Made by a program: the position numbers and the translations under genes. The notes under the pieces were generated by a model. That model was not told the origin of the DNA. It was given only the letters and a program-made list of their open reading frames with translations, and made no database searches. DNA of 64,000 bases from Cheilinus undulatus (taxonomy: Eukaryota; Chordata; Actinopteri; Labriformes; Labridae): NCBI RefSeq assembly GCF_018320785.1, contig NC_054867.1, positions 49,909,355 to 49,973,354 on the forward strand, given 5' to 3'. Positions within the stretch are counted from its first letter, which is position 1. The number at the start of each line of letters is the position of its first letter. Of this stretch, positions 1 to 64,000 are shown piece after piece.

Positions 1-518
1 TTTTGGCTATGTGTGCTTTTAGTTTCACAGTGCTCAATGAAGAATGTAGTTTTTTGCACAAGTTGACCTCTAAGCTGTTTATCAATGCCAAAGGTTGCTG
101 CAGTGGTTAAACAGTGTTTTAAACAAAAAAGAACATGAAAACAAAAAAACATTCTTTGCTTTGCAATCAGAAGGCAAAGGCCACTCTGAAGGATCTGCAC
201 TACTCTTTTCAAGTAGAGTTTAGACTAACACTCAAATTAAGACTAATGTACCAAAGCTAAACTGTCATGACAGTATTAAATGTGAGAAAACAGAGAACCA
301 CAGAGTCCAAAATCCAGTTATATCTAACCTCCTTAATCAAACACCAGTACAAACAGATTCAAAACAAAGCAACTATTGTAAATTTTTGCTGTTTTTGTAA
401 TCTAACTTTTGAATAAACTTTGAACTTATTTATTTTGTTAGTCTTCAGTTTTGGCAATCAAGCTTGCAGGCATTATGACACGTGGCAAAGTTATCTTTTT
501 CTATCTTAAATAAACTTT

Positions 519-751
519 TTCTTGGACTAAAGATTGTAAAATAGTGGTTTTTTTTTAATATAAAATAGAGGAACTAAACAGTGCAGTGGTGCAGAGAAAC
601 TGGAGTGAAGTTAGCCAGTTACCCAGTGTTTCAGCTGCAGATTTACTTCCAATACAACCACAGCATACTGCCTTTGTTTCCTCTGTTCTTGATCTGTTGT
701 CATACCAAAAAGATTAAAAAATATCTCTAAAAATTCACTTTTAGAAGGTTA
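519..751 (+). repeat. First copy of the 230-bp block duplicated at 3130
   Basis: This is the matching partner of 3130-3358. It lies in the nfs1 intron that runs off the left edge. No terminal inverted repeats or poly-A tail are visible, so it does not look like a standard transposon by itself. Confidence 0.8.
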
Positions 752-1090
752 TAATGTATGAATGAGGTGTTAGTGTATTAAAGCTAGTGGCTGTCTGTCA
801 ATTGTATTCTGTTCACTCTTTTAGAACTTCAAAAAACACCAAAATGTGCTTGTAAATTTGTGACACAACTTTGAAAGGTTATTAGATTTCAACGTGGATA
901 GGTCTTTTATTATCACAGTTGTGCAATTCATGTATAAACTGTCCATTTCTGTTTCATCTCAATAATTATTCTGTACCAATGACGAAGTAAAGAGCCACAG
1001 CCTTAAAAGGTAGTACTGAAAACAGTCTTAAAGATGGTGTGCTGACCAGGAGAAAAGAATAAATGATAAAAACATGGAGAGCAGTATCAC

Positions 1091-4000
1091 CTTGATGGCC
1101 ATGTTGTTGGATTCTGTGGCTCCGCTGGTGAAGATGATCTCTCGTGGATCTGCTCCAATCAGATCAGCCACCTGCTGCTCAGACAGACAGAAAATACAGT
1201 CAGTGTCTCTCCTTAAAAAGGAGACTTAAAGAATAATTTACTGCACAGCACCATTAAAATTGTAGATACTTTCCAAATGTTATTATAAATGTGACAGCTA
1301 AAGAGTTACAAGTCACTATAAAGTATTCTGTGATGAAAACATTAAAAATATATCTGACAAGTTTAGAGCTGCTTCTAAACAAACCATCTTTCTCTCTGTA
1401 TAAGCTGACTGTCTCTACCTTTCTAGCGGTTTCCATCGCCGTTTCGCTTTCCCATCCATAGGCGTGCGTCCTTGAGTGAGGGTTACCATAGTAATTCACC
1501 TGGTAGGGTAACATGGCATCGAGCACCCGAGGATCCTACACACAAGCACAAATGTTTAACTATAAATGAACAAGGATAAAAAACAGAAACAGGCATGGAG
1601 ACCTTGGAGAAGTGAAAGGATTAGTTGTGTTCAGATCTTATTATATTAATGCTAGACCTCAACTTGTACAGTTTAAAGTCAATCACTAGCTGCATTACCC
1701 CAAGACTAAACTAAACAGGATCTTTCCTTGTCTCTGCTGTCTGTGATAAGAGTAAATCGGGCCATTGTCCTTGGGCATCTTTTCTGGACATGCCATAAAC
1801 TTAAAGGTCTTTGGGACAATATTTTTCAGTTGTAAAGTGTTATATTTGATAGACAATTAACTCCTGACACCACAGCACAGCATATTTTTTCCTACAAACA
1901 TTTTCATTAATCGTTTGGAGGCTGGATGGGGAGTTTTGGGGGGCCAAATATGTTCCAGGGCCTCCAGTTGATGGTCACTGCAGTAGAATAATGTTATATT
2001 AAGCAGTACTTAAAACATGCTATGGATAGTAAAGCTTTCTTTACTTTATTTCCCCAAAGTAGACTGTCATTGTACATGAAGTGGACTATGTCTTATAAGA
2101 CAAAAATTGAGATAATCTGATTAAGGTACCTTTATTAGCAGCTGTTTGATATTTTTTATTCAACTAGCCACACTGCTGTCACAGTCAGCAGACAGCAGCA
2201 AATGCTGAAATGCCACTGCAGTGATGGTGGCCACCGCAACATTGCAGCACCACTAAACCGCCATTAGATTAATATACAAGTCAAATTTAAAGTTTAAATA
2301 CATAATATAATGTCTTTTTGACAACAGTTACCATGGGTGTGGTGGCCTGGAAGTCCATGTAGAGTGGGCGGAGCTCATCTTTTTCCAGCTCTTGCTTCTT
2401 TATCAACTCTGCAGAAAAAAATTCAGCATGTTTACTCTAAATTTAGATCTGTGTGGGTCTGACTCAGAGTCAGATTCATGTCACAGGAAGGTCACTGTTT
2501 CTGCTGAGTCATTCATACACAGCAGTAAAGTTTGGAAAAGCCCCAGGGTTCTGAAAAATGAGCACAGTATCATCAAGTATCACGCTATTAGCAATTAAAT
2601 TCACATGTAAAGTGTGTGTCTCCTTGACACATTTGATTTATTTTGTTGAAATGCTGTCACATAACAACCAAAAAGCCCATTCTTGTTTGTTAGACTGCAC
2701 ATTACTGACACACAATTCAGTGAAATCTTTTTTTTTTTTTTTGTGGTACTCTCTGGAGTCTCTCCTTAAGCCAAACTCTAGATTAGAGAGTTTAAACAAC
2801 TGCTGCTGACAACACAGAGGCAGAACAAAAAACAAAACACTGTCTTCTTGTGTGGATTACATCAGCCAGTTCTTCCAGACTCCAGCTAAAGATCTGTCTG
2901 GTACACTGGGGTGCTTTATCAGCTTAACATTTGAGAAATCTCTTTTTAAAATGTTACAAAGAAACCAACCAGCTCATCTTATGTAGTTAACATTACAGAA
3001 GTCATATATCGTAAAAATGACTGTCCATTAGCTGGCTTACCAAATTCATTTGAAAGATAATGCATGATTCTACGTCAGCCTTTGTAGACCATTCTTGCAA
3101 CATTAGGGGGGCCTTCAAAATACTCTCAATTCTTGGACTAAAGATTGTAAAATAGTGGGGGTTTTATAATAAAATAGAGGAACTAAACAGTGAAGTGGTG
3201 CAGAGAAACTGGAGTGAAGTTAGCCAGTTAACCAGTGTTTCAGCTGCAGATTTACTTTCAATACAACCACAGCATACTGCCTTTGTTTCCTCTGTTCTTG
3301 ATCTGTTGTCATACCAAAGATTTAAAAATATCTCTAAAAATTCACTTTTAGAAGGTTAAGCAGCTATAGACCATTCTTGCAACATTAGGGGGGCCTTCAA
3401 AATACTCTCAATTCAATCATGAATGTCTATAAATGTTATCTAATAGCTATCCCAATAGAAATAATCAAAATTTGCTCATATGCTCTTTTTCTGAAATCAC
3501 ATCAGCTTCAGGGTCAGCAAATAAGCTAGCGTCAGTATGCACTGTATTAGAATCATACACCCCCCCCCCCCCAAACTTGTTCAAGTGTGCGTTTTAATTA
3601 TTTCAAGAGAGTGCTTTATAAGTTATCTTGTCAAATATGTTAGTAGCACATCACAAATCTCCTTACAGTGATATAAAGGTGTAGAATGTCCAATTTTTAG
3701 AAATATAATTTGACCGTGGTGATTTAAAATTTTGGAAAGTTTTAAAAGTTGCCATGACAAAGTTAAGAAATATGGCCCTAAGTTACTTAGCATGGTCAAT
3801 AGTTTTGAATTTAGCCAGATGTGAAATATGAAGCTAACACACAAATCCAAGGCATTAAGCTAAAGTGATGCTGATCAATAACATTTAGTCTGTTGAATGT
3901 CAAATCAATATTTAGCCCTCAAACCAGGCATGTGATGTAATTCACTAACTGGTGTCATTTCCAAGGGTGGAAAGAAACCAATTGCATTTACTCACATTAC

Positions 4001-5707
4001 TGTAATGGAGTGGGTTTTTTGTGTACTTGTACTTTGTCAAGTAGTTTTTCAAAGCAATAACTTTATATTTACTGATGTGTATTTTGAGGGAAGTGTTGTA
4101 CTTCACTACATTTCAAAAGCATCTAGTACTTAGCAAAAAAAATAAACACTTTAAGTCAAAACAAGGAGGTCTGAGCACTCAGTGAGAGAATTACATTCAA
4201 ATTCCATTGCATTCAAAAACAGTTGATGCATTTCACTTTATTAGAGAGATATGTCTTTCTATAAAGAACCTGGTCAGAGATTTTCTATTCTCTTGTTATT
4301 GCACATCAAGAAAAAGATCATATTTTACTGTAAAACCCCCTTGGGTATCATAAGTAGCTACTCAGTAATCACTCAGTACTTGAGGAAGCTCTAAATGAGT
4401 TATTTTTTTTGGAGTAGCTTTGTTGATCAATACTTTTACTTCTTACTTTAGTAAAATACAACCAAAATAACTGTACTTTTACTTGAGTACAATGGCCTTA
4501 TACCCTTTCCAGCCCTGATCATAACTACCATTATTATAAATGTTACACCTGGTACCTTTAATACATTTACAGACCATAAATCAAAATTAACAGTTAAAGT
4601 CTAGAAATGTAATAGATATAGAAAAGTCACCTAAAATTACTATGCTTATTAACTTCTCTTTGAGTCAAAATATATTAAACATATCTGCTGATCAGGTACA
4701 TAACTATACCCAACCAAAAAAAAAAAAAAAACAACAAAAAAAAAACAAAAACAAAACAAAAAAAAACAAATACATGGAAAATTCAATTTGATGAGACAAA
4801 ATGTATAGCAATAATCTTTCCTGATCAACTTAAATTGATATGGGTATTTTAGTGGCATAGAATCAGTGATTTATTCAGAAAATGTTCAAAGTTTTACTAC
4901 AAAAACACAAACACCAGATTAAAAATTGTTAGTCGTGTTTAAAAGAAAATTAAAATGAATTAACATGCAGAATTTTTTTTCCATTATTTGCTCAGATCTT
5001 ATCCTTTATAAAGAAAACTGTGATAATAGTTATGAAACTTTTTTAAACTGCATCGTTCTTATCAAATAAATACATTCAATTAAATTCAATCAATACTGGT
5101 ATTATGTATCCAGTGTCCCAGCATCATACCATCAGTATGAATTCATCCATACTCCATCTCTTTCTCTGCTATAATGCTTTCTAAATGTCTTGTTTTGTAA
5201 CACCCACAGCCCAAATAACATGTTCATTAAAGTAAACTATCCACTAGTGTTGATAACAGAAATGTGATTAACTGTAGTTAATATTGAAGTAAAATCAGAA
5301 CATGAAAAACAGGGACTTATGTATCATAGTTTATAAAGTGAGATGATTATTTGTCAATAAAGCATTCTAGTTTCCCAAATGCTTAGTTAAGAATATTGTT
5401 GCACTTTTGTTGTATTATTGTGCCTTTCAGTCTTAAATACCTGTCACTATCGTGAAAAATCTCTAATTTCATCACACAACTCAAATTACCTAAAAAGTTT
5501 GCAGTCCTCATACTAAACTGCGTCACTTTCGGATTAGCTTCCTGCTAGCTGATCTGTGCTAAATTAAATAATCATGCTAACTTTCTCCGGACAGCCGTTA
5601 CCTCTCTGTAGAGTGCTAGCGGCTCGACCATCAGACCCCAGCCGGAGAGGAATCCATGAAGCCGGCCTGAGCAGTCGGGAGGAGACGGTCCTACTCGGGG
5701 AAAGCAT
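1091..5707 (-). CDS. nfs1: NFS1 cysteine desulfurase, mitochondrial (5' part, cut by window edge)
   Basis: NFS1 is the PLP enzyme that takes sulfur from cysteine for Fe-S cluster assembly in the mitochondrial matrix. Four coding exons read on the minus strand: 5707-5602, 2408-2332, 1535-1419 and 1174-1091 (106+77+117+84 nt, 128 codons). All junctions are GT/AG and the phases agree. Exon 1 ([13 protein letters not shown]...) is rich in R and S and lacks acid residues at its start, as expected of a mitochondrial presequence. Exon 2 carries [13 protein letters not shown], exon 3 [17 protein letters not shown] and exon 4 [14 protein letters not shown], the start of the class-V aminotransferase fold with the GATESNN cofactor loop. 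The PLP lysine and catalytic cysteine lie beyond the left edge; positions 1-1090 look intronic. Intron 1 (3.2 kb) holds a duplicated 230-bp block and other repeats. The acceptor of exon 4 could be 1174 or 1177; 1174 fits the family better. Confidence 0.95.
3130..3358 (+). repeat. Second copy of a 230-bp block, flanked by 48-bp direct repeats
   Basis: Positions 3130-3358 repeat positions 519-751 almost exactly (TTCTTGGACTAAAGATTG... to ...TTTTAGAAGGTTA), differing by small indels in A/T runs and a few substitutions. The second copy is bracketed by two 48-bp direct repeats at 3085-3132 and 3367-3414 (TAGACCATTCTTGCAACATT...). The source copy at 519-751 has no such flanks. The source lies in the intron left of the visible nfs1 exons and the copy lies in intron 1. 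Confidence 0.8.
3960..4515. repeat. Dispersed fish-type repeat rich in 'acttttacttgagta' motifs
   Basis: The block starts near AAGGGTGGAAAG and ends near CCCTTTCCAGCCCTG, with repeated words such as TTTTACTT and ACTTGAGTA in both orientations between. This matches a common fish interspersed repeat pattern as I remember it. It lies in nfs1 intron 1. The class is not certain. Confidence 0.4.
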
Positions 5708-5985
5708 CTTTACGGCGTGCTGGTTTCACCTGGAGACCCGCTGACCTCTGATAACAACAAACACGCTGACTGCAACCAGAACACCAGCGTAGACCGGTTT
5801 GAACCAGTTAAACGACTGGTTTCAATGGAGGAAAGCAGATTAAATAGTTCACGATTCAAAAAAAGTCTGCAGATGTTGGCGAAGTTTGATTTGGTTTGGT
5901 AAACGTTGCCGCCTGTCAGTTACATCCAGGTTACACCAAAACCAGCCTCTGGCACTTCACACGTTCGGACAACGAATACTTCCGG
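5708..5985 (-). promoter_or_regulatory. nfs1: Probable nfs1 5' UTR and promoter
   Basis: This stretch lies just upstream of the nfs1 start codon (5707-5705 on the minus strand). It is richer in CpG than its surroundings and holds an ETS-type site (ACTTCCGG around 5968-5975, read as CCGGAAGT on the minus strand), typical of TATA-less housekeeping promoters. The transcription start itself cannot be read. A 61-codon plus-strand frame from 5717 runs antisense here and has no family resemblance. Confidence 0.45.
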
Positions 5986-8530
5986 TGGTGACTTTCAAAA
6001 TAAAATAAGATAACGAAAACTATTTTTGTCAACACATAAAAAGGAACCTTATTAAGCCTCAGTTCAGTGCCGAGTAAACGACTACAGAATACACATGTGG
6101 CTTAAAAAATCAAGTCAGTCAAACAGTGAATGATGACTGATATCTTTAGGGATATCTTTAGGGCCACATTTATTTTATTCTCACTGCCAGGCGGCCACAC
6201 TGATAAAAATTGTTGGGCACTCAGTAGACAGTCACAATAACCTGTTATTTAACAGCATAAACAATATTAGAGTTTTGTTAGAATTTACTGTGTTAAATTA
6301 CATATAGGCAACTTTGCCATTCAACTAAATTGGACATTTACCAAAAATTAAAGTCCTTTTTTCCCCAAAACTACATTTTATTATCCCTGCTGCATAAGAG
6401 AGCTTTACAGAAATAATTTGACTGTAATTTCTACTTTTCCTTCCATCCATTCTTTACATATACCAACACTTGTCCATTCTCACAAAAAGCAAAACTTATA
6501 GCAGTAATCAAAGATTAATTTAGAAATTTTCACATTTTTCACACTCTAATGCAGTTTTTAATTTTTGCAGTGTCTATTTTAACCCAGGTTTAACATTTTC
6601 CATGGCATATTTTGTCTTTTTTTTCCCTTTATACATTTTATTGATATTTGAAATTGATTAATGGGCCAGAATTTTGTGAGGAAGGATGCTGCATGAGGCC
6701 CAGAGGCCTCAAGTTCCCCACCCTTGGTGTAAAGTAACACAACAAAACTTTTTTGTTGGCTGTGTCATAAAATCTGATTAAAGAAAAGAATGTAAGAATT
6801 AGTATGTGTGGCACTTTGGAGTGCAATATATTTATTACAAAGTAAATTAATACTGAAAAAGGTGTAGGCTAATTATTGAATGATTATATATCTTTAATGT
6901 AAATGAATTTATGAACGAGTTATTTACAGTTTTAAAAGTAAGTAACACATTAACCATAAGACATGAAACATATACATTCAGCTATGCTACTATATGAGAC
7001 AATGTGTTACAAAACAACTTGATGCACTCTATTGTCTCTTGATGATTAAAAACAGGGCAAAAACTGTCATCAACTAAACAAATAAGCATACACCAATTAC
7101 AAGCAAAATATTATAGAGCATATTGCAAATGACTCATATCACACAAGCTCTTACATAAGATAATAAGTGAAAGGATTAGTACACATGGTGCACAACCCAG
7201 ACAGCTTAGACAATATTATTTAAAACCGACAAAGGATTAGTTACAGTTACCGTAATATGATATCATGAAAAATTCAGGCTTTGAACTAAGTTTATAAACA
7301 CAGTTTTAAAAGCTTTTATCTTTTCAACGTTTGGCTTTCTTCGGCTTTTTCCGGTAAGTCTGTCTACCTTGACTTTTCTCGCTGCGTCGCTGTTCCAGTG
7401 TTGCACAAGAAGCGGAAACACGAGGGCAGGACTTCCTGTGGACTTAGCGCTCCCTCACTGGTGAATGTTTGTTGTTTTGGTTCCGTTTGTCAGCATCATA
7501 ACAGATTTCATCAATCTGTTAAGTAGTATTATGAGACAGCCGGTCAGCACAGTTAACAATAATTAATCAGAATTCTCAAGTCACTATTGGACTTTTCTCC
7601 ACACGTCTTTTAATAACTGTGTATTCCATGTATTTCTAGGCAGTGATAGCTTAACCTTGCCTTCTTGACCACAGTGCCTTCAGAGGTTTTTTTGTCCATT
7701 GATCAACTGTGACATATAGGGCCCCCTGTAACTGGCCAAAACTGTACATGTTACAGTATTACCAGTAGCCAGTGCTTTGTCAGTGGAAAAACGTAAAAAA
7801 AAATAAAAGCACCATAAAGTGCCTGTCCAGCTGGGTAAATTTGACAAAGTGGTAAAGGGTTCCTTTCCATTTAATCTAATTAAACCCCCCCCCCCCCCAG
7901 GTTTCTTCTGAGTGAGTAATAAACTTGTGGAAATGTCATTTGATGAGCTCTTCAAGTACACATACAATGTGAAAGAATGTCCTTTGGAAAAATGTAGGGG
8001 GGCCATGTTGGTTGATCCTCCAGTGGATTACACAGGATATGTTCTCAATTTGCCTCGACCTTCTCTACGACCATGCAACTATATGATCTACCTTTTTTTT
8101 TTTTTTTTTTACTGGATGTGATGCTCAAGTTTAGCTCATATTCCATGCACTCTTCAACAGCCACTCTGTAGATTTTTGAAAGCACAACCCCTTTATGTCG
8201 CTTCAATCTCTAAAACATGATAGTTTGACTTATTCTATAGTGTTTCATTCCTTACACAACATCAATTTTGTAAGCTGTTCTGTTCATTGACACATTATAT
8301 TCTCTTAGACTTCACACGAACCTGCTTTTTACGCATTCAATACAACTTCAAAATCAACAAATTGAAGTTAACATGATGGCATTGGTTGGTCCTATGGGTG
8401 ATGTAGAAAAAGACACAGGCAGAACATGTTGAAGTTTTCTTTGATTTAATGTGCCATTCACTATTTTAAGACACCTATTCATATATAGCCCATCACAGTC
8501 TGTAAACAGAGTTAGTTATTTGGTAAGCAT
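5986..8530. other. Intergenic stretch between nfs1 and the C6orf89 homologue
   Basis: Mostly A+T-rich sequence with no recognised coding exon. It contains a 14-bp C run at 7885-7898, a T run near 8093-8110 and a CpG-richer patch at 7330-7450. That patch contains a plus-strand donor-like CCG|GTAAGT and a minus-strand frame ending in a very basic tail, discussed as a finding. The plus frame at 7912-8121 ends in homopolymer-encoded phenylalanines and is judged non-coding. Confidence 0.5.
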
Positions 8531-8752
8531 GTCCCTCTTACAACTTTTTAGTAAATGTGTTGCTGCCATCAAATTCAAAATGAGCTTATATTTTTCATGA
8601 AAGAGTGAAATGTTTCAGTTTCAACATCTGATAGGTTTTCATGTTCTATTGTGAGCACAATACGGGTTTATGATGTTTGCAAATCATTGCATTCTGTTTT
8701 TTTTTTTTATGACACTTTACACGGTGCACCAATTTTTTTGGAATTGGGGATG
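8531..8752. mobile_element. Terminal fragment of a Tc1/mariner-like element
   Basis: The segment holds the subterminal words CCATCAAATTCAAAATGAGC and GCAAATCATTGCATTCTG and ends with TTTTTTGGAATTGGGGATG followed by TA. The same arrangement, reversed or forward, bounds the elements at 49618-50753 and 27480-28301. Only one end of the element remains, with no transposase frame. Confidence 0.7.
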
Positions 8753-8899
8753 TACTGTTACCAAAAATATTGATTCTATTTTTGTTTAGTTTAAAATCTG
8801 GCCCCACCGCGTTTGAAACGAAGAAAACTGGCTCCTGTGCAGATAAAGTGGATGTTCCCTTCATTATGCTGTGCCTCTATGTAATAATCATAGCATGCA

Positions 8900-9094
8900 A
8901 TGTCTCTTCCGCACCTGATGGTGGCGGTTAATCACGGACTCACAAACCGTCCCACGAAGAAGAACACTGTACCCGTACTGTTTGTGGAAGACATGCCCAT
9001 TAGCTCGCAAGGAAGTAAATAAAAAATACAGTTGTTTTTAAGTGTAACATCAGAATGAAAAGGCAACATCCGCGGTGCTGGATCCAACTTTGAG
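8900..9094 (+). promoter_or_regulatory. Candidate first non-coding exon and promoter of the C6orf89 homologue
   Basis: A CpG-bearing stretch (CTTCCGC, GGTGGCGG, CATCCGCGG) ends in a strong splice donor, TTTGAG|GTAAGG, at 9094/9095. It lies 1.55 kb upstream of the acceptor (TTCATAG|GCGTCACC, exon from 10644) that opens the first coding exon. I infer it is the 5' UTR exon. The transcription start is not determinable. Confidence 0.4.
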
Positions 9095-10301
9095 GTAAGG
9101 CTGTCAGTTTTCTGTAGTTTAATCAAAATGACGTAAATTGAATGTGTTTATCTCAGCTAACGATAGCATGTCCAAGCTAACACGTCAGTGTACAGATGTG
9201 AGTTCATAACGACGGCTCTTTGGTAATATGTTAAATCAAAGCGTTTGACAATATTAAATAATCCTAAATTGCCGTAATGTCTGTGTCCCAGTTTTACTGT
9301 TTTACTAAGAGTAGTAAGCATTAGTGACATTAAGATTAACTTACATGGAGCTAACGTTTTTTAACCGTCTTACTGCAGCTCGACAGATGACGTTTAATGT
9401 GTTTTTAAATCATTTCGACTGTGTAACTACTTATCATCTCTGTCTTATCCGCTGAATGTTTTCAATTTAGGCTTATGGAGGCCGTTTAATATCTCTGTGT
9501 TGACGCTTTAAAACGTGCCTGGTGTCAGATAGGGTTGTAAAGATAAGAGAACTGCACACTTCAGCACGGTTATAGTAGTAACAACTAAGAGATATCAATA
9601 TTTCATCCGAAACAGTTGCAATAAATAGAAGTGATAGACCCCTAATGCGGGTTAAAATCACCAAAAAATGTTTGGAAATTAATTCTCATTGTCTAAAGTT
9701 CATTCAAACAATCTACTACTAATGGTTTATGTAGCAAAGATTAGGAGGGAAAAGATGTCATGTTTTGTATACGGAGATTTGTACATGTACTGTTGAATTT
9801 AATTCAGAAATTAGTCCATGTCCTACATATGTTTAGTTTTAACTCTCATGTTATGGTATTACATAAATGTAGTAAACCTATAGTGCTTACAAAATACCCC
9901 CAACACCACAAATTTGCAAATTGTATTCCTCTATAAAACTGTTTGTGTATATGAGCAATAATTTTCAAAAAATACTGACGTGCCAATACAGTCCTATGTT
10001 ATTTGCTATCCTGTACATATTGTACTCATCTACTGCCCAGTGACTATCTCTTAACCAAACACATGGTCTGAACAGTGATCAATAAGAACAATCTCTGTCT
10101 GGTTGTCATTTAACAGCAGTAGTTCACTGTTCTGAACTCAAGTCCTTGGCCTGTGAGGCAGATCTAACATCCCACAACTCCTTTATCTGACTGATTCTTT
10201 GACACAAGTAAGAGCACAAATTATCTGTATGCACACTAATGGGTGTGAATCATAATTAAGGCAAAACTCCTTAGTTTGTAACATTAGATTCATGTCTGCA
10301 G

Positions 10302-10329
10302 CCATGAATTCAGATGAAGATGTTGTAAG
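10302..10329 (+). other. Candidate 28-nt optional 5' UTR exon
   Basis: A tight cassette is bounded by TGTCTGCAG at 10301 and GTGAGC at 10330. It contains an ATG (ATGAATTCAGATGAAG). If joined to the acceptor at 10644, that ATG frame stops after about 17 codons, so the cassette would add an upstream ORF rather than an alternative N-terminus. Inferred only from splice signals. Confidence 0.3.
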
Positions 10330-10651
10330 GTGAGCATAGTTAGACATTTTAGTTTTAGCTGTTTTACTTCATACCTAAGCTTCATAGCCACTCAGATAGA
10401 GACATGATAATTCTACAGGTTAAGAGCTAAGAGAGACATCTGTGCTTAAGTGATACAACAGGCCTGACTACTTGTCAACAACTTTAACTCTATTTGAGAA
10501 CAAATCTGTTAGTCTGAGTGGTTCTTGAAGGAGCTCTCTTTCTCCATGCATGAGAGAGGAGCACATACTAAGACCTGGTGTACTTGACATTTAGACATAC
10601 ATGAAATATTAAGTAACAATTAACATTTTTCTGTACTTCATAGGCGTCACC

Positions 10652-10693
10652 ATGCTCCTGGATCTTACAGCAGCTGAAGATCAATGTGTTTGA
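10652..10693 (+). promoter_or_regulatory. Short upstream ORF in the 5' leader of the C6orf89 homologue
   Basis: A 13-codon ORF (MLLDLTAAEDQCV, then stop) starts at an ATG in good context (GTCACCATGC) eight bases into the exon that carries the main start. It ends 33 bases before the main ATG at 10727. A scanning ribosome would meet it first, so it may dampen translation. The role is inferred. Confidence 0.5.
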
Positions 10694-10726
10694 CTGAGTA
10701 GTTGGGTAACTGTCAACTCTGTCATC

Positions 10727-13700
10727 ATGGGAACGACGATGAGTGAGCCGTGCATCTACGACAAACTGTCTGAGAGCATCGACATCCTCAGACAGTCGGG
10801 TTACCGTTACGGCATGTCAGAGAGGGAGATCGAGAGGTTCATTAAGCAGGTCCTGGAGACCAACGAGCCCAGGAGAGAGCCGCCACAGTTCCCCATTATG
10901 AGAGCCACAATAAAGGTCAGTGAATATTACTCTGATAAAATCTGTACATTATGATCACTACTTTACTCAAGGCTTTTGTTGAGGGTTCCCAGGGTTTTTT
11001 TATTCATCTGTTTTTGTGTATTTGTTTATTTTTGTGACAGGTTACAACATTTAAGCAGCCTAACGTGCACATTCACTAGTCGGGGAAAAAAATATGAAAT
11101 GCAAGTTCAAGGAATTTTGGCCTTGAGATAACAACAAAGGACGTTTTAGAAGGGAAAAGGACTATGACTCATCTAAAAGAGATAAACAAAAGCTTATACA
11201 AATGGGACAGCAGGAATGGGAGCTGTGGAGCCCCACATAAAACCCAGAAAGCACAAACGCTACCCTGTTGTATCATAAAAGCACCAAAAATCCTTTATGT
11301 AAATTCACACGTGACTGACAGTTTAAGCTATTTTTCACTGCAGGTCACTGGTTCAGTTCTGGTATGGAGCTCTTCTTGTGTTTACATTCTCCTTGTATTC
11401 CTGTTTGCTCACTGAGGTCAGAAAAGGAACTTTTTGATAAAAAACAAAAATAGTTTCAAAGACATCCTCCTTTTGAGCCTAATGTAAAATGCTGATCTGA
11501 AATACTGAAGTATGGATATGATGGCCCAGTGTTTAGAAATAAGCTGTTGAATAAAGATGATTAAGTTCTCTTGGGCTGTTTTGGATTATAACAAGAATAA
11601 ACCGTGTTTATTCTTTGTTAGGTGGAATTTCTTAGTGTTTCTAATGATGCCTCTGTTGTGTCTGCAGTTTGTTGTGGCAGTGGGATTCCTGCTGATCGTA
11701 GTGCTGGCCTTCACTTACCCACAAAGTGCCCCACAGCTGGGTCTGGTCCACCTGGGCTGTTATAACTGGTCATCCCCCCTTAGCCACGTCCGTCTGCTGT
11801 CTCTCCCCATCGCCAAGAAGTACAACCTGCAAGGTCTGTAGCACTGTCTTTTTATTTTTGATTTGTTTTTATGAATTTGTAACCAACACACTAGAGAACT
11901 GTGGTCTGTTGTACCAGTTTTGTAGTACCTAAGGGCGCACTCACACTAGGCCATCCGTACCGTGCCTAGGCCCGTTTCAGCCTAAAGTCCAGTAAGTTTG
12001 GCCAGTATGAGTGCAATCGTTCCGTGCTTTGGCGCGACACGCTTCGCGGCCCCGGCACGGATGGACGAGGTGGGCCTAAGCACTGCACGGATGCAAATGA
12101 AGGAGCACAAGCGCGGAAATGTGACGTAGCGTCAAGTAACAACAAAAGGACCCGCCCCAGAGCAGAGGTAGCAGCTGCAGAGACAGCAGGATTTTTCAAG
12201 AGAGTGAAATATGTATTTTGTCTCATTGTATTTCATCGAGCTACTAAGATTTTATAAGAGCTGAAGAATTTAACTCTACAACCTCTTTCTAATGGATCCA
12301 AGTTCAGTCCACATTTCTGACCAGTTTCAAACAAAGTCAGGCTTTAATGACTGTAATAGGTTTTTTGGTTTGTGAAATAAAACTTCTTCCCTTGTTTTAG
12401 TGACAAACAGCAGCTCACGGGATAACAAACACCTTTCATCCTCCGTGCGTAAAGGAGAGTGCCAAATACGCGGACAAATGTGTGCCGCTTAATCTCACGG
12501 CTGATTTAACCGCTCTTATTAAAAAAACATAATACCAAAGTATCATCCACTGAATTAACTTACCTCTAATTCTATTTCATGTCACCAAGCAGTGAAATTG
12601 GGATCTTGATCGCTGACGTTTGGACGGAACATCGTTTTTTAATCCTGAGGCGCATTCACTTCCAGCTCTCATCAGAGGGTTAAAATAGCTCTCGTCACCG
12701 TTAAAAAGATCTTTTATCTGAACATTTAATCCTGCTCTGAACACAGACTATCCGGTGACATGAGAGCTTGTTTAGTGCACCACTGAAAGGCATCCAAACG
12801 CAGAGAAAAGGCTCAGTTCAGGGCGCGTAAAAGAATTCCACGGGAATTCAGATAGTATATTGACACGCAGAAGAGCAGCTGTAGGGGCTCATATGAGATA
12901 AAAAGTCCGGGTTTCATTCATCAGAAGTGCTTGTTACTCTGATCAGACTCCAGATTATATGCTGTGAGCGATAAGTCTCCGCTATGAACCGCTTTTTCTG
13001 CCTCTCTCCTCACTGGCCTCTGTATAGTTAATGTAGCTGCTGATGTCAGGTGTCAGCTGAAATACCTCTGTGTCAGATCAGATATCGTATAAATCTGTTG
13101 ATATTTTACAGCCTAAAAAACAACACTTATAAATACTGAGTCATCAACACCTATAAAGTCATGAACGGTGGATACTTTGTGTGATGACGTCGGCGCGTGA
13201 CGTATCGTGCCCAGGCCTGGATGCGTTGAGTAGTTTGAGTGCGGGCCAAAGGGGGGACAGGGGAGGGGGTTAAATGGGCTTCAGCACGGTTAGAATACGG
13301 CATGGTGCGGATGGCCTAGAGTGAGTACACCCTAAGTTATGTCTTAGTCCAAACTAAACCTTGCACTGAAACTAGCTAGGTCATGACTAACTGGTTGAGC
13401 ATAGAGTCCAAACTTACAAAAATATTATTGAAGACATAATGTTTTTACTTCCTGTGACCATTACGTTGTGATGCGCTGAGCCTTGCCATACTAATAAAGA
13501 CACAAAATACAAGCCCAAACCTAACAAGAGATGGACAGTAGAAAGAAGGGACTGGTTTTCAAGAGACCCAAGCTGGGTGGCTCACCTGGGCCAGTCATCT
13601 GGGCCTTAGGCCTCGTTCACTCTGATGCTGTGGTGAGTGGCGACCCAGACTTCATTGTAGTTCAGGTCTAGTTTGGTTTGGGTTTTCACAAAACAATCAT

Positions 13701-16700
13701 GGCTAGTTTTATGTAAGTTTGTGGGTGTAGAGCAGCTTTAAAGTCCAGTAGCTCATGCAGGCCGCCGTGTTCTCATCCTTTCAGCGGCAGCCTTTCCTGT
13801 TAGTCTTGTGACATCATTTATAAGGTGACACAGCTCCTGCTTCGCATGCACCACAAGAATGATGCATTTAATACTATCTGACAATCCTGTGATGTTTTTT
13901 TAAATACAGATAAAGCCAACGTTTTTTCCTCACATAAAAGAAAACTGTCAATAACAATTTCCAAAACAGATAAAATGAAACAAAATGAAGGTGCTACCTT
14001 CTAGTGTCTAAGTATCTCTGAGGAGGCTCACTGCTAAATAACCTCTGGTAACTGACTTTAATCCTCAAACAATTGGCTTACGTACATTAGATATGAAACA
14101 TCACAATAAGGCGATAACTAGAGCATACAGCCTTAATCTGAAGCCTGGAGGAAAAAACTGTTATCATTGGGTTGGAAAAAAACGTCATTAACATTAACAT
14201 AAGGTAATTTAATTTTACGCTATTGATGGATGGATAAAATTATTTTTGATCTGGGAAAAGAAAGTGCAAATATCTTCCATATCTGAATTATCCCACTTTT
14301 TAAATCGATCACCTGACAGGTGCAAGATTTAAGTTGTAACTTTAGCGTACATCTCAGCTGGTGTAACACCTTACGTGTCGGTAGTACATAAACTCCATCA
14401 TACGTAAGAGCTTACAATCAAATTAGGGTACATACAAACTTATGCTGGTCTCGTGCACCTGGAGGAAAACAGCATTTCGTTGATGAGATTAAATGAGTAA
14501 TGAGATGTTCTGTTGCTGAAGAGCAAGACCAGTTTCCATGTAGCTGGTAAAGGTATTTTCAGTGAACTTTGAAATGTCTTTACTAAGGAAATCTTGATAA
14601 TTTATGTATAAAGTATAATTGTGCATCTTTGTCTTTGTCTGTATTCTGCAGGTTTTCATGAATGGTGGAGTGCCGGCTCTCTCAGGCAGAATCTGGTCAA
14701 CTGTTCTGGCTGTGCAGAGATCTCCTCAGTGCTCGAAGTCCCAGAGAGCCTCAGAGGGACGGTGACTCTGAGAAGAGGGCCCCAGCTTGTCCTGCTGAAG
14801 GTTGGAAATCAAATCAAGCATGATCATCCTCTTTATATACAACTATTTCAGGGTGCTGTAAAACGATGCATACTTAGGTATCAAAACAGTTACTCTTGGG
14901 TTTAGCAATACTGGAGGGAAATCTTAAAAAGGGCAGTGGAGATACCTGCACATCAACTCTGCTGAAAAACACTAAAAAGACCACAGGCTGAGATGATGCA
15001 AAAATGGTTTCTCTTGTCAAGACATGGGTATCAGAAGAAAGTAAATTTAAAAACAGCCGCAAATGTTTTTGTCCATGATTGTCATAAACGCTCATGGATA
15101 GAAACATTTGCTTCAGTTTTTACTCACCTTTTTGCACCCCTTGTTTGGCCACCTTTGTCAGAGAGGACACTATATTTGTGCATGGGTCTGACCTTGTGAA
15201 CTTTTTTGTTACTCTTCAGCCAAGTTGAATTGGCATATAGGTTTTACCTCTGCCCTTTTTTATACTTTATATACAAAAAATAAAAATCCAGCTTAGTGTC
15301 ACAAAAGTGACCTGGTTATGAGCAATACATTTAGATAAATACCTGCTTTGAAACTGAAGTCCACTTTTGTTTCAATGTGTTTCTGTGTAGTTAATTTTGT
15401 CTGGTCATTTACTCCTGACTCTGCAGGGTGGAGAGTCCCTCAGCGTCCAGCGGCAGCAGCTTGAGGAGCTTTATTTAGCTCATTCAGGCTCCATGTCCGT
15501 CCTACTGGAGGAAGACGATGGTCTGCAGAACCTCAACCTCGGCCTCCCTCAAGGACCCGCCAACTTTACCCTCCTCTGGTAAGGATTCATATTCTCTTAA
15601 CAGATTTCTACCCAAATTTAAAGAACTGAGATATTGTCTTATCTTACCGTTACTGTGTTACTCAGTATCATCGCTGATGAAATAGTGCATCAAATTCTGC
15701 AGAAGAGGCCGTAATTTAACGTAGCTCTCATCTGTGCAAAGAATATGAGCTATTTAACCACTGATTTTTTCAGTATTTCATAAATGAATATTCAAGCTGT
15801 AATAAGATTATCTTCTTTGCTTTTATCATCTGTTTTATTGATGGCTGAAAAAGCAGGACTTGGAATTTTTTTTCAGACCTTTGAAAATCAAATCTGTTTC
15901 TTTTGCCTCTGCTGTTTGATACATATGTTGTTGATGTAGACATTAGCTACCTGTAAATGATCAAAGAAAAAGGAAAAGTTCAGTTTGGGCTTTTGTAAAT
16001 AACAGTTGATTTAAAGTCAGTACCCCTACACCCCTGAAACCTCAGTGGATTCTCTAAGTGGACACTTGTCGATGGTGTTCATCAATCCTGACTGGTTGTG
16101 TTTGTCTGTGTTGTGTAATGTGTGTGTAGGCGGTTCAGCTCTGGGACAAGGGAGAAGGTGTTGAGGTGGCTCTTCCCGAAGGCTGAGCTCTGCCCCCTGC
16201 TGGACAGTGCCGGGACCATCGTGCAGCGCTGTCTGGTCACACACAGCACAAACTCTCAGAGCAAGGTAAGCTCACGAATTCAGACATTTTTTTAGGATCA
16301 CATTCTTCCTCTGTTCTAAATCAAAGAGAAGCTCAGAGTAAAGATCAAGTTAAAATAATGCTGGATCAGTTATGTCAAGTTTTTGTCTTGTTTTGCAGCA
16401 TAGTCTTGACAGTCAGTGACGTCCTGCTGATGCCTATTATTTGCTCAAGGCTTTCAGTCACTATGCTATTGTTGTGTTATGTTTCAGGGTGTTGGGGTGT
16501 TTGGCTGGCTGGTGGTGGGCGAGGGGCTGCCAACAGTCCGAGTTCTGCCCGTTCAGCGCTGTCAGAAACACTGCAGCTCCTTTAACTTGTGGCTGACGCC
16601 TGGAGACATGGGTAATACCTGCAACACCTGTTTGAACCACAAACACATTCAAAGTGACAAAACCACAAGCTCAAACCCAGTTGAGACCAGTTATTTGCTT

Positions 16701-17941
16701 CGCAGCTCAAATCAGGACATCTGATGATGTTGCCTGTGATTTAGTTTGGCAAGTACATTATTTTGTTTGGTAAGTAAAATGAAATTTGCACATTAGTTCC
16801 CAGAGGGACAAAATTGTTGGGACTCTGGTAAATGATGATGCAAAGATAAGTAGAAAACGTTCTCCTGTTTGTAGGCGGCAGGACTCATGTTGTTGACGTC
16901 ACGTCAGGGTGTCAAACCAGACGATGCTGTAACTAAATTTCTGACATACTTGTCTTGTTTAGATGTAGGACATCTTGGATGTGTTTTGAATCATGTCACA
17001 CTACAAGACAGTTTGTCGTTCCTGATGCTCATAGTCAGATCCAAGGTTGGACGATGAGCTGCGACGATGCAGTCAGGACAAAATATGTAGTCTAAGCTGG
17101 CCTTTAATCATACTTCTTGAACAAATTATAATAAACTGATTAAGCGCATTTATTTCTAAATAGGTTATTCATGCATGGTAGTAGCACTAAAGTCCAAATG
17201 AAAGGGGGAAGAAAAGACAGCAATCCAAGCAAGTCCACTCTTCTGCAACTCCAGGAGTTTGGAACAATAGCTTCACCTGGGTTCATGTTTTTATAGTATT
17301 TCCGTTGTATCTTTGAGCACGGCCAGGTGTGATTCTGTAACTACCATGTGAACTCCTCGGTCTCGTGGGCCAAGCAGTCTGGTGGTCCTGTTCCATGCTG
17401 TGAACTGAAAACACAGTCAGTGGGTGTAGACTGACAAGGAATCAATGATGAGCGGGAATCTTACTGCCTGATATCATGGTAATGAAGATGCAGGAAAAAC
17501 ACAGAAATATTTAATTCAGTAAATATTTCAAATGATCATTTTTCAAAATTATCCCCCTATGCCCCAAATGCCTGCAGGCCTGATGAGCCGTGCTGGCAGG
17601 CTGGATGTCACCTTCAGGTTGTAAATATTAACACCTTGATCTTGCTTATAGTCCTATTTAAAAGCAGATGGAGGTACATCTTACATCTAAATGCATAAAC
17701 AATCCCTCAACTGCATCATCTAGATGTTAGTTCAACTTTGAGAAATTCACCTTAGTATAATTTCAGTCAGACTAACATGTTTACACTTATGTTAAAAGTC
17801 AGGTTTTATTATAATAAACACAAAACAAGTTTTCTAACTCGTCCTCTTCCCTCCTCAGTGTACGCGGACCCTCGGTACTGGCAGATGGAGCTGTTCCCCG
17901 GCCGAGGTCAGAACATCATCTGTGACGGATCGGCCTTTTAA
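10727..17941 (+). CDS. C6orf89 homologue (bombesin receptor-activated protein, BRAP)
   Basis: Seven coding exons: 10727-10915, 11668-11833, 14652-14800, 15427-15578, 16130-16265, 16488-16611 and 17859-17941 (999 nt, 332 codons plus stop; human protein about 347). All junctions are GT/AG and in phase. Exon 1 has IYDKLSESIDILRQSGYRYG and GMSEREIERFIKQ, close to human C6orf89. Exon 2 starts with one hydrophobic membrane segment (FVVAVGFLLIVVLAF) followed by LLSLPIAKKY. Exon 3 has CSGCAE and exon 5 the LRWLFPKAELCPLLD stretch. Exon 6 has RCQKHCSSFNLWLTPGDM, and the end reads NIICDGSAF. This fits a type II membrane protein with a short cytoplasmic N-terminus and a lumenal C-terminal domain. The human protein is reported at the Golgi and is linked to the bombesin receptor and airway epithelium; its biochemistry is poorly defined. 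The start could also be Met5. Its 3' end faces dram2. Confidence 0.93.
11933..13332. mobile_element. 1.4-kb non-autonomous DNA transposon with TAA target duplication
   Basis: The ends are imperfect inverted repeats of about 34 bp: left GGGCGCACTCACACTAGGCC, right (reverse complement) GGGTGTACTCACTCTAGGCC, both continuing into ATCCG.ACC.TGCC. TAA flanks each side (11930-11932 and 13333-13335). The interior is CpG-rich at both ends, repeats words like GCACGGAT, and has no transposase frame. A 3-bp TAA duplication with ends starting GGG suggests the PIF/Harbinger group, but this assignment is an inference. It lies in intron 2 of the C6orf89 homologue. Confidence 0.75.
16800..17100. repeat. Dispersed repeat shared with about 54890-55040
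   Basis: ACTCTGGTAAATGATGATGC, then CATGTTGTTGACGTCA and GGTGTCAAACCAGACGATG, recur with moderate divergence at 54903-55020 (ACTCTGGTAAATGCTGATAC, ACGTTGTTGACATCA). It lies in the last intron of the C6orf89 homologue. Element boundaries are not clear. Confidence 0.5.
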
Positions 17942-18270
17942 ATGTCCCGGTGCAGTGAAGCCACAGAGGACAGACCTGATGTCTTACTGAATGTTTGACT
18001 TCCTGCTGAGGCGTTTTCAGAGCTAGCTGCTCGTTCTGTGGCCCCGCCCACTGATGCCTTATAAACCCGTCTGAGTATAGAGAACTAGTTGAGAACTGCA
18101 AACCACTGCACATTGTCTGGAAAGATAAACCTGCAGGTTTGATTCAAAGGTGGAAGTCATAGGGACTTGTCTTCATCAGAGCATCATCAAGCTTAAAGTC
18201 TGCAGCTCACACGTTCTGGATGTTCTGTGCTCGTGCCATAGCATCAAACAGACTAACAGTTAAACAGAGA

Positions 18271-18276
18271 AATAAA
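18271..18276 (+). other. Polyadenylation signal of the C6orf89 homologue
   Basis: Canonical AATAAA 330 bp after the stop codon at 17941, followed by GT-rich sequence (GGGTTGTGTCTCTTTTGG). It is the first such hexamer after the stop on this strand. Confidence 0.6.
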
Positions 18277-18289
18277 CTTATGGGTTGTG

Positions 18290-21200
18290 TCTCTTTTGGA
18301 AGATTAGGAATCAGTGTTGATCTTGTTTCAGAAGGCTTCTTTGATCAATGTAGGGATGTAATTGTAGGTTGAGTGCTTTCATTGGCTTTTTCTCCTCAGT
18401 TATCAACCAGTCAGGGCTTCAACAATCGTAGAGATGAGCAGAGATGTTATCCTTCTGGCCCACATTCTTGGCTGACAGACGTGGAGCACCATGAGGTAAA
18501 TCCCCAATCAATCATCATCAATCATAGCTTCTTTAGGGTTATTTTGATAGTTTGTGATGCTTACACGGATTACTCACCAACATGCGTGGCTTCTATTGTT
18601 AGCAGGAGTAAAATAGCCCGCCTTTATGCCTCTATCCACTTAGTATTAGATGTTAAGATTAATTTAAGCAATTTTATACAAACACATGAAGAAAGAGTCC
18701 TATATTAAAACATCAAAGCTATAAATAAATTTAAAACCTCAAATGAAGATAAAAGCTAGAGGACTCACTAAACCTAAAACCCTATATAGCCTGTTTCCCG
18801 TATCCATGGCATGGGATGTATTTCACATTCATCTAGGCAACACCCCATAGATGGTGTTTGGGAAGGGCAGAACCTTTCAAATAAAAACATGGGAGTGTGG
18901 TTGGATGAATTATCTGTCACGTTCAATTCAGGAAAATCAGAGCAAACATACTGTACATAGTACATATATGTATGTTGTACATACTGTACAACATACATAG
19001 TACTGTGCAGAACTTTTAGATATGTTCAGACCAAAAATTGAAGCTGATGGCACATCTAAGGCATAAATGTGGCGAGTAAGCTGCCTGAGGGTAATATAAG
19101 ACAGGGAGGAGAATTGACACAACCCTGTTCTTACTCTTGGTGTCTTTGTATGGGGGAAATAATCTGTTGAAAGAATAACAAATTCCACATCTTTAGGTTG
19201 GAGTAAGGGGTGGATGTGGTGAGTAAGCATGGTCGAGGGTACTGTCCGAGTAGATAGTAGAGTTGCTTCAAGCCTCTGGTCATTCAGTGGATGTCACAAG
19301 GGCCCAAACCCGCTGACAGTCTCAGTGTGATTTTGCAGGGGTGAAAAAGCCCAGATGAAAGAGATACCTACATGCCTGAAACCAATGCACATGACTGTAT
19401 ATATACATAGACTATCAGTGGAGCCAGTTGATAAATCAAACGCTTACTGAAGCCACTTATGAGATGAACAAAAGCACATTTTCCACCAAGAAATCATGCA
19501 GTTTGACTCTTTGGTCTTCTTTTAATAAAGAAATGTCCTCTTCTGATAAAACCCCCACTATCGCTGCATCCATGCTGACATTGTTTTCAGAATTGCAGTC
19601 ACTTTAACTAAACCTTGCCCACACCAACTAACTCAGTCTCCTTAAATGATGTTGATTGGTCCAGCTGTTCTCTGACTGGGAACCAGCATATTAGATTGAA
19701 AGGTGGAGCCACCAGATGAATCCAGACAATCCCCAGCCAAGAACCCACAGCTTTCTGCTCCTGTCTTGATGGATTATGGGAACTTTCTGTTGAATGATTT
19801 TGGTGTTGGTACTTTCTGAATGTTCACTACCTACTCAAGTTCTTAGACACACCTGCAGCTTCATTTTCTTCTTCATATCTGGGTCCTTCTTTAAAGTTAA
19901 AGGGCCAGTTCAACCAAAAAACAACCCATTTTCAGTGAGTTCTTTGGATGATTTAGGCTAACAGAGATCTGTTTGTACATTTTTCTCTCTTTGTATTTTC
20001 ATTTATCTTTTTTATTGTTGTGGTAAAAATCTCTGAGACTTAAAAAGAAAATGCCCCAGAGATAATATACATTTATTTCTTATTAGGGTGAACTGATCCT
20101 TTAAAAAACAGTCTCTACTCTTAAAAAACAACCAGCATCAGGACATACTCTGTCACTTTATTTCTTCTGGTGTTTCCTTAACTGTTCTCTGATTTAATGA
20201 TGAAGCTGCTTCTCTAATTTCAGTGTCTTTATTTATTGTTATGATTGTATGTATATTTGTTCAAGCCATTACTTTTAATAATAATGTGTTGTAATATTAT
20301 TGCTCTTGGATGAGTCAACAGATTGTTTTGAAAATCTGTGCCGCAGTGGAGGATTTATTCTGTGTATAACGATCAGGGTTTTCATGGCTCTGTAAGAGAA
20401 TTATATTGAATAAGTTTGCCAAAGTAAATGCCTGTAAAATCTGAGTTTCACTGGTTAAAAAGATCATCTCTACTTTTGTTAGTGTCCCAGAAAATCTCTT
20501 GCAGTAATTTAAAACATCACCAGTGGGGGCACTGAACAAAACTAGGGAGAAAATCTTGTCAAGTGGACGCTTTGCATAGAAATGTCATAGTTTTATGAGA
20601 AAATTAAAACTTGTCATGTATTTACCTCATTTGTGTGGGATTTTTAATCTTATTTTTCCAGTTCATGTGAACAGAAGTGTTGAAAAGTCTTTCTTATTGG
20701 GCACTTTATCAGGTGACCTTGAAAATGTTTTATCTTCCAAAGGGGGGACCAGCAGATAACGTTTGGGAACCCATGTGTTCATGTCTCATGTCTGCCAGGC
20801 TTCCTAAACAGACTTATCCAGTTAGTCATTCAGTCCTTAAATGTGATAAATACTGATGAAAATGGATGGATGCTTAAGTATTGTTTAAATTCTTGTACTC
20901 TGAGTTTGTCAATTTGTTGTGGCTTTGTACTTATACTTAAGGTATTCTGAAAGGCAAAAACCTTTCCTTAGTGTTTAACAGCATTAGTTTGGCTAATTAG
21001 ATTTCAGATTAAATTCAGTTTTTTTTCTTTGAAGCTAAATCTATGCTCCTCTTTTTAAAGTTTTAACTGCAGTGCAACATCTGTATATAATTACTACATT
21101 GTGGTTTGGCTCCCTTGAGGATGTTAATATAAAAATGTCTGACCTTTTACTTTCACCAATTATTTGGTATCAAACCTACTAATCCTAAAGGGCTCCAAGA

Positions 21201-21400
21201 AAGCCTTTTTTACACATTGCATTAAAAAATACAGAATTTTCTTTGCTATGTCATAACATTTTAGCTTGCAATAAGCACGAAACATACACATAACTGTTGT
21301 TATTATAATGGATTAGAAGTTTAATGTCAGATTTTCTGCATATACCCTGTTTTTATTTAATAGATGTAACACATTCAGAGCTCAGAGCTACAAACAGGAG
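18290..21400. other. Intergenic stretch between converging genes
   Basis: No exon was recognised between the 3' ends of the C6orf89 homologue and dram2. Contents: a dispersed repeat near 18800-18940 that recurs near 61510-61640 (GATTTCACATTCATCTGGG against GTATTTCACATTCATCTAGG); a perfect hairpin at 18967-18999; and A+T-rich sequence with no clear structure from about 19800 to 21400. Frames at 18373, 18774, 18937 and 20315 show no codon or family signal. Confidence 0.5.
18967..18999. repeat. Perfect 15-bp inverted repeat (hairpin)
   Basis: TATGTATGTTGTACA, then a 3-base loop TAC, then the exact reverse complement TGTACAACATACATA. It lies in an alternating, TA-rich surrounding (TACATATATG). 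No gene function is evident. Confidence 0.7.
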
Positions 21401-21407
21401 ATAAATC

Positions 21408-21413
21408 TTTATT
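21408..21413 (-). other. dram2: Candidate polyadenylation signal of dram2
   Basis: AATAAA on the minus strand (TTTATT on plus), about 670 bp after the dram2 stop at 22086. Several weaker A-rich alternatives lie between, so the actual end of the transcript is uncertain. Confidence 0.35.
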
Positions 21414-22085
21414 AGAACATGATTTATGTACACACGATGTTAGAAATATATGAAAATACTAAACTATGCTGTTGTCTGTGCATAGATTGATTCTTAAACT
21501 TTGCAGAAGTCTCTTTTCATTAAACTTTAACACTATGATCTAAAAATAATAGTTTTAAACATTTCTAACACTCCTGCTGGACTCTAAACTTTTCAGTGGG
21601 CTCATATTAAAACTAAGAACAACACAGTAGAAGAGTTGAAGATTAATTTCAAGTATAAATTGTTACATGCAGCACCGAAGAGGGAAAAATTACTGGAGCT
21701 TTTACGGCTTAGGGGAAAAGTACAATGCATCAAAACAGATATGCATTTAAAGGGTCATTTCACCCATTTTTGGAAAAAATCAACGCAGAATCTCTTCTTC
21801 CTTTCAAGTTTTGGTTAACATTTGCAGATTTGACTATTTTTGCCTCCTGTAGAACTGATTAGGAACTTTGAAATAATGATAAGAAATAAGTGTTTGAATA
21901 ATATTGAAGGCTCAAATTAAATCCCACTGCACAAGTAGGGAGGTATCTAACAAACATGTAAAAAGTAAAAATATTCAGATGTACTGCTCCTTTAAGAGCT
22001 GCAACACTGTGATTAAGAGTATTTTAGTATAAAAATGATTAATAGAAAGGTAAAACCAGCTTAAAATCTTTGGTAGTGCTCCTCG

Positions 22086-25000
22086 TCATGTCCCTCCTCC
22101 CAGCAGTGGAGACGATTCGGAGGATTCACGTTTGTGACCCGGCGGCAGGTCGTACAGGTGACTGCTCTGTAAAACTGCCTCTGCTCGCAAGTCGATTTTC
22201 TGCATAAAAAAGAAACAGCACAAAGACGAGGTCAGGAAACATTGTCTTTCTGTGCAGGAGGTGAGAAGGGACAATTTAAATTAAATATAAAAATATCCTA
22301 TAAAATGTCTACACTCAGCTCAAACTTCAGTCCAGAGAACAAGTTACCAAAATGACCAATTTTAGGTCCCCGTCATTGGTTTGGTCTTTAAAGAGTAAAT
22401 ATGGCACAATTATGTTAAAGTGACTCTTCTCAGCAGCTAAACCTGAGTACCTGGAAGTCTCTGATGTAGGTGAGGAAGAACATGATGAAGGAGAAGGCCA
22501 GCGACCACTCAGACACTGTGCTGATGATGTGAGCCGTGTAGCCCTAAAATGACCAGAAACAAACCAGAATGATGCAGAAATGTTTTTAAAGAGCAGGAAC
22601 TTTTACAGGAACTAGGAACCTCTTCAAGAACATACTGATATTATGTGCTTGCGTGACACAATGGTCTCATACATTTATCTGCCTGTAATCATAAAATATT
22701 TCACATCTGAGAATGAGACACACTGACCGTCTCTCCAGGAGTCCAGTGAAGCTTCTGAGGAACGTCTACTCCTCTCAGGCTGGTGTACATGATGACCGAT
22801 GATACAAACACTGACACAGAGGTTAAGGATCAATAGGAAAACACTTTGCTGAAGGTAATCAGGCTCTTTTTATAATATCAGAGGGAAGCCAAGCATGGCC
22901 CTTACATTTCATGATCACACTGTCTCAAATATTGGCTTCAGCTTTGGTATGAGTTTGTCTGTCTTGAAATAAACCCATCCACCTACTTTCCCCTGACTCC
23001 TCCTGGTCTCTGTGTCAAGGTGTGACGATATTGATATTAAAAGATACTGCTGATGATGCTGGTAAAAGTCCACACTCCGATACATAGCCGGACCACGTAG
23101 GTGGTCTTACTGTGGACTCGAGGCTGCATGTAAAGCGACAGCAGCGTCTGGACCAGGATGTAGAGAGCCCCCACCCCGAAGGTCAACACGGCCCCCACCA
23201 GGTGCATGGAGAACAGCGTGGTCTTCTGCTCTGACAAAAACATACATTGCTTAATAAATGAAATGTTCAGAATCATACAGGTGTGACCTGATCCAAGAGC
23301 AGCACAGCTCACCTGGAAGTTTGCAACCACACACATCCCGAAGGAGCTGATGAAGCCGAGCAGCAAGCCGGAAAGGTTAAGTCTCCTTTGTTTGACGTCC
23401 TCATCATCAATCAGAGCCTCCACCTGCTTGTAACGCACGTAGACGGTGGCCATGCCTGCACAGACATGAACATGCATGAACCAACGGCCCATAAAGCCCT
23501 CTCTTATTCCTTCTCAAACTCAAAAAGTTCTTTACGATAAGTTATAAAACCACATCTCTAGTAAAGATGAATGATAAATGCATTCAGATTTGTAAAATGT
23601 CACCTTTTGATGGTCTGCTGATTCTGGTTTTGAATAATTATCAGTTTTTAGTTAATAACAGTTAGAGGTATGGAAGCCATAAAACTCTGCAGCTCACAGC
23701 TGCCAAATGCTCCTCAGTGCAAAGCACCACACCTCCTGCAATAACTAACACACCTCTAGTCTTTAGTGTATTCTCTAAATAAACAGTTTGAAATGATTTA
23801 CATACAGTTTGAAGCATGACTTACCTAAAAACGCTGAAATATCCAGCATGATGCCAAACACACATCTCTCTGGAGGCATGGTTCCTGTATCACTAAAACA
23901 CAAAAAAACTTTATAAGGCTTTGTTTATCCTTCGATAGAAAAAAATAAGGTTTTAGTAAACATCGCATTTATGACAAATAAGATATGACGATATATATTC
24001 ATCACCATTTCAGTACAGAAAATCAGGAACTGTAAACTAAGAGGAGGAAACAGATTTACATTCACACAGTCAAGCTTGAATATTGTGTTGCAGACCTTTT
24101 TATTTGAAATAATTCAGATTTATTTGTGTTAAATGGTTTGAAATTTGGTTCACAATCTGAAAGATTTTTTAAACATCACTTGGAACTTAAATTTCACATT
24201 TTTTTTTTTATTTCTGGAGTTGCCTTTCTAAAGACTCTTTGTTTGTGCCTGTACTCCAAAATTGTTCAAACACAGCATTCAATTTAATTCAGGTGTTCCT
24301 GGGTAGGTGATTTGACTGATTTTACCCAGAATCATTTTTTCTTTTTAAGATTTATTTTTGGGCATTTTTGTGCCTTTATTTAAAAGATGACAACAGTGGA
24401 TAGAGTTGGAAACAGGGATGAGAGCAGGAGAGACATGCGGCAAAGGGCCATGGGCCGGATTCAAACCCAGGCAGTCCGCGTACATGTGGCGCGCCTTAAA
24501 CCACTAGGCCACCTGCACCGCTTTACCCAGAATTCTGAGGGGTTAAGAAAGTTTTAAAGAAGAACCTGCATAGCATTCCCCCTTTTTATGCCCATATAAG
24601 GGCATGAGACTGCAGGGCTTTGTGCAAACACAAAAAGCACACAAGTGTGAGAGGATGAAAGAAGATATAAGAAATGTTTAAATTAAAATAAACTGTAAAA
24701 ACAATCGCAATAATTTGAAATACTTTGACAGCTATAAAGTAGATGCAGTGATGCTCTAAATGACACAAAAGAGGAAAATTTAATTTTATCTTTTTTTTAA
24801 GATTTATTTGGGGCTTTTTAGTGCTTTTATTCAACAGAGGAGGACAGTAAATAGAGTTGGAGAGTGGGGAGAGACATGTGGCGAAGGGCCACAGGCCGGA
24901 TTTGAACCCTGCCCTCATACATGGGTTGCGCCTTAGACTGCAAGGCCATCTGCACCCAGAGTTGATTTTATTTTTAGCACCAGTAGTGGATATCAAATAT

Positions 25001-26121
25001 ATGTGACGAACACATTAATTGAACGAAATCACTGGTTCACAGTGCTTTCTTCAGTATATTATGGATCATGCTGTAGTAAGAAAAGGATGCATTCAGATGA
25101 GTTAAAAATAGCTATGCATGGGGGGGGGGGGCTCTAAAACCTGATGCTTTAAACTGATCAAACACCATTCAAACACATTTATACCTGCTGTGAGTGAAGA
25201 AATAATTTTTTTGTTAGTGTCTAATGATAAAACTCCTGCACATGTGCTAAATCTATATTCATAGTTTAATAGTCTGCAGCTAAGATCAAACACTGTCCAT
25301 TTATGATCATATTTTAAGACATGTATTTTGCACATTATTTAATTCTATAAATGTGTTCAAGTGATTTTAAAAAATGCTGTTTATCACAACTAAGAAAGCT
25401 TTGGTGAATGTCAGAATTTTCTCAAACTGTGTCAGAGAGTTTAAAGAACAAATTTCTTCTTAAGAATGGTCAGTGAATGAGGCCCATAGCAAGCATTTCA
25501 GATATCTGTAAACACATGCACACTTGGACCTCCAGTTTTTGAGAGGGCTTATTGGGGGAAGCTGTTCTCTTCAGTGTTGTTTTCACAAGTTTTAAGTGCT
25601 ATCAGTTTTTAAGAATCTAATTTATGGACTGTAGTGTTTGTGATCAATTTAGATATTTAAATCAAAGCAAAAGTGCTTATAACAGTTCTCGTAAAAATGT
25701 CTTTTTAAGTTCAAGGCATATAAATGCTAGATTTTTTTCCAGGTTTTGTTTGGGTAATGAAACATTATCATTGCTGCATAAATCTCACATTCACAGCTCT
25801 CAAGGCATCCTTCTTGCTCTTTCTCTCTTTAAAAACTTCCTTTGCTATCTTCAGGAAGCTATGGCTGAAGAAGTGGATGCCTGTATGTGTAGGTTCTACT
25901 AGCATGCATTTATGGGTGTCTGATGTCTGCAGCCAGGTGCTGCTCCATTTCATTGGTAATGTGAGTCTGAAGTTATGACGAGACTCTGACCTGATGTACG
26001 GCAGCAGGGGATCCACATGTCTCAGCACCACGGCTGTGATGTAAGCAAAGATGAAGGACGCTGCTGTCCAGATGACCAGAGCAACGGGCAGGATGCACAG
26101 ACCCTGCTGGAACCACCACAT
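22086..26121 (-). CDS. dram2: DRAM2, DNA damage-regulated autophagy modulator 2
   Basis: DRAM2 is a six-pass membrane protein of lysosomes that promotes autophagy; human mutations cause a retinal dystrophy. Seven coding exons on the minus strand: 26121-25991, 23892-23825, 23455-23313, 23225-23048, 22810-22728, 22543-22451 and 22199-22086 (810 nt, 269 codons plus stop; human 266). All GT/AG and in phase. Signature pieces are MWWFQQGL at the start, the first membrane segment [96 protein letters not shown] and the tail [18 protein letters not shown] and the YVRYKQV pattern favour DRAM2 over DRAM1. Teleosts may keep two copies and I cannot say which this is. Intron 1 holds two SINEs. An upstream non-coding exon near 29.3 kb is likely. 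Confidence 0.95.
24333..24521 (-). mobile_element. tRNA-derived SINE with 12-bp target-site duplication
   Basis: Read on the minus strand, the element starts with GGTGCAGGTGGCCTAGTGG, an A-box-like pol III promoter, followed by a B box GGGTTTGAATCC, and ends in an AAATAAAGGCA... tail. TTTACCCAGAAT occurs on both sides (24321-24332 and 24522-24533) as a target-site duplication, as left by LINE-driven insertion. It sits in dram2 intron 1, in the same orientation as the gene. Confidence 0.8.
24799..24957 (-). mobile_element. Second tRNA-derived SINE of the same family
   Basis: The same layout as the copy 0.4 kb to the left: GGTGCAGATGGCC-like start, B box GGGTTCAAATCC, then AGTGCTTTTATTC-like (plus-strand) tail sequence. 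It is more diverged, and no clean target-site duplication is visible. Confidence 0.7.
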
Positions 26122-26163
26122 GGCTCCTCCCTCTGAGAGCGCGTCCTCCTGGTTCACTCCGTC
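26122..26163 (-). other. dram2: 5' UTR part of the first coding exon of dram2
   Basis: The minus-strand acceptor TGTTCTTACAG at 26164 opens this exon, leaving 42 nt of leader (GACGGAGTGAACCAGG...) before the ATG at 26121. The leader has no upstream ATG. Confidence 0.6.
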
Positions 26164-27479
26164 CTGTAAGAACAGACAGGTAGAGATGCACCAGCTGCAA
26201 ATATCACCAAAATTTTCTCTCATGCTTGACCATGAAAACAGATCAGAGTTTGTCCATAAAGAACAGCATTCAGCTCCTGAACACCATCTAAACTGCACAA
26301 AAAGACTGGCAGTATTTCATTACCAAGGATTTACCTGTGTATTTGTATGATTTCAGACAGACTGCAAAAGTTTGCTTGCAATTTCAGATACTAGAAAAAA
26401 GGAAATACTGGATGCCAATGACTTCATTTTTTGTGGTATTAAAACAATAATTTGATTTTTACTAGTTTATTATAGGTTTAAAATTCTTGTATTATAACAA
26501 CCCTTCTCAGGATTTGAAAATAATCCATCACAATCTGATCAAATGTAAAGCATAAAATGAATTCCCTTGTTATGCTGAAATCTGGGATTTGAAAAAAAAA
26601 AAAAAAGTTTAGGTCAAAAGTTATTTAGTTCAGTATCAAAGAGTGATTAATAAACAGTCATTTTATTATTTCTGTTTGTTGGGAAACTCATAAATCTTGT
26701 AGGAGGCAAGCACATTGAGCTGAAGCAGTAAATACTATTTACTCCATAATTTGATTTCTGCGTGACTTATAATAAACTTATCCTGGATAACACGATCAAA
26801 TGTGGAAGTTAAGAGCCAGCTGGAATGTGCATTTCATGAGGGAAGGAAAGCTTATTTATGTTTTTTTTTACATAACAATAAAGAAATTTTGCTTCTGAAT
26901 GGTTCATTTAACATCAGAATACAGAAGTAAAAGTTCCGACTACAGTTTTGAAATGAATTTTAAACTGTGATATCGCTGCTGTTGGGCCAAAACCTCAAAT
27001 CTCCAAAATAAGCACCCTGCAGGAAATGACAGAAACACTGTGTATTTTAAATAATTTAACACTGAATGGTCACAGTTTGCATCTTTTTGTCACTTTTTTA
27101 CTGGTTTAAAAAAGTAAAAACCTTCTGATGGATGTTAAGAGGGACCAACAGAACTCATTTATGTAAAAAAAATACAATAATAAAAAATAAGATACATGGT
27201 TTTTGCTCAATGCCAGGGAAGTAAAAGTCAAATGATATGAGTGCCTGTTTCAATACCATGAAAACTAACAAAACAGAAGTCACAGGCACCATAATATTAT
27301 GCAATTTCTTTTAGAGTTTTTACAAACTGCAGGCAAACTCCTGCACATGGTCTAATAAAAAACAATAGCAAGGTTTCAGTATGGAAGCTTTTTGAGAAAA
27401 AAGGGTTAGTTCCTTGACAAAAAAAGATACTTAAAAAACAAATTAGAGCATATAACCCCCCAGAAATAGGGAAAAAAGG

Positions 27480-28301
27480 GCAAGCTGCCTCCTCTGTAGT
27501 TCCTAGGACATGGCATCTATGACTTTCAAAAAGAATTCTACATTTGGATTCAGCTGACCACAGAACAGTTTTCCAGTTTGCCTCAGTCTATTTCAAATTA
27601 TCTTTGGCCCAGCCCTGTTCACATATTTTATCTTACTTATTTTATTTTATCTTTATTTAGCCAGGATATTCCCATTGAGCTCAAAGATCTCTTTTTCGAG
27701 GGGGACCTGACCAAGAATGTCAGTGATATACAGTTTCAACAACACATGCACTGAAATTTACAACATATGAAAGCTTTAACTTGCGTTTGTGGACGGAACA
27801 GTGAACTGTGTTGACAGAATGATTTCTGGCAGTGTTCCTGATCGCATAAAAATGATTTGCAGTATAGAATCATTCCTGTTTTTAATGCAGTGCTGCCTGA
27901 GGGCCAGAAAATCATGAGCATCCAATACTGACCTTCAGCCTTGTCCCTTGTGCAGCTTGAGTTTTTCTGAATCTTTGGACATTATGTACTGTATATGTTT
28001 ATAACCAGTCATGTTACTGACCTGTTGCCAACTAGTTGCAAAGTACCCCTCCAGCAATTTTTCATTAGTAGCACTTACTTTTCCAGCCTTGTGTTGCCCT
28101 ATCCCTACTTTTTAGAATTTCTTTCATGCCATCAAATTCAGAATGGGCCACTATTTTTCATGAGATTGTAAAATGTCTCAGTTTTGACATCTCATATGTT
28201 GTTTATGTTCTATATGAATAAAATATGTGTTAAGGAGATTTGACAAGCATTGCATTCAGCATTTATTTACATTTTACGCAACTTTGTTGGAAGAGAGGTT
28301 G
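27480..28301 (-). mobile_element. Decayed Tc1/mariner-like element, interrupted by another repeat
   Basis: On the minus strand the sequence runs from a terminal piece (AACCTCTCTTCCAACAAAG at 28301) through GGCTGGAAAAGTAAGTGC and AGGGACAAGGCTGAAGG to CTGAGGCAAACTGGAAAACT near 27550. These follow the order of the element at 49618-50753, so the transposase region is present but broken. About 27615-27770 is foreign to it: a LINE/SINE-tail-like block (TTTATTTAGCCAGGATATTC). No TA is visible at the 28301 end. Dram2 intron/5' region. Confidence 0.65.
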
Positions 28302-29255
28302 CACTTTAATCTTGTCTTTTTCCACCATAAGCATTCTTAAAATTTTAAATCATATCATGAGCCCATTATTATGACATGTATCATACTGTGAAGTGAATGT
28401 ATCATCACATCCCTACCAACTGATATTTGCTCAGTTATTATGATTGTATTGATCTAAAATCTCAAATGTAAACTAGGGGAACATCCTCTATTCAAAGCTG
28501 ACCTCTTTTTGGCATTGATACCATTAATATGAAGTAATAAAAGTTTATGACATGGATGAAGATCAGATTACACCGCCACCTTTGTTCTCAGTGAGGAAGT
28601 GAAACTGACAGATTTAAATTTAGCTCTTCATGATAAAAAGAAACAAAAGGTTCCATAACACCAAATTACATCAAAACAACCCCCAGTTAAAGTCTTTCAC
28701 GACGAAATTATCTAATACACTCTTTATGCAAGCAACAATAAAAACAAGTCACAAAAACGTAACTTATTTTAAAATCTGGTTCTTCGATCTATTGTGTGAC
28801 CGTGTTAACTGGTGACTTTTTAACCGTATACGTCCGATATTGTCGTAGTTACAACAGATGTGCTAAAAAACACAAATGCCTTCCCTTAAAGACTGTTGAA
28901 CCATATCTTACGATGAAATTTATACAATATGAAAAAAGAGGCATTTATGAGGACTCTTCACGTTTTCAGCTGCTGCTGCCTTGACGTTAGCCAAAGATTC
29001 ATTCGGCAGAAGGCACCAGTTAACACGGTCACCCGCTAAATCTTAACAGCGAATCTATACCTTTAACAAAATGACATACAGTAAGATTATAGCTAACCGT
29101 TAGCTAGCCTCTATAGCTTCAACCAACAAAAGTTAAAGCTTATAATATATGTTTCAAAAGTTATTTCAGAAAGATGGGACAGCTGATAGCCTGAGGAGAC
29201 ATCACGTGAAGAAGTCTAACAAAGTCAGTTTTTAATTGAACATAATGAAACTCAC

Positions 29256-29400
29256 GTTATCTGTATCTCCAGTGGCCACAGTCTTCAACAGTGACTTCCG
29301 TCCTTAAATACAGTTTTCGGACCGGACTCTAGTGTTCACTTACTCCGTAAAACGTTCATAATCCTCGGCGTGCTGCTGTAGTCTTTTGCCGCACTTCCAT
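29256..29400 (-). promoter_or_regulatory. dram2: Candidate first non-coding exon and promoter of dram2
   Basis: On the minus strand the stretch has two ETS-like sites (ATGGAAGTGCGG near 29395 and GGACGGAAGTCAC near 29310) and ends with a strong donor ATAAC|GTGAGT at 29256/29255. It is richer in CpG than its flanks and lies 3.1 kb upstream of the acceptor at 26164. Inferred from splice and promoter signals only. Confidence 0.45.
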
Positions 29401-30112
29401 TTAAAAACAAAGCTCAAAAGTTGGCTCAGAGGAGCTCAAGTAGTTCCGTGGTTCTGACAGGAGAAACGCGCATGCGCCCGTCAACAACAAAATAAAATCT
29501 AGGTTAAGTCTGCCCTGGGTGCTGCTTCGCAGGAGAGAGTGAGAATTTGGCGCCGAAGTGTGGCCGGAACCAAAACTGCAAGTCAGCTCTGGTTGCAAGA
29601 AGATAAACATTAAACTTAAAGAAGAAATACTAGAGTAATACTTGAAGACATACTGAATAATTATTGTCTGACAATGAAGATTTTTACATTTAGCCAAGGC
29701 CGCCCATGAGGGTGAGAGGGGAGAGCTTTCGGGGGCCCAGCCAAACTGGGGGCCAATGGAGATCAGCAAACACAATCAATTGTAAAGTTAAGCCGTGATA
29801 ACCTTATTTTATTTCTAACCTAAATAATAATAAAAAAATCTTATCAAAGCAACAAAAAAAAAAGAGTTTTTATTCATGCTGTAGTGCAATATAACCTTTA
29901 AAAAATATAAACGCCTTTTCTTAAAACACAATAAACTTTTTATTGTGATATTAACATTGTGGATGGGCACACTGAACTAAATGATTAGAAAACTAATGTC
30001 AGACTTTGCCATAATGTGCACAAACCTCAGGATGCCAGAAAATACATTTGAAGACAGTGAGACAGCTTTAATGGAAAATAATTGAAAAATTGCAATAAAT
30101 AAATAAATGAAT

Positions 30113-30595
30113 AACTAGAAAAGCACTCAGAGAGCGCATACCTCCACCATCAGCCCTTTCTCCCAATAGTGAAGAATCCTTTAAAAAAATCCTGGATCCG
30201 TCCCAGCATTGTGAGTATTCTCACCACAATTCGCTGTCTTTCTCTCTGTTACGCTTCGCCTTGTCTCCTTGACCGGATGTGCATATGAAAAACTCTATAA
30301 ACTCCAAAACTTTGCGTGAAAACACAGCCAAAATGCTGCTGGGATTGAAGTTACTCATGTCTGCCATCTCCTGGTGTAAAGTAGTAACAGCGCAGAGCTC
30401 CACCATTAGTCCTATCTCCCAATAGTACAGAATCCTTAAAAATATCCCTGGATACAGACGGTGACCCAGGTCACTCCCAAAATCTAATCAATTCTTCCTC
30501 ATGCCATTTCTGACATTTCCTGAAAATTTCATCAAAATCCGTCCACATTTTGAATTTTGTTGCTAACAAACAAACGAACCCACCCGTTCATAATA
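30113..30595 (-). repeat. Repeat family also present at 42705-42955, here in two pieces
   Basis: ACTAGAAAAGCACTCAGAGA and CTCCACCATCAGCCCTTTCT (30113-30200), then a second start CTCCACCATTAGTCC running through GGATACAGACGGTGACCC and TTTCATCAAAATCCGTCC to GCTAACAAACAAACG (30395-30590). The copy at 42705-42955, in the opposite orientation, has the whole unit. The two pieces here are separated by about 190 bp of other sequence. Confidence 0.6.
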
Positions 30596-30619
30596 ATAAT
30601 AATAATTAAACAATAGGTG

Positions 30620-30840
30620 AAAAGGGGCAAGAAGTATTTAAAAGTGGCAAAAATGGGTTAAAGGTAGCAGAAAATGGCAAAAACAGTGAGCAGGTGGAAA
30701 AAAAGTGGGGAAAATGGCAGATTAGTGGCAAAAAACTTGCAAAAATAAATGGTTATTAAGGCAGCAAGTGCCTAAAATGTGCAAAACTGGGTTAAAAGTG
30801 GAAAAAAATGGGCAGAAAAAGGCCATGAAACTGGTTAAAA
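30620..30840. repeat. Degenerate tandem repeat of 'GTGGCAAAAATGGGTTAAAA' type
   Basis: The core appears as GTGGCAAAAATGGGTTAAAG, GTAGCAGAAAATGGC, GTGGAAAAAAAGTGGGG, GTGGCAAAAAACTTGC, GCAAAACTGGGTTAAAAG and GTGGAAAAAAATGGGC. Units drift in length around 15-25 bp. This is a decayed minisatellite with no coding signal. Confidence 0.6.
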
Positions 30841-30959
30841 AGTCACTGATAAATTATTTTAACATCAGAATCCAAAAATAGCTTGACAGACTTTACAGCT
30901 CCAAAACAAGGAAACTGTTAGCCAGGACGCTAGAACCAATGCTACTGATGCTAATGCGT

Positions 30960-31300
30960 TTACTGGGAGGGCCCATTCTCTGGGTTATTCAGGGGCCCAG
31001 CTAATTCTGAAACACTCTCTATGGGGTTCGCAGCAGACCAGTTGGCTGGCCAGTCAAGCACAGTAATACCATGGTCAGCAAACCAGTTTCTGGTTGTTCC
31101 GGCTTCAGTGTGGACAGGTGCCAAGTCCTGCTGGAAAGGGAAATCAGTATTTCTATAAAGCTTCTCAAAAGATGGAAACATGAAGGGGTCTTAAATCTCC
31201 TGGTAGACAGCTGACAGCATTGACTCTGGACTTGATAAAGACCAGTGGACCAACAGCAGCAGATGACATGGCACCCCAAACATCACTGACTGTACATCTT
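30960..31300 (-). pseudogene. Tc1-like transposase relic
   Basis: A minus-strand frame (30960-31181) reads FQQDLAPVHTEAG, WFADHGITVLDWPAN and NPIES, the DDE-region signature of Tc1-family transposases (usual FQQDN..HTA, WF..., LDWP..SPDLNPIE). The usual second catalytic Asp context has decayed (QQDL in place of QQDN), and upstream homologous sequence continues in another frame to about 31280, so it is frameshifted and dead. No clear terminal repeats were found. Confidence 0.75.
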
Positions 31301-32221
31301 TTCCCTTTGGTCAACTTTCCATGAACATGCTTTGATAAAGCCTCTGAGAACAGCCTGCCCTTTTGGCAGCGACCTTCTGTGGCTCACCCTCCTTGAGGAG
31401 GTGTCAATGACTGTCTTCTGGGGATTTGTCATTTCAGCAGTCTACCCCATGATTTCAGTTGCGTGAACTGAACCAGAGTGTAAGAATGAAGGCTCAGGAA
31501 ACCTACAAGACAAAAAATTACTTTTGATGATGTTTTATTTTATTGAGATGCATCAGCAGATACTGGATATATTGATGGACGTTGAGAGTCCTGAGCTAGT
31601 TTTTTCCATCATGAATTTCTCACAGACTAGGAGAGAATCTATCAGTTTCCATTCAAACATAGACACAGAGCCGTGTTCCAGGTGGTAGTATGAAATTTAT
31701 TTGCTTTTGAAGGTGAAGGAGAGATTTTCAGGTGACCTGTTAACGTCCTCTTCTTTTACGCTGTCTGTCCTGCACACTGCTGATATACCTGAGCTGGGCA
31801 GTCTGACCAACAGAAGACAAACTTTGACACAAACTTCAGACAGTAGAGACTCACACAGTCACAACATGCTCTTCTCTGTACAAAAGAAAACAATTTAAGG
31901 CAAACTTTGACTAAAAACAACAAGCGAGTACGATCAGTAACTGATGAGCTGTTTAAGTTAGATCACAGTTTTTATGAAAATTTGTTACACAAAGAAATCT
32001 CCTGCTTTAATACAAACTGTACAGCAGTATAATACGCATGCAGATTAGGGCATCAGTTCAACCAATCGTCTCTAAGATCACCAAGAGTGGACAGACATGT
32101 TACTGAGATAGGAACAAAGATAAATAATGAAATGTGACTTATTTAAAGGACTGTTTTTAGTTATTAAACAGGACAAAATGGATCTTTGAACCCATTCATC
32201 AGTCATACAAAATAGACCTTA

Positions 32222-33677
32222 AGGCCGGCTACACTGGGGTCATTTTCAGATCTTACCATGGAAGACCATAAGGACAGACATAGAGGGGTTAGCAAAGCTA
32301 AATGAAAACACCACTGCATTGCAATTATCAACAGAAAATTTCTACATACATTGGGTACAATCCATACACAATAATTTTACCACAGTTTAACTGATTTGCC
32401 TGGCATAGATACAACATCTCAAATTCTGCTGTAGACCTCCTAGTGTACAGCGTCTTCTGGCCTCGTTCTGAGCTAAGAGGCTAGCTGAGCCTCTTTAGCA
32501 TTAAAAAACTCTAGTTATGCCATGAAATTGCTTTTAATTGAAGCAATAATATACTATCAATCGAATAAACCTTATGGGGTACACGATCGAGTGATGACGA
32601 GCTGTTCAGGAATGAGCCTGTGCTAAGAAACAGCTTTTATATCCATCCTTTGCTGTTGTTTAATCCACATTTTAAAAAGCCAAACTGTAATGAAATGAAA
32701 TGCCAACTGGAATCCAAACAACCAACTCTGATGAGCTGAGCCAAATGATGTGGAGCTCCTAAAAGAGACAGATTTCCTATCACAAGAGAGACTGGACGGA
32801 CATCAGCTGAGGAAACGTGCAAGATCAGAGTTTAATGAGCTAAACTGTGGCAGAACTGTACTGAACCAACCCAGACTGTTTTGTGGACATACATTAGCGC
32901 TGTGTGACACCACTCTTCCAGGCTTTTTTAGTTCCTATTTGCTGCCGTTTCTCCATGAGTTTTCAAAACTTTAAAAATTTTTTGCCTGAATTTTTCCCTA
33001 TCGGGCCACAAAAGTAGCTTAAGAATTAAGAATGTTTATATGGTCGCACTGTGACTGCTTGGTATTGCTATAAACTGCTCAAAACATGCCTTTTTGGTAG
33101 CACTTCTCTATGCAGAAATCACTACTTGCCCCCCAAGGGGAGTTCTCTACTGCTGCGTGACATAATCTGCAAAGACATCACACGCTTATGGAACTGCACC
33201 CTGGTGGGCAAGAAAAGGCTCTCCTACTGCTACTGCTTCTCCACAACGGAGAAGTTGATGGTTTCAGTGCCCACCAATGTGTTTTAGAAAGTTTTACTGT
33301 TTTAAATGAAAGAAAGTTGTTTTAAACGGGACGTGCAAACTGATAAGCAGAAGATCCTGGGTTTAATTTCTACGGAACGCCATCAGAGAAAGAAAACACA
33401 GAAAAAAGCAAATATTTTTGTCCTCCAGGCCTCTGCATGGTCATATTTGCACACAGAATTGTGGTCATTCCTTTGGCAGCAGCTTCGCCTTAAATCGTAA
33501 ATGTTTGATATCCACAGTTCCAGATCTGGGAAGTTCCAGTGCAATAAAATAGCTGTGGTGACACCATATGCAAGAGGATAATTTGGACAGATAAATTGCC
33601 GGCGACAAGTCTTGAATCCAGTCTCACATAACCCTGGGGTGAATCAGGTTTAAAAATGTCTAAAGTGTAGCCAGCCT
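32222..33677. mobile_element. 1.46-kb inverted-repeat element with TA flanks
   Basis: Left end AGGCCGGCTACACT and right end (reverse complement) AGGCTGGCTACACT form short inverted ends, each next to TA (32220-32221 and 33678-33679). Internal stretches match the 36040-37330 region: GAGCTAAGAGGCTAGCTGAG against GAGCTCAGAGGCTAGTTACA, and TAGCACTTCTCTATGCAG against TAGAGCTTCTCTATGCAG. No transposase frame. Superfamily uncertain. Confidence 0.55.
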
Positions 33678-36039
33678 TAGGGATATAAACACTGAGCTGT
33701 GTTCCTTTAAAGCAGCGGTTCTCTACTGGTCTGACATCCGGACCCTTCATTAACAACACACCCAACTTAAACTTAAACTTAAGTATAATCAAATGTTTTA
33801 AACAGGGCAGTTTGGACTTGAGATGGAGCAAAAGATGTAAGGGAACAAAGAGATTCAGAAATGTCCTTCAAAATAAAAGCACATCATTGACTTTCTGCCA
33901 CATTTTTTTTTTCAAGGCAGACATTCGCAACCCACTTTGGGTCCCAACCCACCAGATAAGTAACCAAAGCTTTAAAGGGTCAGTTCACATAAATTTCAGG
34001 GATTATTTTTACACCAAGGTTATATCATACATTCAGATAGTTTTCAAAATAGTGCCACAAAATTAAAAATAATCACCACATTATTCTTTATTATTAGAGC
34101 TCTCAAAGTTAAAACTTATTCCCATCCCTATGACTTTATTCTGGTGTTACAATCCCAGAGTTCAATTGTTTTAAAATAATCACAAACTGAATGCTTTTCT
34201 ACTAGTTTAACCCTCTGAATATTGACGTTTTCTTATCAAATTTAGCTCTTTATATTTTACCCTGTTGAAACTCTGGATTGTTTAATCGTTGATTAATGTG
34301 CATCTGATTCGGTTTTAACTTCTGACAAAATATATTAAACTTTACACTAAATATTACACTTTTTTTAGCTAAAACTTTTATTTAAGAATTTTGGGAATAA
34401 CTTTACCACTTTTACAGTTTTTTAAAGTTTAACTTTTTAGGAAATTGTTAAACATTCCCACTTTCAACCAGTTTTTCTTTACATATTGAACCACCTTTTA
34501 CATAAGCAGTGAATGCAAACATTTTTCTTTTACATAAATCCCACTTATTAATGGATATGGCTTTTTGAATCTACATTATACAAAAGAACAACTACTCTTT
34601 TGGATTATAACAAATTTAGTTCATGAGTCGTTTAATAATCCTGATATTTACCTGTAATTTTCAGTTCTATGATAAAACCAGACATTTGAGGATAATTTGT
34701 CAGGCTTACAGGGATAACCACTGGTTTTTGGATGAGGTTTTTATGCCACTGCCAGAGGCTTTATTTTTGTCAATCTTTTCACGCCATTCCCGTTAGCCTG
34801 ATATCTCAAAAACTTTTTGAGGGATTTTCTTCAAACTTTGCACAATTCTTCAGTCCAACCCAAGAAAGCAGTGTTAAGAATTTTGCATAAAAGGCCAAGG
34901 TCAAAAACCACCTGAGGTCGTCTTCTTGGCCCACCACCGGGCAGGAAGTTCTTAGATTATTACATCTTTAACATTTAAATTGTCTGTTAATCCTGGTACT
35001 ATTTCCAATATTTACTTCTAAGATAAAACAAGGCATTTAAGAACAATGTTAAGCTGCAGAAACTGCTGTTTGGATGCGGCTTTAATCTGTGAATTAAGCT
35101 TTCAGATTCATAACTAAATAGCCTGAAAATGAAGATATAGGCTTAATAAAGGGACTCTGTTGTTTATAAATGACTCTAAATGCAGTCTACACTCGGCTTT
35201 GTGGATCTTTTGAACATTTCTACACAAATTCTAGCTGCTCAGTACCCGATTCTACAGGTGATGAAACAAAAACTCAACAGGCACAAAATGCAAAAACAAA
35301 AAAGTTAAGGACAAACATGTTGGATTTGTTTTCAGTAACAAGTCGTGGCTGCGGACTCTCCAGGAGCAGCGACATGACACTCTCAGTCTGAGGTGTGGGA
35401 CAGTATCAGATAAGCAGCAACATTAAATAAATCTTATTTTCTGTCAGGAGCTTGTCAGTAACCACCTTAAAAAAACTGTGACGTCAGCGAGAGCTCGTCT
35501 CCTGCACATTCAGCCTATGTGCACCGCCTCTACTTCAGCAGGTGAGTATGGGAAGAAACATGATGCTAACCGGGATATTAATAATTCAACATCAACTTTC
35601 TAAAGATGATGACTCAGAAGGATTGTGATTTTTAAATATTGCCGTCAGGTAAGGTTTCGTCTAATTCGTCAACAAATTCCATGAAAGATCAAAACTAGGG
35701 ATGCACTGATTCCACTTTTTTCAAAGCAGGTCTGACCTTCATCATCCTAGGCATAAAAAATATAGCATACTACTGAATAATGTACAGCAGAAGGGATTGA
35801 GAAGTGAGTATACTCTATGGAGACTAAAAACGGAGCAGGTATAGGTTGTTTGCAGTCATGTGATCCAGACGATGTGCTAAAGTCAGATGAGGACAGGAAG
35901 AGAAGAACATGTGTTAGGAATCAGTGAAGATTACGTCGAGTATGATCACTACACATTTCAAAAATATTTTTTCCCCATGTGTTAAACTTGACTAGCATGC
36001 AGATGATCAATGTCAAAACACGTCTAGCCAGATGAGGAG

Positions 36040-37330
36040 AGACAGGAGTCTTGTACTGAGCTCAGAGGCTAGTTACACCCCTTTAACAGCTTTTCACCCT
36101 TGTTTTGTTATAAACATGCTTTTAACTGAAATAGTGATACACCAAATAAAGTCCCATTCAGGAGCCAAAAATGATGCTCATTACTGAGTTGAGTCAAATG
36201 ACGCAGATCTCTAAAAAGAGACTGATCTTATCATATTGAGTGAGTCTGGATGAATGTTAATGCTGCTTGTGTGGAAACGGTTCACCAGTGGCGAAGGCCA
36301 CAAGCCAAAAAGCGTTGGTCTATTAAAGCTATTCTCTAAACTACAAGTTTTTCCTGAGCCTTCTATTTCCTTAAGACTTCATCATCCTCCATGCACCTTG
36401 GAGGTTGGAGAGGTTGTGCCAGGTAAATGTACTTCAGCTATCTCCATTCATAAATCCCTTATAATGAAGGAGAAAACCACTTGAAAGTGCACTTTTGCAT
36501 TTGTATGATAGAGCACATAAGCACTTTTAAGTGCATTTTTTCCTTCATTATGAGGAATGAATGAATAAAAACAAAACACTGGTTTTCTGTTTAGTAAATA
36601 TGTCTTATGAGGTGCAGTCCTCAATTCAAAACAAGAAAAAACAGTGGTGATAGGCGGAGCTAGGCAGCACTGGTCAGTTATTATCATAGTGTGTAATTGT
36701 TTTGGTCGAGAGCATAAAAAGTTGTGTTTTTTCTCAAAGAATTTCCATTTTGTATTGGGAAAACCAGCTGTGTATCTAAAGAAAAGGAGATATATAAATA
36801 GTAAGCTCAATATAAAAACTGAAATCATAGGAAAACCTGAAAAGTACTATATGATTTAACTGTATATAAACCAGGGCTGCTGTACGTAGAAATTTTGCCA
36901 CATTTATTTTCCTTTCTAACATTTGCAACCAACATTTGGGTGCCGACCCACTAGTTGAGAACCACTGCTATACAGGCTCTTTAATAATCTAATAAAATCG
37001 GTCAGCAAGCAATCTGCACAAAATTTGTCCTCCAGAAGTAATAATAAAATCAGCATGGCTCTTTTTGTAACCAAAGCTGCCAATGCCTGCTTTAGATGGA
37101 GGCTTTAAATCCACATCTGCTGCCATTTTTCTGAGCTTATTCAATGTTTTTGGTTGAATGTGTCTCTATTTTGACTCAAAAGTAGCACTGACTGTTTTTT
37201 TCCCCAACAGTTTGGTTGGCAGAGCTGTAAAAAGCATATAAGTTTGGCATTTTGATAGAGCTTCTCTATGCAGTAAATGTCTGGATTTTCTTCACTGTGA
37301 TTTGACGTCATCTGCAAACAACCTCTCCTC
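36040..37330. repeat. Diverged copy related to the 32222-33677 element, with nested insertions
   Basis: Co-linear similarity to 32440-33200 (see that entry), including GAGTTGAGTCAAATGACGCA against GAGCTGAGCCAAATGATGTG and GTCATCTGCAAACAACC against ATAATCTGCAAAGACATC. It is interrupted at least near 36890-36980 by a hAT-like end (GTGGTTCTCAACTAGTGGG on minus). Ends are not resolved. Confidence 0.45.
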
Positions 37331-38448
37331 CATATCTTGCACTACAACACTGGTCTTAGTTCAGTCATTAATGAGAGGAAACACTGTTTCAGTCATGCCA
37401 CGGCCTGGTCGTTTTAAAGGTTTAATCTGGATAAAATGACCTGGGTTCATATATTCTTTCCAGTTCCTTATTTGGCAGTGCTCTTTGCATTTCAAAGGAT
37501 TTGTTGACAATATATAATTATAATAATAGCTGAAGATGATGGTTGTGAGCTGATCTTTAAATCTAAACATCTTTCTCATGTGAGGAGCTTTCATTTTCCT
37601 CTTGTGCGTGTCGTGTCCTATTTACAATAAAATAAAAAAAGCGTTGAGGAAATATCTCCTTTAAGCATCAACCCACCCAACTCATTTTAGAGTGAGACTA
37701 AAAACATAGCATCCTAGGATGCCAAGAACTCGCTATGCACTCTTTACAATGCATATCAATGTGACGAGAGAAACAAAAAACTCTAGCAGTACATTTTTTG
37801 CAGCTTTTAGCATGAAAACATTCAGATATGTAGAAGGGAAACGTAGGAACGCTGGCATTATATTTCCTCTAAACCTCATCCTGCTGACTGTTGAAATGTG
37901 CAGGAGATCGAGTCATTCTATAAAATCATAAACATTAAGGAGAAGGTTTATAAATGTGTCAAAGCAGGATTCTTTAACTTATAGGGAAGCACAGACACTG
38001 TAACGTTAAAGTTTTGGTATTTACAATAGCAAAAAGGTAAAGTTATTACAAAAATTATAATCATGAAAGCAAAGATTTTGATTTGATTCCTATACATTTC
38101 CTTTGCAGAGTAACACTTAAAACACACGTTAAGTTTCTCTCTGTGAGCAGACCGAGTAGCACCTCCTGAAACATCTGCTCTGTGTGTCACCACGAAGAAC
38201 GAGGGTTCTTATTAACGGGCAGAGGATGAAAAATAGAGAAACAATGACAGTAATACTCCAGTATCTTAGTATATATTATTTGTCCTCACATTCAGTTGGC
38301 AGAAGCACATACTTTTACACCACGCCGTCGACGTTGTCCTCTGCGTCTCTACGTGGGAAACAGCGGTAGGTACGTAGGTAGGTAGGGAGGAGGAGATGAG
38401 TGCGACTAACAGGGAGGAGGGTTAGAGTCAGTAATGGCCGGCGTGTCC

Positions 38449-41400
38449 TCAGTGAGGGGCGGAGCTGAGCACCGAACAAGGCTTGATTTTGAAAACAAAG
38501 ATGTGAAGATGGCAGGCAATCTGGTTGCAAACACTGACACAGTAACGTACCAAGTCGAACAAGGAAATGATCTGCAGGAGAGAGAGGAACAGAGAAATCA
38601 GTCTTTACAGACAGGAGAGAAGCACAGAAATGACAGGAAAATAATAAAACCTCCCAAATTAAAGAGACAATTTTAAAAAAAATAACAACATATAAGGATA
38701 AAAGAGCAGAAGGGCTGCTGGATCTTTGTGGCTCACTCAAGCACTCTTTGTAAACCTCTGATTTGCTTTGCTCAGTTCATCTTGTGAAGGGGGGGCTGGG
38801 AGGGTGGCGTGTGATAGGACAATCCTAGATCATGTAGAAATAGAATGCATCTGTGATCTGCTAAAGCTTGGGGGAATTGCATTCTACTTGACTAGATCTA
38901 CATTCTCTCACCCCCTCCCTTTCTGCTTTGGTGGAGTCAGACTCATGGCTGAAAATGAAATCTAAGATTTAGGTCTGAAAAAGAGCTCAAACTGGCCTAC
39001 ATGGAACTGCTTAAGGTTTTTTTTCTGAACTGTCAAGGTGTAAGAAAAAGTTATTTGGAAAATCTGCACAAAGTCTGCAAACTATCTTGACAATCTCAGG
39101 AGACCACATCCTGAAAGTCAGACGACTGAGAGACAGAGACATCACAGTCAGCGCCACAGTCTGCATTACATGACTGTGCATCACAGAGGCAGATCTAGGC
39201 CTGTAGTTTTCACTGGTACATTCTATTTTATTCTGCTTTTTCAGTGTTTTACCAGCTTACATACAAGCATCTCCACCTCTTCACATGAGGCTTAAACTGT
39301 CAGGACAAAAGTGAAGTTTTTAATTCTTTTTTTTTTTTTCTTAACAAAGGGAATCATTGAGGTCTGGACCTCTGTCATTTAAAAAATGTTTTAGACTTGG
39401 GGTGCAGGTGGCCTAGTTCGGTGGTTCCCAACCTGGGGTCTGGGACCCCCAGGGGGGTGCCAAAGATCTTGGGGGAGGGCAAGGCTTTGTCTGCTCTAAG
39501 GCTGCCAAAATTAGATTTGCAAATATTGACTAAAACCGTGATAAAGCAGTAATTAAATAATATATACAAAGGTTTTTTGATAAGAAAAGCATGCATGGAC
39601 CCTTTTCTAGGGTTTTATCACTAAAACAATTAAAATCTATGTTGATTTTTTGGTGGCAGTGTGTCACTCGCCAACCAGGGTGATCTTTGTCAGACAAAAG
39701 CTTTTCGACCAAACTTCGACCAGTCGAATGGAAGCTGTCAGTCCTACTATGAATAAACTACTTGTATAAAGCTACAGCTATATGAAGTGCACTTGTCAGA
39801 ACAAATAATATGCTATAAAATGGTGCCCAATGAACACTAAAGTAGATTTTAAAGCCCAACGGAGAGGACACAAAACCACATCAGAATTTCACTGTGGTGA
39901 TTTCTGGGAGATAAAAACTTTAGGTGCTTAAAATGTTTGGGAGAAGACCTCCAGACCCCCTTAACAGCATCTGTGCATTTAAAAAATGTAAGGGAAATAA
40001 ATGTGTTTTTTTGGTCAGAAAATAGAAAAAAGCCTCAAAAATCTGAATGAAAAAAGAATTGTGATAAACTCGAGATTATGATCAAGCCATGAAAAACATT
40101 CATGTTTTCAATCCAAAAATTAATCATAAAAAAATACAAACTACAACCATCCTTGAAAAAGGAAATCCAAAGCACATTTTCCACTTTTTGTACACTACTG
40201 GCTTTAAGCTATTTTATTTTGATTTAATGTTAATAAATCGGATTTTCTATTACTCAGAATAATAAACTAAACGCTCCCATCAGTGCTTCCTGTAGCCTTT
40301 GAGTATTGGCTCTTACAATTTAAACTTTACTAAATGCAATATCGTCAACAGTGAGTCTCACCAGTGTTCATATAAATAGTAGTTCCATGCATCATCTGCT
40401 CACAATATAGTATTACATTTTCATGCAGTAACCTTCATCACAAAGACGCCTTTATAAAAAACACCATATGTTCTTACCAGTGCAATCCATAGCACCAGGT
40501 ACTCATCAATAAAACTATTGAAATATTGATCCAGGAATAGAAGTCCTGGGCCCAGGAAGGCTAAATCGTGGAGATGCATCTCACTTTTTGTCATATGTGC
40601 TACCTGCAGACAGACAGAAAAAACATAAGTATGAAAAGCATCAAACTCAGCTGTCTAACTTTATTTGATTCCAACATACAGACAGTTTTAAATCATTAGG
40701 AGGATTTTTTTAATGGAGCAACCTGAACCGTCTAACCTTGCAAAACTTAAAAAAAATACTTATCTTTATTTTTCTCATTGTAGCATATCATTTGTTAAAT
40801 GTAAGATTTAATATATCTTATAAAAAGAAGGTTTAACTTACAACTAATTTATTGGTGATTTTGGCCGAGACAAAGCCGAAGGCCAGGATATAAAGACACG
40901 GATGTTTCTCGAAGAGCTGAACAGCAGACTTCTTGTAAATCATCATTGCCAAAATTATTACTGAACCAATATGTAAGACAGGAGAGAGGACGCTGGTTCC
41001 CTGAGGACAGACACAAAAACAAAGACAAGAACTGGTAAAGTATGAGGAAATAAACTGGAGATCTGCTGTTGTTTAGAACTAAAACAAAACATTGCAGAGA
41101 TAAAATGAAGCTCAATTTAATAATTCTGTTCATCCTTCATTTATGCTCTAAATAGGAAAATAATTCAGATTGAAGGCAGGTGGTAGATAAAGACAACAGC
41201 TTACTTAAAATTTATTTTTTTTTTTAAATCCCTACTAATCACTGAAGCAAAGGAGGATAAATCACAGTTTTTCAAGTCCTTATTGACAAAGTGAGTTATT
41301 TTTAGAGTTATTTTTCAAATGAGTGCTGCACTGCAACACTAATGTGGTTGGAAATCAGGACTTAGAGCTTGGAGTGATTATTCTGTCAAATACACTGTTT

Positions 41401-44400
41401 AATAATGTCAAACATTTAGAAATGTGCAGGAGTGCATGTACAAAATGACACAATAACATCCAATGCTCTTCCTTAAGTGCAGAAAGCATTTATACTTTTC
41501 AGAAGTTCGTGGTTACTGTTTTTCTCTGTGTAAGGCTAGCCACACACTACATGATTTTAAGCCCGATTCGAGGCCAGATTTTCTTCCTCCAATGATTGCA
41601 TATCTCAAGTAGGGATGTTTCTAGGTGTCTATTTCCCTAAACGCTCATCTAAATTGCATTTAACAGACTAACCTAAAGAGTAAGAAATATTTAGAAAACA
41701 GTCTAAATTCTTACAAGGTTATTGTGTTAGAGGGTATGATGTGAGCCTGATACACTCTGTACAGCGTGGCTAACATTAGCAGCTAGTTCTGTCAGCCTTC
41801 GTTCCTTTCTGCAGATTAATGCTGTGCTTTGATATGTGGTCTCTATTCACTTCAGTTGAGTATGTGAGTTGTGGTTGACAGCTTACATACCACTTTATTT
41901 CCATTTACGACTTAAAAGCTGTCATACCGCGCTGTTCCTACTACACGCTAACTGCTAAGCTTCTCATTTTTATGTTGGGTGCAGTGAGGGGGTGAGCTCA
42001 GGTAGGAAGACAGTGGCCATTAACTGAAGCTACAGCGTCCTCTAGTGGCAGGAGGCTTACTACAGTTTAAAAGAGCATTATAGACCAGGATTTCAAGCCC
42101 ATGATTAGCTAATTTGATAAACAAATTAATAATCGTGCACATCCCTAATCCAGAGTGACTGTTACAAAGTGAATGTTGGATAGCACAAGGTGCAGATTAC
42201 TTTCTACTTCCACATCCATTGAGCTGTCTGTGAGGTTTTCAAAGTGAAATGCAGCTTTCAAGGGCACAGTGGTGTCTTTATTGTCCATCACTGTGGGAGC
42301 AGAGAGATGCTAAGGTGAGTAGCATTAATGTGCTGCTCCCCTACGGTGGCTATACTACGCCTAAAGAGACAAAGCCTGATTACTGCCATTAAGAATACAT
42401 AAGGCATTACATTTGGACCTTAATCTCACAGAGACTGGTGCATTAATGCTGATAGCCCTAGTTAATACATAAAACATATCCTCTTTCTGCTATGTTGGAC
42501 TGTGAGAAGAAGGATTTTTATAACTAACTTATCCTGGGGTTATTTTAGGACTACTTCCTTCCCACATCAGCAAGAAGAGCACAGGAACTTATTATGTTTG
42601 GTCTCAGGACCTGATTTTACCATCTGTTTGAAAGGTCAGAGCTAAACTAGGGAAGGTTTACTCTCCTTTTACCTATAGGCAGACACATATGACTGCATTT
42701 CTGCATCATTTATTACCTCCGCCAAGGAGGTTATGTGATAGGGAGGGTTTGTTTGTTTGTTAGCAACTTAACTCAAAAACTCATGGACAGATTTGATGAA
42801 ATTTTCAGGAAATGGCATAAGGAAGAACTGATTAGGTTTTGGGAGTGATCTGGATCACCGTCTGGATCCAGGAATTTTTTAAAGGATTCTTTACTATGGG
42901 GAGACAGGGCTAATGGTGGAGGTCTGCGCTCTCCGAGTGCTTTTCTAGTTGATGACTGTGGGTGATCTTGACAATATTTGCCATTTAAATTTGCAATTTC
43001 ATGTATTTTAATGTACTAAAGTCATTTATTTTAAGTTTGCATGGCAGTTCAATGTTTGACAGAAACTTTATTTGCTGTGCCAGGACTCTGTTGAAAAACG
43101 TGTTTTATCTCTCCAAGGTCAAATAAAAGTTCTCTAAAGAATGAGGAGTAGAGAAGTTTCCAGACTTACAGCTATTGTGGATCCATTTTTGCCCACACCT
43201 CCTGTAAAAATAACTCTGAAGTAATTGGTGCAGGAGAAGATGGCTCCTAAAAAAGTGCAGACGGCTGGAACCATTTTCATCTGGACATTAAGGATCGGAA
43301 TCTGGGAAGTTAAGACATTAAATACTAAGATTAAGAGAAGATATAGCAACACCACATTTCCATTAAACACTGGAACAATCACAGCAAATTTTAGCTACTA
43401 ATTTGTGAGTCAATTTAGCTTAACATCAACAATAAAAGCATCATGAGTAATGTTAGAGAATGGCAGATGGTTTCTATTTCTGATCACAATTACAGTAAAC
43501 AAGGATGTTAGAGAAGCCTTTTCATTACAAATATCATTATATATTCATGACACAAACGTTCAAATTAAGCTTGATCTGTACGAATTAGAACCAATCACAA
43601 TTACCAGTGACTGCCAAAAAGCAGATCCTCCCACGGCGGCCAGCAAATACATGATTATTATGAAGATTTGCACCTCAGTCACATCAATGCTGAGTGGGAG
43701 GAGAGAGCAGAGAGTCGACAGTGAGGATTAGTGACGTCTACCAGCACACACTCATCCTGCGGACTTCTTCCACAACACACAGAGCTGATGGGATGCTGAT
43801 GTTTTCTCCTGCTGCTCAAATCACTGTGAGCAGGTTTAAAAAACCCAAGATCAAACAGGGAATTCACAGCAAAAAAGATGCAATCAGTAATTTCTCTGTG
43901 GCTTTTTCATACACAGGCACAGATCACTTACCTGCATAGGTAATGACTTTTTTATGAGCAAAATGTTTTTAGAAATGACCTGGGAAGGGTAATCATAGAT
44001 GCATATTTTCACATTTTTTGTGTATGGATTAAACAAAAAAGACTTAATGTGTTAATTAATGAGCTTTAGAGATTTTCTTTTGTAGTTTTGAACTGTTTCT
44101 GTCTTAATGCTAAGCTAGGCTAACCATGTCTAAATCACAGTGTGTACAATGAAGTGGTTGTAGCCTCCAGGTCAAAAAGAGAAACCAACGGGAAACTTCC
44201 TGGAGACTGACCAGTGCTATGGGACTGCAAAGACTGACCAAAAAGAGAGAAACTTGCTCTGTAGTGCTCTTTGCATGCAGATTGCTGCTCAGTATATGGA
44301 ATTTGAGGGTTACAAATTTATGGACCTGATCACCTATGAAGTTATTCTTGAAACAAGATGCTAATTCATAAAATCAGTTCAAGTGGTTAAGCTGTGTCCC

Positions 44401-47400
44401 ATGCACGTGGGCAGCCTGGGTTCAAGGTGGCTTGAGGCTACTTTCCTGCACGTCTGTGCCCCTGACTCTCATCATTGTTTCAGTCTCTAACCACTGTCCT
44501 CCTCGATGAATAAAGGCATAAAAAGCCCCAAACAGATTAGTAAAACATTTAGTAAAACAAAAAACTGTAACTGTCAATCAACAGTTCAAACCCACGAGAT
44601 ATTGAGTTTAAAATCATGTTAAAAGGAACAAATTAAGGGTGAAACCTAATCAATTATCCAAAAACGTCAGCATTTTTGAGCCCTAACAGCTTATTATTTC
44701 ACCTCGACTGTATCCAGCCTTAACCTTGCAAAGCAGATGGATACGCCCAGTTCTGTTTCTCACTGGCGAATCCACCTTGCAAAGCTCCTGTCTTAACCAT
44801 TTGGGCCTGGTTAGAAAGTGACAGGACCAATCAGTGACGAGGGGTAGTACTTTCGGGTGCGGCAGAGTCATGACGTAAGCAAGCAGCAACAAGAGGTCAG
44901 TGCAGTTATGGCGGAAGACACTAGCGTGGATGCTGCTAAAGCGCCAGCTTTATCAGAAATTGACAACATATCTTCATTAAAAGAAGAACAAAGAACAGCG
45001 AGTTGTTTTCTTTGTAAAAATGACAGGTCGTTTACTGACATGTCTACAATCGTCATGGTTTGCATTAGTTCTATATGGAGTTTATTCCTCGGTAGCTGCG
45101 ACGATGCCACGTTTTTTGTTGCTCTGATTGGCCCGTAAAGATGTGACAGACATCAAAGGGTTTCCAGATGGATGTGTGAAACACATCCATCTGGGGTGTC
45201 AGGTTAATCCCGCCTTGAAATAAGGACTAAATTTGTCAAGTATCAGGATTTTCTGCTACATCCATCAGCTTGGCGATATAAACATTACACTGCAACTTAT
45301 GCAGTGTCCCTGCAACTTACGATGTTTTCAGAAAAACTTGTCCTGAATTTGTCAAGAAATTTCAAGGTGTGTAGGAAAAGGGCATCTTAATCACTATCAT
45401 ATTTTAGGTTTTGATTATTTGCATATTGTGTTCCCATCACAGCATTTTTGCCTTCTAAAGACACGTGTCAATGTTTACTCTATAACATAGATATCTGTCA
45501 TTTCTTAATATCCTGAAGTTTAATCATACCTTCAAGTTTTAGGTCATGATAATACACTACTAGTTTAGGTTGGGGGTCATGAGGCACAGTGACATTTAAT
45601 TTTAGCTTCACTTACTGAAGAGCCATATTTACTGACTGCATCTTTCAGCAGAACAGACCCATCTGAACTGTTTCGTTCAGTCATTGTGGAAGAAGAGAGC
45701 AGCGAGCCATGCAGCAGCAGTGTTCAGGAGGTTTACCATCACGTTCCACAGAGAAGGACCCACAGTGGCTGTGAGCATCTGTAATCCTGCTAGACAGATC
45801 TGCACCTCTGTTATGTCAAATCTACACACAGAACACACGTCCATATTTACTGCAGCTCACATTTAACAGCTAAAACCTCATTTAATTACTGACAGAAACA
45901 CAATAAAATAAACATGATCCGTAAATCTAAGATCTCTGTGTTGTCTTCTTTTGCGCCATCTATAGCAATAAAAGGTAATTGCAGGTGTGCTTCAGGCCAA
46001 AATGTCATCCTAGGTGACTATTTGCTACACCATCTACATGTGATGATAGAATTTGATCTTTTTCTTCTGATTTTTGCTTGTTTTTCTGAGTTGGATTGCC
46101 TGCAGTCATAAATACGTCTGTGTTCAGCCTCACTGAATGTTACTCATAAGTCAGCAGAGACCAGAGAAGACAGCACACAGCCTCCACCTACTCTCCTGTA
46201 GACTAACCTCTGCTGGATGATGGATGCTGTTTGGAATTTTTCTGTGAAATCTGACTCAACATTCAGTTTGAAACAACAAAGACCATACAGAAATCAATCA
46301 AAGTCTTTGTTCAGCAGGCCATCATTTCAGCCACCACTGGGTTAAATCATGCAGCTAAATATAAAGACTACACTACAATGCACGTATCTGAAAAAATGCA
46401 CATTGGTAGTTTTAGTTCTAAAGCACTTAATGTGTATTTGGATTAACTTGGTGCATGTTTGACAATGTGTCTGGATAACACACCTGTTTTTATGACAAAA
46501 CACATAACGGTTATGAACTAAAGTGTTTTCTCAAGGTGAGCCTTTCAGGTTGTACAAAGATCCTAAATTAAACTAAGCAGAGTTGTTGACTTACATGCCG
46601 AAGCGCAGCGTTCCTGACACGTATGTTTGCCAGTGGGCGCAGTAGAACATGAACATCCCGGCAAAGCAGCAGAAGAACATCCAGTCTGGGTTGGTTCCCA
46701 TTTGAACAGCTATACTAGTTCCTAACACCACGAACACTGCAGAGACAAAAGAGATAGACGGTCAGGAACTCTCTGAAGGTATTCAGTTCATACAACTCAA
46801 ATTATTCATATCCCACCCTTTTCCAGTCTATACTGGCATTCCCCAGGGTTCTGTCCTGGCCCCCCTATTACTCATTATCCATTCACTGCCTTCTGGGGAT
46901 ATTTTCTGTGGCTTCAATATCAGAAACACTAACCAGTGGAGAGGGAATCACAGCCGTGGTCGAACAGCTCCCCCAGTGGAGAGCTGCTGTTGGTGCGTCT
47001 GGCCTGCTTTCCGTCGATGGCGTCCAAGGACTGGTAGATAAACAGACCCACAGCACACAGCAGGTACGCCCACAGAGGAGCCTGGGAAAATAAACCACAC
47101 AAAGCAGGGTCAGAAGGCTTGAAGCTACATGGAGGCAGTTGTAGCTTAATTTAATGGAGCACCAATCCTACCTATATTTCCTTCATTTTAGTCCCCACTC
47201 TGCCAGGACTCACCTGTTCAGTGGCAGTGGGGCAGTAGTAGACGAGTACAAGAGTGGTGAAGACATTGGTGGCGAGGCCGATGATGGTGATGAGGTTTGG
47301 GGCGATCCAGGAGGGAACACGACCCACTAACCACTCCCAGTAACGCTGCATCAGAGGCTCCAGCAGGGAGCGACCTGCACTGCTGTACCTGCAGAGACAG

Positions 47401-50400
47401 ACGGCAAAAGGTCAGAAATAAACATTCTAATGAGACTAGATTAGAACTACGGCTACGGCTAGATTAAAGGGAAAATTCTTTTGACATACATATAACCTGG
47501 CACGTGATGGGCTTTGTTTTAGGAAATATTACTCATGATTTTCTACTGGGGATGCACTGATACATCAGTTTAATATCAGTATCAGCCTGTATCGTCCCTG
47601 TTGAGAAACAGTGGCCACTGGCAAATAACATGGCATGAACAGAAATTATTAGCCAGTGTTTGTTTGTTGTGTTCAAGAAAAAAAAAATCTCCAGCAACAC
47701 TGGTAGTTTAGAGAACAGCTTTATTAGACTGTCACGTTTCGGCTTGTAGCCTTCATCAGGGTCATCCTGATGAAGGCTATACTTCCTTCAACCTCTATGC
47801 ACCTTGGAAGTTGGCGAGGTTGTGCCAGAATTACTCACTTTAGCTCTTGTCTTGTTGTAGTTCTATGCCGGTGTATGGTATATCTAACTGCTGGATCAAA
47901 CAAGGGGCTTTCTATTTTGTAGAAGAAATAACCTGATAGATAAATTCTGATCTTGTTTCATGGTCGAACATGAGAGAAATCAGGGGTGCTACAGTTACAG
48001 AAGTAATAAAAAGACTTTAGTTTGGCTAAATTGTTATTTTAAACATCAGTATTGGCCCTAATTTTCACTATCAGTGCATTTATTTTCTGCTCAGTTGCCT
48101 ATTGTATGGCCTAAACTTGTTTTTGTTTAAAAAGATAAAGATAATCACAATAAATAATACCATTGTTGTTGTATTAAAACACATTAGAGCCACAGTACTA
48201 TTCAAATCTGCACACTAGAATTGATATACAATTGGATCAGATGACAAGCATATCACCCAAGCTGACTGATTACCTTGAATGTTTTGAACTGAGACATCAA
48301 AGAGTCAGACTGTGAACCAGTCCGTCCTGTCTGTCAAGAAAACAGACAGCATGTGTGTGCAGGCGGAGGGGTTAAAATGGAGGGCTGCATGTTGGTTTTG
48401 TTTCACATCCTGCATCAACTTCAATCCAGTAGCACTAAAACTGTGGGTTTGATGCACTCAGAGGGAAAGTACCCTGAGAGAGAACCTGATAAAATGCTTA
48501 GCCTGTGCTTTTTTAAGTACATTGGACAGCCTTGAATTTAAATTTCACAAAGATAAAATAAAGATTCTTCCCTTTTTGGGGAGCAAGAAGTGAAATAAGT
48601 AAAATGCCTAGGGGCAGTTTTGTGCAAGAAAGAGGAAGAAACTTACAGCTTTATGGGTGAGAAGCAAAATTTCACCTGATGCACTCAGCTCACATGCTTG
48701 AAGCTAACATTAGCTCACAACAGCAGCTACAAGGGAGAGCATCAACCATTACATTTAGGGGGTTTCAGTCCAACATAACACGGTTTCAGACGAGACTAGA
48801 GTTATCATGATGTCAGAAGTTTAAAATTCCATATTAATATAGTTAAAATGAAACAATACAGATACCAAATATTAACAAAAATGGAAGTCTTTGATGCCAA
48901 ATACCGGATAATTAATGTTTTTAATTAACATAAATCACATGGAAAACTCCAGGAAAGGTAATCATTGGCAATAATTAGATATGAAAACACCTCTTGTGAT
49001 TTTTTTTTTTTTCAGTTTAGACAATGTAAAGGAATTTGCTTGATGGATTCATTCCTCTCCTTTGTACTTGACTTATGAATCCAGTGTATATTTTTAACCT
49101 TTTTGGGCTTTGGTAGATTTCAGTACCACTGATCTTTCAAATAATGAAAGATTATATATAAACTAATATAATTAATAGATAGTATTATTAATAATAGAAC
49201 TATGGTATCAAAAAGTATCCCAGCATATAAAATCACAACATCCTTAGAGGAGACACCTGCTCAGCTGTTTTCAGTCAGTATAACACCACTTTAGAACGTC
49301 AAATTTATTTATTGTTTAACGCTTTGCAAACTAATAAAGGATAAAAATGGTGGCACATGGTGAATTTGTACGCAGTACTCTTACAAATAGAATAAGTGAA
49401 AGAATTAAAACAGAAATATCATATTTGACAAGGGAAACCTGAAAAGGAACAACTGAATTACCAACCATTATTTATCTTAACTTTAGATTCTCACATTATA
49501 AAAATGTCATCATCAATGTGATACCAATAAAAGGGAAATGAAATACTTGTTTGATACCAAGGCAACAAAAATAGAAGTTTAAGGCAACAAATATTGGGAA
49601 CTTTGTTGTTTCATTTACAACCCCGATTCCAAAAAAGTTGGGGCACTGTATAAAGTGTTGAAAAATGAAATGCAATAATTAGCAAACCTCATAAACCCAG
49701 ATTTATTCACAATAGAACATTAACAACACATCAGACGTTGAAACTGAGACATTTTTTACCATTTCATGAAAAACACTGGCTCATTTTAAATTTACTGCCA
49801 GCAACACATCTCAAAAAAGTAGGAACAGGGCAAAAAAAGGCTGGAAAAGTAAGCAGGATTAATGAAAAACATCTGGCAGCAGGTTAGTAACATGACTGGG
49901 TATAAAAGGAGCATTTTAGAAAGCAGTGTCTCTTAGAAGTGAACTGCATCTAACAATTGTGGAACAATTTCAGAAAAAATTATTTGATGTTATATTGCAA
50001 AGATTTAGAATACCCCACCATCTAGTGTACGTAATATCATCTGGAGATTTAGAGAATCTGGAGAAATCTCTGCACAAGGGACAAAGCCAATGCTCAACAT
50101 TGGATGCTCATGATCTACGGGGCCCTCAGGGGCCACTGCATTAAAAACAGATATGATTCTGTACTGAAAATCACTGCATGGGCTCAGAAACACATCCAAA
50201 AATCATTGTCTGTCAACACAGTTATTTGTGCCATCCACAAATGACAGTTAGCCTAGAGCTGTATAATGCAAAGAAGCAATATAGGAACACAATCCAGAAA
50301 CACCGCCATCTTCTCTGGGTCAAAGCTCATTTAAAATGAACTGAGGCAAAATGGAAAAATGTTCTGTGGTCAGATAAATCAGAGTTTGAAATTCTTTTTG

Positions 50401-51606
50401 GAAACCACGGATGCTGTGTCCTGTGGACTAAGGAGGTGAGGGACCAATAAGATTGTTATCAGCCCAGAGTTTAAAAAGCCTCCATCTCTGCCCAGGACTG
50501 TTGAGCAGCTAGACTCTCACATCAGAAAAGAATGAGACAACATTCTTCTCCCAAAGGTCCAGCAACTGGTTTCCTCACCTCTCTGCCATCAAATTCAAAA
50601 TGAGCTAATATTTTTCATGAAATGGTAAAATGTCTCAGTTTCAACCTCTGATATATTGTTTATGTTCTATGGATTTATGAGATTTGCAAATAATGACATT
50701 CTGTCTTTATCTAAATTTAAGATGGCGTTACAACTTTTCTGGAATTGAGGTTGTATTAAGAAAATGCAAAATGCAGAAAAAAAAAAAAACTCTCACAAGC
50801 TGCCTTGATTGCGGAAACACTCTGGCAGTGTTTTTAGTACTGACAACAGAACTCTGGAAAGTGCTGGAACAGGCCTGGTATAATATTTCAGACGATGACT
50901 TAAGAAAACTCAAAGACAGTCTTTCCCAAGAAGCTAAAGATAAACTAAAGGCAAAAGAAGGTCCCAAAGGAGGGGGGTGCTTTCGGTGTAGTGCCTGGAT
51001 TTTCCTGGATGTGTTTTAATCAAAAGACTGAGAAATAAATACAAACAGTCATTGAAACATGTCTCAAAGAATAAAGCCAGCACTTTAGAGCAGTCTAACA
51101 AGCCCTTGTTTACATTGTTTAAAAATACCAGTTCAATGTGTATAAATGAACCCAAATATCTAAACAGCTTGTCTCCGTAAAGTTTGCTCATGTCACAAAG
51201 CTTCCTTTCATGCAGCCACAAATGAGGCCATCTTATAAACACACTGAACTATCCACAGTAGACTGTTTGACCTCTGGGCATCACTGTATGTGCATCCCAA
51301 ACACGTCAAAGCCCAACCACACAAGTGGACAAACTGAGTGTAAACGGCCTTAATTATCTCCACACAGACAATTATTTGACTCATCCCCAGTAAGCAGAGC
51401 AGGAATGACTCTTACCTGTGCTCCTCCAGTCTCTTCAGCTGGTGTCGGGACAGCGGGGGAGAGGGCAGTTCGATCAGCCTGCGCAGCACTCCGGGGGCCA
51501 GCCAGCAGGCCGCCTCCATGCCCATGCCCTGCCCGGGGTCCTTGTCCCGGCCAAGGCTTCGGCGAGAACGCAGGCCCCCCCCTTGCTGCTGCCCCGTCGC
51601 GCTCAT
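38449..51606 (-). CDS. cept1: CEPT1, choline/ethanolamine phosphotransferase 1
   Basis: CEPT1 joins CDP-choline or CDP-ethanolamine to diacylglycerol, the last step of the Kennedy pathway, in ER and nuclear membranes. Minus-strand coding exons: 51606-51416, 47388-47214, 47081-46934, 46736-46595, then one of two 85-nt exons (45821-45737 or 43689-43605), 43301-43170, 41000-40842, 40603-40478 and 38571-38449. Either choice gives 1281 nt, 426 codons plus stop (human 416). All junctions are GT/AG and in phase. Exon 1 carries [14 protein letters not shown]. Exon 3 holds the complete CDP-alcohol phosphotransferase motif DGx2ARx8Gx3Dx3D (DGKQARR, then GELFDHGCD). Later pieces are [60 protein letters not shown] and [10 protein letters not shown]. 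The C-terminus after [17 protein letters not shown] differs from the human end. Several membrane segments are visible. It matches CEPT1 better than CHPT1. Confidence 0.95.
41610..42147. mobile_element. Putative hAT-like inverted-repeat element
   Basis: Starts TAGGGATGT and ends with its reverse complement ACATCCCTA. It follows another repeat start (CTAGCCACACACTACATGAT at 41537). No transposase frame, and target duplications are not clear. It lies in a cept1 intron. Confidence 0.35.
42705..42955 (+). repeat. Full unit of the repeat family also seen at 30113-30595
   Basis: Runs from ACCTCCGCCAAGGAGGTTAT through TTAGCAACTTAACTC, GATGAAATTTTCAGGAAATG, GGATCACCGTCTGGATCC and GGTGGAGGTCTGCGCTCTCC to GTGCTTTTCTAGT. 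It lies in the cept1 intron before exon 6's downstream neighbour. The class is not known to me with certainty. Confidence 0.6.
43605..43689 (-). CDS. cept1: cept1 alternative exon 5b (human-like form)
   Basis: The 85-nt exon has acceptor CTCCCACTCAG|C and donor TCACTG|GTAATT. It encodes, after the shared isoleucine, [19 protein letters not shown] then GGSAFWQSL. This closely follows human CEPT1 ([18 protein letters not shown], then FWQSM), so it is likely the default form. The segment forms a hydrophobic helix just after the cytosolic catalytic region. Confidence 0.92.
44381..44533 (+). mobile_element. tRNA-derived SINE, plus orientation
   Basis: AAGTGGTTAAGCTGTGTCC resembles an A-box region and CTGGGTTCAAGGTGG a B box, followed by CATCATTGTTTCAGTCTC and the tail GAATAAAGGCATAAAAAGCC shared with the copies at 24333, 24799 and 58733. 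It lies between cept1 exons 5a and 5b, opposite to the gene. Confidence 0.6.
44724..45203. mobile_element. 480-bp TTAA-flanked element carrying a RecQ-helicase-like fragment
   Basis: TTAA stands at both ends (44720-44723 and 45204-45207). The inverted ends are CCTTGCAAAGCAGATGGAT on the left and CCTGACACCCCAGATGGAT on the right. TTAA target sites are used by piggyBac and Kolobok elements. Inside, a plus-strand frame from ATG 44908 reads [19 protein letters not shown], then [11 protein letters not shown], which resembles the N-terminus and Q motif of RecQ-type helicase genes found in many copies in fish. The frame loses similarity after about 45000. It lies in the intron between cept1 exons 5a and 5b. 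Confidence 0.55.
45737..45821 (-). CDS. cept1: cept1 alternative exon 5a
   Basis: The 85-nt exon has acceptor TGTGTGTAG|A and donor GTGATG|GTAAAC. It completes the codon AT|A from exon 4 and encodes 28 further residues: [14 protein letters not shown], then [14 protein letters not shown]. It ends in phase 0 and joins in frame to IPILNVQMK of exon 6. Length and phases are identical to exon 5b, with 10 of 28 residues the same. The acceptor tract is only moderately pyrimidine-rich. It is less like human CEPT1 than 5b is, so it is the candidate alternative form. Confidence 0.85.
46814..46924 (+). pseudogene. LINE reverse-transcriptase fragment
   Basis: The plus-strand frame [20 protein letters not shown], then [15 protein letters not shown], matches the reverse-transcriptase block 4 pattern (xGVPQGSxLGPxLFxIY followed by LPLGxI) of L2/Rex-type LINEs. 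No flanking reverse-transcriptase sequence continues. It is antisense to cept1 and ends about 10 bp from the donor of exon 3 (46934/46933). Confidence 0.6.
47550..48085. repeat. Putative hAT-like repeat with GATGCACTGATA ends
   Basis: GGATGCACTGATACATCAG on the left and, on the minus strand, AATGCACTGATAGTGAAAAT on the right form imperfect inverted ends. The interior includes GTCACGTTTCGGCTTGTAGC, a phrase also echoed at 54001 (TCACGTTTCGGCACAGGG). It lies in cept1 intron 1 next to exon 2. Boundaries are approximate. Confidence 0.4.
49618..50753 (+). mobile_element. Tc1/mariner-like transposon, internally deleted, with TA duplication
   Basis: Ends CAACCCCGATTCCAAAAAAG and, reversed, CAACCTCAATTCCAGAAAAG, with TA at both flanks (49616-49617 and 50754-50755). 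The transposase start is recognisable on plus ([10 protein letters not shown], then [19 protein letters not shown] at 49940-50130), followed by AKAHLK-like and TVLWSD-like remnants near 50320-50380. It has frameshifts and lacks the rest of the DDE domain, so it is inactive. It sits in cept1 intron 1. Confidence 0.85.
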
Positions 51607-51718
51607 GGAGCCCTGCTGCCTGCTGGTCTGGTCCCCGATGGGTCTGGCTCTGGCTCTGCCACTGTCCTGCCGGGAGGGCTAAAGATCCACAACGGGGCTG
51701 GATGAGGCTGGGCAACAC
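51607..51718 (-). other. cept1: 5' UTR part of cept1 exon with the start codon
   Basis: After the acceptor at 51719 this exon has 112 nt of leader. It contains an ATG-free GC-rich run directly before the main start (GGGCTCCATGAGCGCG). A second acceptor-like TCTTTAG near 51680 is possible. Confidence 0.5.
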
Positions 51719-54700
51719 CTAGGGAGAAAAATCTCAAATAACTATGGTGTCCTCTGATGTTATCATATCCATAATAAACTGTTTAAAACATGAAAATGGT
51801 CTGTGAATGAATTTAAGAACATTCATCATCACCATACATTGTTTATCAGCTTTGTTTCAGACCTTGTGCTGACCATGTAACACGAATTTAGTTAATTTCT
51901 GTTAATACAGATGGTAAAAAGCAGCATTAGTCTGAGCTTCCTTTGGATCTTACAGTTTCTTAACCTTTCAATAAGGCTGAAATTTTGCATTATACTAGGA
52001 ATGCATTATACTATCAGTAGGATATCAGTACCAGCAGATATGGACATTTCTGCTCCTACTTTGGCTCTAAAAATCAGCCTCTATCAGCTGCAAATATTGG
52101 CTATATGGTCAAGTAAGTTGGTGGCGTTTTAGGCTGGACCAATAGACCTACTTCAGCTGAGGTCTTTTTCTTCATTCACGATCATTCCTTAAACTTTAAT
52201 GTGTGTTTAAAGGACTGAAATTTGTTCATCCTTAAACTTTAAATTGTGTATTTTAAGGGCTGAAGTTGTAGGTCTGAACAACATTTTAATATTTAAAATT
52301 ATTTTGTAATTATCAGCAAATTGGATCTCATCAAAAGTCCAATATAGTGCATGTTTACGATTAATGTTATCACCAGTCAGTAAATGAAAGCTTATACAGA
52401 TAATCGACCAAAATCAGAACATAAGCCATGACAATTCACCAGGCTGATCAGCTGACCCCACTCCGATCCCACTGGAAAGGCTTAGACCCCATCACTTTTG
52501 CCCTGAAAAAAAGTCTGACACAATGACTTGAAAACCCAACAACAAGGCCAAATATTAGTCTTCTCAAACCAGTGGGAAAAACATAGTCAGAAACTGCCCT
52601 GACCCAGTCATGTCTGTTTTTGCAGGTAGGGATGTCCATGACATAGGAATTACATGGCTGAATCTGACTGATCAGATCATGCCTATCATGCACTGATTGG
52701 CATGGTTTTCATTTTTTATCCCTTTTCTCATGGATTTAAGAGACAAACTACATATTGGAATAACACTATTCCATGATAGGATTTGATCCATCCTTTTTCT
52801 CACACACATTGATTCTGCATTATGGTGACCCTACAAGCTTATCAGTATTGGATTAAATGAATATGTAATTCTCGCCCAATGACAGATGGGATAGACTCCA
52901 CTGAAATTCTGTTGCAAATGACACTGATTCGAAATACACACATTTTTAGAACTCCATAAATAAATATCCCTTATTTACTAAGTAGATACATTCTTATATA
53001 TCCAATATTTACTTGTAGAAAACAGGCGTATCCAAGTAAAAACAGATACTGACTACAGACATATAGCTGTAATGTAATGAACCTTGTTACATAAGCAGGT
53101 GTTTAACTATGAGACTGGAGGTCAAATAAGGCTCTTGTCAAATATTTGACTATTTGAGGTCACCCCTGTCTACAGGACTGTTTCAGGTCATCCTGATACC
53201 AAAACTTTGAAATGCTTCTAGTAAAGAACTGTAAATGGTGAAAAGAACTTTAAATAAAATTGCACTTTTCTAGTTGTCTGACTATTCAAAGTGCTTTTCA
53301 CACCTTATTTACCCATGTATGGTGGAGGATTCTATGTAAAATGGCCATCAGGATCAAATAATTAATTTATTTGCGTTAACAGATTTTCAAATATTCACAC
53401 ACCAACGGTGCAGCGATGGGAACGATTCAGGGCTAAGTGTCTTGCCCAAGAATATATTAACAAGTGCCTGCACAAGCTGGGGATTGAACCCTAGACCTTC
53501 CTGTTGACTGGCTCTACCACTGATCAAAAGCCAAATGTTATAACTGTCCACAAATGTTACTATCAAAAAACCTAATATAAATCTGCAGTTTTTAACATAA
53601 TAATCCCACAAACCTGATAAATCTCCCGCAATTCTAATAGCAGTTGCCTGTCACACATGTAATAACAAATTTCCCACAAATATCATAACAGCTACATTTG
53701 TAGGCAATTTATGACATTTATTAGAGGATCGAAATCTCAGGCTTTTAAAAACTGTTATTTATTCCCACAAATGAAATATGAACATAAAAACGAAATGTTT
53801 TTGGTTGTTAAAGCCTTTTTACAATTCACAGGGGGAAAGTTGCGCTGCAAATCCATGTAGACCATCAGCGGAGTGCTAAGCCTAAGCTCAAAAATCAATC
53901 AAATGTTTCCAAAAGGCAGCACATCTGGAAATCCGAGTTATGGAGGACAAAACAATAACATTTTACTAGTCTATTTGGCTCACATCACAAACAAACGCTT
54001 TCACGTTTCGGCACAGGGCCTTCATTAGAGCATTTGTCAGTGAGTTCAGAAACATAATCATAGCATTTTTTTGTTCACCATGAAATAAAGTTGTTTTTTT
54101 AGAGTCTTAGAACACTGGTTGAACTAATAATCTTAGCAGACTGGACTGAAATGTGTCAAACAGTGCTTTGAGGACATTATGGACAATATATAGAAACTCT
54201 GTTCACCCAGCCAGTTTTATTGTTTATAATTACTTAAAATGCCTGTCCCCTCAAAATTTGTGTTTAGGCTCTGAAAGTTTGTACCCTGTTTGTTTAAAAC
54301 ACAGTAACTAGCTAGGAAAAGACATCAGATTTTGGCAAGGCTGCACAGCCTTGTCCTGTGAGTTTTGTTCACGTGCAAAAAAGAAAAAAAAAAAAAAGGC
54401 ATTTTGTGTCAACTCTCCATGAACTGTGAAATTACTTATTTCTGGACCAGAAGCACCCCCTTTTGAGGGCTTAAATCAAGAAGAACTCCTTGGATTTTGC
54501 AGAATTTTCTAAAATTGATATCAAACCTTGAGGCCGGCTCAGATTAAATAATTTGTAAGTCTTCTACAATGGCACCATGTCAGACTACGCGACAAGACTC
54601 TTGTCCAGTCTTGGCTGACAGTCTGGCCACACTACAGGTGTGATCCCAACAGCTTATTATACGCTGATGTCACCATTGTCTCACGACTGTGTGTGAGTTC

Positions 54701-55780
54701 AGTGGTTGGGGGAGTGTGACAAAGAGAGTTAAGAGTGCTCTATGTGATACTAATGGTATTTTCCTCTGACAAGAAAAAACAAAACAGAAAACAATTTGAT
54801 AGACTCTTCCCAATATGTCACGTAAAGGACAATATGCAACAGAAATCCCTGTATGCACACATAGATTCCCGGAGGGAGAGAAAGTGGGAGCCTGTTAAAC
54901 AGAACTCTGGTAAATGCTGATACAAAGATTAGAGCAAATGCTCTACTATTAGTAGGTATCAGGATTCACGTTGTTGACATCAGGTAAAGATGTCAAATTA
55001 GATGATGATGATGCAAGAAAATTCAAAGGTGCTTATCTTGTCGAGCCATGGGGCACATAGAGTAAGCAAGGGTTTCATATCAAGTAACTAAAGTATTTAT
55101 TCCCCTCCAAGTAACTCTCGTGAAAATTAATGTGCTTTTTAGTACTATTAATCACTATAAAAGAAACACCGTTTTGGAATTTCTAGAATATTTCAGTTTC
55201 GAGTATTTAGGCTCGAGACTTTGCAACTATCAAATGTCTTTTCAAGATGAATTTAAAACCATGACATGTTACATGAATAGCAAGCATAACTGGCCATAAG
55301 TTATTAACAGTTTTAATGAGCTGAATGTGAACTGTGTATACATCAAATAGAGTGTGAAAAATCCTCTTCATGGACCGTATCTGTGCTGCTAAACTGTCTC
55401 TTGTGACTGTCAGCAACACATGCGCTACTGACAACAAACAATCTGCTCCTTAGCATGGCTACTCTCTGCTAGCCGAACATTACAGTGCTGCTGATGATGA
55501 ACATTAGCATTAGCAGGGCTAGTCGTAACGTCAGCTCAGCAGGCAGCTACGGAAGACTGGTGTCACTTCAATTATTCAAAGGTAGTCGCTTGTCGTTGAC
55601 CTATAATCACGTCCTTATACATATATTGCTATAAATATCTCTGCTCATTGAAAATATTGATAAAATTAGGCGACAGATATGACACGTCCCTTGAAGACTA
55701 CGGCTAGCTTGAGCTAGCTCGACTAGCTTACCAAACACACCTAGCTAGCAACTGAACTGACGGATGTGACAGAGACTGAC

Positions 55781-56005
55781 CTGGCCGATTAAAGGACGAG
55801 AGCCGCGGGCAGTCCGAGGGGTGGTGAGGGGGCTTCAAGCCGACAGACAGGACTCCTCTGTGGGCTGTTATTCAAAGAGTTTCCCTCTATGACTTTAATA
55901 CCGGAGGGACGTTCGCAGCTCTAGGTGGATCACCACGACCGGTGTCACGGTGGCTGTCACAGCGAGCTAGTTCACGTTAGCCGTCACGGAAGTCTCGCGA
56001 TGCTG
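55781..56005 (-). promoter_or_regulatory. cept1: cept1 CpG-rich promoter and non-coding first exon
   Basis: On the minus strand a donor CGGCCAG|GTCAGT at 55781/55780 closes a CpG-rich stretch that fits a 5' UTR exon. At its outer edge lie an ETS-type ACGGAAGT (55986-55993) and TCTCGCGA (55993-56000), the core of the TCTCGCGAGA element of housekeeping promoters. The next exon would begin at 51718 (CTCCCTAG|GTGTTGC) and carry the ATG at 51606. Inferred from signals. Confidence 0.6.
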
Positions 56006-56142
56006 TCAAGCCCCTCAAGCGGACAAATGCCCTGAGTATGGTCTCACAGGCAAACACTGGAGGAGAATTGAGGACTGGGGATAAGGCAAAACGCATACAG
56101 AGCTTAACAAATTTATTCGACCACCTGTCATATTTGTCTCAG

Positions 56143-56514
56143 TACGGAAGAGTATTGGGGCCACTGAAAAAAAAAAAATTTGAGACGAAAATTTTTTTTT
56201 CACTTGTGAGAAAAAAAGTCAGAATTCTGAGTTTAAAGTCAGAATTCTGAGATTAAAGTCAGAATTCTGAGAAAAAAAGTCAGAATTCTGACTTAATTCT
56301 TCAAATGAAAAAAAAGTCTCAGATTTTTTTTTCAGAATTCTGAGATTAAAGTCAGAAGTCTGACTTTAATATCAGAATTCTGACTTTTTTCTCAGAATTC
56401 TGACTTTAATCTCAGAATTCTGACTTTAATCTCAGAATTCTGACTTTTTTCTTACAAGTGAAAAAAAATTTTCGTCTCAATTTTTTTTTTCAGTGGCCCT
56501 AATTCTCTTCCGTA
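56143..56514. mobile_element. 372-bp foldback element packed with a 12-bp palindrome
   Basis: The two halves are long inverted repeats: left TACGGAAGAGTATTGGGGCC and right (reverse complement) TACGGAAGAGAATTAGGGCC, both going on through CACTGAAAAAAAAA, GAGACGAAAATTTTTTTT and CACTTGT(G/A)AGAAAAAA. The centre holds nine exact copies of TCAGAATTCTGA plus one variant, spaced by TTTAA/TTTTTT words. The 6-bp TCTCAG flanks each side (56137-56142 and 56515-56520). No coding capacity. It lies about 140 bp outside the cept1 promoter. Confidence 0.85.
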
Positions 56515-59500
56515 TCTCAGAGACCATCCAGCATCATGAAGTGCTTTAATGCGGACTCTTTCATTTTCAGTCAGCTCTCCACGTTTTACCATTTTGAACA
56601 GGACTGAAGGATTTCAAACTGAATTCACCCAAATTTGAGCTGGCTCACTGGGCTTCTCTGAGAAGTCAGAAATTAATCAAGCATAACATTCAACCACCAA
56701 AACGATTTTTTTTTTTTTGTACAGGAATGCAAGTAAATAACTATGATTTGACATATCAAGAAATATTAATGTGCTTTACTATTTTTTCAGTTTTTTGTAA
56801 ATCAGTAAATTTGACAATTCATGATAACAATAATAATTTTATTTTAGCATTAAAAATATCATCTGGGTTGAAGAGCTTCTACATATTGGTGTATTAACCA
56901 TTGCAGAAACATAAAAAATGATTTTGGTAATTTCCAATGCTGTTAATTTAGGGCAGCTGTGGCATAAACCTTACTTTGGTTAGGGTTAGGATGGTCTAAT
57001 AAATTTGTTAAGCACTGTAAATATAAAATAATTTCAGTGTTAAGAAACTGAATCATAGACGGTGTCTTTATTTGTTCACAGAGACTATTTTCGAATATTT
57101 AATTTTTTAGGGCTGCCAAAATTACTTGTAAAAATCACAGTTAGCTCCACAACTATTGCATGCAACCCTGAACGGAATTAGCAGTGAAGAAAATAGATGG
57201 ATAGTGTATTAGAATAATACATTGTTCTAATTATTGTCCTGTGTCTGTGTTTTATGGTTTTATGTATGAATTAATTGCACCACTGAAGTGGCATTGCTAA
57301 TTTCATTGTATTTTTATACAATGACAGTAAAGGTTTTCTGATTCTGATTCTTTCAGCACACTTGAGTGAACCCACTGCAGCGTCTCCCTGCAGCCACAGT
57401 GATGTCTCATTTCACAGACAGCTCAGCAGACAAGCCAAAAGTCATCTACACAGTGTGTTATCAAAAAGGATCTTTTACTCTCCCTGTATTTCCTTTTCAA
57501 TCCATAACAAATTCATTTTTCTATATCTAAAAGCGAAGTCAATTACCCTTAGTTACAGACAGTAGAAATTTTCAAAATGACAGAAAAACAGCTTTAATTG
57601 CCGAATAGTGGAATTCTAAAATATGATAAAAAGCTTGCAATTCATCCTGATTAACTGCAGAAATTCTGAGATTAAATGCAGTGACAATTTAAATTGTTAC
57701 ACAGCCCTTACTTATTTTGCATCCTGCCAGAAGTGATGGGAGACATGCACACTAGTATACAGTTAGTGTTTTATCCTGAAATTGGAATTTGAGATGTGCT
57801 CTTTCTTTCATTTATTTATTTATTTATTAGCACTTTTGGAACTTTTTGCAAAGCACTCTCCTGAGAATCTTCATTTGTGAAGTGCACCCTTCCCCTCCAA
57901 AATCTGTATCAGATGCAAAATATGGTTTAACTCTTTATATTAGATATTCAAACATTTGAAAACAATTGATGCTCTACACTTACTTCCTCCACACTACTAC
58001 CTGTTTTTAACATCCTTAAGTTCATCTGAATCCACTGTTGTTTAGTGAGCTTGTGTGACAACTACTGGATCAAACCAACAACATGACGAGGTGGGGTGGG
58101 GGTTAGGGCATGATACATGGTAGCCTACTAGAAGCAGGATATGTCTGCATTGAAATATTATTTACCATCCGTCCATCATGGTGCACGGTTAAACCCTGGC
58201 CTAGTCACCAGTCAATGACAATGCTGACATGAAGAGACAAACAACCGGACACTCTCACGTTCACTCCAATAATCTAGAGTCACATTTAACCTAACCAGTA
58301 TTTTTGTACTGTCAGTAGAAGTAAGAGTATCCTGAGAGAGCCCATGCATGCACATGGAGAACATGCAAACTGAATAGAAAAGCCCTGTCTGACTGGGATG
58401 TGAACCACGGCTACAGCGCTAAACACCGTTCCACCATGCAGTCCATATTATTTATCTTTTCTTTTTAATTATACAAACCAATATCTATATTTCAAAAAAG
58501 TTTTTCAATGGTATTAAATGTGAGAAATACTGAAAAATGTCCTCCAGCCTCACCACACTGAATGCAGAGTCATTTTGGCATTAATGTTAATTATAGTCGC
58601 AGTCTTCAGATTAAAATGCCTTTTAGTGAAATCAGTGTCATTCTCTCTATTCAGAGCTGTAGACTAGTTTTAGCTAACAAAAACACAAAATCAGTCAAGT
58701 TTAGTCAATAATAAGCCCCTATATTTTTGGGGAGCAGATGACATGGCAGCTAGGTCACGCCAAGTCCAGCCTGCTGCTCCTTTCCTGCATGTTTCTCCCC
58801 CACTCTCTCATCCCTATCCTCTCTAAATAAAGGCATAAAAAGACCAAAAACACATCTTTGAGAAAAAGTCCTTACATTTTTAGTCTGTACATTAGTCATC
58901 TATGTATATTAATGCACAATCAGTACTGATTTAAAATGCACTGATAAAATACTGGTTACCTTGTATACATGAAAGAGTGATATGGTAGATATATTATACC
59001 CTTTAAAGACAAGTTTATATTGGTCTCAGAGGTCCCCAAAACATGCCTGTGAACTTTGTTGCTGCAAAAACTCTCCAGTATTGGATTTTTGCATGTCTAA
59101 AGACTCCTCTGCTTCTGCACTGCTCAGAATGAGCTGTTACTGAGCTGTCTGACTCCGCCCTTGACCATGCCCCTCTCAGGAAATGGATGTGGCTTAATGG
59201 ATGTGCATCTCTGAAAGGAGGATCAAGAGAGGAGGGCGGAACTTGCATCAAATGGGGAGGGCAAATCGAACCTGGGGGCGGGGCTAACTCCCCACTTTAC
59301 ATCTCATTCATATTTTTGTTAGAAAAGCCTGAAAAGGGATTTTTGCATGATACGTCCCCTTTAAGCAAAAAAATTTTAGTCTCATCTCATTCTCCTTGAC
59401 AAAAACTAAACTTTCCTCAGAAGTTTTTCATCAATTTTCTATAGCTGGTCTTACTCTAATCTTCCTCATGGAAAAAGGTAGTCCAATAAAATTTTTAGTC

Positions 59501-60360
59501 AGAGTTTTAGTTCATTAACTCTGACTTAAAGGGTGTGACACCTGTAGACATCTGGGATTTGATTAGCTTTTTATTTCATAATAATAATAATCTTTGTTGT
59601 ATTGATTTTAGTAAATATATTATGAAACCCGGAAGTGGACATGTGCCCATACATTTCATTTTACCCTTTTTCCCACTAAATAATAACAGGAAAATCTTGA
59701 TGTTAAAAACATCTGAACTTGTTATTACCGGACATGTGTGCCCATGCAGGGCCTCCATAACGATAAAAAACAAAGAAAATATCACTAGAAAACCCTCAGC
59801 TTGAGCTTTAATTTTTATTGTTGGCTTCCCTATACATTTCCTAGCTTCCCTAAATTGTGTTGTGTGTATTTTTATGCAGTCTGTCCCTGACATGTTAATA
59901 GGTGAAGCTAAAAGAAGCTACCGGACTGTTCTCAGCCATAAAGATGATGAAAATAAATCACACACAGAGGAAATGATTTATGAGAGGTCATATATCTTCA
60001 TTGATGCAGAGGTTTTAATTAAATTTAGCTCAGTTTAGAGTGTTTTAATGGCATGACAGTTCAAAAACAGTTTGGTCAGTGCATCAAGTTCAACATGTCC
60101 AAATAGTCAACCATACAGCCATGATATGAACAGTTTTAATACACCTCAGTTTGATGTGCCTGTTATTTATGTTTCTGGGAAAAGGAGTATCTGGTTCTGA
60201 AAATATTTCTGTTTTTGTTTGCATGGTTGAACCCTTGGCCACAGTGTCTCCATGTCCCTACTTTATAGCTTCTGAAATCTTTTATGTATGTTTTATTAAC
60301 ACATCTGCAGCAGTGGATCTAATAACTGTAGCACTCTTTCATGTTTATTGTTAAAATAAT
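56515..60360. other. Gene-free region between cept1 and the pth gene
   Basis: No coding exon was recognised. It holds a LINE/SINE-tail-like end near 57205-57357 (TTTATACAATGACAGTAAAG before TTCTGATTCTGATTC), repeat debris at 58180-58440 that matches the reverse of the 61110-61330 repeat in part, a SINE tail at 58733-58858, and a fish-type dispersed block around 58990-59362 (ends CCCTTTAAAGAC and GTCCCCTTTAA). Frames at 59187 and 59576 lie within or beside these and are not genes. Confidence 0.5.
58733..58858 (+). mobile_element. tRNA-derived SINE fragment, plus orientation
   Basis: GCAGCTAGGTCACGCCAAG, then TTTCCTGCATGTTTCTCCCC, CTCTCATCCCTATCC and the tail AATAAAGGCATAAAAAGACC match the order and tail of the SINEs at 24333 and 44381. 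The tRNA-like head is degraded. Confidence 0.55.
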
Positions 60361-60364
60361 AGAC

Positions 60365-60370
60365 TTTATT
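60365..60370 (-). other. Polyadenylation signal of the pth gene
   Basis: AATAAA on the minus strand (TTTATT on plus), 46 bp after the stop codon at 60416. This is the only canonical hexamer close to the stop, giving a very short 3' UTR. Confidence 0.65.
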
Positions 60371-60415
60371 CAATGTAAAGGTACAGTGTCTTCATGTCAG
60401 TGCATCCGTTAGGCG

Positions 60416-62473
60416 TCATGGCTCTCGGTCAGGCAGCTGGTTCAGGTAGTGACTGTTAAAGAAGTCTCTGAGGACGCTCTGGACCCGGCTGGTTTGGGGG
60501 CTCTCAGGGTCCAGAGCCAGGTTCAGGGACTTTGGTGGGTTGAGTGTCGCTGACCTGGTCTGAGCTGTGTGGAGACCCTCGATGGCGCTGGACAGCCAGA
60601 TCAGTCTTTTCAGACTTTGGATGTTTTGGCCGCGGTCGTGCATCAGCTGGTGTTCAGTCACAGCTCGACGGCTGCAGAGAGAGAAAAGATGCATACGATC
60701 CAATAAAATGACTCAGTAAAACTCAGAGTTAGATTCATCCTCCATATCACTTTGATTTAGAACATTAAGGACAAAAATATCCACTTCTAAAACAGAACAG
60801 GTGACTATTTTATATCTGTTTTTGGGGTTAAATCTTTCAGTCAACTTCATTTCAGATCAACAGACTTTTAACCCTTGCAATGCCAGATTGATTACATGAT
60901 ATCACTGTTTACTTTTATTTTCTACATCATAAATAAACTATAAAAATAAAAAAGTCATGAATTTATGACTTAATAAGTTTACACTAAACCAAAGTGAAAA
61001 GTGGTTGGACAGCCTAAGTTTACAGAAATGTCTCATCTGAGTCCAGATGATAATGTGAAGATTCTGGGCTTAAATCCCAGGCCTAATAAAAAGAATAACT
61101 TGATTTGGTCTCAACAGGTTCTCTCTGGGTACTCCAGCTTCCTCTCACCACCAAAAACATGCTCGTTAGGTTAAATGGTGACTGTAAATTGGCTGTAGGT
61201 GTGATTGTGAGCATGCCTGGTTGTCTGTCTCTACAATTGACTGGCGACCAGTCCAGGATGTACCCCGCCTCTTGCCCAGCGACAGCTTACCCCCTATGGG
61301 ATAAGCGGTATAGAAAATGGATAGATGGATGGTCTCAACTGCAGGACTTGTGCAAGGAAAATGTATGGTACGACTTTCTTCCATGCAATTTTGACCTTAT
61401 AACATCAGATATTCAAAGTTCTGGTTCATTTATGACTTTCTGAGCTCGAAAATTTTGATTTTTTTTTTCTCATAAATGTATGACCTGAAACACAGATGGG
61501 CTGTTTCATAGATACACTGCATGGATAGATTTCACATTCATCTGGGAAACCTTCCATATAAAGTGTTTGGTAAGGGCAAAGAGGTGACTGGACAAACGTT
61601 CGGGCCAATCAGAGGGACAAAATGACGTAGCACAGGCACACTATCACACCAAACGGTGTGATGCTTTGTTAAAGCTCCACAATAAAGTAGGCACTCTAAA
61701 ACTTTGTAAGTAAGTCAAAAGGCAGAGCTTTCATGCTCCCCTTATTGTGTTGTTGGCCTATCAAAGCACATACGCACCAGCGCGTTGAGACACTGAGCCA
61801 TTATGCCGTTATTCAGGGCAAATAAAAAAACCTTTCCATACAAATTAGCCTTGCTGCATTTAACATCTAATGATGAGGACGGTAACAGCACGGTGTAAAT
61901 ATAGTACAGATTAAGCTACTGTCTGTGAGAGCTGGTGGAAGTGCACTGCAGTTTTTATGACACATAAACTTTCCAGAGATCAGGAAACAATTCCACCTCT
62001 GTATGACTTTAAAATAAATGATGATGAATGATGTGTAAATAACATTGGTAAATACTACTTTGACATTGTGTTAAATAAGTCTTTAATTAAATGTACTGTC
62101 TGTTATTCTGAATATTGAACGTGGATTGTCAGAATTCCTGCAGGATGCGGCCAGGACTGGACACACCTGTTGCAGGTATGGGTGGGAGTGGATGGCAGAC
62201 GTGAAACTGTCTGACATGTCAGGATAGGGTCAGGTGGACGGGGCGGCCCTGGGGCGGAGTCAAACCTCCAGTCTGAACATTAATCACACTATGGTGGCAC
62301 AAATATAGTTCAATACAGTCACTCTTTTGTCAATATAGCCGATGTAGTCGCCTCTACTTTGTAAAAACATGAAATTCTCTCCCTCACCTTTTGTTCTGTT
62401 CACACTGTCCAGATGTGGAGACGATAAGAAGCATGACGGTGAGCAGCTGCACCGGTCTGTGAGACGTCTGCAT
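60416..62473 (-). CDS. pth4: Parathyroid hormone family peptide, likely Pth4 (PTH-L)
   Basis: A secreted hormone acting through PTH receptors on calcium and phosphate balance. Two coding exons on minus: 62473-62388 (86 nt) and 60671-60416 (256 nt), 113 codons plus stop. Exon 1 encodes a signal peptide (VQLLTVMLLIVSTSG). The junction codon is AG|C, giving KSRR before AVTEHQLMHDRGQNIQSLKR. Cleavage after RR would release an 82-residue peptide. Against PTH/PTHrP the mature start keeps V2, E4, Q6, L7, H9, G12, L18, R20, L24 and H32, and it has W23 as in PTH. A1, H5, D10, I15 and Q16 are PTHrP-like, and AIEGLHTAQTR follows. This mix and the short C-terminal part, without the long basic PTHrP region, fit fish Pth4. 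An acceptor 3 nt before the ATG (CTTCAG|AAGATG) predicts a non-coding first exon, as usual for the family. Confidence 0.85.
61100..61330 (+). repeat. Fish-type dispersed repeat in the pth intron
   Basis: GGTACTCCAGCTTCCTCTCA, AAACATGCTCGTTAGGTTAA, ACTGGCGACCAGTCCAGG, TACCCCGCCTCTTGCCCAG and the end GATAAGCGGTATAGAAAATG with GATGGATGG follow the order of a very common fish interspersed repeat. The 112-codon frame through it (61105-61443) is therefore not a gene. Fragments of the same family appear near 52870 and, reversed, near 58190-58400. Confidence 0.65.
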
Positions 62474-62479
62474 CTTCTG

Positions 62480-64000
62480 AAGGAGAAAGAAGACATCCAT
62501 CACTAAAAAGTGCTCGAATGAAAAAAAGACAATATGGTGGATAAAAACATACTAGAAGCCTGTTTCCAAAGGAGTTAGGGGCTTCAAAAGAGCTGCATAT
62601 CTTAGTAAAAGGACCAGAGTTCAGTCAACTCAAGTATTTAATAAATCAAACAGTAACCATCATCATCCTCATCATCATCAGGAATCAAAATCCTCTAAGC
62701 AGGTGGAGGAAGAACGGCAGCACGGCTCTGAAAACAAGGCACATCACAAAAACCAAAGGCAGAATAACAAAAATATTATTTTTTAAACATACAAGGGCAA
62801 GAACATTTCAGAAACTATAATTAAAAACACAATAATAACAAAAATATAAACTTGTTTTGTATTAATAATGATTTCATTAAATCTTAAAAGGAAAATCAAA
62901 ACGAGGCATGATAACAGAAATGACGATTTTACAGAATTTTCCACTTATAAACAAGAGAAAAGAAGCACAAATTAATCAAATTGTTATATTCACTGTAATT
63001 TATCTAAAGTTATATCATTTAACAAGATCTTCAAATGATCAATTAGCTCACTGATTAATTGATTAATTAGCTAAAAATTAACCAACAGTGAAAACAATCT
63101 TACAGGAAAATAGACATTAAAGCAACCTATTTGGATGAGACTGTCTTCACTCAGCATGTAATCAAATTATCCAGATTAAATATTTTTAATCTGGATCTGA
63201 AAGGATTTTTTTTTGTCTCTTACAGAGTTAATTTTTATTTTCAGATCGAAGTATTGGCTAAAGCTTTGATTTGTTTCAATTACTGCTGATTTAAATGAAT
63301 CTCTCACTGATAATTTAAAGAGGAAATTAAATAAATTGGCTTATAAAGTATTTTTCTCTATCTTTAAATGTAAAATGCATCATTAATGATGGCTGGCTGT
63401 ATTTTCCTCACAGAGTTTAATTTTGATTTAAATTAATCCTCATAATTTAGATTGATAAAACAACACTTAATCACGTCTTAAGTTTTCTATCTTTACTACA
63501 ACTCTGCACTGTGACTTTACTTTAACCACGAAACCTTGACGTCCCCGTGTTTCTCATTCCTGGACATCGGTAGTTAGTCGGGGTCAGGTGGCAGTGAGAC
63601 GAGAGATCCACCTCAGACATCATGGTATGATCTTTGTTTTCATCTTTAGTGGGTTTTATTTGCTGTTTTAATCACTTTTTAATTCTTTTTTAACGTTTCT
63701 TTCCCCATTCTCACTGTATTTTGATATCTTATGTGAAGCATTTTGAATTGCCTTGTTGCTGAAATGAGCTATACAATAGACTTGTCTTATTTGTTTGAGA
63801 ACATGTCATGCTTTCTTATATTCTTGTCTTTAATTGTCTTGGCTTTTCAGAGATCCACCAGCTTGTTATTCTTAATGTTCTAATACCATCTGGTTCTCTG
63901 AATGATTTGCTGTCTGTCTTTTAACTGACTCTGTAATGACTGGATGTCGCTGTAAATGAGGGATGGTCCTCAGTCAAACAGAAAAATGGTGAAATAAGCA
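62480..64000. other. Right-hand flank, no gene called
   Basis: This includes the presumed upstream region of the pth gene. It contains an ATC/CTC tandem stretch at 62657-62680, A+T-rich sequence to about 63480, a slightly GC-richer patch at 63535-63625 and a common fish repeat tail at about 63650-63790 (AGCATTTTGAATTGCCTTG, GCTGAAATGAGCTATACAA). No exon could be supported. Confidence 0.45.

Follow-up and report, generated by a model that had tools for sequence, protein, structure and literature searches.

The cept1 gene within the 64,000-nucleotide stretch of fish DNA analyzed here (hereafter the window) contains two homologous versions of its fifth exon, 5a and 5b, and we consider it likely that they arose by tandem duplication and are spliced as alternatives. 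This reading best accommodates the homology of the two exons, their matching length and phase, the logic of the reading frame and the retention of residues typical of the enzyme family. The initial annotation had proposed a mutually exclusive pair; its arguments from duplication and reading frame stood up, and the use of 5a stays a prediction. The open-licence papers that we searched held no report of the cept1 pair.

Two homologous versions of exon 5

The gene was modeled with the following coding exons (positions are those of the window):

51416..51606, minus strand: exon 1 (coding part from the ATG), gene model, donor GTAAGA
47214..47388, minus strand: exon 2, gene model
46934..47081, minus strand: exon 3, with the CDP-alcohol phosphotransferase motif DAIDGKQAR...GELFDHGCD, gene model and Pfam PF01066
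46595..46736, minus strand: exon 4, the upstream exon, with a split Ile codon (AT) at its end, gene model
45737..45821, minus strand: exon 5a, the putative alternative TM5 exon, open frame, AG/GT borders, 10/28 identical to 5b
43605..43689, minus strand: exon 5b, the CEPT1-type TM5 exon, 22/28 identical to CEPT1 chain 8gyw
43170..43301, minus strand: exon 6, the downstream exon, gene model
40842..41000, minus strand: exon 7, gene model
40478..40603, minus strand: exon 8, gene model
38449..38571, minus strand: exon 9 (coding part with stop), gene model

The product matches Pfam PF01066 over residues 91-205 (4.2e-12), and its exon 3 motif fits the pattern DxxDGxxAR...GxxxDxxxD. With the 5a isoform as query it is nearer to CEPT1 (737.6 bits, 8gyw) than to CHPT1 (594 bits for 8ero and 585.3 for 9uet), and the fish enzyme can be aligned across almost its full length with these eukaryotic class II CDP-alcohol phosphotransferases.

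At 85 nt each, exons 5a and 5b have the same start and end phases and are bordered by AG and GT, at coordinates that the initial annotation had given exactly. As it had also proposed, the frame runs on from exon 4 (FG and the split Ile codon) through either exon into IPILNVQMK of exon 6. The two resulting proteins, each of 426 aa, differ at 18 residues, all inside exon 5. In the gene model the joint product 4-5a-5b-6 terminates 3 nt into 5b, with the last junction still 496 nt away, and if both exons are skipped the frame closes within exon 6, 392 nt ahead of that junction. Because both arrangements end early, only mRNAs with one of the two exons are productive, as had been argued for joint inclusion and as holds likewise for double skipping. 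Transcripts with both or neither would presumably be cleared by nonsense-mediated decay.

The stop in the joint product would also suit a poison exon: 5a, joined to 5b or otherwise disturbing splicing, would cause an early stop and lower cept1 output, and the form of the protein would hardly matter. We think this unlikely, as such an exon needs no open frame, no homologous residues and no end phase that matches; 5a shows all three and keeps six of seven residues that do not vary among five CEPT1/CHPT1 sequences. It is also conceivable that 5a is an alternative last exon, reached by read-through past its donor, as the frame stays open for 19 codons (19 more residues) before a stop, and potential poly(A) signals follow 5a at 136 and 212 nt (ATTAAA) and 650 nt (AATAAA). 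This can hardly be the explanation: the donor and end phase of 5a coincide exactly with those of 5b, although a terminal exon needs neither, and a protein ending after TM5 would be missing TM6, which contributes to the chamber wall.

The protein identity of 10/28 between 5a and 5b was reproduced, and their nucleotide identity is 46/85. The window contains 82 open AG-85-GT candidates, counting both strands; of these, 5b itself scored 137 and 5a scored 52, with the next candidate at -4. None of 3000 dinucleotide shuffles of the intron reached 52 (best 24), nor did any of 100000 residue shuffles of 5a; the score of the final 20 residues of 5a alone was matched by 98 of 100000 residue shuffles. 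The identities are concentrated where the family is constrained, 5a retaining 6/7 residues at columns that do not vary across the exon 5 sequences of five CEPT1/CHPT1 enzymes and 4/21 at the other columns (Fisher 0.003), and by codon position 12, 22 and 12 of 28 nucleotides are identical between 5a and 5b (second versus third position, p=0.013).

Could 5a instead be a relic, an old copy of the exon that has dropped out of splicing and is intact by luck or because its death was recent? Its weak acceptor, the lack of a recognizable branch motif and the lower hydrophobicity of its helix (all described below) would fit this, as would its identity to 5b of only 10/28, compared with 18/28 for exon 5 of the chpt1-like paralog. 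However, when 5b was allowed to decay at random (20000 runs, indels left out) to identities of 0.56 and 0.48 (observed identity 0.54), the frame and both splice dinucleotides survived in 3.2% and 1.5% of runs, respectively, or about 2-3% of simulations, and the changes in 5a spare invariant sites and second codon positions. We therefore regard a relic as improbable and prefer an alternative exon in use.

With 10-11 of 28 residues identical to each of the five CEPT1-/CHPT1-type sequences, 5a is about equally distant from them all. In a tree of 28 columns and 7 sequences, with the gap in the selenoi-like sequence placed by hand, the best position of 5a was outside CEPT1+CHPT1, 0.95 log units over a position with CEPT1, but bootstrap values were 36-75 of 100 (200 replicates) and none of the three placements was excluded. 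Between exons 4 and 6 of the chpt1-like paralog, which lies on C23, we found no second exon 5, the known exon scoring 140 and the sole other open AG-85-GT stretch -8, and no relative was found in the viral and prokaryote contigs scanned.

Splice signals and predicted pairing within the 5a-5b intron

The following candidate elements lie between the two exons:

45708..45713, minus strand: TGCATG hexamer, candidate lead only, 23 intron nt past 5a, one of 4 between exons 4 and 6
45682..45695, minus strand: 5' arm of an outer 14-bp intronic helix, predicted pairing
45629..45646, minus strand: 5' arm of an inner 18-bp intronic helix, predicted pairing
43873..43890, minus strand: 3' arm of the inner 18-bp helix, predicted pairing
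43764..43777, minus strand: 3' arm of the outer 14-bp helix, predicted pairing
43727..43731, minus strand: CTAAT, likely 5b branch site (A at 43728), motif only

The acceptor of 5a has pyrimidines at 11 of 20 positions, compared with 14-18 for the eight other cept1 acceptors; no yTnAy branch motif was found within 60 nt of it, and an extra AG lies 28 nt upstream. Exon 5b combines a strong acceptor with a good branch motif, by virtue of which it would be the default exon, and 5a, with its weak acceptor, would be included only where a splicing factor assists. Use at a low level, as a poison exon might show, is also consistent with this acceptor. A weak lead to such a factor is the TGCATG near 5a, which we take to be an RBFOX-type hexamer; the minus strand of the window holds 34 copies.

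Donor scores, computed with consensus percentages as weights, were 72 for 5a, 79 for 5b and 78 for exon 5 of the paralog. The absence of a +5 G from both the 5a and 5b donors was considered as a sign of regulated exons and rejected, since the paralog exon also has none; the weakness of the two donors is no mark of regulated splicing, because that of the paralog is equally weak. Exclusion through U2/U12 incompatibility was likewise discarded, there being no U12 donor among the three concerned (exon 4 GTAAGT, 5a GTAAAC, 5b GTAATT).

The ends of the 2047-nt 5a-5b intron are predicted to pair through the nested 18-bp and 14-bp helices. This pairing and the weak 5a acceptor are observations beyond those of the initial annotation. 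In 5000 shuffles of the intron a helix of 18 bp arose in 4 and two nested helices of at least 14 bp in 2, and the pairing energy across the halves of the intron was matched in 1 of 400 shuffles. An unguided fold of the whole intron contained 56 of 56 bridge pairs, a number reached by none of 100 shuffled introns (highest 55). If the predicted helices form, the single-stranded path between the 5a donor and the 5b branch site falls from 2008 nt to the 62-76 nt left by the well-supported helices (pair probability 0.87-0.94); additional helices that would shorten it further, to 50 or 39 nt, are predicted with probabilities of just 0.20 and 0.14. Two genome searches, one using the 150 nt downstream of 5a and the other the 250 nt upstream of 5b, matched nothing besides the window itself.

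We tentatively suggest, from the predicted folding, that this nested pairing might bring the 5a donor and the 5b branch site close together and so affect the handling of both exons, although we think this less likely than not. A supported path of 62-76 nt is not under the steric limit, and structures that bring splice sites together can aid splicing (PMC10790352, in the part consulted), both of which would suit a poison exon whose joining to 5b the helix promotes. End-to-end pairing is moreover not unique to this intron, because the ends of intron 4 also pair over 16 bp (matched in 18 of 1000 shuffles by energy and 9 of 200 by duplex energy). Among the other introns of at least 420 nt (1, 4, 6 and 8), the end pairing of introns 1, 6 and 8 was equaled by 35-112 of 200 shuffles, and for six cross-intron combinations 35-182 of 200 shuffles were as low. 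A crossing 16-bp pair (45905-45890 with 45439-45424), through which 5a would be looped out, is weaker, being matched in 19 of 1000 shuffles, and looping out of 5b by pairing was rejected, 403 of 1000 shuffles being as good.

Exon 5 and the acyl-tail chamber

That exon 5 encodes a membrane helix, as the initial annotation had stated, agrees with published structures: it corresponds to residues 210-238 of human CEPT1, which form TM5 and include contacts to the lipid tails. In the excerpts of the human CEPT1 report (PMC10156783), V213, V216, F219 and I220 of TM5 touch the tails, and Q217 seems to form a bond with the sn-1 carbonyl. The opening of the chamber lies between TM5 and TM6, and the V216A change is cited there as altering the use of diacylglycerol. 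A slit between TM5 and TM6 is likewise the proposed diacylglycerol route in Xenopus CHPT1 (PMC10182977, in part).

Exon 5a retains D212, V216 and Q217 and differs from 5b at residues 213 (I for V), 219 (C for F) and 220 (L for I). Both 5b and 8gyw have F at 219, and three CHPT1-type sequences have A, A and S, so that a small residue here is common to 5a and the CHPT1 type. Four sites distinguish two CEPT1 from three CHPT1-type sequences; of these, 5a shows the CEPT1 residue at 0/4, a CHPT1 residue at 2 (T227, L234) and another residue at 219 (C) and 237 (V), a pattern that is no more than suggestive. The helix of 5a has a mean Kyte-Doolittle hydrophobicity of 1.55, versus 2.26-3.13 for five others.

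On the published structures, exon 5 would form a wall of the chamber and of the entry slit for diacylglycerol tails, and because TM5 occupies this place a switch between 5a and 5b would be expected to alter tail preference and leave headgroup chemistry unaffected. Cells may thus be able to switch the lipid preference of the enzyme by splicing. The suggestion that the swap might alter a partner is not borne out, the dimer contacts of Xenopus CHPT1 being made mainly by TM7 and TM9. A natural swap limited to the exon of the acyl-chamber helix would amount to an experiment already set up, with one gene yielding two enzymes 18 residues apart. PC and PE, the products of CEPT1, are bulk membrane lipids, and to our knowledge the choice of diacylglycerol by such enzymes is understood only in part.

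Comparison with known systems

Tropomyosin is a case of steric exclusion by a short donor-to-branch distance. In the excerpts of PMC5740500 such exclusion is tied to distances under 50 bp; the cept1 distance is 2008 nt linear, and formation of the intron helices would bring the single-stranded path to 76 or 62 nt, so that the supported folded path is still longer than 50 nt. It is with little credence, then, that we mention a more far-reaching scheme, in which the switch would predate the CEPT1/CHPT1 split and have been lost from chpt1, chambers with F219 (CEPT1-type) and C219 (CHPT1-like) would alternate and reset the diacylglycerols entering PC and PE, and an RNA bridge folding the 2-kb intron would set the 5a donor too near the 5b branch site for the two to be joined, giving steric exclusion by folding rather than through a short intron.

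Long intronic complementary stretches near exons, as in cept1, are described for Dscam, 14-3-3 zeta, DNM1 and ATE1 in the parts consulted of PMC6071210, PMC8052449 and PMC10790352. The 18-bp cept1 helix (-24.3 kcal/mol) is comparable to the DNM1 pair (13 nt, -25.9); the ATE1 pairs are stronger (-33.2, -35.9). In contrast to these structures, both cept1 arms lie in the single 5a-5b intron and loop out no exon. A docker-selector arrangement has one docking site complementary to a selector at each exon; in cept1 the strongest pairs link the ends of one intron, and one weaker crossing pair would loop out 5a. A folded intron, if real, would add to the understanding of how exons 2 kb apart stay apart or join in vertebrates.

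The closest likeness is to the vertebrate tandem duplicated exon substitution events, described in the excerpts of PMC4465641, PMC9741552 and PMC5740500, in which, as in cept1, neighboring homologous exons that match in length and phase, with a length that is no multiple of three, swap one stretch of an otherwise unchanged protein. The main texts of these papers mention neither CEPT1 nor CHPT1, and the two of them checked for SELENOI do not mention it either. Unlike those events, the alternative use of 5a and 5b is here a prediction from genomic sequence, and the two very probably represent a further case within the known class of tandem-duplicated mutually exclusive exons.

Gene identity and exon arrangement of cept1

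The window spans 49909355-49973354 of contig C3 in a 1.17 Gb assembly, presumably of a teleost to judge by gene content and genome size, and carries a minus-strand gene that we named cept1, because its predicted protein using exon 5a, one of two homologous 85-nt alternatives for exon 5, matched the CEPT1 chain 8gyw with 737.6 bits, compared with 594 and 585.3 bits for the CHPT1 chains 8ero and 9uet, respectively. We take 9uet to be a human CHPT1 chain. Length, content and entry code suggest that 8gyw is human CEPT1 as described in PMC10156783 and that 8ero is the CHPT1 from Xenopus described in PMC10182977. A paralog on contig C23 (L011), assembled from its exons, is termed chpt1-like because 9uet is the nearest of the three chains to it (554.4 bits), with 8gyw (534.1 bits) and 8ero (533.9 bits) slightly further away. 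It has a single 85-nt exon 5 (start 23731652) flanked by short introns, and one uninterrupted open stretch in it matches cept1 residues 51-122, a region that an intron splits in cept1. A third gene, on contig C14, is presumably selenoi-like. Neighboring genes of cept1 lie at 23040-26316 and 1257-1535 of the minus strand; among them, two stretches match the DRAM/Frag1 family (one under the family cut-off) and one matches aminotransferase class V, the latter presumably NFS1-like.

The initial annotation had predicted mutually exclusive splicing of the tandem exons 5a and 5b, and every coordinate it assigned to the pair agreed with the gene model.

Coding exons of cept1 (gene model)
51606-51416, minus strand, coding exon 1
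47388-47214, minus strand, coding exon 2
47081-46934, minus strand, coding exon 3
46736-46595, minus strand, coding exon 4
45821-45737, minus strand, exon 5a (alternative to 5b)
43689-43605, minus strand, exon 5b (alternative to 5a)
43301-43170, minus strand, coding exon 6
41000-40842, minus strand, coding exon 7
40603-40478, minus strand, coding exon 8
38571-38449, minus strand, coding exon 9

The proposal of one exon per productive frame also held, as 5a alone or 5b alone gives 426 residues in each case and both together produce a stop 496 nt upstream of the last junction. With neither exon, a stop falls 392 nt upstream of that junction. By the general rule, mRNAs with both exons or neither would be targets for decay.

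Homology of 5a and 5b and constraint on 5a

When all open, in-phase AG-85-GT stretches of the window (n = 82, 5b itself included) were scored against 5b, 5b scored 137, 5a 52 and the next best stretch -4; dinucleotide-shuffled versions of the intron (n = 3000) scored 24 at most. The match sits partly in the DxTEVQI block; for the last 20 residues of 5a alone, 98 of 100000 residue shuffles did as well. A CU-rich 21-nt stretch in the 5b polypyrimidine tract (43694-43714) recurs at 86% 31-51 nt after 5a (45686-45706), possibly as a trace of duplication or as a shared site of what we assume to be PTB type.

Constraint on 5a was judged indirectly, from one genome, by comparing it with five further exon 5 sequences, namely 5b, the one in the chpt1-like paralog and those of chains 8gyw, 8ero and 9uet. 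Six of the seven columns invariant in these five are kept in 5a, the exception being V213, which is I, and 5a equals 5b at 4 of the other 21. It has 17 or 18 differences from each of the five (8gyw vs 5b, 6/28), and its identity to 5b at codon positions 1, 2 and 3 is 12, 22 and 12 of 28. In a simulation of decay, 5b copies were mutated randomly, without indels, to a mean identity of 0.56 or 0.48 (observed 0.54) in 20000 runs, and the open frame and both splice dinucleotides survived in 3.2 and 1.5% of runs, respectively. The kept invariant columns, the codon-position pattern and this simulation favor constraint on 5a. Counting against it are its weak acceptor, with pyrimidines at 11 of 20 positions (14-18 in the eight other cept1 acceptors), and its helix, which has the lowest hydrophobicity of the six compared. 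Also counting against it, an AG lies 28 nt upstream of the 5a acceptor, and no yTnAy motif was found within 60 nt. Because of the weak acceptor and lack of a branch motif, 5a would require help for splicing, a need that fits a regulated exon and a dying one as well.

Predicted pairing between the ends of the 5a-5b intron

A repeat search from exon 4 to exon 6 identified two nested inverted pairs, together termed the bridge, that join both ends of the 2047-nt intron between 5a and 5b.

Helices of the bridge
45646-45629 with 43890-43873, minus strand, inner helix, 18 bp including G-U, -24.3 kcal/mol
45695-45682 with 43777-43764, minus strand, outer helix, 14 bp including G-U, -19.0 kcal/mol

No other uninterrupted helix between the intron halves is 14 bp or longer; shorter-range helices of 14-17 bp are also present within the intron. 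When the intron was shuffled, the same end regions reached 18 bp in 4/5000 cases and gave a nested pair of helices, each 14 bp or longer, in 2/5000. The best helix energy was matched in 1/1000 shuffles (anywhere across the halves, 1/400), and the total end-to-end duplex energy in 3/500 and, in a second run, 0/200. An unguided fold of the whole intron kept 56/56 bridge pairs (mean pair probabilities of the two helices, 0.93 and 0.94), a number of bridge-type pairs found in 0/100 shuffles, one having 55. On the antisense strand, only a 12-bp pair survives. The singularity of the bridge is tempered by end-pairing in control introns: in intron 4, 16 bp can pair between regions close to the two ends (46569-46554 with 45939-45924, three G-U, -17.0; 18/1000 shuffles by energy), introns 1 and 6 reach at most 12 and 11 bp, and intron 8 has none of at least 11 bp. 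Searched against the genome, the 150 nt following 5a and the 250 nt preceding 5b matched the window alone; this makes a repeat origin less likely, within the limits of a search that skips very common words.

In the middle of this intron (44720-45207), foldback pairs, e.g., a hairpin of 14 bp free of G-U pairs (45194-45181 with 45177-45164), look like a small transposon. Further pieces from the middle of the intron have matches of 71-86% in other parts of the window. A 16-bp pairing (45905-45890 with 45439-45424, three G-U, -18.2; equaled in 19/1000 shuffles) would loop out 5a; it crosses the bridge, so the two could compete.

In the unfolded intron, 2008 nt separate the 5a donor from the likely 5b branch A (43728). 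Across the bridge, the single-stranded path would shrink to 76 nt when measured at the 14-bp helix, and to 62 nt at an additional helix of 4 bp (probability 0.87). Two further short helices would give paths of 50 and 39 nt (probabilities 0.20 and 0.14), and the outermost 4-bp pair, covering the 5b acceptor itself, has a probability of 0.17. In their treatment of steric interference, Hatje and colleagues (PMC5740500) counted distances <50 bp as potential cases, and with a supported path of 62-76 nt folding thus approaches, without reaching, the distance for short-intron exclusion. The bridge could equally promote 5a-5b joining, and we regard a functional role for it as rather doubtful.

TM5, the acyl-tail chamber and known exon substitutions

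Exon 5 encodes TM5 and corresponds to residues 210-238 of human CEPT1 (8gyw chain numbering; residues 28-407 built). At position 219, 5b and 8gyw carry F, the paralog and 9uet carry A, and 8ero carries S; 5a has C219, together with I213 and L220, and retains D212, V216 and Q217. The abstract of the original V216A paper reportedly mentions mutations within helix 214-228. According to the description of the human CEPT1 chamber in PMC10156783, TM5 residues V213, V216, F219 and I220 line this two-tail chamber, which opens into the membrane between TM5 and TM6, D212 is among the polar residues at its top, and the sn-1 carbonyl seems to be bonded by Q217. The same account cites V216A as altering DAG use and gives activity losses of 40% for V216L and 60% for Q217L. 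For Xenopus CHPT1, PMC10182977 describes a slit that lies between TM5 and TM6, and assigns the dimer interface mainly to TM7 and TM9. As exon 5 residues line the tail chamber, and 5a keeps D212, V216 and Q217 but changes 213, 219 and 220, we infer that a 5a/5b switch would tune tail choice rather than the headgroup reaction.

Among the matches listed from the open-licence literature (titles and abstract starts), no alternative exon 5 was reported for either CEPT1 or CHPT1; gene databases may already annotate fish isoforms. By term search, neither CEPT1 nor CHPT1 occurs in the main text of PMC5740500, PMC4465641 or PMC9741552. CEPT1 is named once in PMC10825154, as one of the genes of the sheep differential-splicing section, with no event given in that passage, and once in PMC4600267, as a qPCR gene. 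Substitution of tandem duplicated exons is a well-known phenomenon, of which cept1 exon 5, judged from its sequence, would appear to be a new case, with the folded 5a-5b intron possibly a variant of it.
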